Source: Peptococcaceae bacterium
GTDB taxonomy: Bacteria > Bacillota > Peptococcia > DRI-13 > PHAD01
Reading direction: 5' to 3'
NCBI GenBank assembly: GCA_024655825.1
Contig: JANLFJ010000001.1
Location: 1-64,000, forward strand
Length of the DNA: 64,000 bases
In this document: one piece after another, positions 1-64,000 of the stretch
How positions within the stretch are numbered: the stretch's first letter is position 1
How the letters are laid out: every line of letters begins with the position of its first letter
Notes under the pieces: model-generated
What the model was told of the DNA's origin: nothing
The model's database searches: none
The model's input: the letters and a program-made list of their open reading frames with translations, nothing else
Program-made: the position numbers and the translations under genes

Positions 1-552
<552 letters not shown>

Positions 553-850
553 TCTTCCTCTGTCACAGACCGGCTGTATCTTTTACGCCAGCCTATTGAC
601 CGCCGGTTTCCGGTTCGTTTATCCTGCTCTTTTTTTGCTTCGCTAGCTCTTATCTCTTACGATTTCAGCTAGCTCCCGGTTCGCTCTCGCAAACCTCGGA
701 CCCGCTCGCTGTTTACTGTTCAGTTTTCAAGGTCCTCTCGCCTCGCAGGCTGCATAGCCTGCACCGGCGGAATTCCATCTTACCACATCCCATCCTAATA
801 TGTCATTAGGCGCTTCCTGGTAAATAAGCTCCGCCGCACAGCGACTTTTT
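553..850 (-). other. rRNA operon leader region
   Basis: About 300 bases between the rRNA promoter and the 16S 5' end, with no coding capacity. At 712-735 the minus strand reads ACCTTGAAAACTGAACAGT, the boxA-like motif commonly found ahead of Firmicute 16S and 23S genes and linked to Nus-dependent antitermination and RNase III processing. GCTAGC-type short repeats at about 640-675 may help form the leader stems. Role is inferred from family knowledge. Confidence 0.65.
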
Positions 851-851
851 T

Positions 852-881
852 ATACTATCACGTTCCATTTGCCTGTGTCAA
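852..881 (-). promoter_or_regulatory. Likely sigma-A promoter of the rRNA operon
   Basis: On the minus strand a perfect -35 TTGACA (876-881) is followed after 18 bp by TAGTAT (852-857), which matches the -10 consensus at four of six positions. Initiation would fall near position 845, giving a ~290-nt leader before the 16S. No other good promoter is visible between the kor terminator and the rRNA. Confidence 0.6.
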
Positions 882-907
882 TACACACGTTTTATTTTTT
901 TATTTTC

Positions 908-945
908 AAAAATCAGGGCCGGGATTTCTCCCGGCCCTGATTTTT
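908..945 (-). terminator. Rho-independent terminator of the kor operon
   Basis: A 12-bp perfect stem (913-924 with 929-940) with a 4-nt loop is flanked by A and T runs, so it can act on either strand. On the minus strand it overlaps the stop codon of the ferredoxin gene. It separates the kor operon from the downstream rRNA promoter. Confidence 0.9.
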
Positions 946-1202
946 TAGGCTTTTGGTTTGCGTTCAATCAAAATGGCGCAGTCCGGGCAAACCAGGGCGC
1001 ACATGCCGCAAGCAGTGCATTCATCTTCGTTTCGCGGCTGGACGGTGGGAGTGCCGTAAACGCCGAGGTCGTCCGACCAGACCAGGGTCTTAACCGGGCA
1101 TTTTTGCATGCAAAGACCGCAGCCCTTGCACAAGCCGGTGAATATGGTAAACACCGCCTTTTTGGTACCCACCTGTTTCATCTTATATGCACTGGTAGTC
1201 AT
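945..1202 (-). CDS. korD: 2-oxoacid:ferredoxin oxidoreductase, delta (ferredoxin) subunit
   Basis: An 85-residue ferredoxin-like protein with two [4Fe-4S] motifs, CKGCGLCMQKCP (about residues 25-36) and CTACGMCALVCP (about 63-74). It would carry electrons from the thiamine-bound intermediate in the catalytic subunits to soluble ferredoxin in the cytoplasm. It is the last gene of a four-gene operon (alpha, beta, gamma, delta) and starts 21 bases after the gamma subunit, with a GGAGG site before ATG. The four-subunit layout fits the Kor/Vor family. Substrate choice (2-oxoglutarate or branched-chain 2-oxoacids) cannot be decided from sequence alone. Confidence 0.88.
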   Translation of the reverse strand: MTTSAYKMKQVGTKKAVFTIFTGLCKGCGLCMQKCPVKTLVWSDDLGVYGTPTVQPRNEDECTACGMCALVCPDCAILIERKPKA

Positions 1203-1223
1203 CCTCTCATTCCTCCTTTGACA

Positions 1224-1790
1224 TTACAATAGGCCTTTCACCAGTTCCGATCCTCTTTCCAGGGCTTTATAATTCAACTCTCTTAATTTCGGGTCCTGCT
1301 GAAATTTATAACCCAGCTTCTTTTCCAGTGCTTTTTTTGCGTCGTCCATTTTAATGACCTTAGTCGCTTCAATGGCGGCTCCCATGATAATCACGTTAAA
1401 CACCCTTGGATGCAGCTCTTTCCTGGCCACTTCAAGGGCCGGGATAGCCAGGATCTTCTTCGCATTCTGGGGTAAATCGTTTTCCACGTCTTTGATGGAC
1501 GAATCGTAAATAAACACGGTATTGGCGTCAACGTACTGTTTTGTGCGCCGCACCGCGCGGTCGGACAGCGCAATAACCAGGTCCGCGAACTTGAACTTGG
1601 GTGAACCCACTTTTTCATCGGAAATCTGGCAGTATGCCACTGAAACCCCGCCTCTTTGCTCAACCCCGAAATTAGGGATATACAGGGCTTCTTTACCTTC
1701 ATCGTTTGCCGCTTCGACCATAATTCCTGCTACAGACTGGACTCCCTGGCCGCCTTCCCCGGCCAACGCGATTTTTGTGGTCGTAGCCAT
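1224..1790 (-). CDS. korC: 2-oxoacid:ferredoxin oxidoreductase, gamma subunit
   Basis: A 188-residue protein of the POR/KOR gamma family. The N-terminus has the glycine-rich GEGGQGVQSVAGIM segment (residues 11-24) typical of this subunit, and the middle has FGVEQRGGVSVAYCQIS. In the four-subunit enzymes this chain helps form the CoA-binding and dimer region. GGAGGAATAAAA precedes the ATG and the gene begins 2 bases after the beta subunit stop, so translation is probably coupled. Nothing suggests damage. Confidence in the family is high; the substrate is unknown. Confidence 0.92.
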   Translation of the reverse strand: MATTTKIALAGEGGQGVQSVAGIMVEAANDEGKEALYIPNFGVEQRGGVSVAYCQISDEKVGSPKFKFADLVIALSDRAVRRTKQYVDANTVFIYDSSIKDVENDLPQNAKKILAIPALEVARKELHPRVFNVIIMGAAIEATKVIKMDDAKKALEKKLGYKFQQDPKLRELNYKALERGSELVKGLL

Positions 1791-1792
1791 TT

Positions 1793-2542
1793 TTATTCCT
1801 CCTTCTTCGCAGGAACTTTTATTTCGCCCACTTTGAAATACTTGGGCATTGTTTCCTCAATAAAGGCCCACGTGTCTTTGGCATTGGTGCTCCAGTTGGT
1901 GGGACAGCCGGATAGGGCTTCCACAAACGAAAAACCGTTGCCGTCCATCTGGTTTTGCAGGGCTTTTTTAATAAACCCTTTCAACTGCCTGACATTGGCA
2001 ACAGTGCCGCGGGCGGCATAGGCGCCTTCCCGGGTAATGGCGGCCACCATTTCTGGACCCTGGGTAGGATAACCCGTTTCTTCGATGCTGCGGCCGTAAG
2101 GAGATGTTTCCGTCTTCATGTCAGGGAGAGTAGTGGGCGCCATTTGCCCTCCCGTCATCCCGTAGTTGCAGTTGTTGACAAGTATAACCGTCAGTTTTTC
2201 ATTGCGCGCCGCCGCATTGACCAGGTGCTGGGAACCAATGGCGTAACCCCCGCCGTCGCCCATGTAGGCAATGCAAATCCTGTCGGGGCGCGCCCTCTTG
2301 ACGCCTGTCAGCACGGGAGTTGTGCGTCCGTGATGAGTCTGAACCGTATCCACATTGAAGAAATCCCATGATAAAAGCGAGCACCCTATATCACAGCCAA
2401 AAACTACCCTTTCTTGAATTCCCAGTTCATCAATAGCTTCTCCCAGGGCTTTCAAAACCAGACCATGGCCGCAGCCCGGGCAGAATTTGTGCGGTTTGGT
2501 TTCCAGGCGCCAGGATTTTGGCATGTTCGGAACCTTAGTCAT
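1793..2542 (-). CDS. korB: 2-oxoacid:ferredoxin oxidoreductase, beta (TPP-binding) subunit
   Basis: A 249-residue thiamine-diphosphate-binding subunit. CPGCGHG (about 21-27) and FGCDIGCSL (about 48-56) supply the conserved cysteines and glycines. The TPP motif is visible as GDGGGYAIGSQH (about 95-106) followed by NNCNYGMTGGQ. It performs decarboxylation and acyl transfer to CoA together with the alpha subunit. It starts 17 bases after the alpha stop with a GGGAGG site before ATG. Length is usual for the separate beta subunit of this family. Confidence 0.93.
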   Translation of the reverse strand: MTKVPNMPKSWRLETKPHKFCPGCGHGLVLKALGEAIDELGIQERVVFGCDIGCSLLSWDFFNVDTVQTHHGRTTPVLTGVKRARPDRICIAYMGDGGGYAIGSQHLVNAAARNEKLTVILVNNCNYGMTGGQMAPTTLPDMKTETSPYGRSIEETGYPTQGPEMVAAITREGAYAARGTVANVRQLKGFIKKALQNQMDGNGFSFVEALSGCPTNWSTNAKDTWAFIEETMPKYFKVGEIKVPAKKEE

Positions 2543-2559
2543 AGTAAAACCCCCTCCCT

Positions 2560-3645
2560 TTACATTCCTTTTTTGACTAGCTCTACGATTTCTTCCGCCG
2601 TAATGCCCTGTCCGGGCCGGTAATAACCTTCCAGGGGCACGGATTCGCCGTAGATGGCATCCTTCACTATTTTGGCCAGCTGGCCCTGGGCGGACTCCAC
2701 CACGAGCAGCTTCTTCGCCTTCTGGGCAATGCCCTTCAACACGCCGGCTGCAAATGGCCTCAGGGTCACGGGGCGGAAGTGCCCGGCCTTGATCCCCTGG
2801 CTGCGCAAGGTTTTAACCGCTGCCTGCGCGGCGCGGGTCACCACGCCGTGAGCAATGATCACCACCTCGGCGTCGTCGGTATTGAACACCTGGTATTCTA
2901 CAACCTCGGGCGCGATCTTTTCGTAGGCCGCCACTAGTTCGGAAACGACTTCAAACAGTTCTTCTTCGGTGTTGTATGTATTCCGAAGGTGGCTGGGCGG
3001 CCGGTCGACTCCTGGCATGCCTTCCAGCCCGAGGCTGGGAGTGGTCGGTTCCATTTTAATCCCCTTGAGGGCGGGATCGTAAATAACCAGCGACTCTCTC
3101 ATCTTGGCCTGGTAACCGTCTCCCAGCACAAAGGTGGGGAAGCGGTACTTCCAGGCGCTGTTAAAAGCCTTGATGACATAGTCGAACAACTCCTGGTGCG
3201 ACCCGGTGGAGTACACTATGCGCAGCCCTTCGCCGTTTCCTCCGAAACAGGTCATGGTCACTTCTTGCTGGGAATAAATAACCGTACCCGTAGACGGGCC
3301 CCCCCGCTGCTGGACAACAAGCACCGTTGGAATCCTCATCATTTCCGCCATGGACATTGACTCCTGCATCAGGATGTTCCCGGGACCCGCGGTGGCCGTG
3401 AAACACCTCTTCCCGGACAGCGCCCCGCCGCATGTGGTGAATCCTGCGGAAATCTCATCCTCGGTCTGGAGAAATCTCTTGCCGAACTTTGGCGCCAGGC
3501 GGGTCCAGTAGTGCATCACTTCATTTTGCGGGGTAATGGGATAGCCGTACATAAGATCCGCCTCGGCGGCCAAAGCCGCCCATGCCACTACCTCATTACC
3601 GGTCATAAATACTCTCTTTTCTCCCTGAATAGGCTTCTCAGCCAT
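2560..3645 (-). CDS. korA: 2-oxoacid:ferredoxin oxidoreductase, alpha subunit
   Basis: A 361-residue alpha subunit, holding the pyrimidine-binding and transketolase C-terminal-like domains. Conserved pieces are the YPITPQNEV motif (about residues 35-43), TEDEISAG and the TATAGPGNILMQES segment. ATG follows a GGGAGG site. First enzyme gene of korABCD. It may be co-transcribed with the upstream P-loop protein, 115 bases away in the same direction. The most similar families are 2-oxoglutarate and 2-oxoisovalerate oxidoreductases; I cannot separate these, so the kor name is provisional. Confidence 0.92.
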   Translation of the reverse strand: MAEKPIQGEKRVFMTGNEVVAWAALAAEADLMYGYPITPQNEVMHYWTRLAPKFGKRFLQTEDEISAGFTTCGGALSGKRCFTATAGPGNILMQESMSMAEMMRIPTVLVVQQRGGPSTGTVIYSQQEVTMTCFGGNGEGLRIVYSTGSHQELFDYVIKAFNSAWKYRFPTFVLGDGYQAKMRESLVIYDPALKGIKMEPTTPSLGLEGMPGVDRPPSHLRNTYNTEEELFEVVSELVAAYEKIAPEVVEYQVFNTDDAEVVIIAHGVVTRAAQAAVKTLRSQGIKAGHFRPVTLRPFAAGVLKGIAQKAKKLLVVESAQGQLAKIVKDAIYGESVPLEGYYRPGQGITAEEIVELVKKGM

Positions 3646-3759
3646 AATAATGAAACACCTCCCAGTATATTGTAAACAAATAAAACAACGCAGGCCTTAT
3701 ATGTACCCGGTTTATTATGCTTCATAAACCGAAAATTGCCGATGGACTTCAGGCTTGCT

Positions 3760-4422
3760 CTACCAAAAAGTCCTGTTCATGTGACGTTCAAGAAAAAAAA
3801 CGGGGTTTCCTGCTGCATCGTATTTCCCAATTCTCGAAGATAACCGAATATCGACAGTTGTCCAAATAACCGGCAGCCCCAGTAATTTGGCAGCTTCCGA
3901 AACAATTCTTGCGCCTTCCTGAATTATTTCCGCATCCGTTTCATCGCCCAGGTGCGAGTTGTTGATCAACCCGTCCACCGGCCCAAGCGTCCTGACGTAT
4001 TCCACAATATCCCTCACGCTGCCGGTGATAGGGCGGGCAATATTTGTCACCACGAGTATTTTCATCTCTTTGCCTTCCAGCGCGTCTTCAACAAGCCGCA
4101 ATTTCGCTGCGCCGCCTATTCCGTAACCGACATCAAAGATAACGTCGCCGGTGCGTCGTAAGGCCCAGCGCATTTCAGGTTTTAAAACCGTTCCCGCTTC
4201 GCCAAGACCCATCGTCTTTCTGGTTTCCCACGCCAGCACCTGAAGGCCTTTTTCCTCCAATTCTTTTTTAATGGGACGAAGGGTATAAAAAGGTTCCACC
4301 AAGTCAAAATCAACCAGGGTCACAGGCTTGTGCCCGTCTCTTAACAGAGACAAAGCCCTGTTTAACGCTACTTCGCTTTTCCCGCTGGCGTATTCCCCTA
4401 TGTAAGCCTCAACAATCCGCGT
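3760..4422 (-). CDS. P-loop nucleotide-binding protein, apparent ACG start
   Basis: A cytoplasmic P-loop protein of about 220 residues, recalling the MinD/CobQ-like ATPase group. The Walker A segment GEYASGKSE lies at residues 8-16. Later conserved-looking pieces are VDFDLVEPFYTLRPIKKEL, AWETR and GLINNSHLGDE. The first conventional in-frame start (TTG at 4353) would cut off the Walker A motif. The open frame continues upstream to an in-frame TGA at 4429-4431, and the only position with proper spacing from the strong GGAGGTGAG site is ACG at 4420-4422, where homologues would be expected to have ATG. Function is unknown; it lies upstream of korABCD in the same direction and may serve that operon. 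Confidence 0.72.
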   Translation of the reverse strand, partial: TRIVEAYIGEYASGKSEVALNRALSLLRDGHKPVTLVDFDLVEPFYTLRPIKKELEEKGLQVLAWETRKTMGLGEAGTVLKPEMRWALRRTGDVIFDVGYGIGGAAKLRLVEDALEGKEMKILVVTNIARPITGSVRDIVEYVRTLGPVDGLINNSHLGDETDAEIIQEGARIVSEAAKLLGLPVIWTTVDIRLSSRIGKYDAAGNPVFFLERHMNRTFW

Positions 4423-4662
4423 GGCCTCTCACCTCCCCAAGTGCGTTGTAGTAAAAGGTATAGAAAAAAATAAGCAGACAAACACCAGCTATATTATATC
4501 GCACTTTTGTTGAATTTATTTTTTTTTAATTTTTATATTTGCTGCATAATAAGAACAATTTTATCTTGCTGCTCATTATTGATGAGTTATGCGCATCGTC
4601 TATTTTACCTTATTGTACATAATAATGCTATACTCTGGCTTTAAAAATTTCTTACATCAAAA

Positions 4663-4687
4663 AGAGGCCGCCTTGCCGGCGACCTCT
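4663..4687 (-). terminator. Rho-independent terminator after the PFOR gene
   Basis: A 10-bp stem with one G-T pair (4663-4672 with 4678-4687) and a 5-nt loop is followed on the minus strand by a run of five T. It lies 15 bases past the stop codon of the pyruvate:ferredoxin oxidoreductase gene. The stretch 4423-4662 between this gene and the P-loop gene is AT-rich and holds no gene; a TATAAT near 4494-4500 (minus strand) is a possible -10 for the downstream operon but has no clear -35. Confidence 0.85.
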
Positions 4688-4701
4688 CTTGAACAGCTCT
4701 T

Positions 4702-8232
<3,531 letters not shown>

Positions 8233-8343
8233 TTACTTGTAAAGTGTGATACCCTCCTCATTAATGATTAGGCCCTCTATAAAATAAAAAAGGCTAGCGC
8301 AATATGTAGCACATACAGCTGCCTGCTGTGTTTATCCGTGTCC

Positions 8344-8372
8344 ATTATATTTAATAATTTATAGATCAGCAA
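8344..8372 (-). promoter_or_regulatory. Likely sigma-A promoter of the PFOR gene
   Basis: On the minus strand TTGCTG (8367-8372) and TATAAT (8344-8349) are separated by 17 bp, giving a ~110-nt leader before the TTG start. A perfect DnaA-box sequence (TTATCCACA on the minus strand, 8391-8399) lies ~20 bp upstream of the -35. The remaining DNA of 8218-8452 shows no gene. Confidence 0.55.
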
Positions 8373-8452
8373 GTGGTATTCAAAAATTTTTGTGGATAAG
8401 TATACCCGTGTACGGTAATATAATAATTTATGATCATTTCAAAGCAGGCCCG

Positions 8453-8716
8453 TCAAATAAAAAGGAAGCTTAAAAAAGCCACCAGCATAAAACCGGGTAT
8501 CCCCAACAAACCTATACTTATAACGCTTACCGGGTTTACCGGCAGGTGAATCCCGAAATATGACCCCAGGAAGTTTAAAGCGATTAAGGCGAATAAAGCT
8601 ATCCCGCAGTTAATAAACAACCTGGTAATCACTTTCAAGGGGCCCAGGAGCAGGCGAACAATCAGAAAAAGGACAACCAGAAGCAAGAGGGTCGCCATGA
8701 TCACACCGATTTCCAT
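8453..8716 (-). CDS. bofA: Pro-sigmaK processing inhibitor BofA family protein
   Basis: An 87-residue membrane protein with about three hydrophobic segments and the C-terminal signature HLPVNPVSVISIGLLGIPG typical of BofA. In Bacillus, BofA sits in the outer forespore membrane and restrains the SpoIVFB protease that activates sigma-K. Position after dnaX-ebfC-recR-yaaL matches Bacillus exactly. The ATG at 8716 is chosen over a longer start at 8743 because a GGGGGGAT site sits just before it. The presence of bofA supports an endospore-forming host. Confidence 0.87.
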   Translation of the reverse strand: MEIGVIMATLLLLVVLFLIVRLLLGPLKVITRLFINCGIALFALIALNFLGSYFGIHLPVNPVSVISIGLLGIPGFMLVAFLSFLFI

Positions 8717-8802
8717 TATTATCCCCCCACGGATTTTGCTCATTTCTATTTTTTCTTATTATTATTGTTATTGTCCTCTCATTTGTTTTAGAACGAGCGA
8801 TT

Positions 8803-9147
8803 TCAAGCAAGTCTTTTTTCTTGCAGGTTGTATAATTCCTTGTCGACAATGTTTTCTTCCCTGGCTATTCTTAACAAGTACACGTACTTCCTTTCCGCTG
8901 CCTCCATCGCATAAATCGCATGGTCAATGAGTTCAGGTTCCTGGACCTCCTCAAAAAGCGCCTTGGCCTGCTCCCAATCGGAGCGCGCCAGTTCGACCAG
9001 GTCAACCAGGTTCAGGTTTCTTGGTTCATAAAGCCTGTAAGGCTCATCCAAGCCGGTTCCCTTGATCCACAGTTCTTCGTTTAAATATATGAGCGCTTCC
9101 TTAATTATTTTTATAATTTTTTTTAAAAAACCCAGGAGTTTTTGCAT
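8803..9147 (-). CDS. yaaL: YaaL-like DUF2508 protein
   Basis: A 114-residue soluble protein with an amphipathic lysine-rich N-terminus and the family-type C-terminal half (DWEQAKALFEEV, DHAIYAMEAAERKYVYLLR). It lies between recR and bofA as yaaL does in Bacillus. Its role is not established. ATG at 9147 with an AGGGTGG site is preferred over GTG at 9156, which lacks a site upstream. It lies beyond the recR terminator, so it may have its own weak promoter. Confidence 0.78.
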   Translation of the reverse strand: MQKLLGFLKKIIKIIKEALIYLNEELWIKGTGLDEPYRLYEPRNLNLVDLVELARSDWEQAKALFEEVQEPELIDHAIYAMEAAERKYVYLLRIAREENIVDKELYNLQEKRLA

Positions 9148-9243
9148 CTCAACCACCCTGAATGCTTTGCTGTTTTTAAGGATTTATTTGTATTTTTCCC
9201 ATTATTATTATGCGCCAATCACCATTAATATTGATCAAAAAAA

Positions 9244-9262
9244 AAGAACCTTGCCGGTTCTT
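9244..9262 (-). terminator. Terminator overlapping the recR stop
   Basis: A 7-bp stem AAGAACC/GGTTCTT with a 5-nt loop, followed on the minus strand by a long T run (9236-9245 are A on the plus strand). Its upstream arm touches the recR stop codon. It probably separates dnaX-ebfC-recR from yaaL-bofA. Confidence 0.8.
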
Positions 9263-9864
9263 CAAGCCATCTCCCTGCGGCCCGCCAAGGCCCGGGTAAG
9301 GGTAGCGGTATCCGCATATTCAAGGTCTCCTCCCACGGGCAAGCCGTGCGCGATCCTTGTCGCCTTAATTCCCAGGGGCTTCAACAACCTGGCCAGGTAG
9401 AGGGCGGTGGTTTCCCCTTCCACATCGGGGTTGGTGGCAATTATCACTTCACTGGTTTCAGAACCTGCCAGGCGGTTCAGTAATTCCTTTATCCTCAAAT
9501 CTTCCGGGCCCTTGCCCTCCATGGGTGAGATGCAGCCCTGGAGAACATGATAAAGCCCCTTGTATTCCCGTGTCTTTTCTATCGCCGCAACATCCTGGGC
9601 TTCTTCCACCACGCAAATGACCGACCGGTCCCTTCTTTCATCGGCGCATATCCTGCAGGGTATGACATCGGTAAGGTTGCAGCAATGCGGACAGGTGGTG
9701 ATGCTTTTTTTTACTTCAACCAGTGTCCTGGCAAATTCTTCTACCTGGTTTTCCGGCAGGTTCAGGACAAAAAAGGCCAGCCGCTGGGCGGTTTTCGGCC
9801 CGATACCCGGCAAGCGGGCAAACTGTTCGATAAGTTTGGTCAGGGAAACCGCATACTGGTGCAT
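9262..9864 (-). CDS. recR: Recombination mediator RecR
   Basis: A 200-residue RecR. The helix-hairpin-helix region with [15 protein letters not shown] is at residues 18-32, the Cys4 zinc finger CPHC...CRIC at about 58-73, and the Toprim domain follows ([28 protein letters not shown]). It acts with RecF and RecO to load RecA on gapped DNA. The gene begins 4 bases after ebfC. Length matches the family. Confidence 0.97.
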
Positions 9865-9868
9865 GAGA

Positions 9869-10195
9869 TTAAAACAACCCCGGCATTTTTATGCCGCCTG
9901 TTATTTTGTTCATTTCCTGGGAAACCATCTCCTGCGACTTGCGAAGGGCTTCATTAAACGCAGCCATTATGAGGTCCTGGACCATTTCCACATCATCGGG
10001 ATTCAGGATTTCCGGGTCAAGGTTCAGTTCAATCAGTTCCTGTTTTCCGTTCATTACGGCTTTCACGGCTCCCCCGCCCGCAGTGGCTTCCACTGTCCTG
10101 TTCCCCAGCTCCTCTTGCAGCCTGGCCATATCCGCCTGCATTTTTTGCACTTGTTTCATCATTTTTTGCATGTTGCCCATATTACCGAAACCCAT
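9869..10195 (-). CDS. ebfC: YbaB/EbfC family nucleoid-associated protein
   Basis: A ~108-residue protein with the family pattern: methionine/lysine/glutamine-rich N-terminal helix ([14 protein letters not shown]), central [12 protein letters not shown], and the C-terminal GGIKMPGLF. EbfC proteins form dimers that bind DNA with low specificity. The second ATG (10195) is preferred because its spacing from GAGGGGG is about 8 bases; the first ATG at 10201 is too close. Position between dnaX and recR is conserved across bacteria. Confidence 0.93.
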
Positions 10196-10221
10196 TAGCA
10201 TTACCCCCTCGTAAACATCGT

Positions 10222-11781
10222 TCAGTCTTTGATTATTACTATCCCGGAGCCGAACAGATCAAGAGCCTTGCGCACAGGATCCCCGGGCGGGTCCTGTTTT
10301 TCCTCTTCCATGCTGCAGGCCAGCCGCAGTTTTATTCCCAAAATTTTTTCCAGCGCTTCTTCTATGATTTTTTTGTTCTCCGTCTCTTCCACTTTTTCTT
10401 TATGAAATGTGTAACCGCTTTTGAATGCTATTACCAGTTCGCCGTCCTTTATTTCATTGGGCTCGCTTGCTGCCAGGAAGGCATAAACCGTTTTTTTTCT
10501 ATTCCTGACCAGTTCCATCACCTGCGGCCATTTCTCTTTCACTGTTTCCAGCGTAATAACCGGCGGTCGGTTTTCAATAGAAACGCCCTCTTGCTTCATA
10601 TTCTTTTCAGGGACAGGATGGACAGCCTCCTTTCCAGCCTTCGCCGGCGCAAGTTTTTCCCTTTCATATAGTCCGGCGGCCGCGGTATCGTCCTCGTCCG
10701 CAACCAGAAGTCCAACCAGGGTCGTCTCCAGCACGGCCCGCATGTTCTGGCGCCAGCGGCTCTCGCTGCTTATTTTTGCCAGCAGGGAAACCGTTTTGGA
10801 CAGCCAGCTCAAGCCCAGCTTTCTTGCCTGCCGCAGCATGATTTCTTTTTCCTCGTCGCCGGCGAGAACCAGCGGTGAGCCGGGCCCGCACACCAGCAGC
10901 AAGATCATGTTGCGCAGGTGTTCAAGCAAATCCTGGAGGATTTGTCCGGGTTCAAGTCCCTCTTTCAACATCGAATTTATCTGGACAAAAAGCCCGGCGG
11001 CGTCTTTTTGGGTCAGGGCTTCCGTGAGGGCAATCAGGGCCTCGCTTTTGACCATTCCCAGCACTTCGTAAGCGGTTTGCAGCGTGATGTGCTCGTGGCT
11101 GAAGGATATGCACTGGTCAAGAATGCTAATGGCGTCGCGCAGCCCGCCTTCCGCTTTTTTCGCCATAAGGGAAAGGACGCCTTCTTCCACCGTCATGCCG
11201 GAGGCAGCCAGTATTTTTTTTAAACGCTCTTCTATATCCGCCGGCGATATTTTGCGAAAGTCGAAACGCTGGCAGCGCGAATGAATAGTGGAGGGGATTC
11301 GCTGCGGTTCGGTGGTCGCCAGGATAAAGATGATATGCCCCGGCGGTTCCTCAAGGGTCTTTAAAAGCGCATTGAACGCTTCTGCAGTCAGCATGTGCAC
11401 TTCGTCGATGATGTAAACCCTGTATTTCCCTTGGCTGGGCACAAAGCCTACGCGCTCCCGCAGTTCCCTAATCTCATCGATCCCCCGGTTGGAGGCCGCG
11501 TCAATCTCCACGACATCCAGCGAGCGGCCGCTGTTGATGTTTTCGCAGTTGGAACACAAGTTGCACGGTTCCCCCTCCTGGGGCGCCAGGCAGTTGACGG
11601 CTTTGGCCATGATCTTGGCTGTGCTGGTCTTGCCTGTGCCGCGGGGACCGGCAAAAAGATAAGCATGAGCAATCCTGCCTTTAATCACGGCATTCTGCAG
11701 CGTTTTACTGATATGGTCCTGTCCGACAAGGCTTCGAAAATTCTGAGGACGCCACTCGCGGTAAAGCGCACGGTAAGACAA
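10222..11781 (-). CDS. dnaX: DNA polymerase III subunit gamma/tau
   Basis: A 519-residue clamp-loader subunit. The AAA+ domain shows Walker A GPRGTGKTSTAK (about residues 45-56), a zinc-binding CNLCSNC, the DEVHML Walker B region and sensor TTEPQRIPSTIHSRCQRF. The C-terminal third is charged and variable as in tau. The frame is open upstream to 11946, but TTG at 11781 (SYRALYREWRP) is the family start and has a GGAGAGGGG site; the extra upstream codons would overlap the SRP RNA and its terminator. I saw no clear slippery heptamer for a gamma form. Confidence 0.96.
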   Translation of the reverse strand: MSYRALYREWRPQNFRSLVGQDHISKTLQNAVIKGRIAHAYLFAGPRGTGKTSTAKIMAKAVNCLAPQEGEPCNLCSNCENINSGRSLDVVEIDAASNRGIDEIRELRERVGFVPSQGKYRVYIIDEVHMLTAEAFNALLKTLEEPPGHIIFILATTEPQRIPSTIHSRCQRFDFRKISPADIEERLKKILAASGMTVEEGVLSLMAKKAEGGLRDAISILDQCISFSHEHITLQTAYEVLGMVKSEALIALTEALTQKDAAGLFVQINSMLKEGLEPGQILQDLLEHLRNMILLLVCGPGSPLVLAGDEEKEIMLRQARKLGLSWLSKTVSLLAKISSESRWRQNMRAVLETTLVGLLVADEDDTAAAGLYEREKLAPAKAGKEAVHPVPEKNMKQEGVSIENRPPVITLETVKEKWPQVMELVRNRKKTVYAFLAASEPNEIKDGELVIAFKSGYTFHKEKVEETENKKIIEEALEKILGIKLRLACSMEEEKQDPPGDPVRKALDLFGSGIVIIKD

Positions 11782-11814
11782 ATCGCCCCTCTCCTTTCGT
11801 ATTAAGAATACACA

Positions 11815-11843
11815 AAAAGCGGCCAACAAAGCAAGCCGCTTTT
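11815..11843 (-). terminator. Terminator of the SRP RNA gene
   Basis: A 9-bp stem (AAAAGCGGC/GCCGCTTTT) with an 11-nt loop and a T run on the minus strand, between the SRP RNA 3' end and the dnaX start. It should end the SRP transcript while allowing some read-through to dnaX. Confidence 0.8.
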
Positions 11844-11864
11844 CTAATTTTACATATTGTAGAT

Positions 11865-12134
11865 GACCGTGCACCTGTCTTCGAATATAACCTTCCGAGC
11901 GGTATACAGGTAGTTGGTTCTGACCAGGCCGCCCCACGGCACACAAAAGGTTTTGCTTACCGCTGCTTCCTTCCGGACCTGACGGGGTTCACAAATTTTC
12001 GTTGCGTGGGACCCGATCTTCATCGCCACTTGCCTGGGCCAGACCTCACAAGATTATTCCTCGGAACAGGAATTCAACCCTGCTATAGCGGTTTGCAGGT
12101 ACAGGGCACCGCTACCTCCCCGTCTAGCACGGCC
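11865..12134 (-). ncRNA. ffs: Signal recognition particle RNA, large Bacillus type
   Basis: About 270 nt on the minus strand. The Alu-domain segment near the 5' end (GACGGGGAGGTAGCGGTGCC, 12106-12125) and the S-domain apical segment GTCAGGTCCGGAAGGAAGCA (about 11966-11985) are the universally conserved pieces. The ends GGCCGTGC and GCACGGTC pair to close helix 5. Large SRP RNAs with an Alu domain are normal in Firmicutes, and the gene sits directly upstream of dnaX as in Bacillus. The RNA scaffolds Ffh for co-translational membrane targeting. Confidence 0.95.
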
Positions 12135-12180
12135 AAAGTTCAGCTGGTATCGGGCATTTGTTAATAAATGTTTGACAGCA

Positions 12181-12203
12181 AAAACGGGGTACAGGCCCCG
12201 TTT
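12181..12203 (-). terminator. Terminator of tRNA-Ser(GGA)
   Basis: An 8-bp stem AAACGGGG/CCCCGTTT, with a 6-nt loop and T run on the minus strand, 18 bases beyond the tRNA 3' end. Confidence 0.85.
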
Positions 12204-12220
12204 GTTCCCTGGAAATCAAC

Positions 12221-12310
12221 TGGCGGAGAGAGAGGGATTCGAACCCTCGGTAGAGTTGCCCCTACACACGCTTTCCAGGCGTGCACCTTCAACCACTCGG
12301 TCATCTCTCC
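12221..12310 (-). tRNA. tRNA-Ser (anticodon GGA)
   Basis: Class II tRNA of 90 nt with long variable arm. The acceptor stem GGAGAGA pairs with TCTCTCC, the T loop is GGTTCGAATCC, the anticodon loop reads CTGGAAA (GGA, reads UCC/UCU), and the CCA end is encoded. Confidence 0.97.
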
Positions 12311-12325
12311 GTGGTCTACTAGATG

Positions 12326-12355
12326 ATAATACTTTAAGATTGGGGCATTTGTCAA
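12326..12355 (-). promoter_or_regulatory. Promoter of tRNA-Ser(GGA)
   Basis: On the minus strand a perfect TTGACA (12350-12355) and TATTAT (12326-12331) are separated by 18 bp, about 15 bases before the tRNA 5' end. Confidence 0.75.
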
Positions 12356-12422
12356 GCTGTCTGGCCCCGGTAAACGTACTGGCGATTTAACGGGATATTT
12401 CAATTATTATAATATGCTGTGA

Positions 12423-13814
12423 TTAAAATTGTGCGTTTTTTACCGTCCTGGGAAAAGGTATGACATCACGGATATTGGTCATGCCGGTAAGGTACATCAG
12501 CAGTCTTTCAAAACCCAGGCCGAAGCCGGCATGTTTCACCCCACCGTATTTCCTGATGTCCAGGTACCACCAGTAGTCAGCTTTTTTCAAGCCTTTTTCT
12601 TCCATTCTTTTTTCCAGTATCTCCAGCCGCTCTTCCCTCTGGCTCCCGCCGATTATTTCGCCAACTCCCGGGACCAGAAGATCCATGGCCGCAACAGTCC
12701 TGCTGTCGTCATTCAATCGCATGTAGAAGGCTTTGATCTCCTTTGGGTAATCGGTTACAAACAGCGGTTTTTGGAAAACCCGTTCTGTCAGGTACCTCTC
12801 ATGTTCAGTCTGTAAATCGCTCCCCCACTGGGGCGGATAAAGGAATTCCACTTCGGCCTTCTGGAGCATGCCGACGGCTTCGGTATAAGAAATCCTGGCA
12901 AAATCCGAATTGCAGATGTTTTCCAGCCTGCCCAAAAGGTTATTGTCCACAAATTTTTGGAAGAAGTTTAATTCTTCCGGCGCGTTCTCCAGTGCGTAAC
13001 CGATCACGTATTTCATCATTTCCTCAGCCAGTTCCATATTCTCCTGCAAACCGGCAAAGGCTATTTCCGGCTCGATCATCCAGAACTCGGCGGCATGGCG
13101 CGCCGTGTTCGAGTTTTCGGCCCGAAAGGTGGGACCGAATGTGTACACCTTCCCGTAGGCCAGGCAAAAGGTTTCCACTTCAAGCTGCCCGCTCACCGTC
13201 AGGTTTGTTTCCTTGCCGAAAAAGTCCTGCGAAAAGTCGGGCCTGCCCTGTTCATCACGCGGGATATGGTCCAGATCAAGGGTGGAAACCCTGAACATTT
13301 CCCCCGCGCCCTCAGCATCGCTGCCTGTTATAATGGGCGTATGAACATAAACAAACCCGCGTTCCTGAAAGAATTTGTGAATAGCATAGGCGAGAACAGA
13401 CCTTAACCTGAATACCGCAGAAAAAGTGCTGGTTCGCGGCCTTAAATGCGCGATGCTGCGCAGGAATTCAAAGGAGTGCCTTTTTTTTTGCAGTGGATAT
13501 TCGGGTGAAGAAAGCCCTTCGATCACTATGTTCAAGGCTTTTAATTCAAAAGGCTGCCCGGCTCCCGGAGATTCCACAAGTTCGCCGTCAACCCGCAAGG
13601 CTGAGCCGATGTTCAGTTTCGCCACTTCCTGGTAATTGGACAGCCCGTCGCTGTAAACAACCTGCAAGTTTTTAAAACAGCTGCCGTCGTTCAGCTCAAT
13701 AAACCCGAATGTTTTGGAAGAACGCGCCGTCCTGACCCAGCCGTTGACCAGAATTCTCTTTCCCAGGTAATCTTCCGGTTTCAGATACAGTTCTTTTACC
13801 GATACGCTTTTCAT
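12423..13814 (-). CDS. asnS: Asparaginyl-tRNA synthetase
   Basis: A 463-residue class IIb aminoacyl-tRNA synthetase that charges tRNA-Asn. The N-terminal OB fold has [23 protein letters not shown] (key core residues at 23-45), motif 2 appears as FRAEN (about residue 228), and the C-terminal motif 3 is GFGLGFERL. The sequence ends [10 protein letters not shown], as in bacterial AsnRS. It is monocistronic between the tRNA-Ser and the protease gene. A full-length, normal copy. Confidence 0.96.
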
Positions 13815-13946
13815 CGCTATGCCTCCCGGCAGTTGTTTTGGATTATTTCTGTATAATCTCTCCTCTATCCCTTTATATGCATTATATACTATTTGATTTT
13901 TGAGCGGGCGGCAATCTGTTCCGTGCAGGCGTAAGGCGGAAGGCGG

Positions 13947-15179
13947 TCATTCATTCCCGCCTGCTCGTTGGATGCCGGCAATCCGGTCGGGAGCAGGGGG
14001 ATGAGAATAACTGAACCACTGGATAAAGGCCGGCGGCGATACGTCGGAAAGGTTTTTCCTGGCGATGTTTACCTGCAGGCGCACAGCCGCCGGCACATCG
14101 CCGGTTAATTGTATGGCGAGCCGGTCGGCCTCTTTTTCCATTCCCCGGGAAATATGGTTCTGGAGCGGGCTGCTGATAAATGAGGTCAGGGAAAAGAAAA
14201 GCAATACCAGGACCAGGACATGGGGAGCGCCGTGAGAACCCGGCGGGAGGGTCTGGTTAAGCAGCCGGAAAAGGAAAAGCCAGAGCACAAGGCTGCCCAG
14301 GATGCCAAGAACCAGTCCCTTAACAATATGCCCCTTTTTCCAGTGAGCCATTTCATGTGCCACCACGGCTTTTATCTCCTCAAGCGGGTAATTGGCAAGC
14401 AGGTTATCATACAGGACAATTCTTTTGGTTCTTCCCAATCCCGAAAAACTGGCATTGGCCTGGGTGGTACGCCGGCTTGCGTCCATGACGAGAACTTGTT
14501 CCACGGGCAGATCGGCTTTTCGGGCCAGCTCCCGGACAACCGCTGCCACGGCGGGATGTTTTACCGGCGCAAAGCGGTTAAAAAGCGGTGACACCACCAC
14601 AGGCCAGAGATACACCTGGATAATCAGCCAAAGCGAAAAGAAAGCAGCGCCGATGAGCCACCAGAGCCTGGGCCAGCGTCCGATAATCCAGAAGAGAAGA
14701 AGGACGCCGGCAGTGAACAGGATCAGGTCTATCCCCATGCCCTTAAAAAAATCCAGCCACCATGCCCCAAGGGACTGGGTGGAAACGCCCCAGCGCTTTT
14801 CCCAGTAATAACCGGAGATAAAGGAAAAAGGCAAATGTATGCTGGTCACGATCAGCCAGGTGATAAGCGAAAAAATAAGGAGACCTCCCCAGTACACGCC
14901 CCCGGAGAATTGATGCGCCCAGCGGGAAAGAACTGATGCCTTGCCGCTGAAGGCAAACCAAATGAGAAAAACAGTGTTCAACAAAAAATTACCAATATAT
15001 GTCAATCGAAGCACCTGGTTGTACTGTCGTCCGCGGCAGGCATCATCCGGCGAGAAGTATTTTACGGCTTCGGGAGAAATCCGGCCGGGGAAAAGAGTAG
15101 ACCAGAGATAAAGCAGGCTTAAGATAAAAACTGCGGTCATCAATAAAATCCAGGCACCGTTTAAACGTGGATTTTGCAC
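13947..15179 (-). CDS. M48 family (Ste24-like) membrane metalloprotease
   Basis: A 410-residue membrane protein with several hydrophobic segments and the zinc-protease motif HEMAH in VVAHEMAHWKKGH (about residues 275-287), plus a downstream EKEADRLA that supplies the third ligand. The N-terminal CAAX-type transmembrane region (VYWGG..SLITWLIVTS..HLPFSF) and the WWLIGAAFFSLW segments fit the Ste24/CAAX prenyl protease 1 group. Such bacterial proteins are thought to work in membrane protein quality control. The GTG start at 15179 has a GGGGTGG site. It stands alone on the minus strand, divergent from serC. Confidence 0.88.
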   Translation of the reverse strand: MQNPRLNGAWILLMTAVFILSLLYLWSTLFPGRISPEAVKYFSPDDACRGRQYNQVLRLTYIGNFLLNTVFLIWFAFSGKASVLSRWAHQFSGGVYWGGLLIFSLITWLIVTSIHLPFSFISGYYWEKRWGVSTQSLGAWWLDFFKGMGIDLILFTAGVLLLFWIIGRWPRLWWLIGAAFFSLWLIIQVYLWPVVVSPLFNRFAPVKHPAVAAVVRELARKADLPVEQVLVMDASRRTTQANASFSGLGRTKRIVLYDNLLANYPLEEIKAVVAHEMAHWKKGHIVKGLVLGILGSLVLWLFLFRLLNQTLPPGSHGAPHVLVLVLLFFSLTSFISSPLQNHISRGMEKEADRLAIQLTGDVPAAVRLQVNIARKNLSDVSPPAFIQWFSYSHPPAPDRIAGIQRAGGNE

Positions 15180-15226
15180 TTAACCACCCCTGTTGGCGCT
15201 TGTTGGTTTAGCGGTGAATTTATCAA

Positions 15227-15256
15227 TTGACAATTGAAACAAACAGCATGTAAGAT
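15227..15256 (+). promoter_or_regulatory. Promoter of serC
   Basis: TTGACA (15227-15232) and TAAGAT (15251-15256) are separated by 18 bp. The transcript would start near 15263, giving a ~57-nt leader before the serC ATG. Confidence 0.6.
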
Positions 15257-15319
15257 ATTCTATATTAAATTAAAAGAAGGTTTTTACTACGTCAACATTA
15301 TTTTACCGGGAGTGATTTT

Positions 15320-16417
15320 ATGACAGGCAATATCAACCGTGCCAAAAACTTCAACGCGGGGCCGGCGGCCCTTCCCCTGTCCGTCTTGCAAACAGCCCAG
15401 GAGGAAATGCTGAATTACCAGGGTTCGGGAATGTCTGTGATGGAAATGAGCCATCGCAGTAAAGAATACGAGGAAATACACAACCAGGCCATCCAGCTTT
15501 TAACGGAGCTCCTCTTCTTGCCCGAAGACTATGATGTTCTTTTCCTGCAGGGGGGCGCAAGCCTTCAGTTTTCGATGGTCCCCATGAACTTCCTGCAGCC
15601 GGGTAAAAAGGCCGGGTATGTCTTGACTGGCGCTTGGTCAGAAAAGGCCCTGGCCGAAGCAAAAATCTTCGGCGAAGCCTACGTGGCCGCCAGCAGCAAG
15701 AACGAAAACTACCGCCGCATCCCGGAACCAGGCGAACTGGCATACCAGCCGGACACGGCCTACCTGCATATCACCTCAAATAACACCATTTTCGGTACAC
15801 AGTGGCAGTCGTTTCCCGATGCAGGAGACCTGCACCTGGTTGCCGACATGTCCAGCGATATTCTTTCCAGGCCTATCGACGCAAGCAAATTCTCACTTAT
15901 TTATGCCGGTGCGCAAAAGAACCTGGGCCCGTCGGGCGTGGTGGTTGTAATCATCAAGCGCAGCCTGCTGGAACAGGCTAATCAAAAACTGCCGACCATG
16001 CTCAGTTACAGCACCTATAAAGATCACAATTCCCTTTATAATACTCCGCCCTGCTACAGTATTTATATTCTCAAGCTTGTCCTGTCATATGTTAAGGAAA
16101 TCGGCGGAGTAACAGAGATTTACCGGCGCAACAAAGAAAAGGCCGCCCTCATTTACGACGCCATCGACCAAAGCGGAGGTTTCTACCGCGGTCATGCCGA
16201 GCCGGGCAGCCGCTCGCTGATGAACATCACTTTCCGGCTGCCTGACGAGGAATTGGAAAAGAAATTCCTGGTCGACGCAAAAAAAGAAGGCTTCGTCGGT
16301 CTGAACGGACACCGTTCCGTCGGCGGGTGCCGCGCTTCCGCCTATAACGCCGTCTCTTACCAGGACTGCGCCGCATTGAAAGAGTTTATGGAATACTTCA
16401 AAAGGACCAACGGGTAA
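15320..16417 (+). CDS. serC: Phosphoserine transaminase
   Basis: A 365-residue class V, PLP-dependent aminotransferase that makes 3-phosphoserine from 3-phosphohydroxypyruvate and glutamate, the second step of serine synthesis. The family start NFNAGPAALP is at residues 9-18, and the PLP-binding lysine lies in AGAQKNLGPSGV (about 195-206). Other conserved parts are GMSVMEMSHRS and NGHRSVGGCRASAYN. A GGGAGTG site precedes ATG. SerA for the first step lies at 32934-34517, far away; no phosphoserine phosphatase is seen in the window. Confidence 0.95.
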   Translation: MTGNINRAKNFNAGPAALPLSVLQTAQEEMLNYQGSGMSVMEMSHRSKEYEEIHNQAIQLLTELLFLPEDYDVLFLQGGASLQFSMVPMNFLQPGKKAGYVLTGAWSEKALAEAKIFGEAYVAASSKNENYRRIPEPGELAYQPDTAYLHITSNNTIFGTQWQSFPDAGDLHLVADMSSDILSRPIDASKFSLIYAGAQKNLGPSGVVVVIIKRSLLEQANQKLPTMLSYSTYKDHNSLYNTPPCYSIYILKLVLSYVKEIGGVTEIYRRNKEKAALIYDAIDQSGGFYRGHAEPGSRSLMNITFRLPDEELEKKFLVDAKKEGFVGLNGHRSVGGCRASAYNAVSYQDCAALKEFMEYFKRTNG

Positions 16418-16423
16418 CGTCGT

Positions 16424-17299
16424 TTACTCCAGTAATTCGTAACTGCTGGCAATAACGGGCATGTTCAAATTGCCTAGCACGCGTTCCAGCAGAACGCCTT
16501 CTCTTTCCGGATACTTAAAGCCGTAGCTGGCGCGGATCGCCGAAGTAATAAACTGGACGCCCCTGTCCAGGGCGACGGGAAGGCTGTCACCCCGGAGGAT
16601 GCTGCCCACAATCACGCTGGTGAAGGCATCGCCGGTTCCGGGAAAATGGGCCGGTATATAAACGCAGCTTACTTTCCAAAAACGCCCGTCATCCCGGTTA
16701 AAGGCGATAACGCTGGTGTTCCTGCTCGCCGGCGAAACCGGAACACTGGTTATAATTACTATGCCCGGTCCCATTTCCGATAAACGAACCAGCCAGCCTT
16801 TTATTTCTTTTTCCGTGATGTTTAAATTGTACGGTTCATTTAAGAGAAAGGCGGCTTCCGTAAAATTCGGGGTGATAATGCCGGCTCTCTTGATAAAGCC
16901 CCTCATTCTTTCCACCATTTCCCAATCCATAGTGTCATAGAGCCTGCCGTTGTCGCCCATTACCGGGTCAATGACCACCAGCGGACTGCCGGCAGAAAAG
17001 TCGTCGATAAAACTTGATATTATTTCTATCTGCCTTGGAGAGCCCAAAAAACCGCTGTATATGCAGTCAAAATCAAGGCCCAGCCTTTTCCAATGTCCTA
17101 TGTATTCTTCCATGTACTCGGTAAGGTCAATAAAACAGTATCCATCAAAACCGCCTGTATGGGTGGAAAGCACTGCCGTGGGGAGAGAACACACCTGCAC
17201 CCCCATGGTCGAAAGAATGGGAATAACAACCGCCAGCGAAGACCTGCCGAACCCGGACAGGTCATGGATAGCGGCAACCCTGTTTACCGGTCTTTTCAT
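16424..17299 (-). CDS. pdxY: Pyridoxal/pyridoxamine kinase
   Basis: A 291-residue ribokinase-superfamily kinase of the PdxK/PdxY group, which phosphorylates B6 vitamers. Visible features are AAIHDLSGFGRSSL at residues 9-22, VIDPVMGDNG (about 133-142) and the C-terminal GTGDAFTSVIVG with the anion hole and catalytic Asp. It converges with serC with a 6-base gap. Proximity to a PLP enzyme is suggestive but may be chance. The exact vitamer preference is not deducible. Confidence 0.88.
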   Translation of the reverse strand: MKRPVNRVAAIHDLSGFGRSSLAVVIPILSTMGVQVCSLPTAVLSTHTGGFDGYCFIDLTEYMEEYIGHWKRLGLDFDCIYSGFLGSPRQIEIISSFIDDFSAGSPLVVIDPVMGDNGRLYDTMDWEMVERMRGFIKRAGIITPNFTEAAFLLNEPYNLNITEKEIKGWLVRLSEMGPGIVIITSVPVSPASRNTSVIAFNRDDGRFWKVSCVYIPAHFPGTGDAFTSVIVGSILRGDSLPVALDRGVQFITSAIRASYGFKYPEREGVLLERVLGNLNMPVIASSYELLE

Positions 17300-17378
17300 T
17301 ATTGCGTTGCCCCTTCATTGTTAATGGTTTCTGTCATATTTATAATCTACTATAAGTTGCAAATTGTAACAATGGTTT

Positions 17379-17702
17379 TTATTCCCGCGTTCCCGTCATC
17401 CTCAGGTCAAGAAGACGCACAATGCCGTAAGCAATTACCGGGTAGACAATCATGGCGATGAGGGTGGCCGGTTCGAAAACGGACCTGACTTCCAGCCCTT
17501 TTGTAACGACGGGGCGAAAAATACCGTAAAACGGGGCCAGGAAAATACCGGCAAGTGAATAAACAAACGACACAAACCCGCTGGCGGGATTTGCTCCTAG
17601 CAGTTTGAAAACGAAGCGAAACAGAAGCAGCGTTTCCATGAGACCAAGCACATAGTAGATTGCTTTTTTGGCCAGCTGGCAGCTTTCGTTTGCTTTCTCC
17701 AT
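17379..17702 (-). CDS. YggT family membrane protein
   Basis: A 107-residue protein with hydrophobic segments near residues 13-35, 43-62 and 75-95, and the family-type pairing FLAPFYGIFRP. YggT proteins are integral membrane proteins of poorly defined role, often near division or osmotic genes. The ATG at 17702 has GGGAGG 9 bases upstream; a TTG at 17711 overlaps that site and is unlikely to be used. Confidence 0.8.
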   Translation of the reverse strand: MEKANESCQLAKKAIYYVLGLMETLLLFRFVFKLLGANPASGFVSFVYSLAGIFLAPFYGIFRPVVTKGLEVRSVFEPATLIAMIVYPVIAYGIVRLLDLRMTGTRE

Positions 17703-17769
17703 ATATAACAACCTCCCTGTGTATAGTTTGTCATAAAGTAAAAATAATATTTATTAATACAATCGGACA

Positions 17770-17820
17770 CACCTAAATAAAAAGCCTCCAGGATATTCCC
17801 GGAAGCTTTTTATTTAGGTG
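17770..17820 (-). terminator. Strong bidirectional terminator of the ABC exporter operon
   Basis: A 16-bp perfect stem (17770-17785 with 17805-17820), extended by inner pairing of TTCCGG-type arms, and rich in A/T at the base so that a T run follows on either strand. It lies 10 bases past the permease stop and upstream of the YggT gene. Confidence 0.9.
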
Positions 17821-17829
17821 CGCTTTTTT

Positions 17830-18825
17830 CTACGCCCTTATTTCCTGGCGCATAAACACCGTGTAGGCAAAAGCGAAGCAAATCAGTGTTGCCGCCGCCA
17901 GGCCCACAAGATGAGGCCAGATCAGGAGCAAACTTTGGCCTATAGTGAGCGGGCCTTTGACCGCGCCAACAGTTTGTTCCAGCAGGACGGGCCCCAGTGT
18001 TCTTACGCCAGGATCCAGCAAGGTGGTGATTGCTTCATCATAAAGAGTGGACGGGGAAATCCGAGCGAGGGCCTGCTGCAGGTGTGCCTGCGCAAGAACC
18101 TGTTGAGTGCTTGAGGATTCCGTTACCGGATATATGCCTTCTGCCACCATACCGGCAAGAAGCCCCGCAAAAATAGCCAAAAACAACCAGGCAGCAACCC
18201 CGGCCAGGGCCGAGGTGGAGGTCTGCCTGAAAAGCACAGAAAAGAGAATGGACAGGGCCAGCCAGAAGGCGATATAGACAACGCTCAGCAGCATATAGAC
18301 GACAATTCGCAGCGCTTCTTCTACTGTGGGCGGAATGCCGATGAGGACCAGTCCCAGCCCTGCCACCAGGGCAACAAGCCCAAAGATAACGAGTGCTAAA
18401 ACCGCAACGCCGGCTGCAAACTTGCCGTTGATCACGGCATCCCTGTAAATGGGCTGGGAAAGGACCCTGCTCAAAGTACCGCGGTCTCTTTCCCCGTTTA
18501 TGGCATCAAAGCCCATGGTGATACCGACCAGCGGTCCTAAAAAGGAGACAAAAGATATGAAGGAAAAAGGAAGGGTGTCTCCGGAGGTGGTAAAAAGACG
18601 AAGGAATACGAAATCTATTTGGTTTTCGCCAACAGAAGAGCGAATAGTGCTGGCAGCAACATAAAGAGAGGCCAGGCAGGCAACTGTTATCAGGAGAGCC
18701 AGGATAAAAAACCGCTTCTGGCTAAGATGGTCGGCCATTTCTTTACGCGTGACAGCCAGCAAGCCCCTGTTAGCTTCTGAGACAGTCTTTAAATTAAAAG
18801 TGAATCGTTCAAATAGACTGTTCAT
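17830..18825 (-). CDS. ABC-2 type transporter permease
   Basis: A 331-residue permease with about six transmembrane segments (for example residues 40-60, 90-115, 145-165, 175-200, 215-240 and 300-325) and the ABC-2/NosY-like INGERDRGTLSRVLSQPIYRD motif region. It partners with the ATPase encoded just upstream; its ATG (18825, AAAGGAGGG site) overlaps the end of the ATPase gene by 17 bases, so the two are translationally coupled. The frame is open further upstream but that extension lies inside the ATPase gene. The substrate is unknown. Confidence 0.9.
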   Translation of the reverse strand: MNSLFERFTFNLKTVSEANRGLLAVTRKEMADHLSQKRFFILALLITVACLASLYVAASTIRSSVGENQIDFVFLRLFTTSGDTLPFSFISFVSFLGPLVGITMGFDAINGERDRGTLSRVLSQPIYRDAVINGKFAAGVAVLALVIFGLVALVAGLGLVLIGIPPTVEEALRIVVYMLLSVVYIAFWLALSILFSVLFRQTSTSALAGVAAWLFLAIFAGLLAGMVAEGIYPVTESSSTQQVLAQAHLQQALARISPSTLYDEAITTLLDPGVRTLGPVLLEQTVGAVKGPLTIGQSLLLIWPHLVGLAAATLICFAFAYTVFMRQEIRA

Positions 18826-19771
18826 AGTAGCCCTCCTTTTCAAAGTAACGGAGGTAAATGCTGTCCAGGGAAACACCGCGCATTTGAAGATGAAGCAGGG
18901 TATAGTTCGCGGCAACAAGGTTTTTCACGAGCGTGTCGCGGATGTCTTCCCGGCAAGATAAAAGATAAATATCTCCTTGCTTTTGCACATCCTCAACACC
19001 CTCAATTTCCCAGAAAAGCCGCGCTAATTCATCTCCCTCGGGTTCCGCCTTGATTTCGAACTGCATGGTACTGCCAGGCATTAGCTGGCTCCCCAGTTCT
19101 TCAATTGTCCCGCTTGCAATCAGCCTGCCCTTAACGAAAATCCCCACTTCGTCGCAGATTTGCTGGATCTGATGCAGCATATGGGAGGAGATTAAAACAG
19201 TCCTTCCATCGTCGACGCTCAGGTTCTTGATCAGCTTCAACAGCTCGCGAACACCCTCAGGGTCAATACCCAGGGTCGGTTCATCGAGAATTATTAATTT
19301 CGGGTCTTTCACTAAAAGGTCGGCAATCCCAAGTCTCTGCCGCATGCCCCTGGAATACTCGCCAACTTTTCTATGCCCCACCTCGGCAAGACCTACTCTC
19401 TCCAGGGCATAATTTATCCGCTTCCTTGATTCCTCAGGCGATATTCCATTAAGGGAAGTTGTATAAAAGAGATTCTCTACACCGGTCATTTCCTGGTAAA
19501 ATCCCACGTTATCGGGTAAATATCCAACTATTGATTTTACCTTGAGGGGATTGCGAGTGGCGTCATAGCCGGCGACCAGCGCCTGGCCAGAGGTGGGTTC
19601 AGTCAGTCCCAGCAGCATCAAGATGGTCGTCGTCTTGCCGGCCCCATTGGGTCCCAGAAGCCCGTATATTTTACCCTCCTCGATCCGGAGATTAAGGTGA
19701 TCGACGGCTGTTATTTCCCCGTATTTTTTGGTCAGGTCTCTTGTTTCTACCAGGATATTTCCTGTCATCAT
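18809..19771 (-). CDS. ABC transporter ATP-binding protein
   Basis: A 320-residue ABC ATPase of the CcmA/NatA-like drug or multi-substrate export group. Walker A is GPNGAGKTTT (about residues 39-48), the signature is YSRGMRQRLGIADLL, Walker B is LIILDEPTLGID and the switch His is in LISSHMLHQ. A C-terminal domain of ~90 residues follows. Start ATG 19771 (or 19768) is chosen since GGGAGG lies upstream; the longer open frame runs back into the NEW3 gene. It is the middle gene of a three-gene operon under a CIRCE-type operator. Confidence 0.92.
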   Translation of the reverse strand: MMTGNILVETRDLTKKYGEITAVDHLNLRIEEGKIYGLLGPNGAGKTTTILMLLGLTEPTSGQALVAGYDATRNPLKVKSIVGYLPDNVGFYQEMTGVENLFYTTSLNGISPEESRKRINYALERVGLAEVGHRKVGEYSRGMRQRLGIADLLVKDPKLIILDEPTLGIDPEGVRELLKLIKNLSVDDGRTVLISSHMLHQIQQICDEVGIFVKGRLIASGTIEELGSQLMPGSTMQFEIKAEPEGDELARLFWEIEGVEDVQKQGDIYLLSCREDIRDTLVKNLVAANYTLLHLQMRGVSLDSIYLRYFEKEGYYEQSI

Positions 19772-19776
19772 CAAGG

Positions 19777-20949
19777 CTATCGCCTCCCGTAGATTTGAAA
19801 GACCCTGTACACGCCGGCAATTACAATCAGGACAATGATCAGCCCGACGATACCCCAAAGGGTGGAAGTTCTCACGGTCACCCTCAGATCCGCTGTGCTG
19901 CTGGTTTCCCGGGTAGAGGCGGTGACGGAGACTACATAATCGCCGGCAATAGCCTTGCTGCTCGCTTTGATGAGGGCTGTGATCTGGCGGGACTCTCCGG
20001 GTTTAAGAGCATCAACCTTTTTCGGGTCAAAAGTCACGGCCCAATCAGGCGGCTGGTAAGAGGAAAAATTAATATCGTTTAAAACCGCGCCGCCTTTATT
20101 GCGGACGACAAGATTGACTTTTTCTTCTTTACCGGCCACAACCGACGCGTTCAGCCTTTCGGTCGGCGTGGTCAATTCCATTTTATAAGTGCCGCTGATA
20201 ATGATTTTCAAGTTTTCCGTGGCCTGGCTTACAGGACTGACAGCGCCGATCATGACGTTGTATTCGCCAGCCTCGGCGCTGACCGCCGGCGTGACTTTTA
20301 CGTCAAGGCCCACGGTCTCGCCTGGCTTTACATTGATGCTGGCCACCTGCTGGCTTTCATAAGAAGGCGTAAAAGCGACCTGCCAGCCGTCAGGCGCCCG
20401 CGCTCCCAGGCTATATGTCTGTTCGTTGCCGCCATTGTTTGTCAGGTTGACTTTAAAATTGAAGGTGGCGTCACTGGAACCTTTCAATTCCGCGTACTGG
20501 GCCTTCATTTCGTCTCCGCCCGACCTGGCGTCCGAAATAACTATCGTTAAGGCAATATTATCTCGGTATCCTGCGGCGCTTTCTGCCCTGACATTTATAA
20601 TATGCCGCCCGGCAGCGGCTGTTTCCGGGATATTGACTCTCAAATCCGTGGAACTTGAGGCATTTGGCTCCACATAGACCTGCTGAATCTCCCTGCCTTG
20701 CCCTCTGAACACGGCCGACCAGTCTTTAGGAAGCGAAACAATCTTCAGGTTAACAACCTGGCCGGAAGAGGTGTTGTTTTTGATCTCCAGAGGAAAGAAA
20801 ATGTTTTCCCCTGCCGCAGCGCTGATTCCCGGATACGTAGTAAAAATCTCAATGTTTGGCTCGCCTGCTGCATAACGGGCAGGCAGTAAAAGAACAAACG
20901 CAATGAAAACGCAAAAAACAACCATTTTTCTTGACATTCCAAGAAACAT
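19777..20949 (-). CDS. NEW3-domain (NPCBM-associated) membrane-anchored protein
   Basis: About 390 residues. A signal peptide (VVFCVFIAFVLLLPARYAAG) leads an extracytoplasmic region of three to four Ig-like NEW3-type repeats, recognised by repeats of the form GEN.F.PLEIKNNT and LKPGESRQITALIKA. A single C-terminal transmembrane helix (LWGIVGLIIVLIVIAGVY) and a short basic tail close the protein. COG1470-like proteins of this kind are often paired with ABC-2 exporters, as here. Start codon choice between GTG 20958 and ATG 20949 is open. Its role is unknown; it may bind substrate or stabilise the exporter outside the membrane. Confidence 0.85.
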   Translation of the reverse strand: MFLGMSRKMVVFCVFIAFVLLLPARYAAGEPNIEIFTTYPGISAAAGENIFFPLEIKNNTSSGQVVNLKIVSLPKDWSAVFRGQGREIQQVYVEPNASSSTDLRVNIPETAAAGRHIINVRAESAAGYRDNIALTIVISDARSGGDEMKAQYAELKGSSDATFNFKVNLTNNGGNEQTYSLGARAPDGWQVAFTPSYESQQVASINVKPGETVGLDVKVTPAVSAEAGEYNVMIGAVSPVSQATENLKIIISGTYKMELTTPTERLNASVVAGKEEKVNLVVRNKGGAVLNDINFSSYQPPDWAVTFDPKKVDALKPGESRQITALIKASSKAIAGDYVVSVTASTRETSSTADLRVTVRTSTLWGIVGLIIVLIVIAGVYRVFQIYGRR

Positions 20950-20995
20950 TTCTCTCACCCCGTTTTAAATCGATTTTTATTCTACCCGGCGGTTA

Positions 20996-21022
20996 TCAGC
21001 ACTCTGGTTGTTTGAGTGCTAA
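20996..21022 (-). promoter_or_regulatory. CIRCE-like HrcA operator
   Basis: On the minus strand TTAGCACTC, a 9-bp spacer, then GAGTGCTGA. This is the HrcA-binding CIRCE element (TTAGCACTC-N9-GAGTGCTAA) with 17 of 18 arm positions matching. It lies immediately downstream of the -10 of the operon promoter and 47 bases before the first start codon, the same placement as on groES and dnaK operons of Firmicutes. Confidence 0.85.
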
Positions 21023-21031
21023 GCCCAATAA

Positions 21032-21061
21032 TATTTAACACCATTGATAGTCTTTTTTCAA
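21032..21061 (-). promoter_or_regulatory. Promoter of the NEW3/ABC exporter operon
   Basis: Minus strand TTGAAA (21056-21061), 18 bp, then TAAATA (21032-21037). Initiation is expected near 21025, so the CIRCE element would be the first transcribed bases. Confidence 0.55.
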
Positions 21062-21097
21062 GGGGAAAAACGCGGAGTGCCGGCAATGGTCATTATT

Positions 21098-21646
21098 TTA
21101 CAATATTGAATGGTAAATGTACTGTTTCCCTCCCGAAGGCGCGGTTATTCTCGTCCTGTTTACCAACCCCAGGGACATCAGCACTTTTAAACGGTTGTTA
21201 ACCGCATGCACATTGGTGTTTAGCAGCCCGGCAAGTGTTGGGGTATCTGCAGATTTTAATTTTAACACATATTCAAGCGTTTTGGTTACCGGCTCGCTGC
21301 ACTTTCCAATTAAAGACCAGGTGTTTTTGCTTTCCAGCGCCAAGGCGCAGAGATCGGCCTTTTCCAGGGCAATGCTGATATTCTCTCTAACCAGCGGCGC
21401 CATATTCGAAAAAACAATATGTTTCCCGCTGAGTTCCTTGGAAAGCCGGGCTATTAAAACCGCGAAGGCTTCGGCGGCAAATGAAAAGTCTACAATATCA
21501 ATAGCCGTCAAATCAAGGTTCAAGGTTTCTCTCCCGCTGGCCATGAAGTGATCAAGGATCTGTTCCCTGATCCGTTTGGCTTTTTCTCTTCCCCACAGTT
21601 TCTTTTCTCCATACTTTATCAAACTGAATGTATAAATATTATCCAC
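21098..21646 (-). CDS. STAS-like (DUF4325-type) plus winged-helix protein
   Basis: 182 residues, cytoplasmic. The first ~115 residues resemble STAS-like DUF4325 proteins: GREKAKRIREQIL, then a LDLTAIDIVDFSFAAEAFAVLI strand-helix unit and HIVFSNMAPLVRENISIAL. The last ~60 residues look like a winged helix (TPTLAGLLNTNVHAVNNRLKVLMSLGLVNRTR and a basic wing). It may be a DNA-binding regulator whose N-terminal domain senses a partner. The start is probably GTG 21646 behind a purine-rich AGGGAGG site. It has no obvious operon partner. Confidence 0.65.
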   Translation of the reverse strand: MDNIYTFSLIKYGEKKLWGREKAKRIREQILDHFMASGRETLNLDLTAIDIVDFSFAAEAFAVLIARLSKELSGKHIVFSNMAPLVRENISIALEKADLCALALESKNTWSLIGKCSEPVTKTLEYVLKLKSADTPTLAGLLNTNVHAVNNRLKVLMSLGLVNRTRITAPSGGKQYIYHSIL

Positions 21647-21775
21647 CCCCCTCCCTGGCTTTTTGGGGTTAATACTCTCTTTTTCGCCTTAATTCTGGTT
21701 AATCGGTTTAATCGTGTTAATTTACCGGTCGTATATCTAATTTTATATTAATTTCCGACAAAAATAAATAGAAAA

Positions 21776-21805
21776 ACCGCCTCAAGGCGTTTGCTCTGAG
21801 GCGGT
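21776..21805 (-). terminator. Terminator of trpP
   Basis: A 9-bp stem ACCGCCTCA/TGAGGCGGT with a 12-nt loop and five T on the minus strand, ~50 bases past the trpP stop. The rest of 21647-21854 is AT-rich and shows no gene. Confidence 0.85.
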
Positions 21806-21854
21806 CCCCGTTTTTGAATTTGAATTATTCGCTGTCGGGTCCTCCCGGGCCAAT

Positions 21855-22439
21855 CTATTGTTCTTTAGCCGCCGGTCGGGCAATGACCCGTTGGCCAAAT
21901 GCCACCAGCGGGTAAAGCACCATTACTGCCACTATATTGGCCAGGGCTGTAGGAATTACTACCGTGTAAAACAAGACGGCAAAGGGCGCCGGCAGCCCGA
22001 CTATGAAAAGGGCGGAGCCCAGGAAAATAGTTCCGCTGACAATGGTCCCCACAAAACCAATGATACCACAGGAGAGAAATGTCCCCAGGGAGGCAGTCAT
22101 GCCCATGAATTTAACCGATGCTTTGTCAAGCAGTCTTTCCAGCGGGTTGGCGATTACAAGCGCCAGGAAATAAACGACCATTGCCGTAAGTGTTTTATCG
22201 ATGATATTGGGGAGCTGCCCGCCGGGAAATGTCGTCGATAGGGCGGCTATTATTCCGGCGCACAGCCCAGAAGCGAGGGTAACCCGAAAATTCCTGTGCA
22301 TCAGGATAATAACAAAAAGCATTCCAAGTATGGTGTCGGGCTTCATACCCGCGCCATAGCCGGGAACTATCAGGTGAAGCACATAACCAATAGCTAAAAG
22401 CAGACCAATCTGTAAGGTGTCCTTTAAACTCATTTTCAT
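21855..22439 (-). CDS. trpP: Tryptophan transporter TrpP family
   Basis: A 194-residue integral membrane protein with about five to six hydrophobic segments. The N-terminal LLAIGYVLHLIVPGYGAGMKPDTILGML region and the later TTFPGGQLPNIIDK pattern are those of TrpP (formerly YhaG), a probable tryptophan uptake protein of the ECF-like S-component fold. ATG at 22439 lies 9 bases past AGGAG. That ribosome-binding site is part of a regular GAG-triplet array, as described under the leader entry, which supports the tryptophan assignment. Confidence 0.85.
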   Translation of the reverse strand: MKMSLKDTLQIGLLLAIGYVLHLIVPGYGAGMKPDTILGMLFVIILMHRNFRVTLASGLCAGIIAALSTTFPGGQLPNIIDKTLTAMVVYFLALVIANPLERLLDKASVKFMGMTASLGTFLSCGIIGFVGTIVSGTIFLGSALFIVGLPAPFAVLFYTVVIPTALANIVAVMVLYPLVAFGQRVIARPAAKEQ

Positions 22440-22443
22440 ACCA

Positions 22444-22539
22444 CTCTTCTCCTCTCATCTCATAAAAGTTTGCTGCTTTGACATTATGCTGTCTTTTGTT
22501 TTGTACCGCTCAGCTCATCTCGTCTCTTTTTCTCATCTC
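22444..22539 (-). promoter_or_regulatory. Putative TRAP (MtrB) binding leader of trpP
   Basis: On the minus strand ten GAG triplets fall in two groups. The upstream group has six (22537-22539, 22532-22534, 22524-22526, 22519-22521, 22514-22516, 22509-22511), spaced by 2, 5, 2, 2 and 2 bases. The downstream group has four (22459-22461, 22454-22456, 22449-22451, 22444-22446), all spaced by 2 bases, and covers the AGGAG site of trpP. TRAP, when loaded with tryptophan, wraps RNA holding about 9-11 GAG/UAG triplets with 2-3-base spacers, and represses trpP translation in Bacillus. Confidence 0.75.
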
Positions 22540-22701
22540 CTTCCCTTTTGGGTTTTACAACTTTTCATTAATTATATTACGAAACAACCCATTATGACAA
22601 TTGTTTTATTGTTTTTTGATTAAAAGGAACTGGAGCCCGGCAGTCGAATATAGGTATTTAGACCTTTTCCAATTCATTTTTAAGTGCAGGAGTGTTAGGC
22701 A

Positions 22702-23805
22702 ATGAAGCTGCGTATAAAACAGCACTTGTCCAAATATCAACGGGATACTTACACCAGCCAGGACAGCCTGCGGCTGGAAAAAGGAAAGCCGTACCTGGAT
22801 TGCGCTCTTGGGACCAATCCTTATGGGTGTCCACGAATTCTTTTGGACGATCCCCCGCTCCCGGATAAAGACACGATAGTCAACTATCCCCAAGCAAATA
22901 AGGCTTTTATCAAAGAAATAATATGCTACTGGCGGGAAATAACGACCCTCAAGGAAACAAACATCCGCCTGGAAGCTGGAACTTTCGGGGCCATCGAAAG
23001 GTTAAACAAGCTTTTCGTCAATGAACAAAGTCTTGTTCTGGGATACTGCCCGCAGTTCTCGGATTACATGCAGGATGTGCTGTGCTGCGGCGGTACCTTT
23101 AAATATGTGGAACTGAAAAGAGAGGAAAACTACAGGTTTAATGCCGGTGACATTCTTTCGGCAATCGGACCTGAATATGATTTTATTTATATAGACAACC
23201 CCAATAACCCGACAGGTCAGGTTATCCCCCTCCCCGAGATAGAAAGGGTTGTTAAAAAGGCGGAAGAGCTTGGCATAGCCGTTCTCATCGACGAAGCTTA
23301 CGGCGATTTTATGGACAAAGGCAACTCCGCAATAGCCCTGGCAACTGTCTATCAGAATCTTTTTGTAGCCCGTTCTTTTACCAAAGGATTTGGTCTGGCT
23401 GGTTTGAGAGTGGGGTATGTGGTGATGTCGGAGCAGCTTGAACCCTTATTCTCCAAGGTGGCCCATCCCTTTCCGGTGAACGCCCCGGCTCAAACCTATG
23501 CCCGGTTAGCTCTTCAAGACAGTGGTTTTCTTGATTACTGCAAAACAAAGTTCAGGGCATGCAAAAACTCAATCATGGCCTCTTGTTCCAGATTATGGAT
23601 TCCGGAAACCGAGCCGGCCACCCCGATCATGACCCTTATTCATCCCAATCCCGAAATTGACCTGTTTGCAGAATTTTTGAACAGGTATGTAATCACCACT
23701 CCGGGCTATCATTTCCCAGGCCTTGGTAAGAACAGTGTGCGATTGCGAATACCGAAAGAGCAGGAACAAATCACGAGCATCGTTCAGCAAATTGACGCTC
23801 TATAA
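22702..23805 (+). CDS. PLP-dependent class I/II aminotransferase
   Basis: A 367-residue fold-type I aminotransferase resembling histidinol-phosphate aminotransferase or threonine-phosphate decarboxylase relatives. IDNPNNPTGQVIPLPEI carries the PLP-contacting Asn-Pro region, LIDEAYGDF the Asp/Tyr, and SFTKGFGLAGLRVGY the Schiff-base lysine and phosphate-binding residues. RLRIP near the end holds the substrate-carboxylate arginine. AGGAG precedes ATG 22702. It is divergent from trpP and stands alone; its amino donor and product are not evident. Confidence 0.82.
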   Translation: MKLRIKQHLSKYQRDTYTSQDSLRLEKGKPYLDCALGTNPYGCPRILLDDPPLPDKDTIVNYPQANKAFIKEIICYWREITTLKETNIRLEAGTFGAIERLNKLFVNEQSLVLGYCPQFSDYMQDVLCCGGTFKYVELKREENYRFNAGDILSAIGPEYDFIYIDNPNNPTGQVIPLPEIERVVKKAEELGIAVLIDEAYGDFMDKGNSAIALATVYQNLFVARSFTKGFGLAGLRVGYVVMSEQLEPLFSKVAHPFPVNAPAQTYARLALQDSGFLDYCKTKFRACKNSIMASCSRLWIPETEPATPIMTLIHPNPEIDLFAEFLNRYVITTPGYHFPGLGKNSVRLRIPKEQEQITSIVQQIDAL

Positions 23806-23837
23806 CCCGGGATTTACAACCAGTTAAACACCAAAAA

Positions 23838-23861
23838 GTTTCAAGGAAAACTCCCTGAAAC
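23838..23861 (-). terminator. Probable terminator of the ParM-like gene
   Basis: Minus strand GTTTCAGGGA/TCCTTGAAAC pairs over about 10 bp (one G-T) with a 4-nt loop and is followed by TTTTTGG. It lies ~85 bases past the stop of the actin-like gene. Confidence 0.6.
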
Positions 23862-23944
23862 CATAAACATCCTTGGCAAACAAGGAAAGGGTATGTAATA
23901 CTGGCGCTTGCCGGCAGAGGACGGCCGGAAGTTTCTTGCCTATT

Positions 23945-25006
23945 TTACTTTTCTGCGGAGGCCGCCTTGGCAGAATCATTTACTGTACCAGGCGTGCTAA
24001 AGGCTTTTTTCTTAAAAAGGTTGTTGGCCAACTTGAGGTAGCCGTGGACATTGGCGAATTGGGGATTCTTGGCCAGGGTCGCCTGCGGAAATTTGGGCAA
24101 GAAGTATTCTGAAATCGCTTTTCCTCCGCCGCCGGTCAGCAGAATAATGTCCAACTGTCTTTTATCCCAGATAGAATTTACCTCTGTGGCAATTTTTTCC
24201 GCCAGCTGTCTGAAGGCTTCTTTGTTGATATCGCTGATGTCTTTAGGAACACCTTCAATTCGCAGGGTGTCAGTCTCCAATATTTTAAGCTCATACATTG
24301 CCCTTTCCACTTTAAATTTTTCTTTTATCTTATCCGCAATCATGCCATAGGCGGTACTCATAGCTATTTCGCAGGAAATACTTTGTTTTCCAACAAACTC
24401 AAGGTCGTCGGCAAATGCTAAATCTGTTGTTTTATATCCCACATCCACTATGCCGATTTTTAAATGCGACAAATCATTTTCTAAAATTGTTCCATCCTGA
24501 TCCAACCGGCGGTCATAGAGTGTGCCAAAGGGCTGCGGAATCAGCTGTATTTTTTCAATGGTGATATTTAATGGAACATCTTCGTTAAAACCGCCAAAAC
24601 GGACGGCATGGTTCCCCTGCATAAGACGGGACCAGTCATCCTTATAAAGTTGGTAATAATCTACCGGCAGTCCGGCAACGACATTGAATTTTTGTTCGCC
24701 CTTATCCATGAAAAGCGCCAGGCTGGTAAGAAGCAGAACTTTCGCATTTATGTCTTCCAACCTGTTTCTACCAAGTGAACGGGAAACAATAGGGCTTTGC
24801 CGGATGGCCAGATCTCCGACAAAAAACTTCTTGTTATCCACAGTCACAACCAAGTTGTCGGTGATGTTTTTGGGATTGAGCAAAAGTGAATTGAATTTCA
24901 AGTCTGTACCCAAGCCAACAGTGCTCGGAAAGATATGTTCTTTTGTACCGTCCGTAACTTTGACATAACCGTAACCGAGATCAACTCCAATTTGCTTGTA
25001 GAACAA
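23945..25006 (-). CDS. ParM/StbA-like actin-family ATPase, chromosomal orphan
   Basis: A 353-residue actin-like protein. Phosphate-1 motif IGVDLGYGYVKV (residues 6-17), the connect and phosphate-2 region IGIVDVGYKTTDLAF (about 187-201) and the adenosine motif ILLTGGGGKAISEYF (about 286-300) are visible. Such proteins polymerise to separate plasmids or to move other cargo. No ParR-like partner gene lies beside it, so its role here is unclear. The start is TTG 25006 after AGGGGGTAGG. A possible control or centromere-like site is the AT-rich inverted repeat ATAATTA/TAATTAT at about 25132-25153. Confidence 0.82.
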   Translation of the reverse strand: MFYKQIGVDLGYGYVKVTDGTKEHIFPSTVGLGTDLKFNSLLLNPKNITDNLVVTVDNKKFFVGDLAIRQSPIVSRSLGRNRLEDINAKVLLLTSLALFMDKGEQKFNVVAGLPVDYYQLYKDDWSRLMQGNHAVRFGGFNEDVPLNITIEKIQLIPQPFGTLYDRRLDQDGTILENDLSHLKIGIVDVGYKTTDLAFADDLEFVGKQSISCEIAMSTAYGMIADKIKEKFKVERAMYELKILETDTLRIEGVPKDISDINKEAFRQLAEKIATEVNSIWDKRQLDIILLTGGGGKAISEYFLPKFPQATLAKNPQFANVHGYLKLANNLFKKKAFSTPGTVNDSAKAASAEK

Positions 25007-25364
25007 TCTAACCTACCCCCTTCTTGTTTTAATTTAATATTCTCAGGACCCATCCGTGTTGTGCTGCAGTAAAACCTGTCGCCAGATGTCACCAAGCCAC
25101 CTCCATTCTTCTATACATCTATCCAAGCGGGATAATTATTGAATACTAATTATCTCAATGCCTCTTTTCATTATCGCATAATAATATATTACTATATTCC
25201 CGGTTTTTTTACCAATTCCTTCTGTTTATTGGCGAATAAAAATAGGCAAAACAGCAAAAGAATTCCCGCTTCTCCTCAGCCACCGCTTATCATCCTTGCT
25301 CCATTATTGCATTGTATGAAGGTGTAGAGTCAGGGTAAAACAGGCAATTGGAACCCGCAAAAAA
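25007..25364. other. AT-rich intergenic stretch, no gene seen
   Basis: About 360 bases upstream of the actin-like gene. It holds the ATAATTA-N8-TAATTAT inverted repeat near 25132-25153 and AT-rich patches that could include a minus-strand promoter. Short frames here lack ribosome-binding sites and coding character, so I call none. Confidence 0.5.
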
Positions 25365-25390
25365 GCTCCGGGGTAAATTCACCCCGGAGC
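25365..25390 (-). terminator. Terminator of the interrupted tRNA-Ser gene
   Basis: A 10-bp perfect stem GCTCCGGGGT/ACCCCGGAGC with a 6-nt loop and six T on the minus strand, 13 bases beyond the CCA of the tRNA 3' half. It is probably the original terminator of that tRNA. Confidence 0.85.
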
Positions 25391-25403
25391 CGTTTATGTC
25401 TCA

Positions 25404-25454
25404 TGGCGGAGAGAGTGGGATTCGAACCCACGGACGGTTTCACCCGAGTTCGAC
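25404..25454 (-). pseudogene. 3' half of a broken tRNA-Ser
   Basis: Minus strand 3' part of a class II tRNA: part of the variable arm (CGGGTGAAACCG), T arm (GTGGGTTCGAATCCCAC), acceptor 3' strand TCTCTCC, discriminator G and CCA. Upstream of it (higher coordinates) the sequence becomes unrelated to any tRNA. Its acceptor strand fits the 5' half found at 29421-29464 with a single mismatch, suggesting both were one gene interrupted by 25455-29420. Confidence 0.75.
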
Positions 25455-25529
25455 AGTACATAGGTAAAACAAAGGCGCAACTGCTTGTTGCGCAAGGCTT
25501 CCGGAGAACGTCATTTTGGGCGCGTGTTA

Positions 25530-26772
25530 CTAGGGACCTGCCTTCTTATTGGGTATTACCGCAAAGAATACCGGGGGTTCCGGCACGCCAAGGGCTTTAA
25601 AGACTTGCTTCTGCTGAACTGTCGTTTCTGTCCGCTGCAGCACCTTACCGTCAGGTCCTACAAACTCTCCCAAGTGCATCCGCTCCAGTATTTTTCTTAA
25701 GCTTCGCGCAGTTGTTTGTAGCCCAGGGCCACGTCTTCCGCCGAGAGGGTGTCGTCAGAGGTTCTTAACAGGTACTTGCCGTCCAGTTTTTCTTCCGCTT
25801 TTACCTTGGCCTTGTTGATGTAAGGTTGCCCTTTTTTGTCGGTTTTCAGGTACTTACCGTATGTCTTATGGGCGATCAGTTCGCAGCAGGCTTTGGTATG
25901 GGGTTCGCCTTGCAAATCACCGATGGCTGCCAGTTCTTCTCTGAGCTTTGCCAGTGTGTTTTCCCGCTGAGCCTTGTCTTTTGCAGCCTCTTGGGGGTTG
26001 CGTACCAGGATGTATCTGACGCGCTTTCCACCGTCGCCGACGATGATCTCTTTTACTTCCAGGTTGTCCTTGATGGTCTTGTATCTCCCGGCACGGTTAA
26101 GGGCTTCTTCCACGCTTTCCTTGCCGTTGCGCATCTTTTCTCCGGCAATGTAGTGCCAGCCCCCGCGCTGCAGGTACTTGAGGTTCTCTTCCGAGGAGAA
26201 GCCCCGGTCCACTACGGTGATCACCCGACCCAGTTTCCAGCCCATGAGGTCTGTTTTAACCTCTTCCACCACCGACATGTCGGATGTATTGCCGGGCCAT
26301 ACCCAGCACCTGACGGGAATCCCCTCCCGGGTGACGGCTAAACCTATCACTACCTGGGGAAGGTCCGGCCGATGGTCTTTAGTGTGACCTTTTTGGCGCA
26401 GGTATTTCTTTTGATTTTCCGGGTCATCCTCGTCGGTTTCAAAATAGGTGGAGGTGGTATCGAAATAGAGAAGGTCCACTTCCAGGTTCAAGAGATTGGC
26501 AACAGAAAAGAATACCTCTTCTTGCAGTTGTTCTGAAGCCTCCAGTAAAAAGTCCATGGCCCGGTAAAGATTTTGGACCGGCACTTCGGGCAATTCGGGG
26601 ATATGGACATCCTCTCGCACCCAATCTTCGCATGCCAGCTTGCTGGCGGGGTTTAGCGCCCGATTAGCCACCATGGCAAAAATGGCCCGTTCTACAGGCA
26701 CTTGGTACTTGCGTTTTACCAGCATTCGTTCCAAGGCACTCCGTATCCCTATTTCATTCCAGAGGAGGATTT
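25530..26772 (-). pseudogene. IS1634-family transposase relic
   Basis: The main open part (25697-26734) encodes a DDE transposase middle region: LDLLYFDTTSTYFE-like first Asp segment (VDLLYFDTTSTYFE), VVDRGFSSEEN second Asp segment, and KYLLRTSD with LSAEDVALGYKQL near the catalytic Glu region. It lacks the N-terminus, since the frame meets a stop at the integrase junction. After GYKQL it goes out of frame, and the family C-terminus reappears in another frame at about 25530-25690 (ILERMHLGEFVGPDGKVLQRTE ... ALGVPEPP). About 100 residues, including the likely catalytic Glu, are missing. It is therefore inactive. A GCGCAAC/GTTGCGC hairpin at 25475-25493 may be its terminator. Confidence 0.82.
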
Positions 26773-26775
26773 TAT

Positions 26776-27936
26776 ATGGTCACAGGGAGCCTGCAGGAGC
26801 GCAACGGCAAATATACCGCCGTACTCAACCTATATGAAAACGGCAGAAGAAAGCAAAAATCCATTGCGCTTGGCATCCCGGTCAAGGGTAAGAAACGCAA
26901 GGCGCTGGAGATGCTGGAGGAATTGAAACGCCTGTACAGCAGCCAGGGGATAAAGGATTTGCAGATACTGTTTGCCGATTTTCTGAAGGATTGGCTGAAA
27001 ATCACAGCGCCCACTATCGAACGGACGACGTATCAAAGTTATGAAAGCATGATTGATGCGAGGCTGGACGGCTTCTTCCGCATGCTGGGCGTGACGCTGG
27101 CACAGGTGGAACCGTCACATATCCGTGCACTGCACGATTCAATTTTCAAGGACGGCTGCAATGCCAATACGGTCATTCACTATCATGCCATCGTCAGGAA
27201 AGCGCTGCAATACGCTGTGAAAAACGAGCTAATTCCGAAAAATCCGGCTGACATGGTGGACCGCCCGAAGATTGGGAAGTACGTTGCGGAGTATTACAAT
27301 GAGGACGAGTTGGCGGCACTCTTTGAAGCGACACAGAGGGATTCCATAGCGGTGGTCATCCAGCTTGCCGCCTATTACGGCCTGCGGCACAGCGAGGTAC
27401 TGGGTATTCGCTGGAGTGCCATTGATTTTCAACGAGGCACCATCTCCATAAACCATAAAGTAACAGAAGGCAAAGCCGAGGGACAAAAGGTGATTTACAC
27501 AGAGGACAAGCTGAAAACAAAATCCAGCTTCCGCACGCTGCCGCTGATTCCGGAGGTGCGGGCGCTTCTTTTGCAGACAAAAGAGAGGCAGGAGTATCAC
27601 CGAAGGTTGTTTAAGAAAAGCTATGATAATACCTACACCGACTATGTCTGCGTAGACGAAATGGGCAAGCTTTTTTGCCCTAATTACATTACCGATCATT
27701 TCGGGTATCTTTTGAAGCGGTATCAATTCAGAAAAATCCGCTTTCATGATTTGCGCCACTCCTGCGCCAGTTTGCTTTTAGCGCATGGCATCCCCATGAA
27801 ATCTATTCAGGAGTGGCTTGGCCATTCCACTTTCGCAACCACGGCGGATACCTATTCGCACCTGGATTTCAGCATTAAAGAACTGCCCGGAAAAGCTTTC
27901 ATTGGAGCAGTTCCGGGCAGTAGCACATATCAGTAA
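26776..27936 (+). CDS. Tyrosine recombinase (Tn916-like integrase)
   Basis: A 386-residue site-specific recombinase. It has an N-terminal arm-binding region (GSLQERNGKYTAVLNL), a SAM-like core-binding region (FADFLKDWLKITAPTIERTTYQSY) and a catalytic domain with R in YGLRHSEVLGIRW, HDLRHSCASLL, LGHSTFATTADTY, giving the R-K-H-R-H-Y set. Its AGAGGAGG ribosome site lies in DNA that also encodes the transposase relic on the other strand, so the junction is close to the start codon. The last ~16 residues read through the start of the next gene out of frame, suggesting a deletion truncated the natural C-terminus. Confidence 0.88.
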   Translation: MVTGSLQERNGKYTAVLNLYENGRRKQKSIALGIPVKGKKRKALEMLEELKRLYSSQGIKDLQILFADFLKDWLKITAPTIERTTYQSYESMIDARLDGFFRMLGVTLAQVEPSHIRALHDSIFKDGCNANTVIHYHAIVRKALQYAVKNELIPKNPADMVDRPKIGKYVAEYYNEDELAALFEATQRDSIAVVIQLAAYYGLRHSEVLGIRWSAIDFQRGTISINHKVTEGKAEGQKVIYTEDKLKTKSSFRTLPLIPEVRALLLQTKERQEYHRRLFKKSYDNTYTDYVCVDEMGKLFCPNYITDHFGYLLKRYQFRKIRFHDLRHSCASLLLAHGIPMKSIQEWLGHSTFATTADTYSHLDFSIKELPGKAFIGAVPGSSTYQ

Positions 27937-28450
27937 ACGGAAGGCAAAATGGCTGCTTGAAAACGGCGTCATCCCTTGCGAGGATTCGGGCAAGCAGACA
28001 CGCCGTTTTCAGATACGGCGCAGCGAAGTTGCCGACTTCCTTCGGAGGCAGGATACAGGAGAGTTAAACAGCATCATTCCTGTAGGTGCTTTCAATAGTA
28101 ACAATACGCTGCATAATATTTCGTTGCCGAACACAGAGCCGGAGGAGCTTCTTTCTTTTCTAACAGATGAATGGGCGGACGAGCCGGATATGCTGACCAC
28201 GAAGCAGGCCGCAGACCTTACAGGATATAACGATACCACCATCAACAACTGTGTGGTGAATGGAAAAATACAAGCTGTAAATTATTACGGTAAAAATCTT
28301 ATCTCAAAGGAATCGCTGGCGGAGTATTTAGCCAGTCCCGAAGGGCAGCATATCGCCCGACCATCACAGAGGCATCGGGATATGATTGAAGCTTATATGG
28401 GCAGAGAACAAAACAGTGGTATGGTGTTTGGTTCAATGACGCTGTACTAA
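27818..28450 (+). CDS. Helix-turn-helix (excisionase-like) protein, start uncertain
   Basis: From LSLEQFRAVAHISKRKAKWLLENG onward (about residue 27) it resembles HTH proteins found next to integrases of Clostridial conjugative elements. A second HTH of the excisionase type is LTTKQAADLTGYNDTTINN with NLISKESLAEYLAS after it. The upstream 26 residues from ATG 27818 lie inside the integrase gene and are probably not native. TTG at about 27890 (LEQF) or the ATG 27818 could start translation. The overlap looks like the product of a deletion that fused the integrase 3' end to this gene. Confidence 0.65.
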   Translation: MAIPLSQPRRIPIRTWISALKNCPEKLSLEQFRAVAHISKRKAKWLLENGVIPCEDSGKQTRRFQIRRSEVADFLRRQDTGELNSIIPVGAFNSNNTLHNISLPNTEPEELLSFLTDEWADEPDMLTTKQAADLTGYNDTTINNCVVNGKIQAVNYYGKNLISKESLAEYLASPEGQHIARPSQRHRDMIEAYMGREQNSGMVFGSMTLY

Positions 28451-28464
28451 TCTTAATGCTACGT

Positions 28465-28812
28465 TCAAGCACCCAATATCTTTTTGCAGTAAGCCTTCAG
28501 CACCGGAATATCAGTCGTTATAGTGTCCCACACATCAGGAATGCTGATGCTTCCGTAAGCGTGTGCGGCAACATTGCGCATCCCCTTTATGCTTCTCCAC
28601 GGGACATCAGGATGAGCCGCTGTAAACTCTGGTGACAGGCGGCCGGCCAGCTCTCCAATCTGAAGGATGCACATGGTGGCAGCATTGCGGTAAATCTTAT
28701 CCGTTTCAAAGCTTTCAAAGGTATCGCCAAAACGTGTAACAGTCTGCTCGATCTCAGTGCAGTATGCAAGGATATGCTTTATGATGCCCAAATCCTTCTT
28801 AGCTTTATCCAT
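28465..28812 (-). CDS. hepT: HepT-like HEPN toxin (DUF86)
   Basis: A 115-residue HEPN-domain protein with the catalytic RNase motif RNVAAHAY (R-x4-H-x-Y) near residue 79. ILQIGELAGRLSPEF is the usual central helix. It is the toxin partner of the MntA-like nucleotidyltransferase encoded just upstream, whose gene overlaps this one by 8 bases. In characterised pairs the antitoxin adenylylates the Tyr of this motif. ATG 28812 with a GAGGAGGTG site is preferred over a longer frame to 28857. Confidence 0.87.
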   Translation of the reverse strand: MDKAKKDLGIIKHILAYCTEIEQTVTRFGDTFESFETDKIYRNAATMCILQIGELAGRLSPEFTAAHPDVPWRSIKGMRNVAAHAYGSISIPDVWDTITTDIPVLKAYCKKILGA

Positions 28813-29101
28813 AAATCTGCACCTCCTCGGATGCGATTTCCTTCCTGAAAGCTTCATCCAGACTGTCGGTGGTGAGCAAATCTACAGGTACGCCGAAGGC
28901 TTCTTCGAGATCAGCATACAGCCCGCCGAGGGCAAACAGTCCACGGATGCGCCCTTTGTCAATGCGAAAATCCAAATCGCTGCCCGGTTTGGCATCCCCT
29001 CTGGCGTAAGAGCCAAAAAGGAACATCCGCTCCACGCCGTGGCGCTTTGCAATTTCACCGGCGATGTTTTTGATTTCATCAACAGTATAAATTCTTTCCA
29101 T
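28805..29101 (-). CDS. mntA: MntA-like minimal nucleotidyltransferase antitoxin
   Basis: A 98-residue minimal nucleotidyltransferase. FGSYARGDAKPGSDLDFRID holds the GS-x10-DxD motif (about residues 30-44) that binds the nucleotide and metal ions. It probably adenylylates and silences the HepT toxin. ATG 29101 follows an AAGGGAAACATTC stretch with a weak ribosome site. The pair is located 80 bases from an intact tRNA-Ser, inside the mobile region. Confidence 0.87.
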   Translation of the reverse strand: MERIYTVDEIKNIAGEIAKRHGVERMFLFGSYARGDAKPGSDLDFRIDKGRIRGLFALGGLYADLEEAFGVPVDLLTTDSLDEAFRKEIASEEVQIYG

Positions 29102-29129
29102 GAATGTTTCCCTTCTTTATGGTTAGTAA

Positions 29130-29156
29130 AAGGGCCTGTCGAAACGACAGGCCTTT
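29130..29156 (-). terminator. Terminator of tRNA-Ser(CGA)
   Basis: Minus strand stem AAAGGCCTGTCG/CGACAGGCCCTTTT with one unpaired base and a TTT loop, followed by T residues. A second small GGGGC/GCCCC hairpin lies between it and the tRNA (29162-29174). Confidence 0.75.
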
Positions 29157-29182
29157 AATTAGGGGCAAGGCCCCGTAGATTC

Positions 29183-29271
29183 TGGCGGAGGGGGCGGGAT
29201 TCGAACCCGCGTGCGATTGCTCGCAAACTGATTTCGAGTCAGCCCCGTTATGACCGCTTCGATACCCCTCC
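29183..29271 (-). tRNA. tRNA-Ser (anticodon CGA), intact
   Basis: Class II tRNA of 89 nt. Acceptor GGAGGGG/CCCCTCC, anticodon loop ACTCGAAA read as CGA (UCG codons), variable-arm stem with TTGCGAGCAATCGC, T loop GGTTCGAATCC, encoded CCA. It lies within the region that interrupts another tRNA-Ser(CGA), and probably compensates for that loss. Confidence 0.95.
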
Positions 29272-29420
29272 GTATATAGTTTAACCGCCGGAGCGGAAAA
29301 ACGCTTTTTAGAAAACTGTGAGCATAGTGTTAGCATTTGCGAAAAATTTTCATTTATCAGGCGCTCACAAAGCCTGATTTCATGCGGATTTGTGTCGAGC
29401 GGGCAGGCATTTGACCGATT
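29272..29420. other. Intergenic stretch between intact tRNA and tRNA 5' fragment
   Basis: No gene or clear regulatory element. An AT-rich segment (29300-29370) may include the promoter for the intact tRNA, but I see no convincing -35/-10 pair. Confidence 0.4.
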
Positions 29421-29464
29421 TGATTTCGAGTCGTGCGCCTTAAACCGGACTCGGCCATCTCTTC
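29421..29464 (-). pseudogene. 5' half of a broken tRNA-Ser(CGA)
   Basis: Minus strand GAAGAGATGGCCGAGTCCGG and following bases form the acceptor 5' strand, D arm and anticodon arm up to ACTCGAAATC (anticodon CGA), after which tRNA similarity stops. It is separated by ~4 kb from the matching 3' half (25404-25454). The acceptor strand pairs with that 3' half except for one A-C mismatch, possibly a later mutation in the dead gene. Confidence 0.75.
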
Positions 29465-29500
29465 GTGCAACCAAATTAATTCATTTGTAACGCAGTTAGA

Positions 29501-30463
29501 TCACTTGCCCTGTTGCTTTCTGCTCCACCAGTCTGCCAGCCCCTGGGCATTTACTTTAATGTCAAGTGCCAACAACGGAGGCAGCGGCTGGTCCTTTTTG
29601 TAACCTTTTCTTGTAAGATACCCCCTGACCCTTTCTTCTAGAAGGCGGGCCAAATCCTGCCAGGATGGGTCATTCGTACTGCTGAGCGTTTCTTCTGCCG
29701 CCTGAACATGCATATCAAGCATTTCCAGGCAAATATCAAAATACAGTCCCGGCTCAGTGACAGCGCCAAAATGAGTATAAAAAGCCACCTCCGGATTATT
29801 CTTCTTGATCTTTTCCAGGGACAACCTGTACGCTGCGGGATCAAACTGGTTGGGAACCGTCGCCGGGATACAAAAATCTATCTTCATTTTCTTTAATTCC
29901 AGGTAAACAAGGCCCGCCGCATCCCCGCAAAAAACGCCATTCGTCATACTGTCCAGGACAGTAAAGTGGCTGCGGCTATGCCCGTCTCCGTGGAAGAAGG
30001 TGAGTTTCCTGCTCCCGCAGTCTATAGTCTCTCCGTCCTGAACTTGTATGATTCTTTCTTCCGCTGCCGGATAGACAGGCAGCATGGTTTTTTCGAAATC
30101 GACAAAGAAATCTCTTGACCCTTCCACCAAAGGGAGCGGGTTTACAAGAAAACGCGCTCCCCGCGGATGTACAACCAGCCTGGCCTTCTCGCATTTTTGC
30201 AGGAGGTAGCCGGCTGCACCCGCATGGTCCAAATGCAAATGCGTGACTATAACATAAGACACATCGGCCGGAGAATAACCTTTGCTGGCCAGCAGTTTCA
30301 ACCATAATTCCCCCGATGGCCCCGGCCCGGCTTCAATGATGGCCAGTTCATCACCCTCCAGCAAATAACCAGAAGTCCTGCCTTTCAGGTTGCGGTCCAG
30401 CAGATCGATAAGCGTCGTGTTTTGCGCGGTCTCCTCCACCAGCGGGGTTACAGCTTCTGTCAT
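29501..30463 (-). CDS. MBL-fold metallohydrolase
   Basis: A 320-residue metallo-beta-lactamase-fold enzyme. The zinc motif is THLHLDHAG (H-x-H-x-DH, about residue 78), with further ligands in HGDGHSRSHF and GDAAGLVY and a later THFGA. The ~110-residue C-terminal helical extension is seen in glyoxalase-II-like or ETHE-type relatives. ATG 30463 with GGAGAG is preferred over an upstream start at 30487. The substrate is unknown. It is upstream of nothing in operon with certainty; tadA lies 43 bases before it in the same direction. Confidence 0.85.
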   Translation of the reverse strand: MTEAVTPLVEETAQNTTLIDLLDRNLKGRTSGYLLEGDELAIIEAGPGPSGELWLKLLASKGYSPADVSYVIVTHLHLDHAGAAGYLLQKCEKARLVVHPRGARFLVNPLPLVEGSRDFFVDFEKTMLPVYPAAEERIIQVQDGETIDCGSRKLTFFHGDGHSRSHFTVLDSMTNGVFCGDAAGLVYLELKKMKIDFCIPATVPNQFDPAAYRLSLEKIKKNNPEVAFYTHFGAVTEPGLYFDICLEMLDMHVQAAEETLSSTNDPSWQDLARLLEERVRGYLTRKGYKKDQPLPPLLALDIKVNAQGLADWWSRKQQGK

Positions 30464-30506
30464 TCCAATTCTCTCCTTTCCCTGCACTCGTGATCAGGAG
30501 CAAGTT

Positions 30507-30962
30507 TTAGTATTTATCGCGCTGCCGCTCAAAAAATTCGCGCAGCAAAGCAGCCGCTTCACCGGCCAGTACACCGCCGGTGATTTTAACCTGATGATTA
30601 AACCCAGGAAACTGCAGTATGTTGAGCAGCGTTCCCGCCGAACCGGCTTTGGGGTCATCGGCTCCGTAGACCACCCGGTCAATTCTGCTTTGAAGCACAG
30701 CCCCGGCGCACATGGGGCAAGGTTCCAGCGTGACATAAAGAACAGCCCCGTTCAGGCGCCAGCTGTTGAGCTTTTTCCCAGCTTCACGCAAAGCCAGGAT
30801 CTCGGCGTGGGCTGTCGGGTCGTGAGCTGATTCCCTGCGGTTGTGCCCCCGGCCGATAATTTCACCATTGAGTACCACCACGGCTCCCACGGGAACCTCG
30901 CCGTTTTTCATCGCCTTTCGCGCTTCCTGGAGGGCTTCTTTCATGTATTCTTCATGGAGCAT
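30507..30962 (-). CDS. tadA: tRNA-specific adenosine deaminase
   Basis: A 151-residue cytidine-deaminase-fold enzyme that converts A34 to inosine in tRNA-Arg(ACG). The zinc motifs are HAEILAL (H-A-E) and PCPMCAGA (P-C-x2-C), with the family's DPTAHAEILALREA and ALLREFFERQR. The substrate tRNA-Arg(ACG) is encoded only ~170 bases upstream at 31132-31208 on the same strand. The start is ATG 30962. Length is normal. Confidence 0.95.
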   Translation of the reverse strand: MLHEEYMKEALQEARKAMKNGEVPVGAVVVLNGEIIGRGHNRRESAHDPTAHAEILALREAGKKLNSWRLNGAVLYVTLEPCPMCAGAVLQSRIDRVVYGADDPKAGSAGTLLNILQFPGFNHQVKITGGVLAGEAAALLREFFERQRDKY

Positions 30963-31008
30963 ACAATAATACCTTAAAACATTATATTTGAAAACAAAAT
31001 GATAGAAA

Positions 31009-31087
31009 TGGTGCGCCCGGCAGGATTCGAACCTGCGGCAGACGCGGATTAGGAATCCGCCGCTCTATCCACCTGAGCTACGGGCGC
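31009..31087 (-). tRNA. tRNA-Arg (anticodon CCT)
   Basis: Acceptor GCGCCCG/CGGGCGC, D arm GCTC..GAGC, anticodon loop TTCCTAA (CCT, reads AGG), T arm GCAGGTTCGAATCCTGC and encoded CCA. Confidence 0.96.
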
Positions 31088-31131
31088 ACATTTAAATCAG
31101 CAGTTGTTTTTAAACAAGAGGATAATAAAGA

Positions 31132-31208
31132 TGGCGTGCCCGGCAGGATTCGAACCTGCGACCCTTTGATTCGTAGTCAAATACTCTATCCAGCTGAGCT
31201 ACGGGCAC
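31132..31208 (-). tRNA. tRNA-Arg (anticodon ACG)
   Basis: 77 nt. Acceptor GTGCCCG/CGGGCAC, anticodon stem-loop TTTGACTACGAATCAAA (ACG; A34 is the TadA target so it reads CGU/CGC/CGA), T arm GCAGGTTCGAATCCTGC, encoded CCA. Confidence 0.97.
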
Positions 31209-31228
31209 GCAAAACTTGCTTTTTGTAA

Positions 31229-31323
31229 TGGCGGAGAGAGAGGGATTCGAACCCTCGATACAGGTTTACGCCCGTATAATCGCTTAGCAGGCGACCGCCT
31301 TCAGCCTACTCGGCCATCTCTCC
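31229..31323 (-). tRNA. tRNA-Ser (anticodon GCT)
   Basis: Class II, 95 nt. Acceptor GGAGAGA/TCTCTCC, anticodon loop CTGCTAA (GCT, reads AGC/AGU), long variable arm ATACGGGCGTAAACCTGTAT, encoded CCA. Confidence 0.97.
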
Positions 31324-31339
31324 GCAAGCCGCACATAAA

Positions 31340-31369
31340 ATTATACACGTACCGGCAGTATTAAGTCAA
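31340..31369 (-). promoter_or_regulatory. Promoter of tRNA-Ser(GCT) and probably the tRNA-Arg genes
   Basis: Minus strand TTGACT (31364-31369), 18 bp, TATAAT (31340-31345), 16 bases before the tRNA 5' end. The two tRNA-Arg genes and tadA downstream have no visible terminator between them and may be read from here. Confidence 0.7.
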
Positions 31370-31409
31370 TTGCCAGTTTCTCTTCGACAATGAAGAAGCC
31401 TGTTGAAAA

Positions 31410-31499
31410 TGGCGGAGGGGGTGGGATTCGAACCCACGGAACCCGCAAGGATTCAACGGTTTTCAAGACCGCCTCCTTCAACCGCTCGGACACCCCTCC
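31410..31499 (-). tRNA. tRNA-Ser (anticodon TGA)
   Basis: Class II, 90 nt. Acceptor GGAGGGG/CCCCTCC, anticodon loop CTTGAAA (TGA, reads UCA and likely other UCN), long variable arm, encoded CCA. Confidence 0.97.
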
Positions 31500-31546
31500 G
31501 CAAAAAACCGGCTGCTTTATACCATGCCTTTCTACAGGCAGTGACT

Positions 31547-31575
31547 AATATAACATGTTAAACAATGTCTGTCAA
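31547..31575 (-). promoter_or_regulatory. Promoter of tRNA-Ser(TGA)
   Basis: Minus strand TTGACA (31570-31575), 17 bp, TATATT (31547-31552). It lies between the serS stop and the tRNA, so the tRNA need not depend on the serA-serS transcript. Confidence 0.75.
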
Positions 31576-31608
31576 TAACAAGAAAATATGTCCAGCAAAA
31601 GAAGGCGT

Positions 31609-32913
<1,305 letters not shown>

Positions 32914-32933
32914 TTATACTCAAGGCTTTATGC

Positions 32934-34517
32934 TTAAAAAGATACATAGGTGGCGGTCTTAATATCCTTTACTTTCATTATTAATTCCATTACTTCCGGG
33001 CTGACCGGCTGGTCCACCGTCAGGATCATGGCCGCCTTGCCGCCCGGCTCTTCCCGGTCAAGCTGCATCCCGGCAATATTAATATTGTAGTCGCCAAGGA
33101 TCATGCCGATCTGCCCTACAAGCCTGGGTCTATCCCTGTGCATAATGATAACCAGGTTGCCGGTTGGCTGAATGTCCAGTGTAAACTGGTCGATACTCAG
33201 AATCCTCAATTCGTTGTTTTTAAACACGGTCCCGGAAAAAGAGCGTTTCCATTTCCCGTTACCCTTTATGACAACACTGATCTTATTGGTATAGTCTTCC
33301 GTCTGCGGGCTTTTTATCTCTCTAACCTTGATGCCTCTTTGTTTTGCCACCAGTGGGGCGTTGACATAGTTGACAGCTTCATGCAGGAATGGTCTTAATA
33401 TACCCTTGAGAAAAGTATTTGTTAATGACCCCAGGTCGTAATCCGCAATTTCGCCCAGATACTTTATCTCAATATCATCTATCGGTCCTTCGGCCAGGCT
33501 GCCACCCAGCTTGCCAAGCTTTTCCATTAATTCGATATAGGGTTTTATCACTTGGATCAATTCCGGCTTAATAAACGGGATATTGACTGCGTTTTGCACC
33601 GGCTCGCCATGCAGCACGCGCAGTATTTCATAAGCAACATCGATGGCCACGTTGACCTGGGCCTCCTGGGTGGAAGCGCCAAGATGAGGGGTGACAATAA
33701 CTTCAGGCAGCGCAAAAAGCGGGCTCTGGGTAAGAGGCTCTTTTTCATATACGTCCAGGGCGGCGCCTGCTACTTTTTTATTGATAATGGCTTCGTAAAG
33801 GGCCGCTTCGTCAATAATCCCGCCTCTGGCTACGTTAAGTATCCTGACCCCGTCTTTCATCTTATCGAACTGCTCTTTGCAAATCATATGCCTGGTTTCC
33901 GAAGTAAGGGGCATATGTACGGTTATAATATCGCTTTCGCGCAGCAGCGTATCCAGATCGACCAGTTCGACCCCGGCCCTTTGGGCTGTTTGCTGCGTCA
34001 CATAGGGATCATAAACCATTATTTCCATGCCAAAGGCTTTGCTTCTCTTGCCAACTTCCGAACCTATTTTTCCAAAGCCAATTATGCCAAGCTTTTTGCT
34101 GCGCAGTTCCACCCCGACGTATTTGGAGCGGTTCCACTGTCCCTGGCGCAGCGAATGGTCGGCCTGCGGGATATGTCTGGCCAGCGCAAGCATCATGCCC
34201 ATTGTGTGTTCGGCCGCCGAAATGGTATTCCCGTCAGGCGTATTCACAACAACAATGCCTTTTAATGTGGCGGCTTCAACATCAATATTATCAATTCCTA
34301 CTCCGGCGCGGCCCACAACTTTGAGCTGGTGGCAGTTTTCCAGTATTTTTTTGGTGATTTTTGTTTCGCTGCGCACGATTATCCCCTGGTACTCGGGAAC
34401 CAAGGCGCAGAGTTCTTCCTCGGAAAGTTTTAACTTAACGTCGACCTCAACGGAAGGGTCCCGTTTCAATACCTCTATCCCTTTTTCCGAAATGGGATCG
34501 CATACCAGTACTTTCAT
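32934..34517 (-). CDS. serA: D-3-phosphoglycerate dehydrogenase
   Basis: A 527-residue long-form SerA that starts serine synthesis by oxidising 3-phosphoglycerate with NAD. The NAD-binding region GIIGFGKIGSEVGKRSKAFG is at about residues 144-163, catalytic features are VARGGIIDEAAL and the HLGASTQEA His. An ASB (allosteric substrate-binding) domain follows at about 320-450, and a C-terminal ACT domain (LVIIMHRDRPRLVGQIGMIL) is present, allowing feedback by serine. First gene after a T-box leader; serS follows. Confidence 0.97.
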   Translation of the reverse strand: MKVLVCDPISEKGIEVLKRDPSVEVDVKLKLSEEELCALVPEYQGIIVRSETKITKKILENCHQLKVVGRAGVGIDNIDVEAATLKGIVVVNTPDGNTISAAEHTMGMMLALARHIPQADHSLRQGQWNRSKYVGVELRSKKLGIIGFGKIGSEVGKRSKAFGMEIMVYDPYVTQQTAQRAGVELVDLDTLLRESDIITVHMPLTSETRHMICKEQFDKMKDGVRILNVARGGIIDEAALYEAIINKKVAGAALDVYEKEPLTQSPLFALPEVIVTPHLGASTQEAQVNVAIDVAYEILRVLHGEPVQNAVNIPFIKPELIQVIKPYIELMEKLGKLGGSLAEGPIDDIEIKYLGEIADYDLGSLTNTFLKGILRPFLHEAVNYVNAPLVAKQRGIKVREIKSPQTEDYTNKISVVIKGNGKWKRSFSGTVFKNNELRILSIDQFTLDIQPTGNLVIIMHRDRPRLVGQIGMILGDYNINIAGMQLDREEPGGKAAMILTVDQPVSPEVMELIMKVKDIKTATYVSF

Positions 34518-34562
34518 AAATAAAATCTCCTTTCTCTTAGAGGTAAGCGTTAATTATAAATA

Positions 34563-34800
34563 AAACTCCCGTCCCTGAGCAAATTAAGACAGGGACGGGA
34601 GCAAATTCCCGCGGTGCCACCCAAATTGACCGGCTGCTTCAAACCTTCAAGCATCCAGCCCTCCTTGTTTCATGCATAACGGGCACGACCGCCGGCTTTT
34701 TCCCGGAGCTCCGGGGCGGAATTCGCCGGAATGCCTGTTGGTTTTCACCTCCAGCACCAACTCTCTACAAGGCTATCTTCCGGGTACTTTTCCCCTTCAC
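34563..34800 (-). promoter_or_regulatory. T-box riboswitch of serA-serS
   Basis: The minus strand carries the conserved T-box GGGTGGCACCGCG (34610-34622), followed by a 12-bp terminator stem (34566-34577 with 34590-34601) and a T-rich tail. Upstream, AGTA (about 34782-34785) and GAA of the loop-E motif flank the specifier loop, and the Stem I apical region has GGTGAAAACC. After GAA comes TTCCG; the serine codon TCC is the best fit given the downstream genes, although TTC (Phe) is the in-register alternative. Uncharged tRNA-Ser(GGA) should favour read-through. Confidence 0.85.
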
Positions 34801-34865
34801 AGCTTTATTGCCGTTTTATGTTTATATGATGTCATTTTACATGAAATATTATTATTATGCAAGCA

Positions 34866-36089
34866 TTATAATTTCTTCTTGCCGGTCCTTACAATTTCGT
34901 ACGTATCGCGGGCGATCATCAGTTCCTCGTTTGTCGGAATTACCAGAACACGCGTCCTGGCGTCATCAGCCGAAACGTCCGCTTCTACCCCGCGGGTGAA
35001 GTTTTTATCGGGATCTATTTTTATCCCGAAGAACTCCATGTCGGCACAGATTTTTGCGCGCATAGAAGCCGAGTTCTCTCCCAGCCCGGCCGTGAAGACA
35101 ACGGCATCAACCCCGTTTAACACGGCGCAGTATGATCCTATGTATTTTTTCACCACGTAGGCGAACCTGTCCAGCGCCAGCTGGGCCCTGAGGTTGATTT
35201 CGCCCTGGTCTTCCCCCTGGGCGGCGTTTTCTATATCCCTAAAGTCGCTGCTCACGCCCGACAGGCCCAATACGCCGCACTGCTTGTTTAAAAAGTTATC
35301 GACCTGTTCGACTGTCCATTTTTCTTTTTTCATCAATTGAAAAACGATTGCCGGGTCAAGGTCGCCTGAACGCGTCCCCATCATAACACCTTCCAGAGGC
35401 GTATAACCCATGCTGGTATCAATGCTGATGCCGTTTTTTACTGCCGCTATGCTGGCGCCGTTTCCCAGGTGACAAGTGATAACCTTTATTTCTTCCAGAG
35501 GCCGCTTGAGCATAACAGCCGCCCGCTGGGCTACGTACTTGTGCGAAGTCCCGTGGAAGCCGTATTTGCGGATCTTGTATTTCTTGTAATACTCGTACGG
35601 TATCCCATACAGGTAAGCATATGGAGGCATTGTCTGGTGAAAAGCTGTATCAAAAACGCCCACTTCCGGAACATTGGGCATAATCTTCTGACACGCTTCA
35701 ATTCCCATAATATTGGGCGGATTGTGAAGCGGCGCCAGTTCGATATTTTCTTTTAACGAATCAATCACTTGGTCAGTAATCAACACGGAGCCGGAAAAGT
35801 CTTCCGCGCCATGCACGACCCGGTGACCAATGGCTGAGATCTCGTCCATGGATTTTATTACGCCATGTTTTGGATCGAGAAGCGCTTTTATCACCAGGGT
35901 AATCGCTTTTTCATGATTAGGCACGTCCTCCTCAATCACATACTTTTCTGCCCCTTTTCGTTGTGTAAGGATTGAACCCTGCAGCCCGATTCTTTCAACA
36001 AGTCCCTTGACCAGGACCTGTTCATTTGTCATATCAAACAACTGGTATTTTACTGATGAACTCCCACAATTGATAACTAAGATATTCAA
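34866..36089 (-). CDS. ackA: Acetate kinase
   Basis: A 407-residue ASKHA-fold kinase that makes ATP from acetyl phosphate. [16 protein letters not shown] (residues 4-19) is the first phosphate motif, with [29 protein letters not shown] and [10 protein letters not shown] following; [10 protein letters not shown] is near the C-terminus. TTG 36089 with AGGAGG at 9 bases is preferred over ATG 36122. No phosphotransacetylase gene is beside it. It fits fermentative acetate production from PFOR-derived acetyl-CoA. Confidence 0.95.
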
Positions 36090-36234
36090 TTTGACAGGCC
36101 TCCTGTTCACATGTTTTTTCAAGGAAATATTTCACTTATTATGACACTTTGTATCTTACACTATATCCATGACCTCTGCAACAATTAGACGCGTAAATAT
36201 TCGATAACCAATTTTCAACAAATTATTATCTTTT

Positions 36235-38682
36235 TTATTTCCCGTTTTCGTCTTCCTCCCTGACAGCTACCCGGGCCAGGGCAACAACCCTGTCGTTTTC
36301 GCCAATTCTCATTGTCGTAACCCCCTGGGTCGCCCTGCCCATGATTGATATGTCATCAACAGAAAGACGGATCATTATACCGTCCTGGGTGATAATCATC
36401 ACTTCATCTCCTTCGGAAACAACCAGGATGCCAATAATTGAGCCGTTGCGGGGCGTTGTTTTCATCCCGATAACGCCTTTCCCTCCCCGGTTCTGGGTTC
36501 GAAATTCCGTTAATCTGGTTCGTTTGCTAAAGCCTTTTTCCGTCACCGTCAGCAGGCTGGCCCCGCTTCTGAACGTATCCATGCCCACCACCAAATCGCC
36601 TGCCAGCAGACTGATTCCCTTAACCCCGCGGGCTGTACGTCCCATACCGCGGACATCTGATTCACTAAAGCGTATCACCAGCCCTCCCCTGGTGGCCAAA
36701 ATGATGTCATCCTCCCCGCTTGTCAATTTTACGCCGACAAGCTCGTCCCCCTCATCAAGGCTTAGGGCTATAATGCCATCCTTCCGGGCCGAATCGTATT
36801 CAACAAGGCTTGTCTTCTTTACAACCCCTCTTTTGGTTGCCGTAAACAGGTACTCTTCCTGCGCATATTCGCGGATAGGGATTACTGCGGTTATTTTATC
36901 TTCTCCGGTAAGGTTCAACAGGTTGACGATAGCGGTCCCTTTGGCTTGACGGCCGGCTTCCGGCACTTCATAGCTTTTTAGCCTGTATACCTTGCCCTTG
37001 TTGGTGAAAAACAAAAGGTAGTGATGGGTAGTGGTTATAAAAAGGTGTTCCACGAAGTCTTCTTCTTTGGTGGTAATGGCCGTAATTCCCCGCCCGCCGC
37101 GTCTTTGACTGCGATAGGCGGAAACCGGCTGGCGCTTAATGTAGCCGCTGTGCGTTATGGCAATAACCACGTCCTCTTCAGCGATTAAATCTTCTGCTTC
37201 CAGGTTTTCCGCCGCCTTGCCGATTTGTGTCCTCCGCTCGTCGCCGAACTTTTCTTTGAGAGCGTTTATTTCTTCCCTTATTATTTGCAGAACGAGTCTT
37301 TCGTCAGCCAGCACGTTCCTGTAATAGGCAATTCGGGTTATCAGGTCCTTGTATTCTTCCTCCAGTTTTTCTCTTTCCAGACCGGAAAGCTTGCCCAATC
37401 TCATATCAACTATTGCTTGCGCCTGTTTGTCCGTAAGAGCAAATCTTTCAATAAGGTTATTCTTAGCTGTTTCCACGTCGCGGGAATGGCGAATAATGCG
37501 AATTACTTCATCTATATGATCAATGGCTATTTTTAGCCCTTCCACAATATGCAGTCGTTCTTCCGCCTTCTTCAGGTCATAACGAGTCCTCCTGACCACC
37601 ACATCTTTCTGGTGCTCAAGGTAATGGAAGAGAGTTTCTTTCAGGTTAAGAACCCTGGGCTCTCCACCTACCAGGGCAATCATGATCACACCAAAACTGT
37701 CCTGGAGCTGGGTTTGTTTATAAAGCTGGTTTAAGATTACCTGGGGGTTTGCGTCGCGTCTCAGTTCAATCACCATGCGCAGGCCAGTCCTGTCCGATTC
37801 GTCGCGCAAATCGGTAATCCCGTCAATTCTCTTGTCACGCACCAACTCGGCAATTTTTTCAATAAGCTTGGCTTTGTTTACCAGGTAAGGAATCTCGGTA
37901 ATCAGTATGCGCATTTTCCCGTTGTTCTGTTTTTCAACGCGGCAGACTCCCCTGACCACTATGGAGCCGCGCCCTGTCTCATACGCCTGCCTGATTCCGT
38001 CCCGGCCCATGATAATACCGCCTGTTGGAAAATCCGGGCCTTTGATTATTTCCATCAGCTCTTTAACCGATATTTCAGGTTTGTCTATCAGCGCAACAAC
38101 GCCGTTTATGACTTCTGTCAGATTGTGCGGCGGGATATTCGTAGCCATACCCACGGCAATGCCGGAAGACCCGTTGACAAGAAGGTTGGGGATGCGGGAA
38201 GGTAAAACAAGCGGCTCTTCCAGGGTGTCGTCATAATTGGGAATAAAGTCGACCGTCTCTTTGTCAATATCCCGCAGCATCTCCAGGGCTATCCTGGACA
38301 TGCGAACTTCTGTGTAACGCATGGCTGCAGCCGAATCCCCATCTATCGAGCCAAAGTTTCCGTGCCCGTCGATTAAAGGATACCTTGTAGAAAAATCCTG
38401 GGCCAAACGGACCATTGCGTCATATACAGCGGTGTCGCCATGTGGGTGATAGCGCCCCAAGACATCGCCCACCACGCGTGCTGATTTCTTGTGGGGTTTA
38501 TCCGGAGTCATCCCGGATTCGTGCATAGAGTAAAGAATGCGCCTGTGCACAGGCTTTAAACCGTCCCTGACATCAGGTAAAGCGCGACCGATAATCACGC
38601 TCATGGCATAGTCGATGTATGATTTCTTCATTTCTTCTTCTATACGAATTGGTATGATTTTCCCGTCAATATACGCTTCCAC
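36235..38682 (-). CDS. gyrA: DNA gyrase subunit A
   Basis: An 815-residue type IIA topoisomerase subunit. The catalytic tyrosine is in [11 protein letters not shown] (about residue 122). [20 protein letters not shown] marks the quinolone-contact region, with Thr at the position of E. coli Ser83. The C-terminal beta-pinwheel has the GyrA-box QRRGGRG (about 529-535). It completes gyrase with GyrB from 39456-41351; a small response regulator gene lies between them. Length is usual. Confidence 0.98.
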
Positions 38683-38844
38683 AGTGTTTCACCTCGAGAA
38701 GTTAATAGCTGCCAAAAAACGGTTTGTTTTTCTCAGTAGTAGTATAGCCTTTTTAGTTAAGCAAATCAAACAGTTTATCTCGACATCCTCCCGGCGGGTA
38801 CCACAGGGCGGCACGCCAGTAAAACCGGCCTGAAAAATAAAAAC

Positions 38845-38868
38845 GCCCAGGTCAATGGCTACCTGGTA
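38845..38868 (-). terminator. Terminator of the response-regulator gene
   Basis: A 7-bp stem ACCAGGT/ACCTGGG with an 8-nt loop and a T-rich tail on the minus strand; it overlaps the gene's stop codon. Confidence 0.6.
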
Positions 38869-39215
38869 ACGCTTTTGATCATTCTGTTCAGTTTTTCAAA
38901 TTGGAAGGGCTTTTCCAGGATGCCTTGGGCGCCGACTCTTGAAGCTACTTCCGGGAGTGTTTCATGCGCGGAAAAAAGGATAATCGGAATATTCTTGGTG
39001 AACGGGTTTTTCCTCAGGCAGAGTGCCATTTCTTCGCCGCTCATTTCAGGCATTCTCATATCTATAATTATCAGGTCCACTTTTTCCTTTGAAAGTACCT
39101 CAAGTGCTTTTAGCGGCGAAGTAAAGACAAGAGGTGAATATCCTTCCATTTCCAGGAATAAGCTCAGGGAAAGAAGAATGCCCTGTTCATCATCCACAAC
39201 CGCAATTTTCAACAT
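38859..39215 (-). CDS. CheY-like response regulator, single receiver domain
   Basis: 118 residues forming just a receiver domain: acidic pair DDE (about 8-10), phospho-acceptor Asp in LIIIDMRMPEMSGEE (about 53), conserved Thr/Ser position in ILFSAHE, and Lys in ILEKPFQFEKL. No output domain, so it should act by protein contact. There is no histidine kinase near. It is inserted between gyrB and gyrA, not typical of the Bacillus order. ATG 39215 with AGAGGTG is preferred. Confidence 0.88.
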   Translation of the reverse strand: MLKIAVVDDEQGILLSLSLFLEMEGYSPLVFTSPLKALEVLSKEKVDLIIIDMRMPEMSGEEMALCLRKNPFTKNIPIILFSAHETLPEVASRVGAQGILEKPFQFEKLNRMIKSVTR

Positions 39216-39380
39216 TATCACCTCTTTAAATGCGCGGATGGTTGTACAAAAGGTATTTTAGCCGAATCAACCGGCAGTTACAATATGTGTAAATTGTCTT
39301 TTAATGTAATAATTTGACTTGTTTTGTCGAACTATATTAAATTTGTATCTTTATGATTAAAATTATGAATAATAATAAAC

Positions 39381-39414
39381 GGCGGTCTCCGCTTTTTTTG
39401 TGAAACCGCCTCAC
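39381..39414 (-). terminator. Probable terminator after gyrB
   Basis: Minus strand GAGGCGGTTTC pairs with GGAGACCGCC over ~9 bp around an A-rich loop, then an AT-rich tail follows. The stem is imperfect. Confidence 0.5.
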
Positions 39415-39455
39415 AATAAGACTGTTATTCAAGGTCATAACCGAATCGGATGCCC

Positions 39456-41366
<1,911 letters not shown>

Positions 41367-41639
41367 TCATTTCTCTGCGTTATCTGCATATAAAAAGTAA
41401 AAGCGATTAGAAGCTCTTTTCAAAAGGGTTGCGGATGAAATGGGAGAAAAGTATATCTTATCTTTAACCAGAATGATGCTTTTGTAATCCTGTTCTTTTG
41501 GAATTTCAACAATCCTGTTTTCAAAAGAAGCTGTCTCCAAAAACTCTTTTGTCACGGGGTTTTGAGTTGACGGCCTGTCGAGGATCGCCACAATATCTTT
41601 TTTTAATACGGATACATCTCCACCCAGGTGCAGTAACAC
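41367..41639 (-). CDS. remB: RemB/DUF370 extracellular matrix regulator family
   Basis: A 90-residue protein of the RemA/RemB family (YaaB in Bacillus), with the characteristic HLGGDVSVLKKDIVAILD N-terminus and KSIILV..YFSPISSATLLKR. RemA relatives form DNA-binding ring oligomers that control biofilm genes. It sits between recF and gyrB, as in Bacillus. The GTG start follows GGAGG and abuts the recF stop. Confidence 0.85.
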   Translation of the reverse strand: MLLHLGGDVSVLKKDIVAILDRPSTQNPVTKEFLETASFENRIVEIPKEQDYKSIILVKDKIYFSPISSATLLKRASNRFYFLYADNAEK

Positions 41640-42770
41640 TTAAGTACCTCCCGTTATATGAAATTGTCCTTGATGAACAATGAATTTTTTAATATTTAAT
41701 TTATCAAATTCGTTTAGCAGCTTTTCTTCGGCCGTTGTTATAAAGCACTGGATTTCTTTTTCTTGTATAGACGCAATTAATTGTTTTCTCCTGTAGCTGT
41801 CAAGTTCGGACAAAACGTCATCAAGAAGAAAAACCGGGTATTCGCCAGTTTCATCTTTTAAAAATTCAACTTCGGCAAGTTTCAGGGCAAGAACAGCTGT
41901 TCTATGCTGGCCTTGAGAACCGAATAGTTTTAAGTCGCTTCCATTTAAACTTAAAGAAATATCATCGAGGTGCGGGCCCCACATTGTTACGCTTTTTTTT
42001 ATTTCATCCTTTCTCCTCTTTTCCTTTTTGGCTTTCAGTGATCCAGCGACATCGTCTTTTTTCTTTATCTCCACATCCTTATCAAGCAGGTATTTTATTT
42101 CCAGCGTTTCTCGCCCGTTAGTAAGTTTTTTCTGCATATCACTGGCCAAAGGTGCTATTTTTTCAAGGGTTTCTATTCTTTTTTCAATAATCTCTCCGCT
42201 AACCTCAAAAAACTGGTGATCCCAGATATCAAGTTCATCAACCGCTCTCTTATTTTCGGAGATCATTTTTAGTAGATAGTTGCGCTGAATTAAAATTCTG
42301 GAATACTTTTGCAGTAATACAAAATAAGATGGTTTGATCTGCATTATATCATTATCTATAAACTTTCTCCTATCCCCGGGTGTTCCTTTAATTATGTTTA
42401 GATCCTCAGGGGCAAACAGCACAGTAGTAAGATTCCCAAAAAGTTCGGAATATCGATGTTTCTTTACCCCGTTTATTTTCACTTCTTTTGCTGGAATCCG
42501 CTTGCTGTTGTAGGATATTTCAATATCCATAGACCTGTAATTGTTTAATAATTTTCCCGTTAATGTAAAAAAACAGTTATTATAATTGATTAACTGGCTG
42601 TCACGCGCCGGCCGGTAGGACTTGCCTGTGGAAAGGTAATATATTGCTTCAATGAGATTTGTTTTACCCTGGGCGTTCATTCCCAACAATACATTAAAAT
42701 GGGGAGAAAAGGATATTTCAACATTATTATAATTGCGGTAGTTGATCAAATGCAAACTAGCGATTTGCAA
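41640..42770 (-). CDS. recF: DNA replication and repair protein RecF
   Basis: A ~376-residue SMC-like ATPase. Walker A is GMNAQGKTNLIEAIYYL (about residues 30-46), the signature region is GSQGQHRTAVLALKLAE and Walker B FLLDDVLSELD. Acts with RecR to load RecA. TTG 42770 with AGGAGTG is preferred; ATG 42791 overlaps the dnaN stop and would add seven unusual residues. The small S4-domain gene yaaA normally found between dnaN and recF is absent here. Confidence 0.95.
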   Translation of the reverse strand: MQIASLHLINYRNYNNVEISFSPHFNVLLGMNAQGKTNLIEAIYYLSTGKSYRPARDSQLINYNNCFFTLTGKLLNNYRSMDIEISYNSKRIPAKEVKINGVKKHRYSELFGNLTTVLFAPEDLNIIKGTPGDRRKFIDNDIMQIKPSYFVLLQKYSRILIQRNYLLKMISENKRAVDELDIWDHQFFEVSGEIIEKRIETLEKIAPLASDMQKKLTNGRETLEIKYLLDKDVEIKKKDDVAGSLKAKKEKRRKDEIKKSVTMWGPHLDDISLSLNGSDLKLFGSQGQHRTAVLALKLAEVEFLKDETGEYPVFLLDDVLSELDSYRRKQLIASIQEKEIQCFITTAEEKLLNEFDKLNIKKFIVHQGQFHITGGT

Positions 42771-42787
42771 AAGGATTATCACTCCTG

Positions 42788-43891
42788 TCATGTTCTTACT
42801 GGAAGCAATAAGTATATGAAACTTTCATTATCCACTGGTCTGACTATGCAAGGACTTAAAGGTCCGGTAAAATCAAGTGACACCGTATCTTCTTCGATAA
42901 CTTTAAACACATCCAAAAGATACCGAGCATTAAATGAAATATTTACAGGTTCTCCTTCTTTTTCCACCGCAATCTGTTCATAACCCTGTCCTATTTCGGA
43001 CTGTGACGAAATAATCATTGTGTTATTCTCAATTGATATATTTATTGTGTTGCTTGTATCCTGTAAAAGAGTAAATAAGGAGATTCTTTCCACTGCATCC
43101 GAAAACCTCTTGTTGCTTGCCTTTATCTTGGCACTGTAATTAGTAGGTATTACCTGCCGGTAGTTAGGAAACTGCCCCTCAAGCAGTCTTGTGATAATCC
43201 GGATATTTGCAGTTTTAAAACAAGCAAGGTTTTTTGTAACCGTAATATAACATGTTTCATCTTCATCATGGATAAGCCGTGCCAGCTCAATAAGTATTTT
43301 TGCAGGTATAATAAAAGATTCCATTAATTCAATATTATTTAAAATTTTTCCTTGGCGGAGAGCAAGCCTGTGCGTGTCTGTGGATATCATTCTTAAAACA
43401 TCGCCTTCGCCCTCAAAAAGAACACCGGAAAAAATTAGTTTTATTTCATCAGTACCCGCCGAAAAAACGGTTTGTCTAATCATCTGTTTAAAACAAGCAG
43501 ATTTAATTATTATTTCTTGTTCTCCTTTAACATCAGGTATGCTTGGAAAATCGCTGTCTGAAAACGTTTTCAACACAAGCTGCGACTCTTCATAAGTAAT
43601 TGTTAAAAGGTTTTCATTCTCCTGCATCATTTTAATCGGTGATTCAGGGAGTTTTCTTATAATTTCCGAAAAGTGTTTGGCTGGTACAATTACTATCCCC
43701 TCTTCTATAACTTCAACCGGAACATGACATTCAATTCCTATTTCCAAATCAGTCGCTGAAAAGTAAAGTGAGTTTTCCCTGGCTTCTATCCTTATGCAGG
43801 AAAGAATGGGAAGAGTCGTTTTAGTGCTCACCGCTTTTTGAACAGCAGAAACACCAAATAAAAGGTTTTCTTTTGTGGCTGTTATTTTCAT
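42788..43891 (-). CDS. dnaN: DNA polymerase III sliding clamp (beta subunit)
   Basis: A 367-residue beta clamp, with three repeats of the clamp fold. MKITATKENLLFGVSAVQKAVSTKTTLPIL is the N-terminal family start, and the C-terminus ends YLLLPVRT (the MPMRL-like C-terminal pocket strand). ATG 43891 with GGGGGAA is the start; a longer frame to 43963 would translate hydrophobic origin DNA. It is leftward, after dnaA and the second origin segment. Confidence 0.97.
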   Translation of the reverse strand: MKITATKENLLFGVSAVQKAVSTKTTLPILSCIRIEARENSLYFSATDLEIGIECHVPVEVIEEGIVIVPAKHFSEIIRKLPESPIKMMQENENLLTITYEESQLVLKTFSDSDFPSIPDVKGEQEIIIKSACFKQMIRQTVFSAGTDEIKLIFSGVLFEGEGDVLRMISTDTHRLALRQGKILNNIELMESFIIPAKILIELARLIHDEDETCYITVTKNLACFKTANIRIITRLLEGQFPNYRQVIPTNYSAKIKASNKRFSDAVERISLFTLLQDTSNTINISIENNTMIISSQSEIGQGYEQIAVEKEGEPVNISFNARYLLDVFKVIEEDTVSLDFTGPLSPCIVRPVDNESFIYLLLPVRT

Positions 43892-44109
43892 AAAAATTCC
43901 CCCTGCGATAATTATAATAAAAGTAAATAGTAATAGTAATAGCGACTGTGAAAATGTGGACAAGGCTAAAAAGATAGAGTTTAAAAGAAGAAAGGGTTTT
44001 AATAAAATGTGGACAAGTAAAAAGGCCTGTCCACAGAATTAAAAAACGAAAACCGTAAATAAAAATAATACACAATCTATTCACAGTTTATCATGATATA
44101 TTTCCACAG
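43892..44109. other. oriC segment between dnaA and dnaN
   Basis: 218 AT-rich bases with clustered DnaA-box-like 9-mers: TGTGGACAA at 43955-43963 and 44009-44017, CTGTCCACA at 44027-44035, CTATTCACA near 44081 and TTTCCACAG at 44101-44109. All differ from TTATCCACA by one or two bases. With the segment upstream of dnaA this forms a bipartite origin as in Bacillus. Confidence 0.7.
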
Positions 44110-45453
44110 TTAATCATTTTTTATTTTATCGATAATTAAATTGATGGTCGTTTCCAATTGAGGGTCTTTCTTGATATCAGCAGAGATTTTTTCATGGGCG
44201 TGGATTACGGTTGTGTGGTCTCTTCCCCCAAATTCTTCGCCTATCTTGGGTAAAGAAAGGTCGGTGAGTTCTCTACATATATACATTGCTACCTGTCTTG
44301 GAAAAGCGACATTTCTGGTTTTTCGTTTTGATTTAAAATCTTCAAGACGAAGGCCGAATTGCTCGGCAACTTTGTTTTGAATTAAAGCAATAGTTACTGG
44401 TTTAGGTCGTTTTTCAGGGAGAATGTCCTTAAGTGCTTCAACACATAAATCCATAGAAATCTCTTTTTTACTCAGGGAAGAGTATGCGATTATCCGGATG
44501 AGTGCTCCTTCGAGTTCACGGATGTTTGACTGTATTTTGTTGGCGATGTAAAGAATAACATCGTTTGGAAATTCAATATTTTCCAATTCGGACTTCTTTC
44601 TGAGTATGGCGATTCTTGTTTCTAAGTCAGGAGGCTGGATGTCCGTTATTAAGCCCCATTCAAAACGAGAACGAAGGCGGTCTTCGAGGGTGGGTATGTC
44701 TTTTGGAGGTCGATCGCTGGAAATAATTATTTGTTTGTTGGCTTCGTGGAGGGCGTTGAAAGTATGAAAAAACTCTTCCTGGGTCCGTTCTTTGCCTGCT
44801 AGAAATTGTATATCGTCGATGAGCAGAACATCAATGTTGCGGTACTTGTTTCGGAAATCCACGGTTTTATCGTCGCGAATAGCGTTGATTAGCTCATTGG
44901 TAAATTTTTCGGAAGAAACATACATTACCTTGAGATGACGGTGATGCTCTATAACATAATGACCAATTGCATGCATGAGATGAGTTTTTCCAAGACCGAC
45001 ACCACCGTATATAAAAAGCGGGTTATAAGCTTTGGCAATGGCTTCTGAAACAGCCAAAGAAGCGGCATGAGCAAAGCGATTGCTGTTACCAACCACAAAG
45101 GTATCAAAAACGTATTTCGGATTTAAACTGTTGGCGCCGTAATCATCATTGGAAAAGTATTGTTTTTTATCTGATTTTGATTTATGGGCAGAATCTTCCT
45201 GGCCGGAAATTACAAATTTTATTGAGACATCTTTATTAAAAAACTGGCAGGCCTTATTTTTGACAAGATCAAAATAACGGGATTCCAGCCAGTCTTTAAC
45301 AAATTCATTTGGTACAACAACGGTGAGATAGTAGCCATCAAAAGAATGAAGATAAGTGGACTTCAACCAGGTTTCAAAACTTTGCCGCGATATATCTTTT
45401 TCGAGGAGAAAAAGAATGTTGTTCCAATTTTCTTCCAGCTGACCTTTTAACAT
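44110..45453 (-). CDS. dnaA: Chromosomal replication initiator DnaA
   Basis: A 447-residue DnaA. Domain I is at residues 1-80 ([25 protein letters not shown]), a short linker follows, domain III has Walker [16 protein letters not shown] (about 147-161), Walker [14 protein letters not shown] and the arginine-finger box [10 protein letters not shown]. Domain IV has the DnaA-box-reading [18 protein letters not shown] 45453 with GGAGG at 8 bases is chosen over ATG 45480. Confidence 0.98.
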
Positions 45454-45759
45454 TAAGAAAACCTCCACATACAAGAACATTGAGCATATTGACTAAATAA
45501 TCTAAGTGAGTCTATAACAAAAAAAGAAACCAGGACTTCTTGGTTCCACCTTATTAAATAAACGCAGTTTATACACATAATTATCCACAGAATGTGGATA
45601 ATATTATAAAATAATACCACTTTGTATAATATGATAGCAGAAGAAAATGGAGTTATCAACAAAGAATAAATAGCAGGGTGTAATTGATTTTCATGTCGAG
45701 AACATTTCATTGGTACATAATCTAAAAGTTTAGCCGAGAGCCGAGAGCCGAGTTGCGTG
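45454..45759. other. oriC segment upstream of dnaA
   Basis: AT-rich DNA with a close pair of inverted, perfect DnaA boxes: TTATCCACA at 45581-45589 and its complement TGTGGATAA at 45593-45601, followed by ATATTATAAAATAATA, a plausible unwinding element, and GTTATCAAC near 45652. Three tandem copies of AGCCGAG (45732-45752) lie between this and the rpmH promoter. The dnaA promoter must also lie here but I cannot fix it. Confidence 0.75.
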
Positions 45760-45788
45760 TTGACATAAAAGATGGGCTGCTTTATAAT
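45760..45788 (+). promoter_or_regulatory. Consensus sigma-A promoter of rpmH
   Basis: TTGACA (45760-45765), exactly 17 bp, TATAAT (45783-45788): a full consensus promoter, giving a ~55-nt leader before the rpmH GTG. Confidence 0.9.
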
Positions 45789-45852
45789 TTTAGAATGCGC
45801 AATGAATAAAGTAGAGATAAAAAAAGGCCTGGATATTAGGAGGTAAAATAAA

Positions 45853-45987
45853 GTGAAAAGAACATATCAGCCTAAAAACAGAAAACATAAAAGAATTCAT
45901 GGATTTTTGTCGAGGATGAGTAGCCAGGGCGGGAGGAAAATTTTGAAACGCAGGCGTCTTAAAGGGAGAAAAAGATTAACCGCATAA
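45853..45987 (+). CDS. rpmH: 50S ribosomal protein L34
   Basis: A 44-residue basic protein starting [17 protein letters not shown] and ending [12 protein letters not shown], the L34 pattern. Start is GTG 45853 behind an AGGAGG site at 45839-45844. It begins the conserved rpmH-rnpA-yidD-yidC-jag order on the right side of the origin. A terminator overlaps its stop, so most transcripts from the strong promoter probably end here. Confidence 0.95.
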
Positions 45988-46007
45988 GGCCACTTGGTGG
46001 CCTTTTT
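45986..46007 (+). terminator. Terminator or attenuator between rpmH and rnpA
   Basis: Stem AAGGCCAC/GTGGCCTT with a 3-nt loop, followed by TTTTTG. It overlaps the rpmH stop codon and would reduce the downstream rnpA message relative to rpmH. Confidence 0.85.
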
Positions 46008-46053
46008 GTAGTATTGGGAAGAATAGTAATTGAATTCAACAAAGGTGTGCAAA

Positions 46054-46410
46054 TTGCTGGAAAAAAAATTTCGTTTAAAAAGCAAGAGCAGGATTAAGGA
46101 AGTATATGCGAGGGGAAAATCTTTGGTTAACCCTTATCTTGTTCTGTATTATTATTTAAAAGACACAAAAAGTGAAAACGTAAAAATATGTTTTGCCGTG
46201 TCAAAAAAGTTAGGAAGTGCAGTGGAAAGAAACAGAACAAAGAGAAGGATGAGAGAAGCAATAAAAAGATTAGTGCCGGTTATTAAAAAAGAATATAATT
46301 TAATTTTTATAGCCAGGGAAAAAATTAAAGGAATTTCATTTGTTGATGTTGAAAAAAACATGGAAAAACTTCTTAAAAAAGCAGGATTAGTATTGGATGA
46401 AAAAGAATGA
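46054..46410 (+). CDS. rnpA: Ribonuclease P protein component
   Basis: A ~118-residue basic protein, the protein subunit of RNase P that matures tRNA 5' ends. [13 protein letters not shown], then [28 protein letters not shown] (the RNR motif, about residues 52-79) are visible. TTG 46054 with AAAGGTG is preferred; TTG 46030 would add eight residues. Its stop overlaps the yidD start. Confidence 0.95.
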
Positions 46411-46616
46411 AGAAGATTATACTGTTCATTATAGAAATATATCAAAAGTATTTATCTGCATTCAAAGGGAGGACATGCAGGTTTTATCCCTCGTGTTCGC
46501 AGTATGCATATGAAGCAGTAAAAAAGTACGGAACGATAAAAGGTGGATACATGGCTGTTAAAAGAATAATAAAATGTCATCCCTTTCATCCTGGAGGATA
46601 TGATCCGGTAGAATAG
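46407..46616 (+). CDS. yidD: Membrane protein insertion efficiency factor YidD
   Basis: A 69-residue protein with the family core [22 protein letters not shown] and a C-terminal [12 protein letters not shown]. YidD is a small inner-surface membrane protein thought to aid YidC-dependent insertion. The ATGA overlap with rnpA indicates coupled translation. Confidence 0.95.
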
Positions 46617-46702
46617 AATTCCACTTTAAAATTAAGTTATTATGATAAATTAGGAAAAAGGAGGTGACCCTGTTACAAGGGACAGTTGTAACAGGAGGCA
46701 AT

Positions 46703-47380
46703 TTGTGGCAAGCATTGGTTGATTTTGTAGCTTCTATTCTCAGATATTTATACGATTTTACGGTTTCCATTGGAATACCAAGCTATGGACTGGCGATTAT
46801 CTTACTCACATTGATAATAAAGGTGGTATTATACCCTTTAACCCAAAAGCAAATGTATTCTATGAAAAAGATGCAGGAACTACAACCAAAAGTAAACGAG
46901 ATACAGAAAAAATACAAAAAGAATCCTGAAAAAGCAAACCAAGCAATTATGGAACTATATAAAGAGCATAAGGCAAATCCCATGTCAGGGTGCTTTCCGC
47001 TGCTGCTGCAGATGCCAATATTAATTGCGCTGTTTCAAGCTTTACAAAAATTCCAGTATAAGGACCTGGGAGCAAGTTTTTTATGGATTCCGCATTTGAA
47101 GAATCCTGATCCGTATTATATAATACCGGTATTAGTAGCTGTCACAACGTATATGCAGTCTAAATTAACAACTCCCGCCACAAATACGAATACCGGCCCT
47201 GCGGCAAACACCCAAAAGATGATGCTGTATTTTATGCCTATTTTTATTGGATACATAAGTATAAATTTCCCGTCAGGATTAGGATTATACTGGATTTTCT
47301 TCAGTATTTTTGGTACTATTCAGCAAATGTATATTAATCGCCAACCTGATTTACAAAAGGGGGAAGCAGGCGGTAAATGA
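46703..47380 (+). CDS. yidC: Membrane protein insertase YidC/SpoIIIJ
   Basis: A ~225-residue insertase of the Gram-positive YidC (Oxa1) type with five transmembrane segments. YGLAIILLTLIIKVVLYPLT starts the core, with the conserved hydrophilic-groove Arg replaced by Lys in LIIKVVLYPL; PMSGCFPLLLQMPILIALF and FPSGLGLYWIFFSIFGTIQQ follow. It lacks the lipobox seen in Bacillus SpoIIIJ. TTG 46703 with AGGAGG is one start; a CTG near 46670 behind GGAGG or GTG 46664 are alternatives. Stop overlaps the jag ATG. Confidence 0.93.
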   Translation: MWQALVDFVASILRYLYDFTVSIGIPSYGLAIILLTLIIKVVLYPLTQKQMYSMKKMQELQPKVNEIQKKYKKNPEKANQAIMELYKEHKANPMSGCFPLLLQMPILIALFQALQKFQYKDLGASFLWIPHLKNPDPYYIIPVLVAVTTYMQSKLTTPATNTNTGPAANTQKMMLYFMPIFIGYISINFPSGLGLYWIFFSIFGTIQQMYINRQPDLQKGEAGGK

Positions 47381-47997
47381 AAACTATAGAAATTACGGCC
47401 CGTACAGTCGATGAGGCTGTAAAAGTTGCCGCAGAAAGATTAGGAGTCCCGATAGAAAGCATTAAGATTGATGTTCTTGAAGAATCAAGCAAGGGTTTTT
47501 GGGGAATACTGGGCGGAAAGCAGGCCCGGATTAAAGCAAGCATAAAAGAAGACGGTTTGAAAAAGGCCAAAGAATACATTATGAATGTCACGAAGAAAAT
47601 TGGGGCAGAGGCGAACGTGAGTATTGAAGAGGCCGAGGATTATGTAAAAATTACCCTATCGGGGGAAAATATGGGAGTATTGATTGGCAGAAGGGGAGAG
47701 ACGCTGGATGCTCTTCAATACCTGGTAAATCTGGTAGCAAACAGGCGTGTGAGCGAGAAAAAAAGGATCATTCTTGATGCGGAAGGTTACAGAAAAAGAA
47801 GAGAAGCTACACTGGAAAAACTTGCCCATAAGCTGGCAGATAGAGTAAGAAGAACCGGGCAGCAAGTAGTGCTTGAACCAATGAATCCCCAGGAACGAAG
47901 AATTATTCATACGACCCTGCAAAACGACAGGTATGTTAAGACAATGAGCGAAGGAGAAGAACCGTATAGAAAAGTTATAATTTTACCAAGGAGATAG
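47377..47997 (+). CDS. jag: RNA-binding protein Jag/KhpB
   Basis: A 206-residue protein in three parts: Jag-N (residues 1-50, EITARTVDEAVKVAAERLGV and SKGFWGILGGKQARI), a KH domain (about 75-150, VLIGRRGETLDALQYLVN with the GRRG loop) and an R3H domain (about 150-206, NPQERRIIHTTLQ). It binds RNA and influences cell elongation and division in Gram-positive bacteria. The ATGA overlap with yidC couples it to that gene. Confidence 0.95.
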   Translation: MKTIEITARTVDEAVKVAAERLGVPIESIKIDVLEESSKGFWGILGGKQARIKASIKEDGLKKAKEYIMNVTKKIGAEANVSIEEAEDYVKITLSGENMGVLIGRRGETLDALQYLVNLVANRRVSEKKRIILDAEGYRKRREATLEKLAHKLADRVRRTGQQVVLEPMNPQERRIIHTTLQNDRYVKTMSEGEEPYRKVIILPRR

Positions 47998-48010
47998 AGA
48001 CAGCAGTAAC

Positions 48011-48036
48011 AGCCTGGTTTTACCAGGCTTTATTTA
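48011..48036 (+). terminator. Terminator after jag
   Basis: Stem AGCCTGG/CCAGGCT with a 5-nt TTTTA loop and TTTATTT after it. Confidence 0.75.
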
Positions 48037-48093
48037 GTTGATTGGCAAGAATATAAAATGTAGAATGAGTTTCGGTTATGGAGGTGAAGGTTA

Positions 48094-49473
48094 ATGGAAG
48101 ATACTATTGCCGCTGTCTCTACGGCGCCAGGGCCGTCAGGTATCGGAATAATAAGGATTTCGGGACCTGATGCCGAAACCATAGCTGATAAGGTTTTTAC
48201 AAGCAAAAGTGGAGTTAAACTAAAGGAAAAACCATCGTATACCATTACCTACGGAATAATTGTCGATGAAGAAAAAAAAGTAATTGACGAGGCTTTAGCC
48301 CTGGTAATGCGAGGACCATCAAGTTTCACTGGCGAAGATGTGGTTGAACTGCAGTGTCATGGCGGTGTGGTTCTGCTGCATAGGGTTTTGGAGCTTGTTT
48401 TGAGGGCGGGAGCACGAATGGCAGAGCCGGGGGAATTCAGCAAAAGAGCTTTTTTAAACGGTAAATTGGACCTTTCCCAGACAGAAGCGATCATGGACAT
48501 TATCAATGCAAAAACTGTTACTGCGGTTAAGGCGGCAGTCAACAACTTAAGAGGGGCGATTCATGAAGAGATAAAAAGTATAAGGGGAAAATTATTGGAG
48601 AATATTGCCCATTTGGAAGCGGATATTGATTTTCCGGAGGAAGATTTTATAAGAATAGACAAGGAACAGGTAATGAACGACCTAATTGAAATAGAAAGAA
48701 GAATTGAAAAGCTGATCGCGTCGTATAACAGCGGAAGAATAGTTCAAAACGGATTAAAAACCGCGTTGATTGGAAAACCGAATGTCGGAAAGTCAAGTCT
48801 GTTAAATGCCCTGATAAAGGAGAAAAGAGCAATAGTTACTGATATTCCAGGGACCACCAGGGATACTATTGAAGAATATTACAACCTGGGCGGAATACCG
48901 CTGATCCTAGTTGATACCGCTGGGATAAGAGAAACGAAGGATATAATAGAAAGGCTCGGGGTGGAAAAAACCAAAGAAACCATAAAGGATGCAGATTTAA
49001 TACTATATGTACTGGATATAGCCGAGGGAATAACTGATAATGATCTGGAATTTATAAAAGAATTTCCGGAGAAAAAGATGCTTATTGTAATCAATAAGAT
49101 CGACCTTCTTCATGACAAGGAAGTGGAAAACAAGATAGATGGAGAATTGCCGGGGTACCATGTATTATATATTTCGGCTAAAGAGGGGACAGGATTAAAG
49201 GAGCTGGAGGAAAAAATCAAACAGTTGATTTTCAAGAACGGGTTGGAAGCCGGTGAAGAACCATTAATAACTAATATAAGGCAAAAAGACGCCCTGGTTA
49301 AAGCCGGGCAGGCTGTTGCAAGCGCCAGGGAAGGGCTTATAAAGAAGACACCGTCTGATTTGATTTCCCTAGATTTAAAACAGGCCTGGCTAAATCTTGG
49401 GGAAATAACCGGGGAAACACTTGACGAGAATATTATTGACCAGATATTTTCACAGTTTTGTCTAGGAAAGTAG
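48094..49473 (+). CDS. mnmE: tRNA modification GTPase MnmE
   Basis: A 459-residue protein with an N-terminal tetrahydrofolate-binding domain ([21 protein letters not shown]), a helical domain, and an inserted G domain ([15 protein letters not shown]-loop at about 229-242, [17 protein letters not shown]). It ends FCLGK, with the essential C-terminal cysteine. With MnmG it installs the carboxymethylaminomethyl group on U34 of several tRNAs. ATG 48094 follows GGAGGTG. Confidence 0.97.
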
Positions 49474-49483
49474 GAGGAGAAGT

Positions 49484-51373
49484 ATGCAATACGCGGCTGG
49501 AACATATGACTGCATTGTGGTAGGTGCAGGTCATGCGGGTTGTGAAGCGGCGCTGGCTGCTGCACGTTTGGGATGCAAAACCATGATCGCGACGCTGAAC
49601 ATGGAAAACATTGGCCTTATGCCGTGCAACCCTTCCATAGGAGGGCCTGCGAAAGGGCAACTGGTAAGAGAAATAGATGCGCTTGGCGGGGAAATGGGCA
49701 AAAATATTGACGAGACATATATTCAAATAAGACTGTTGAATACCGGCAAAGGCCCCGCCGTTTACGCCTTAAGGGCACAAGCAGACAAACAAGCATACGG
49801 AAAAAGGATGACCAGGGTTTTACAGAACCAGGAAAACCTTGATGTCAAGCAGATCCTGGTTGAAAAAATAATTGTTAACGACAAAAGGGAAATAGAAGGG
49901 ATAGAAACTGAAACAGGCGCTGTGTACAGGGCGAAAACGGTGATACTTTGTACTGGAACCTATCTAAGGGGAAGGATAATAATAGGTGAAATGTCATACC
50001 AGGGGGGACCTAACGGGCAGCGGGCAGCGATGAATTTGTCAGCATCCCTGAAGCAGCATGGAATTGAGTTAGGAAGATTTAAGACGGGAACGCCGGCCAG
50101 GGTAGATAAAAGAACTGTCAGGTTCGAAGAAATGTTAGTTCAACCTGGAGATGAAGAGCATGAGTTTTTTTCCTTCATGACCGAAGAAAGTAGAAAAATG
50201 AATTGCCCCTGTTATTTAACATATACAAACGAGGAAACCCACGAGATAATAAGAAAAAATTTGCACCGTTCGCCGTTATTTACTGGAAGGATTGAAGGAA
50301 CTGGTCCGAGATACTGCCCTTCAATTGAAGATAAAGTGGTAAGATTTTCCGAAAAGGAAAGGCACCAGATTTTCCTGGAGCCGGAAGGACTTGATACATG
50401 CGAAATGTACGTGCAAGGAATGTCATCAAGTCTTCCCGAGGAAGTGCAAACGGCTTTTTTAAGGACGGTAAAGGGGCTGGGAAAAGTTGAAATAATGAGA
50501 ACGGGGTACGCCATTGAATATGACTATGTAATACCAAGTCAGCTAAAACTGTCTTTAGAAATGAAAAGTATTAGCGGATTATTTTGTGCTGGACAGATCA
50601 ATGGTTCGTCAGGTTATGAAGAAGCGGCAGCACAGGGACTGATTGCCGGAATAAATGCAGCAATGAAGATTAAAGGAAAGGAACCATTGATTCTAAAAAG
50701 ATCGGAAGCTTATATAGGGGTATTGATTGACGATCTTGTGACGAAAGGAACAAATGAACCTTATCGCTTGATGACTTCACGGGCTGAATACCGCCTTCTG
50801 CTCAGGCAAGATAATGCGGATCTCAGGCTTACCGAAATAGGATGGAAGATAGGACTAGTAACAAAAGAGAGATATGAGAAATTCCGGAACAAAAAAAGCC
50901 TGTTGGAGAATGAATTAAAGAGATTGAAAGAAACATTTGTATCTCCTGCCGATGAAAGAATAAAAAAGATACTGGAGAGAAAAGGAAGTTCTCCTCTCCG
51001 CCAGGGGATTTCGCTTTACGACCTACTGAGGCGTTCGGAAATAGAATACAAGGATTTAAAGGAAATGGAACTGGGAAAAGAACTGCCGAAGGAAGTAATT
51101 AAGCAAATAGACATTCAGATAAAATATGAAGGATATATTGAAAAGCAGCTTGCGCAGGTTGAAAAGTTTGAACGGCTGGAAAGCAGGAGATTGCCAGAGG
51201 ACCTGCCTTACGAAGAGCTAAAGGGATTATCCACGGAGGCAAGGCAGAAGCTGGCGAAGCTAAAGCCGCAGTCAGTGGGACAGGCCTCGAGGGTTTCAGG
51301 TGTTTCTCCCGCCGATATATCCGTGCTTCTTGTTTACCTGGAACAGAAAAGAAGGAAGGAAAAAAAGAAGTGA
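49484..51373 (+). CDS. mnmG: tRNA uridine-5-carboxymethylaminomethyl modification enzyme MnmG
   Basis: A 629-residue FAD protein. The dinucleotide-binding motif is [19 protein letters not shown] (about 12-30), [21 protein letters not shown] follows, and the C-terminal helical region ends [14 protein letters not shown]. It partners MnmE for the U34 modification. ATG 49484 lies 10 bases past mnmE with GGAGGAG. Its stop overlaps the rsmG GTG. Confidence 0.98.
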
Positions 51374-52077
51374 AATTGCTCAGTGAACTGCTTAAAAATA
51401 TTAATGTAGAAGTGACAGATGAGTCTATTGAGAAGTTTAAAATATATTATGAAGAGTTGGTCTCCTGGAATAAGCAGTTCAATTTAACGGCTATCACCGA
51501 AAAAGAGAAGGTTATTATTAAGCATTTTTACGATTCGCTGCTGGCCGTAAAAACAAAGGGCTGGGTGGGAAAAGGGTCAATGGTTGACGTGGGGACCGGG
51601 GCAGGATTCCCCGGTGTCCCCCTGAAAATAATCCATCCTGAAATAAAAGCGACCCTGGTTGATTCGGTAAATAAGAAAATCGTATTCTTGAAAAGCCTAA
51701 TGGAAAAAGCAGGGATTGATGGAGTAGAGATTGTGCAGGGCAGGGCAGAAGAGATAGCCCAGAGGGAAGAATACCGGGAAAAGTACGATCATGCAGTATC
51801 CAGGGCGGTTGCCAGTGTACCTGTCCTGCTGGAATATTGTTTGCCGCTGTTAAAAACAGGGGGTAACCTGATTATATATAAGGGCCGTGAGGGCGAATCG
51901 GAATTGGAAAGAGCTAAAACAGCGCTGGCAGAATTGGGAGGAGCAGTTATTGAAAAGTATAAAACGGCGTTGCCCAAAGGAGAAGGCGAACGGATGCTCA
52001 TAACGATAAGAAAAGAAAGAATAACTCCTAAAAAATATCCCAGAAGAACAGGAATACCTGAAAAAAAGCCCTTATAA
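51370..52077 (+). CDS. rsmG: 16S rRNA (guanine-N7) methyltransferase RsmG
   Basis: A 235-residue SAM-dependent methyltransferase that modifies G527 of 16S r[19 protein letters not shown] (about residues 74-89) is the SAM-binding motif, and the N-terminal [11 protein letters not shown] and AVSRAVASV are family marks. The GTG start overlaps the mnmG stop (GTGA). Order mnmE-mnmG-rsmG-noc matches Bacillus. Confidence 0.97.
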
Positions 52078-52164
52078 AAATGGAAAAAAATAGAAAAACA
52101 GGCAGGAGTTTTTAATTTTGAGGAGAATAAATATGGTAAGAAAAATAAACAGAGGAGAAAAACA

Positions 52165-53010
52165 ATGGTGAAGGAATCGTTAACGAAGATGTTCGGTTTC
52201 AGCCAAAATGAGAATAGAAATGAATATATTCATGAAATAAATATCAAGGACATAAAACCAAATCCGTATCAACCAAGGAAATTTTTCGATCCTATACAAA
52301 TGGATGACCTGGCAAAATCAATTAAAGAGTTTGGAATAATTCAACCGCTGATAGTAAGGCAAAAAGGGAGTTATTACGAAATAATAGCGGGCGAGAGGAG
52401 AATGAGAGCAGCCCAGATTATTGGAATGAAATCCGTTCCGGCTATTATCAGAAATGCCGAAGAAAAAGAGATGGCAGAAATGGCATTGATAGAGAACCTG
52501 CAAAGAGAGGATTTAAATTATTTTGAAGAGGCTGAAGGTTATAAACGGCTGATTGAAGAGTTTTCGCTGACGCAGGAGGAGATTGCCAGGAGGGTAGGAA
52601 AAAGCCAATCGACCATTGCTAACAAAATACGATTATTAAAACTGCCGGAAAACGTTAAGAAGAATATAGTCATTGAAATAATAACCGAACGACACGCCCG
52701 CGCGTTGTTGAAGCTGCCCGAAGAGGAAATGCAGTTGAAGGCGTTGAAAGAGATATATGAAAGGGAACTGAATGTAAGAGAAACCGATATTCTTGTTGAA
52801 AAGATATTAAGCGCATATGAAGACAGGCAGAAGGGTAAGGGTAAAAAGATAGTAAGGATATTTAAGGATATAAGAATATATTTGAATGCAATAAAGTCAG
52901 CTGTTTCCGAGATAGAAAACGCTGGGCTGGACGTTAAAGTAAGCGAAAATGATTACGATGATTATGTTCAGGTGGTCATACAAATATCTAAAAAAAAGAA
53001 AAGCGTATAA
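52165..53010 (+). CDS. noc: ParB-like nucleoid occlusion protein
   Basis: A 281-residue ParB/Noc paralogue. The N-terminal CTP-binding ParB domain has PNPYQPRKFFD and EIIAGERRMRAAQIIG (C- and P-motif region), then an HTH SLTQEEIARRVGKSQSTIANKIRLLKLP. The C-terminal dimerisation part differs from the second ParB at 53961. Being upstream of the parS site and parAB, it fits Noc by position. Its specific binding site is not visible here. Confidence 0.85.
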   Translation: MVKESLTKMFGFSQNENRNEYIHEINIKDIKPNPYQPRKFFDPIQMDDLAKSIKEFGIIQPLIVRQKGSYYEIIAGERRMRAAQIIGMKSVPAIIRNAEEKEMAEMALIENLQREDLNYFEEAEGYKRLIEEFSLTQEEIARRVGKSQSTIANKIRLLKLPENVKKNIVIEIITERHARALLKLPEEEMQLKALKEIYERELNVRETDILVEKILSAYEDRQKGKGKKIVRIFKDIRIYLNAIKSAVSEIENAGLDVKVSENDYDDYVQVVIQISKKKKSV

Positions 53011-53020
53011 GTCGGAATAT

Positions 53021-53052
53021 AAAGGACCCTAAAAAAATAATAGGGTCTTTTT
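53021..53052 (+). terminator. Terminator after noc
   Basis: Stem AAGGACCCT/AGGGTCTTT with a 10-11-nt A-rich loop, followed by TTTTTC. Confidence 0.8.
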
Positions 53053-53077
53053 CTTTATCCCCAAAAGGCTGATAAAA

Positions 53078-53093
53078 TGTTTCACGTGAAACA
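53078..53093. promoter_or_regulatory. parS centromere site
   Basis: The 16-bp palindrome TGTTTCACGTGAAACA matches the bacterial parS consensus at every position. It is ~110 bases upstream of parA, next to the two ParB-family genes. ParB loads here, spreads as a CTP-driven clamp and recruits SMC. Confidence 0.95.
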
Positions 53094-53206
53094 TCGGCAT
53101 GCTAAACCAGGCCAACAAGAAATAATGATATTTTTTTGAAGGAAGACAAGAAAAAATGTGGAAATAAATAGTCTATGAAAAAGACTCAGAAAAAGAGGTG
53201 AAAAGA

Positions 53207-53968
53207 ATGGGGAAAATAATCACAATCGCCAACCAAAAGGGTGGAGTTGCTAAGACAACCACAGCAGTCAATCTCGGCTCGTGTCTGGCAACGCTTGGAA
53301 AGAAAGTCCTGCTCGTTGACATGGACCCGCAGGGTAACGCCACCAGTGGGCTGGGCGTATCCAAAACGGGTATTAGCCGCTGCATTTACGACTGCATAAT
53401 TAATGATATACCTGTGACCTCAATGATTCAATCCACCGAAATAAACAATTTGTTCATTGTCCCATCTACGATCCAGCTGGCTGGCGCGGAAGTTGAACTC
53501 GTATCAGTCATTTCAAGGGAAATGAAACTAAAAAAAGCCCTGCTTCCCATAAAGAGCAGGTATGACTATATCATAATAGATTGCCCGCCTTCGCTTGGAT
53601 TGTTGACCCTCAATGCCATGACAGCCGCGGACAGGGTTTTAATTCCTATCCAGTGCGAATACTACGCACTGGAAGGACTTGGGCAATTGATGAATACGAT
53701 CACGCTCGTAAAAAAACATTTAAATCCCGGTCTGGAAATAGAAGGTGTTGTTCTGACCATGTTCGATGCCCGAACGAACCTGTCGATTCAAGTAGTGGAA
53801 GAAGTCAAGGCCTATTTTAAAGATAAAGTGTTTAATTCGATAATCCCACGCAATGTCCGCTTGAGCGAAGCGCCGAGTTACGGGAAGCCAATAATCACAT
53901 ACGATCCAAAATCCAAAGGAGCAGAACAATATTTTGATTTAGCCAAGGAGGTCATAGAACGTGACTAA
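53207..53968 (+). CDS. parA: Chromosome-partitioning ATPase ParA/Soj
   Basis: A 253-residue deviant-Walker ATPase. [14 protein letters not shown] (about residues 10-23) carries the signature lysine, [13 protein letters not shown] and [13 protein letters not shown] follow. It drives origin segregation with ParB and regulates DnaA in Bacillus. ATG 53207 with AGAGGTG is preferred to GTG 53198. Overlaps parB by 8 bases. Confidence 0.97.
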
Positions 53969-54836
53969 GAGTCGCCTGGGGAGAGGACTGTCAGCGCTTA
54001 TACCCACGGAATCGGATGCGCTTGTTAAGGACGAACCAGTAACCGAAATCAAACTGGAATTGATAAAGCCAAACTCCTTTCAACCGCGTAAAAGCTTCGA
54101 TAAGGACAAACTGGACGAACTTGCCAGATCGATTCAGGAACATGGAGTTGTTCAGCCGGTTGTAGTACGTCCATTGGGTAATGGAGAATATGAACTGGTT
54201 GTGGGCGAAAGGCGACTCAGAGCCTGCCAGCAGCTCCTGCTGGAAAAGATCCCTGCCGTGGTTAAGGACCTATCTGATCGCCAGATGGTGGAGATTGCCC
54301 TAATTGAAAACATTCAAAGAGAAGATTTAAACCCGGTTGAAGAAGCTGCTGCTTACAAAAGATTGATGGAGGAGTTTGATTTAACACAAGAGGAAGTGGC
54401 CCAGAGAGTAGCCAAGAGTCGTTCCTTTGTAGCCAATATGCTCAGGCTGTTGAAGCTCCCGCAGCCAGTGCTGGAAATGCTGTCCAGTGGGCAGCTAACG
54501 GTTGGACATGTTCGACCTCTTCTGGCAGTGGATAACGAGGAGCAGCAAATAAAATTGGCCGGGGAAATGATAGAAAAAAACCTCACGGTAAGGGATGCAG
54601 AGGCATTAACAAAGAAACAAGTCGCTGAGAAACCCATGGATGGTAAAAAAAATAAGGGAAAAGAAAACAAACTTCCTCCCGGAATTCTGGACCTGGAGTC
54701 CAGGCTGAGAAGCCTTTGCGGGACAAAAGTAAGGATAAAACAAATGGGCGAAAAAGGGCGTATCGAAATCGATTATTACAGCAGCGACGATCTGGATAGA
54801 ATTGTGTCCATCTTTTTAAAAGAAGACTATTTGTAG
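53961..54836 (+). CDS. parB: Chromosome-partitioning protein ParB/Spo0J
   Basis: A 291-residue ParB. N-terminal [11 protein letters not shown] is the ParA-stimulating tail, followed by [24 protein letters not shown] and [14 protein letters not shown] (CTP-binding domain), then the [31 protein letters not shown]. The C-terminal leucine-zipper-like part ends the gene. GTG 53961 with AAGGAGG. Binds the parS at 53078-53093. Confidence 0.97.
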
Positions 54837-54940
54837 TATGCAAATATTTTCAAAAAATAAATAGAAACGTAGAAATTATCCAAATATATTTAATTAGCGG
54901 AAAGTGAAAAAAGGAACTAGCTAAAAAAGACGACTTGTTG

Positions 54941-55009
54941 TATAATGATTTCGAAGCGGTACGGCCAGGTTAGAGCTTGATCTGGCCGTAGATTGTGAAT
55001 ATTATCACA
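54941..55009 (+). promoter_or_regulatory. Leader of the hydrogenase operon with a TGTGA-N6-TCACA operator
   Basis: A TATAAT (54941-54946) without a good -35 lies in the gap after parB. Downstream come a 7-bp hairpin CGGCCAG/CTGGCCG (54962-54988) that is not followed by T, and the perfect palindrome TGTGA-ATATTA-TCACA (54994-55009). This is the CRP/FNR-family consensus; it also matches the Rex consensus TTGTGAA-N4-TTCACAA at 12 of 14 positions. It lies 50 bases before the first ATG. The 54837-54940 remainder shows nothing clear. Confidence 0.55.
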
Positions 55010-55059
55010 TATGCGGCAGTTATATTTTTCCTGCGAATCATTAAGGGGGTTGAAGAAAA

Positions 55060-55560
55060 ATGAGTTGCCTATGTCAATGCGGCACCGGAAAGGAATCGGA
55101 AATTCTTGCGTTCATTGATCGCATCATTGACGCATATAAAGGGCAAAAAGGTGCCTTGATTCCTGTGCTGCACCAGGTCCAGGAGCATTTGGGGTATTTG
55201 CCGGAAGATGTGCAGGCCTACATCGCCGAAAAGCTAAATGTTCCATTAAGTGAAGTTTATGGTGTCGTCAGTTTTTACACCCTTTTCAGCACGGTGCCCA
55301 AGGGCAAGTATAAAATAAGCGTGTGCCTGGGAACCGCCTGTTATGTTAAAGGGTCGGGCCAAATCCTGGCGGAACTGGAAAAGGAATTAAACATCAATGT
55401 GGGCAGTACCACCGAAGACGGCCTGTTTACGCTGGAAGCCTGCCGCTGCCTGGGCTGCTGCGGCCTGGCTCCGGTTCTTATGGTTAATGATAACGTCCAC
55501 GGACGCCTGACCAAGAGCGATGTTGGCGCAATAATTAAAAAGTACAGGGAAATAAGTTAG
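55060..55560 (+). CDS. hydC: NuoE-like subunit of an NAD-linked [FeFe] hydrogenase
   Basis: A 166-residue thioredoxin-like [2Fe-2S] protein with four ligating cysteines in CLGTACYVKG and CRCLGCCGLAP (about residues 90-140). It belongs to the 24-kDa NuoE family. In HydABC hydrogenases it carries electrons between NADH site and the hydrogenase. Start ATG 55060 follows AAGGGGG. The first of four consecutive genes ending with hydA. A cysteine pair near the N-terminus (CLCQC) is extra to the family core. Confidence 0.93.
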   Translation: MSCLCQCGTGKESEILAFIDRIIDAYKGQKGALIPVLHQVQEHLGYLPEDVQAYIAEKLNVPLSEVYGVVSFYTLFSTVPKGKYKISVCLGTACYVKGSGQILAELEKELNINVGSTTEDGLFTLEACRCLGCCGLAPVLMVNDNVHGRLTKSDVGAIIKKYREIS

Positions 55561-55573
55561 AGGAGGGTTGTAG

Positions 55574-55939
55574 ATGCGGTCTATAAATGAACTAAAAGCA
55601 TTGAAAGAAAAAGTGGAAAAGACTATGGCCGTCCGTGAAAACAAGGGAGCGCCTACGGTGATTGTTCACATGGGGACCTGCGGGATCGCCAACGGCGCGC
55701 GGGATGTCCTGAATGCGGTTATGGAAGAACTCAAGGTTCGCGAATTGACAGATATACATGTTACTCAGACCGGCTGCCCCGGATTGTGTCACAAGGAGCC
55801 GCTTGTTACAGTATCTTTTCCCGGCAAGAAACCATACCTTTATGGCAAAGTAACGCCTGAGAACGCCAGGAAAATAATTTTGCAGCATCTTGTGAACGGC
55901 CAGCCCGTGGCCGAGTGGCTGGTAAATAAAGAGGAGTAG
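55574..55939 (+). CDS. Small thioredoxin-like [2Fe-2S] ferredoxin
   Basis: 121 residues. VHMGTCGIANGARDVLN (about 32-48) and TQTGCPGLCHKEPLVTV (about 65-81) place the four cysteines... of which three to four fit the [2Fe-2S] fold. Similar proteins are found between the NuoE- and NuoF-like genes of many bifurcating hydrogenases. It may be an extra electron carrier or assembly partner. It starts 14 bases after hydC with GAGGAGGG. Confidence 0.85.
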   Translation: MRSINELKALKEKVEKTMAVRENKGAPTVIVHMGTCGIANGARDVLNAVMEELKVRELTDIHVTQTGCPGLCHKEPLVTVSFPGKKPYLYGKVTPENARKIILQHLVNGQPVAEWLVNKEE

Positions 55940-55970
55940 CCGGTGAGGCTAAGAAGAAGGAGGAGTTGAC

Positions 55971-57764
55971 ATGGAGTTTTATCGTTCCCATGTGCTGGTT
56001 TGCACCGGCACTGGCTGCACCTCTTCTGACAGCCGGCTGGTTAAAAGCAGGCTGCAGAAGGAAATAGAGGACAAAGGGTTGGAAAAGGAAGTCAGGGTCG
56101 TGGAAACGGGCTGCTTTGGTTTCTGCAACCTGGGTCCAATTATGGTCATATATCCCGAAGGAACATTTTACTGTCAGGTAAAACCGGATGACGTCAAGGA
56201 TATCGTGGAAGAGCATTTGATCAAGGGACGCCCCGTCCAGCGCCTGCTTTACCGCGAAGTGGACAAAGAGATAAAAACGACGGACTTTGAAAACATCGAT
56301 TTCTTCAAATCCCAGAAACGCATTGCCCTATCCAACTGCGGGTTGATAAATCCTGAAAAAATAGAAGAGTATATTGCCCGGGACGGGTATTTTGCCCTGG
56401 CCAAGGTTTTACATGAAATGTCACCGCGGGATGTAATCGAAACGATTAAAAAATCCGGCTTGAGAGGCCGTGGGGGCGGGGGCTTCCCCACAGGCATGAA
56501 ATGGGAATTCGCTTATAATTCCAAAGGAGATCAGAAGTACGTGGTTTGCAACGCGGACGAAGGTGATCCCGGAGCGTTTATGGATCGCAGCGTGCTGGAA
56601 GGAGATCCTCATTCCGTTCTTGAAGCCATGGCTATTGCCGGCTATGCCATTGGGGCAAACCAGGGGTACATCTACGTGCGCGCTGAATATCCAATCGCCG
56701 TGGAACGCCTCGGCATTGCCATCAAGCAGGCTCGAGAACTGGGATTGCTGGGTAAAAACATCTTTAGCAAAGGATTCGATTTTGATATTGATTTGCGCCT
56801 GGGGGCGGGAGCGTTTGTCTGCGGCGAAGAGACCGCCTTACTGGCTTCAATCGAAGGCAGAAGAGGAGAGCCAAGGCCAAGACCGCCTTTTCCGGCTGTG
56901 GAAGGCCTGTGGGGAAAACCTACCATTATCAACAATGTGGAAACATTTGCCAATATACCCCATATAATTCGCAATGGAGCGGAATGGTTCGCTTCGATCG
57001 GCACTGAGAAAAGCAAAGGGACAAAGGTATTTGCGCTGGCCGGAAAAATAAACAACACAGGTCTTATTGAGGTGCCGATGGGAACCACCTTGAGGACAAT
57101 CATTTATGAAATCGGAGGCGGTATCCCTAATGGCAAGAAGTTTAAAGCAGCCCAAACAGGAGGACCCTCTGGCGGGTGCATTCCCGCTAAACACCTGGAT
57201 ATGGAAATTGACTATGACAATTTGCTGTCCATAGGTTCCATGATGGGCTCCGGCGGGATGATTATCATGGACGAGGATACCTGCATGGTTGATATTGCCA
57301 GGTTCTTCCTTGAATTTACCCAGGATGAATCCTGCGGTAAATGTCCGCCCTGCCGGATCGGGACAAAGCGGATGCTGGAGATATTAACGAGGATCACTGA
57401 AGGGAAAGGGAAGCCGGAAGATATAGAAACACTGGAAACACTGGCTTTGACGGTTAAGAATGCTTCCTTGTGCGGGCTTGGGCAGACCGCTCCCAACCCG
57501 GTACTGAGTACTCTCCGTTTCTTCAGGGATGAGTATGAGGCTCACATTTTCGATAAAAAATGTCCCGCTGGGGTTTGCCAGGCGCTGCTGACCTATACGA
57601 TCCTGCAAGACAAGTGCCGCGGCTGCGGTCTGTGCGCGCGCAATTGTCCTGTGGAGGCCATTACTGGAAAAGTGAAGGAACCATATGTGATTGACGCTGA
57701 AAAATGCATCAAATGCGGCATCTGCCTGGAAAAATGCAAATTTGGGGCCGTTGTGAAGAAGTAA
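55971..57764 (+). CDS. hydB: NuoF-like flavoprotein subunit of the hydrogenase
   Basis: A 597-residue NADH-reactive subunit. An N-terminal [2Fe-2S] region (CTGTGCTSSDSRLV, CFGFCNLGP) precedes the FMN/NADH core with GLRGRGGGGFPTGMKW (about residues 165-180), GAYIYVRAEYP-like YIYVRAEYP and GAFVCGEETALL. CGKCPPCRIGTKRM (about 458-471) ligates a [4Fe-4S] cluster. Two C-terminal [4Fe-4S] motifs, CRGCGLCARNCP and CIKCGICLEKC, are the extra domain typical of HydB in bifurcating enzymes. Starts 31 bases after the ferredoxin gene. Confidence 0.95.
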   Translation: MEFYRSHVLVCTGTGCTSSDSRLVKSRLQKEIEDKGLEKEVRVVETGCFGFCNLGPIMVIYPEGTFYCQVKPDDVKDIVEEHLIKGRPVQRLLYREVDKEIKTTDFENIDFFKSQKRIALSNCGLINPEKIEEYIARDGYFALAKVLHEMSPRDVIETIKKSGLRGRGGGGFPTGMKWEFAYNSKGDQKYVVCNADEGDPGAFMDRSVLEGDPHSVLEAMAIAGYAIGANQGYIYVRAEYPIAVERLGIAIKQARELGLLGKNIFSKGFDFDIDLRLGAGAFVCGEETALLASIEGRRGEPRPRPPFPAVEGLWGKPTIINNVETFANIPHIIRNGAEWFASIGTEKSKGTKVFALAGKINNTGLIEVPMGTTLRTIIYEIGGGIPNGKKFKAAQTGGPSGGCIPAKHLDMEIDYDNLLSIGSMMGSGGMIIMDEDTCMVDIARFFLEFTQDESCGKCPPCRIGTKRMLEILTRITEGKGKPEDIETLETLALTVKNASLCGLGQTAPNPVLSTLRFFRDEYEAHIFDKKCPAGVCQALLTYTILQDKCRGCGLCARNCPVEAITGKVKEPYVIDAEKCIKCGICLEKCKFGAVVKK

Positions 57765-57798
57765 AGGCCAAAAATAAAGTCGAGGAGTGTGACTTTGC

Positions 57799-59580
57799 AT
57801 GGAAATGGTAACTTTGACGATCGACGGCCAGGAAGTGCGGGTGCCTGCCGGTTCCACGGTACTGGAAGCCGCACGAAAGGCCGGGATTGATATACCGACA
57901 CTGTGCTATTTGAAGGAAATCAATAAGATCGGGGCCTGCCGGGTCTGCCTGGTGGAAATTGAAAAAACCAGGGGATTGCAGCCCTCTTGTGTATACCCGG
58001 TAGCAGAGGGAATGAAAGTAAAAACCAATACGCCGGTTGTCCGGGAGGCTCGCAAAGCGGTGGTGGAACTGATACTTTCCAACCACCCGATGGAGTGCCT
58101 TACCTGCAGCCGAAACACAAACTGCGAACTCCAGGCCCTGGCCAAAAAACTGGGGATAAAAGACATTCGTTTTGAAGGGGAAAATACTGAGTTTCCGGTG
58201 GATTCTTCTGCGCCAGCCATTGAAAGGATCCCCGACAAGTGTATTCTCTGCCGGCGCTGTGTAAGCGTCTGCAACCAGGTGCAGGGAGTGGGTGTACTCG
58301 GCGTAACGGAAAGAGGCTTTGAAAGCATTGTGGCGCCTCCGTTCCACCGGGAACTGAACGACGTTAACTGCGTGCTTTGCGGCCAGTGCGTCAACGTTTG
58401 TCCTGTAGGCGCATTAAGGGAGAAAGACCACACCAAGAGAGTGTGGGAGGCCATCAATGACCCCGAAAAAATCGTTGTTGTTCAGACGGCGCCTGCGGTT
58501 AGGGTCGCTCTGGGAGAGGAGTTTGGATTCCCAATTGGCACGTCCGTTACCGGTAAAATGGTGGCTGCTTTAAGAAGACTGGGTTTTGACAGGGTGTTTG
58601 ACACTGACTTCACTGCCGACCTGACAATTCTCGAAGAGGGAAGCGAACTGCTGGAACGCCTGAAAAATGGAGGAAAACTGCCGCTTTTGACTTCCTGCAG
58701 CCCGGGCTGGGTAAAATACTGTGAACACCATTACCCGGAATTCCTAGATAATCTTTCTACGGCGAAATCACCTCAGCAAATGTTTGGGGCGCTTGCCAAG
58801 ACCTACTTTGCTGAAAAAATCGGGGTGGATCCCGCCAGGATATATTCGGTTTCCATCATGCCCTGCACAGCCAAGAAATTTGAAAGACAGCGCCCGGAAA
58901 TGAAGGACAGCGGTTTTTCGGATGTTGATGCGGTGCTGACCACCCGCGAACTGGCCAGCATGATAAAGGAAGCCGGTATTGATTTTAGTGGCCTGCCTGA
59001 GGAAAAATACGACGAGCCGATGGGCATTTCTACCGGCGCCGGCCTGATTTTTGGAGCAACAGGCGGTGTTATGGAAGCGGCGCTGAGGACGGTTTATGAA
59101 ATCGTTACCGGAAAAACATTGAAAAACCTTGACTTTATCGCCGTGAGAGGACTGGAAGGCATCAAAGAAGCTGCCGTAGACTTGCCGCCTCTGGGAACAG
59201 TCAAGGTGGCTGTCGCTCATGGTTTGGGCAATGCCAAGAAGGTGCTGGAAAGAGTAAAAGCCAAAGAAGCGGAATATCACTTTATCGAGATCATGGCTTG
59301 TCCAGGCGGCTGCCTGGCGGGCGGCGGCCAACCGCTTGTCAGTGGACCTGAACGGATGAAAATGGCGGAAGATTTTCGCGCTCTAAGGGCAAAAGCCATC
59401 TATGAGGAAGACAAGGGGATGCCGCTCAGGAAATCACACGAGAATCCTGCAATCAAAGCGCTTTATGAAGAATACCTTGTGAAACCATTAGGTGAAAAAT
59501 CACATCATCTGCTACACACTCACTATCATGCCAGGCCAAAATACGCGGCCCTGGCCGCCCTGGAAAGCTGCAAGAAATAA
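57799..59580 (+). CDS. hydA: NADH/ferredoxin-linked [FeFe] hydrogenase catalytic subunit
   Basis: A 593-residue [FeFe] hydrogenase. N-terminal [2Fe-2S] domain (CYLKEINKIGACRVCLVE), a NuoG-like His-Cys cluster (HPMECLTCSRNTNCEL), then two [4Fe-4S] motifs (CILCRRCVSVC, CVLCGQCVNVCP). The H-cluster motifs are L1 TSCSPGWVK (about 294), L2 MPCTAKKFE (about 352) and L3 MACPGGCLAGGGQ (about 500). The small-subunit-like C-terminus follows. With HydB and HydC it can oxidise NADH and reduced ferredoxin together to make H2, or run in reverse. HydEFG maturases are not in this window. Confidence 0.96.
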   Translation: MEMVTLTIDGQEVRVPAGSTVLEAARKAGIDIPTLCYLKEINKIGACRVCLVEIEKTRGLQPSCVYPVAEGMKVKTNTPVVREARKAVVELILSNHPMECLTCSRNTNCELQALAKKLGIKDIRFEGENTEFPVDSSAPAIERIPDKCILCRRCVSVCNQVQGVGVLGVTERGFESIVAPPFHRELNDVNCVLCGQCVNVCPVGALREKDHTKRVWEAINDPEKIVVVQTAPAVRVALGEEFGFPIGTSVTGKMVAALRRLGFDRVFDTDFTADLTILEEGSELLERLKNGGKLPLLTSCSPGWVKYCEHHYPEFLDNLSTAKSPQQMFGALAKTYFAEKIGVDPARIYSVSIMPCTAKKFERQRPEMKDSGFSDVDAVLTTRELASMIKEAGIDFSGLPEEKYDEPMGISTGAGLIFGATGGVMEAALRTVYEIVTGKTLKNLDFIAVRGLEGIKEAAVDLPPLGTVKVAVAHGLGNAKKVLERVKAKEAEYHFIEIMACPGGCLAGGGQPLVSGPERMKMAEDFRALRAKAIYEEDKGMPLRKSHENPAIKALYEEYLVKPLGEKSHHLLHTHYHARPKYAALAALESCKK

Positions 59581-59598
59581 ACGGTGCAAGGAACCAAC

Positions 59599-59638
59599 AA
59601 CAGCGGATGCCGGGTAACACCGGAAGCCGCTGTTTTTC
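59599..59638 (+). terminator. Terminator of the hydrogenase operon
   Basis: Stem AACAGCGG/CCGCTGTT closing an inner CCGG/CCGG mini-stem, then TTTTC. Confidence 0.85.
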
Positions 59639-59725
59639 TATTTGTTTCCTTATAGTCCTCTGGAAACATTGAGAATAAGAAGGTATAATAATGGACATGA
59701 AGCGAAGGAGAGGAGCTAAAAGACG

Positions 59726-60412
59726 ATGCTGGGAACTGTAGTAAACGCCGGGGCAATAGCTTTTGGAGCGTTAGTGGGCATTATACTGCGTACGGGTATT
59801 CCGCAAAAATATAAAGACACCGTTATGCAGGCCTTGGGCATAGCTGTGGCCTTGATTGGGATAAAAATGGCCCTCCAGACCAGGAATGAATTGATTGTTA
59901 TTATTAGTCTGGCTGCAGGCGCTGTGGTGGGAGAAGCGCTTGGTATTGAAAGGGCCTTGGAAAAACTCGGGGAAAGGCTTCAGAAAACGCTTAATTCAAG
60001 TGACGGCGATTTTGTGAAGGGATTCGTAACATGCAGTCTTGTTTACTGCGTGGGCGCTATGAGTATAATGGGAGCCCTGGAAAGCGGTTTAACCGGCCAG
60101 CACAAAATACTGTTTGCCAAATCATTATTGGATGGGATCAGTTCAATTATTTTCGCTTCAACGATGGGGGTCGGTGTTATCTTTTCCGGCCTTTCAGTGT
60201 TGTTTTACCAGGGAGGTTTGACCCTGCTGGCCGGGTCGGTAAAAGTCTTTATGACTGAAGCGGTGATTGCGGAAATGACTTCGACGGGAGGACTGTTAAT
60301 CCTGGCTATATCCGCAAATATTCTGGGGTTAACAAAGTTTAAAACCGCCAATCTTTTACCTGCAATCCTCGTGGCTGCAGTTTTAACCTTATTGGTTGGC
60401 GGGGGGCAGTGA
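59726..60412 (+). CDS. DUF554 family membrane protein
   Basis: A 228-residue membrane protein with about seven hydrophobic segments and the family features GTVVNAGAIAFGALVG at the start and CVGAMSIMGALESGL (about 110-124). DUF554 (YqgA/YdfK) proteins have no firm function; a transport role is assumed. ATG 59726 with GGAGAGG. Confidence 0.88.
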   Translation: MLGTVVNAGAIAFGALVGIILRTGIPQKYKDTVMQALGIAVALIGIKMALQTRNELIVIISLAAGAVVGEALGIERALEKLGERLQKTLNSSDGDFVKGFVTCSLVYCVGAMSIMGALESGLTGQHKILFAKSLLDGISSIIFASTMGVGVIFSGLSVLFYQGGLTLLAGSVKVFMTEAVIAEMTSTGGLLILAISANILGLTKFKTANLLPAILVAAVLTLLVGGGQ

Positions 60413-60458
60413 TACAGGCTGTTCATGCTCTTAAAGGAAAAGGAGAGTGGCTTTATTT

Positions 60459-60998
60459 ATGCTGCAGGTAATAAACGATCTGATTTATGAAAACTATGCC
60501 CTTATAGCGATTGTTTTAATTGTTTTGTTTGCTGCAGGTCTTGCTTTGTTTCTCGCGGTGATATTTCGCCTTAATAAGCTGGCCCGTCAGTACAGGGCGC
60601 TTATGCGCGGGATGGATGGAAAAAACATCGAACAGATTGTGCTGGAAAACGCAAACATATTGGAGAATTTACAAAAAAAATTGGCCGGCATAGAAACGCA
60701 GCTAAAAGAGGTGGAAAGGCTTAACAGGCGAAGCATACATAATGTAAGCCTCTTGCGTTTTAACGCTTTTCACGATATGGGCGGGGACCTCAGCTTTGCC
60801 CTGGCTTTGTTGAATCATGATGGAGACGGGGTTGTTATCAGCAGCATATACGGGCGTGATGACGCGCGAACTTACGCTAAGCCTGTTAAGGGAGGCAAGT
60901 CGACCTACCATTTTTCACAGGAGGAGGAAAAGGTCATCGCTTTGGCCCTCTCCCAGGAAAATGACGAAAACAATTCGCCGATTTTGAGTAAAAAATGA
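60459..60998 (+). CDS. DUF4446 family protein
   Basis: A ~179-residue protein with an N-terminal transmembrane helix (residues 12-35), a coiled-coil segment (ENANILENLQKKLAGIETQLKEVERLNR) and the family C-terminus FNAFHDMGGDLSFALALLNHDGDGVVISS. Often found near parB in Clostridia. The role is unknown. ATG 60459 is chosen, with GGAGAG 11 bases before; GTG 60447 abuts that site. Confidence 0.85.
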   Translation: MLQVINDLIYENYALIAIVLIVLFAAGLALFLAVIFRLNKLARQYRALMRGMDGKNIEQIVLENANILENLQKKLAGIETQLKEVERLNRRSIHNVSLLRFNAFHDMGGDLSFALALLNHDGDGVVISSIYGRDDARTYAKPVKGGKSTYHFSQEEEKVIALALSQENDENNSPILSKK

Positions 60999-61094
60999 CT
61001 TAATGGGGAAGGATTTATAAAGATTATGTAGAATATTATCTCTGGTAGTTTCACTCTGCTTGGGACGACTTCTTTTCAAAAGGCAGGTTGTAGC

Positions 61095-62174
61095 ATGTCG
61101 GGGGAAGAGAAGGGAACAGCGAGAAAAAAAGAAAAGAAAAAGATCAGCCACCTGACGATGATGGTTATACCGCACAGTCACGGGGCCAGTGTTAAGAATT
61201 ACTGCATACCGATGTGGCTGTTTAAGTCGTTTATGATTCTTAGCGTTTCCTGCATTCTGGTTGTGGGTTATTTTGTTGCAGGATTTTTTTATCTCAGGTA
61301 TGTGACCGTAGAGAATAAAGAACTCAAGGAAATAAATATGGCGCAGGCCAAAGAAATCAATGAGCTGAAAGGCCTGGCCGGATCGATGCGCAGCAAATTG
61401 GAATACCTGGTCCAGCTTGATCAGGAGGTCCGGGCGAAAGTGGGTCTTATCAAGCCTGCAAATAATGAACAGAATGACCGTAGTATCCTTAGTTCACGGT
61501 CTGAAACAAGGTACCAGCTGATGACAATGGGGATTAGTGCTATTGCTTCAGCCGGTTCCCAGCCCCTTCTTGTACAGGCGGACATAGTCGCACCGCAGGA
61601 AAGCACAGGCCTTGTCGAAAGCGGTGAGGTTCTGGAACTGCCTGTGCCTGAAAACGAAATCGATACCCTCGAGGACCTCGGAGAACAGCTGGCCTTAATG
61701 GACCAGATGTTAACGCAGCAGGCTGAAGCGATGAATAGACTCAATTCCGACGTCGACAAGCGGTTAGCCTACTTGAATGCACTGCCCAATGCCTGGCCTA
61801 TCCAGGGGCGCATTACTTCCGGGTTTGGCTGGCGCAGGAACCCCTTCTCACGGGGGCAGGAATTTCATGAAGGCATAGATATTGCTCAGTCATACGGTGC
61901 CCCCATCCGGGCATCCGGAGACGGAGTGGTTACCTTTGCGGGATATAAAAGCGGGTGGGGAAGGGTGGTAGTAATTTCCCACGGATTTGGCTATGTGAGC
62001 CAGTATTGCCATAATTCATCCTTACTTGTTAGTACGGGAGAAAGGGTTAAGCGCGGGCAAATCATAGCGCGCCTCGGCAATACAGGACGCAGTACGGGGC
62101 CGCATCTTCATTTTGGAGTGGCGAAGGAGGGAAAATGGATTAATCCTATGACAGTGATTGGGAAAAAGGAATAA
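61095..62174 (+). CDS. M23 family peptidoglycan endopeptidase, membrane anchored
   Basis: A 359-residue protein. A basic cytoplasmic N-terminus, one transmembrane helix (about 48-70), a coiled coil (ENKELKEINMAQAKEINELKG), and a C-terminal M23 (LytM) domain with SGFGWRRNPFSRGQEFHEGIDI and HLHFGVAKEGKWINP. The H-x3-D and HxH zinc ligands are all present, so it should be an active endopeptidase. In spore-formers, similar membrane M23 proteins may work in sporulation or cell-wall growth. It is followed 14 bases later by a bactofilin gene. Confidence 0.92.
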   Translation: MSGEEKGTARKKEKKKISHLTMMVIPHSHGASVKNYCIPMWLFKSFMILSVSCILVVGYFVAGFFYLRYVTVENKELKEINMAQAKEINELKGLAGSMRSKLEYLVQLDQEVRAKVGLIKPANNEQNDRSILSSRSETRYQLMTMGISAIASAGSQPLLVQADIVAPQESTGLVESGEVLELPVPENEIDTLEDLGEQLALMDQMLTQQAEAMNRLNSDVDKRLAYLNALPNAWPIQGRITSGFGWRRNPFSRGQEFHEGIDIAQSYGAPIRASGDGVVTFAGYKSGWGRVVVISHGFGYVSQYCHNSSLLVSTGERVKRGQIIARLGNTGRSTGPHLHFGVAKEGKWINPMTVIGKKE

Positions 62175-62188
62175 CAGGAGTGAAGTAG

Positions 62189-62584
62189 ATGTTTGGAAAA
62201 AAAGGAGCACCTGAACCGGCCAATTATCAGAAAATCGATACACTAATTGGAAAAGAGACAAATCTTCAGGGGACTCTTATTGCTAAAGGAACGATTCGAA
62301 TAGATGGGGAGTTTAAGGGAGATATCCAGGTGCAAGGAGACCTGGTTATAGGGGAGACCGGTAAGGTCGAAACGAGTGTTGAAGCGCGCAATGTTCTTAT
62401 TGCGGGACACCTTAAAGGTAACATCCAGGCTTCAGGGTTGGTGGATCTTGCCCCGTCTGCCAGGTTATACGGCGACATAAGGGTTAAAAATTTGATTATT
62501 GAAGAAGGAGCTATTTTTAAAGGCAACTGCCTGATGGAAAGCAAGGATGAGACCACCGCGGGAATGCAAGAAGAGAGAGATTAA
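62189..62584 (+). CDS. Bactofilin (polymer-forming cytoskeletal protein)
   Basis: A 131-residue bactofilin with the right-handed beta-helix repeats of hydrophobic residues (LQGTLIAKGTIRIDGEFKGDIQVQGDLVIGE). It polymerises without nucleotides; short unstructured ends are typical. Pairing of bactofilin with an M23 endopeptidase recurs in many bacteria, where the filament positions the hydrolase. ATG 62189. Confidence 0.93.
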   Translation: MFGKKGAPEPANYQKIDTLIGKETNLQGTLIAKGTIRIDGEFKGDIQVQGDLVIGETGKVETSVEARNVLIAGHLKGNIQASGLVDLAPSARLYGDIRVKNLIIEEGAIFKGNCLMESKDETTAGMQEERD

Positions 62585-62587
62585 TAG

Positions 62588-62608
62588 AGCCGCACTGCGG
62601 CTTTTTTC
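62588..62608 (+). terminator. Terminator after the bactofilin gene
   Basis: Stem AGCCGCA/TGCGGCT with almost no loop and TTTTTT after; a tight hairpin next to the stop codon. Confidence 0.8.
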
Positions 62609-62692
62609 ATTACGGAACGGGAGTAACAAAAAAGCCACCTTAGGTAAGCATTGTTAACGGCGTCTTTAGCTTGCTTTTCGAGGGGTGCATTT

Positions 62693-63292
62693 CTAATTGA
62701 GATGACCGGTTTGGCGAAGAGCAAGAAAGATGCTGTTAGCAATCAAGCATGACATTTTCATTACGATACTAAGCCTGGTGTTTTGCAGCACCTGTATTTC
62801 CATAAAGCCTCCGACATTGACAATACCATAAATGCTGATGTCCCCCACCTCCGGCAGCAGCTTGCTTACGCCTGCCCCCGGCTTGAGCGGCTTACCCTCC
62901 AGCAGGATGGTACCGACATTGGCCAGTTGGCCAAGGCAGGCATCTACCGCGATTACCGTAAGTCCATTTTCTTTATCTCTGATACGCAAGAGATACGATT
63001 CGAGGTTCTGAGCGTGGACCGGATTATCTATGGTTCCAAGGATTTCGATGTTTTTACCATGAAGAAGCGATGACAAGCGCCATCCAGTCAGCGGTCCCAG
63101 GCTGTCGCCTGTTGATCGGTCAGTGCCTATGCATATAACAAGAGGACGGCGGTTTTTGCCCAAATTGTTTAAAAGCGCGGCAAGGTGTTCGGAAAGCTTT
63201 GTTACAGCAAAAACATCATCCATATGTACACGTATTTTATTGTCCTCGGTTTTTGCTGCCTTAGTAAAATAATCCAGCAACGAAGGGAACAT
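62693..63292 (-). CDS. yyaC: YyaC-type spore protease family protein
   Basis: A 199-residue protein related to the Gpr/YyaC fold. VICIGTDRSTGDSLGPLTG (about 52-70), GTIDNPVHAQNL and VIAVDACLG are the family segments. YyaC lies near parB in Bacillus too and is expressed in sporulation. ATG 63292 with GGAGG 10 bases before is chosen; the frame is open to 63379. Its physiological substrate is uncertain. Confidence 0.88.
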   Translation of the reverse strand: MFPSLLDYFTKAAKTEDNKIRVHMDDVFAVTKLSEHLAALLNNLGKNRRPLVICIGTDRSTGDSLGPLTGWRLSSLLHGKNIEILGTIDNPVHAQNLESYLLRIRDKENGLTVIAVDACLGQLANVGTILLEGKPLKPGAGVSKLLPEVGDISIYGIVNVGGFMEIQVLQNTRLSIVMKMSCLIANSIFLALRQTGHLN

Positions 63293-63459
63293 TCCATATA
63301 TGCCTCCAAGTTTATTAGCCGTAGTATGCGTTAATAATAGGTGAACTATCCATGTAAAACTTGAAGGTGATATTCCCACAAAACAGCGGGTGAATTAATA
63401 AATTATAAGTTTAAGAATAAATATTACTATAATTCCTTTAACCCGCGGAGAATGATTTG

Positions 63460-64000
63460 ATGCCCGACTATAAAAGATTTCTAAGCTGGCAGGTAGCTTT
63501 TACTTATGTTGGGACGGTCATTGGCGCGGGTTTTGCCTCTGGGCAAGAAATACGTGTTTTTTTTGCCTCATTTGGTTTAAAAGGACTGCTGGGGACTGTT
63601 GTTGCCGGAGTCCTTTTTGCTGTCCTGGGCGAGCGCATTTTACATGCTGCGGGGGAAAAAAGCATGGAAAATTATGAGCAATATACCATTTACCTCTTCG
63701 GAAATAGGTTGGGAAAAATCTTTAATGGAATTATCGACATTTTCCTGGTGTGCGGTTTATCGGTTATGCTGGTGGCCAGCAGCAGCCTTTGTGCAGAATT
63801 GTTGGCCTTGCCGGAATGGGTGGGGTTTGCTGGTACGGTTCTTTTTCTCTATGTCTCTTTGCTAATGGATGTGGAAGGAATACTTTGGCTGAATACCCTG
63901 CTGGTTCCCGGTATCATTATTATGTCCACCGGAATAGCGGCCGCAAGTATTTTTTACCCTGGGCAGGCTTCAGCCCAGGAGAGCTTCAGGGGGGGATTAG
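63460..64000 (+). CDS. YkvI-type membrane transporter, cut by window end
   Basis: The first 180 residues of a multi-pass membrane protein. FTYVGTVIGAGFASGQEI (about residues 14-31) is the hallmark of YkvI-like proteins of the amino acid-polyamine superfamily; hydrophobic segments follow at about 45-62, 85-110, 118-140 and 150-170. ATG 63460 with GCGGAG upstream. The 3' part is missing, so family limits cannot be checked. Confidence 0.85.
   Translation, partial: MPDYKRFLSWQVAFTYVGTVIGAGFASGQEIRVFFASFGLKGLLGTVVAGVLFAVLGERILHAAGEKSMENYEQYTIYLFGNRLGKIFNGIIDIFLVCGLSVMLVASSSLCAELLALPEWVGFAGTVLFLYVSLLMDVEGILWLNTLLVPGIIIMSTGIAAASIFYPGQASAQESFRGGL

Follow-up and report, generated by a model that had tools for sequence, protein, structure and literature searches.

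The class I heat-shock regulon comprises the groESL and hrcA-grpE-dnaK-dnaJ operons, which are controlled by HrcA through the CIRCE operator. Control of HrcA by GroESL titration is established in Bacillus subtilis and other bacteria. Modulation of HrcA by GroE has been described (PMC6032397; PMC8045354). Non-chaperone targets are also on record: ChIP-seq in Waddlia chondrophila placed HrcA sites ahead of non-chaperone genes (PMC4989314), rpoH is such a target in Geobacter sulfurreducens (PMC545781), and in Lactobacillus plantarum non-chaperone HrcA genes were predicted, most of which changed little upon deletion of hrcA (PMC3842655). The locus analysed here lies in a window of 64,000 nucleotides from a Peptococcaceae bacterium. 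It shares with the class I regulon the operator sequence, the spacer, the position close to the transcription start and a single hrcA. However, its target is a predicted membrane exporter operon and not a chaperone, a protease or their regulator, and in having an HrcA site before non-chaperone genes it resembles the extended regulons. An HrcA-controlled NEW3/ABC-2 exporter was not found in the mostly open-access literature searched.

The exporter has described relatives as well. NosDFY combines an ATPase and the NosY permease with an extracytoplasmic partner, as the window operon does, but in the window this partner belongs to the NEW3/Ig-like family. Exporters of the DrrAB/GldA type likewise consist of an ATPase and an ABC-2 permease, but the ATPase of the window stays below the curated cut-offs of both families (DrrA, its best NCBIfam match, 252 of 312 bits; GldA, 223 of 403 bits). 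We consider the window element, with a probability of about 0.85, to be a genuine HrcA operator that would place the NEW3/ABC-ATPase/ABC-2-permease operon under class I heat-shock control.

The element, its promoter and the operon behind it

An original prediction, made from the letters of the window, had placed a CIRCE element matching at 17 of 18 positions within 20949-21061, and we find it there as a palindrome on the minus strand (20996-21022; TTAGCACTC-AAACAACCA-GAGTGCTGA, in general form TTAGCACTC-N9-GAGTGCTGA). As CIRCE we accepted TTAGCACTC-N9-GAGTGCTAA with no more than about two changes; the window element, in full TTAGCACTCAAACAACCAGAGTGCTGA, departs from this only by an A to G change at position 26 and has a spacer of exactly 9. 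RNA folding indicates that its arms could pair to a 9-bp hairpin close to the 5' end of the mRNA. Read along the minus strand, the region runs cccTTGAAA-aaagactatcaatggtgt-TAAATA-ttattgggc-TTAGCACTC-aaacaacca-GAGTGCTGA-...-GGGGTGAGagaa-ATG. The candidate promoter is sigma-70-like: its -35 box TTGAAA (21056-21061, minus strand) is followed after 18 nt by the candidate -10 box TAAATA (21032-21037, minus strand), for which TTAAAT (21033-21038, spacer 17 nt) is an alternative. CIRCE begins 9-10 nt after the -10 box and about 2-3 nt past a typical, predicted transcription start, in agreement with the roughly 3 bases proposed originally. The claim of a chaperone-like promoter geometry held for the layout, for the offset between promoter and CIRCE, which lies inside the range seen at chaperone-linked sites, and for the looser score, whose value lies between the extremes recorded for bona fide CIRCE promoters of relatives and is reached by 2.7% of 60-nt stretches drawn at random from the window. 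It did not extend to the strict consensus scan, in which the TTGAAA/TAAATA promoter is absent from the output. That such a site should arise by chance had been called unlikely, and the numbers bear this out: with up to three mismatches allowed, the window holds one match against 0.01 expected, and a simple calculation for up to one mismatch (55 x 3.16e6 / 4^18) gives 0.0025 per genome.

CIRCE sits in an intergenic gap of 148 bp. The nearest upstream gene (21098-21646) is co-directional and ends at 21098, ahead of the promoter, and thus the operon from 20949 to 17830 is the only plausible target. Its first gene (19777-20949, minus strand) encodes a NEW3/Ig-like protein of 390 aa, assigned by Pfam NPCBM_assoc/NEW3 (9.6e-34, in three stretches) and by orthologue alignment. 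Translation probably starts at ATG 20949, about 46-47 nt from CIRCE, where the Shine-Dalgarno-like GGGGTGAG (20954-20961, minus strand, read from the sequence) precedes the codon. A signal-peptide-like hydrophobic N-terminus and a C-terminal hydrophobic stretch predict that the protein is membrane-anchored and extracytoplasmic; no solved relative was found by sequence. The ABC ATPase follows (18809-19771, minus strand; Pfam ABC_tran 1.9e-31; Walker A GPNGAGKTT, signature SRGMRQRLG, Walker B LIILDEP). Its nearest solved chains are ABCA4/ABCA1, which are ABCA phospholipid transporters, and NosF. The third gene (17830-18825, minus strand; Pfam ABC2_membrane_2 1.2e-34) encodes a NosY-like ABC-2 type permease and overlaps the end of the ATPase gene by 17 nt. 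With PF00005 and PF12679 both above cut-off in one operon, we class the product as a predicted ABC-2 exporter. None of the three proteins is a chaperone or a protease, unlike typical members of the class I regulon.

The gene that adjoins the operon upstream (21098-21646, minus strand) encodes a STAS-like DUF4325 protein with a winged-helix-like C-terminal part. A search for its homologues in 59 relatives, made for synteny, gave no clear one. Farther away, translations alone suggest an Actin/ParM-like ATPase (23945-25006, minus strand), a transposase (25697-26734, minus strand), a tyrosine-type integrase (26776-27936, plus strand) and a HEPN/nucleotidyltransferase pair (28465-29101, minus strand). 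Lying together, these genes likely form an integrated or mobile stretch of DNA not far from the operon.

CIRCE sites in the window genome and its relatives

The genome to which the window belongs has 3.16 Mb in 98 contigs and is 99.5% complete. An hrcA gene, on whose presence the original prediction depended, occurs once and at full length (TIGR00331, 355 bits, well above the curated cut-off of 197). The genome-wide search that had been proposed returned four CIRCE sites with at most two mismatches, and the reversed pattern returned none. Apart from the window site all are perfect and stand at chaperone operons, one ahead of hrcA, a group III (thermosome-like) chaperonin, grpE, dnaK and dnaJ, the other two ahead of two groESL operons. 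In all four, the promoter is followed after 9-13 nt by CIRCE and then by the ribosome-binding site and the start. The window promoter itself has no detectable likeness to the chaperone promoters of its own genome. A further match with three mismatches (G000:C24:25074) was dismissed, as it falls within a long reading frame.

The thermosome-like chaperonin between hrcA and grpE (G000:C7; L007:1828-8152) is an observation in its own right. Since this arrangement is frequent in relatives, an archaeal-type chaperonin would be under CIRCE control there.

How specific such a site is can be judged from 59 relatives (about 144 Mb by rounded sizes), in which most CIRCE sites with at most two mismatches were classified; incompletely listed sites of some genomes were omitted. 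Among the sites listed, 129 of 131 distinct ones with at most one mismatch, a count that includes the three perfect sites of the window genome, have chaperone genes downstream (hrcA operon, groESL, htpG or hsp20). Therefore, a near-perfect CIRCE in this phylum appears almost always to mark a heat-shock promoter. The original statement that CIRCE is confined to groESL and hrcA-grpE-dnaK has to be corrected, as htpG is a routine target in the phylum and hsp20 and clpB are occasional ones. The two non-chaperone sites are L057 in genome G001 and L061 in genome G002. The former (L057:2464-2490; G001:C47:11163-11189) comes from the family of the window genome. It is a perfect orphan CIRCE with a good promoter on the minus strand (TTGACA-17-TAAAAT), and is followed by a terminator-like hairpin and an ORF of 37 codons (MGDKNPNKLKKKKKP...).

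In the window genome htpG, a common CIRCE target in relatives, was not found with PF00183. We considered whether the operon had captured the promoter of a lost htpG, and this idea is not supported: the window promoter is unlike the htpG promoter of G001, the upstream neighbour of the operon was not found beside htpG elsewhere, and one genome, G129, keeps both htpG and a CIRCE-preceded NEW3 operon.

The NEW3 orthologues and the remnants in a third genome

The genus of the window genome is represented by this genome alone among those compared. In a first pass, NEW3 orthologues from the same class and from named MAGs (42-65% identical) had no CIRCE, an absence that, taken alone, would weaken the regulon claim. 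Across the phylum the NEW3 operon is carried by 43 of 398 genomes, the window genome counted. We scored 48 upstream regions, including that of the window; a few of them stand for one genome obtained through two collections. CIRCE is absent from 46, where the best matches have 6-9 mismatches like random sequence, and the closest orthologues (60-65% identical) belong to this group. The link between CIRCE and the exporter is thus lineage-specific.

The remaining region belongs to G129, a genome of another class. Its NEW3 orthologue is 54% identical and has a CIRCE 41 nt before the start (TTAGCACTC-ACCTGTGCA-AAGTGCTAA), with one mismatch, as many as in the window, in the context TTGAAA-16-TATAAT-aataa-CIRCE-...AAGGAGGG-ATG. 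The other three CIRCE sites of G129 precede hrcA, htpG and groESL. About 2e-5 such matches would be expected by chance when 47 upstream regions, each of about 500 nt, are examined; the figure rises to about 3e-4 if the two non-chaperone sites in the roughly 144 Mb of relatives are both treated as false. In the maximum likelihood tree of the NEW3 protein, the window and G129 genes fall within one well-supported clade of ten members but not together. In all bootstrap trees G129 stands apart from the window gene and two changes are needed, which means either two gains or one gain with several losses.

A third case comes from G002, a genome of the same order and a different family. Its orphan perfect CIRCE (L061) stands ahead of a leader of about 120 nt, followed by a decayed NEW3 signal-peptide fragment, ATGATGTTTACAAAAGTTCGGAAGATCTCCCAGAAAAAATGGGTGTATGTGGTCAGTACTC. 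Part of this stretch is found again 10 kb away (44/49), where it continues into a stretch matching NEW3 residues 19-63 (51%), with ATPase residues 138-186 (71%) behind it. Immediately before this second copy lies AGTGCTAATAAAATA, a CIRCE arm with its flank, identical to the orphan site at 15 of 15 positions. Both loci are what is left of a disrupted NEW3 operon with a CIRCE of its own. The expected conservation of the site in orthologues is borne out in part, by the intact G129 site and the decayed G002 remnants, but not by the 46 regions that lack it. Over 100 positions that take in CIRCE, the G002 orphan promoter and the groESL promoter of the same genome agree at 72. With CIRCE removed from the score, the two are by far the best heterologous promoter pair and tie with true orthologous groESL pairs. 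The simplest reading suggests that a groESL promoter was copied ahead of the NEW3 operon in G002, and thus that recruitment proceeded there by promoter duplication. The NEW3 promoters of the window, G129 and G002, compared for shared ancestry, show unremarkable pairwise likeness scores. The remnants lie about 10 kb apart (G002:C1:2165457-2175772), and their shared signal-peptide DNA suggests that they were duplicated before decay.

Alternative readings, a putative mechanism and CIRCE-free leaders

That the palindrome arose by chance and has no function is very improbable. Its single mismatch is all that speaks for it, against an expectation of 0.0025 per genome that its position lowers further, the empty scan with the reversed pattern, and the recurrence before the G129 orthologue. 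Also improbable, if somewhat less so, is a former operator that is losing its function while most transcription of the operon comes from a different promoter. In its favour are the weak match of the promoter to the strict consensus and the changed position 26, which is A at 132 of 134 chaperone-linked sites. However, the A to G change does occur at the other two of these sites, the element is otherwise intact in both arms and the spacer, one or two mismatches are nothing unusual at groESL sites (7 of 54), and Mycoplasma gallisepticum tolerates up to two changes in a functional CIRCE (PMC5138195).

The other alternative accepts a real HrcA operator, and so is a sub-case of the operator reading that differs in purpose alone: the site would have arrived with a duplicated groESL-type promoter, and heat control of the exporter would have no adaptive meaning. 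The G002 promoter with its likeness to a groESL copy, the decay of the G002 operon and the many orthologues that manage without CIRCE all fit this idea, which we regard as possible but doubtful. Against it stand the pairing of CIRCE with NEW3 in lineages that do not group in the NEW3 tree, the nearly intact CIRCE in the window and in G129, and the window promoter that resembles no chaperone promoter of its genome. Whether heat control is adaptive rather than incidental we put at about even, or somewhat in favour of adaptive. Since the site is real, the pairing recurs in a distant second genome and a third retains a relic, the exporter very probably takes part in the heat-shock response.

This reading of a functional HrcA operator has its basis in the site, its geometry, the hrcA gene, the regulon and the independent co-occurrences. 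From these we infer repression by HrcA, heat induction and release through GroESL titration at the exporter operon. GroESL would keep HrcA active, and HrcA bound to CIRCE just downstream of the promoter would block transcription of the operon. Unfolded proteins would titrate GroESL, HrcA would be lost from CIRCE, and the exporter would be made alongside GroESL and DnaK. The operator would have been recruited in some lineages only. The exporter may respond to envelope stress and might then aid the envelope under such conditions. A tentative extension is that HrcA repeatedly and independently recruited this exporter, which would serve the class I heat-shock response at the envelope and handle a harmful product of protein or membrane damage. 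If true, a non-chaperone target at an orthologous operon, in two lineages and as a relic, would mean that an export function joins class I heat shock, and heat control would be the first clue to the role of this uncharacterised NEW3/ABC-2 exporter. G002 would likewise be an example in which the expansion of a regulon through a copied groESL promoter can still be read from the sequence.

Some CIRCE-free NEW3 leaders have features of their own. Those of G029 (L042), G033 (L043) and G031 (L055) look like transcription attenuators, in which a far-upstream GGTTTAGGC can pair with GCCTAAACC, and the latter overlaps a T-run terminator before the NEW3 start; nothing in Rfam matched the NEW3 leaders. 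G033 also has an hsp20 gene about 1.5 kb upstream of its NEW3 operon (L051:844-1415; G033:C23), and a CIRCE-like palindrome with two mismatches is located past the 3' end of hsp20.
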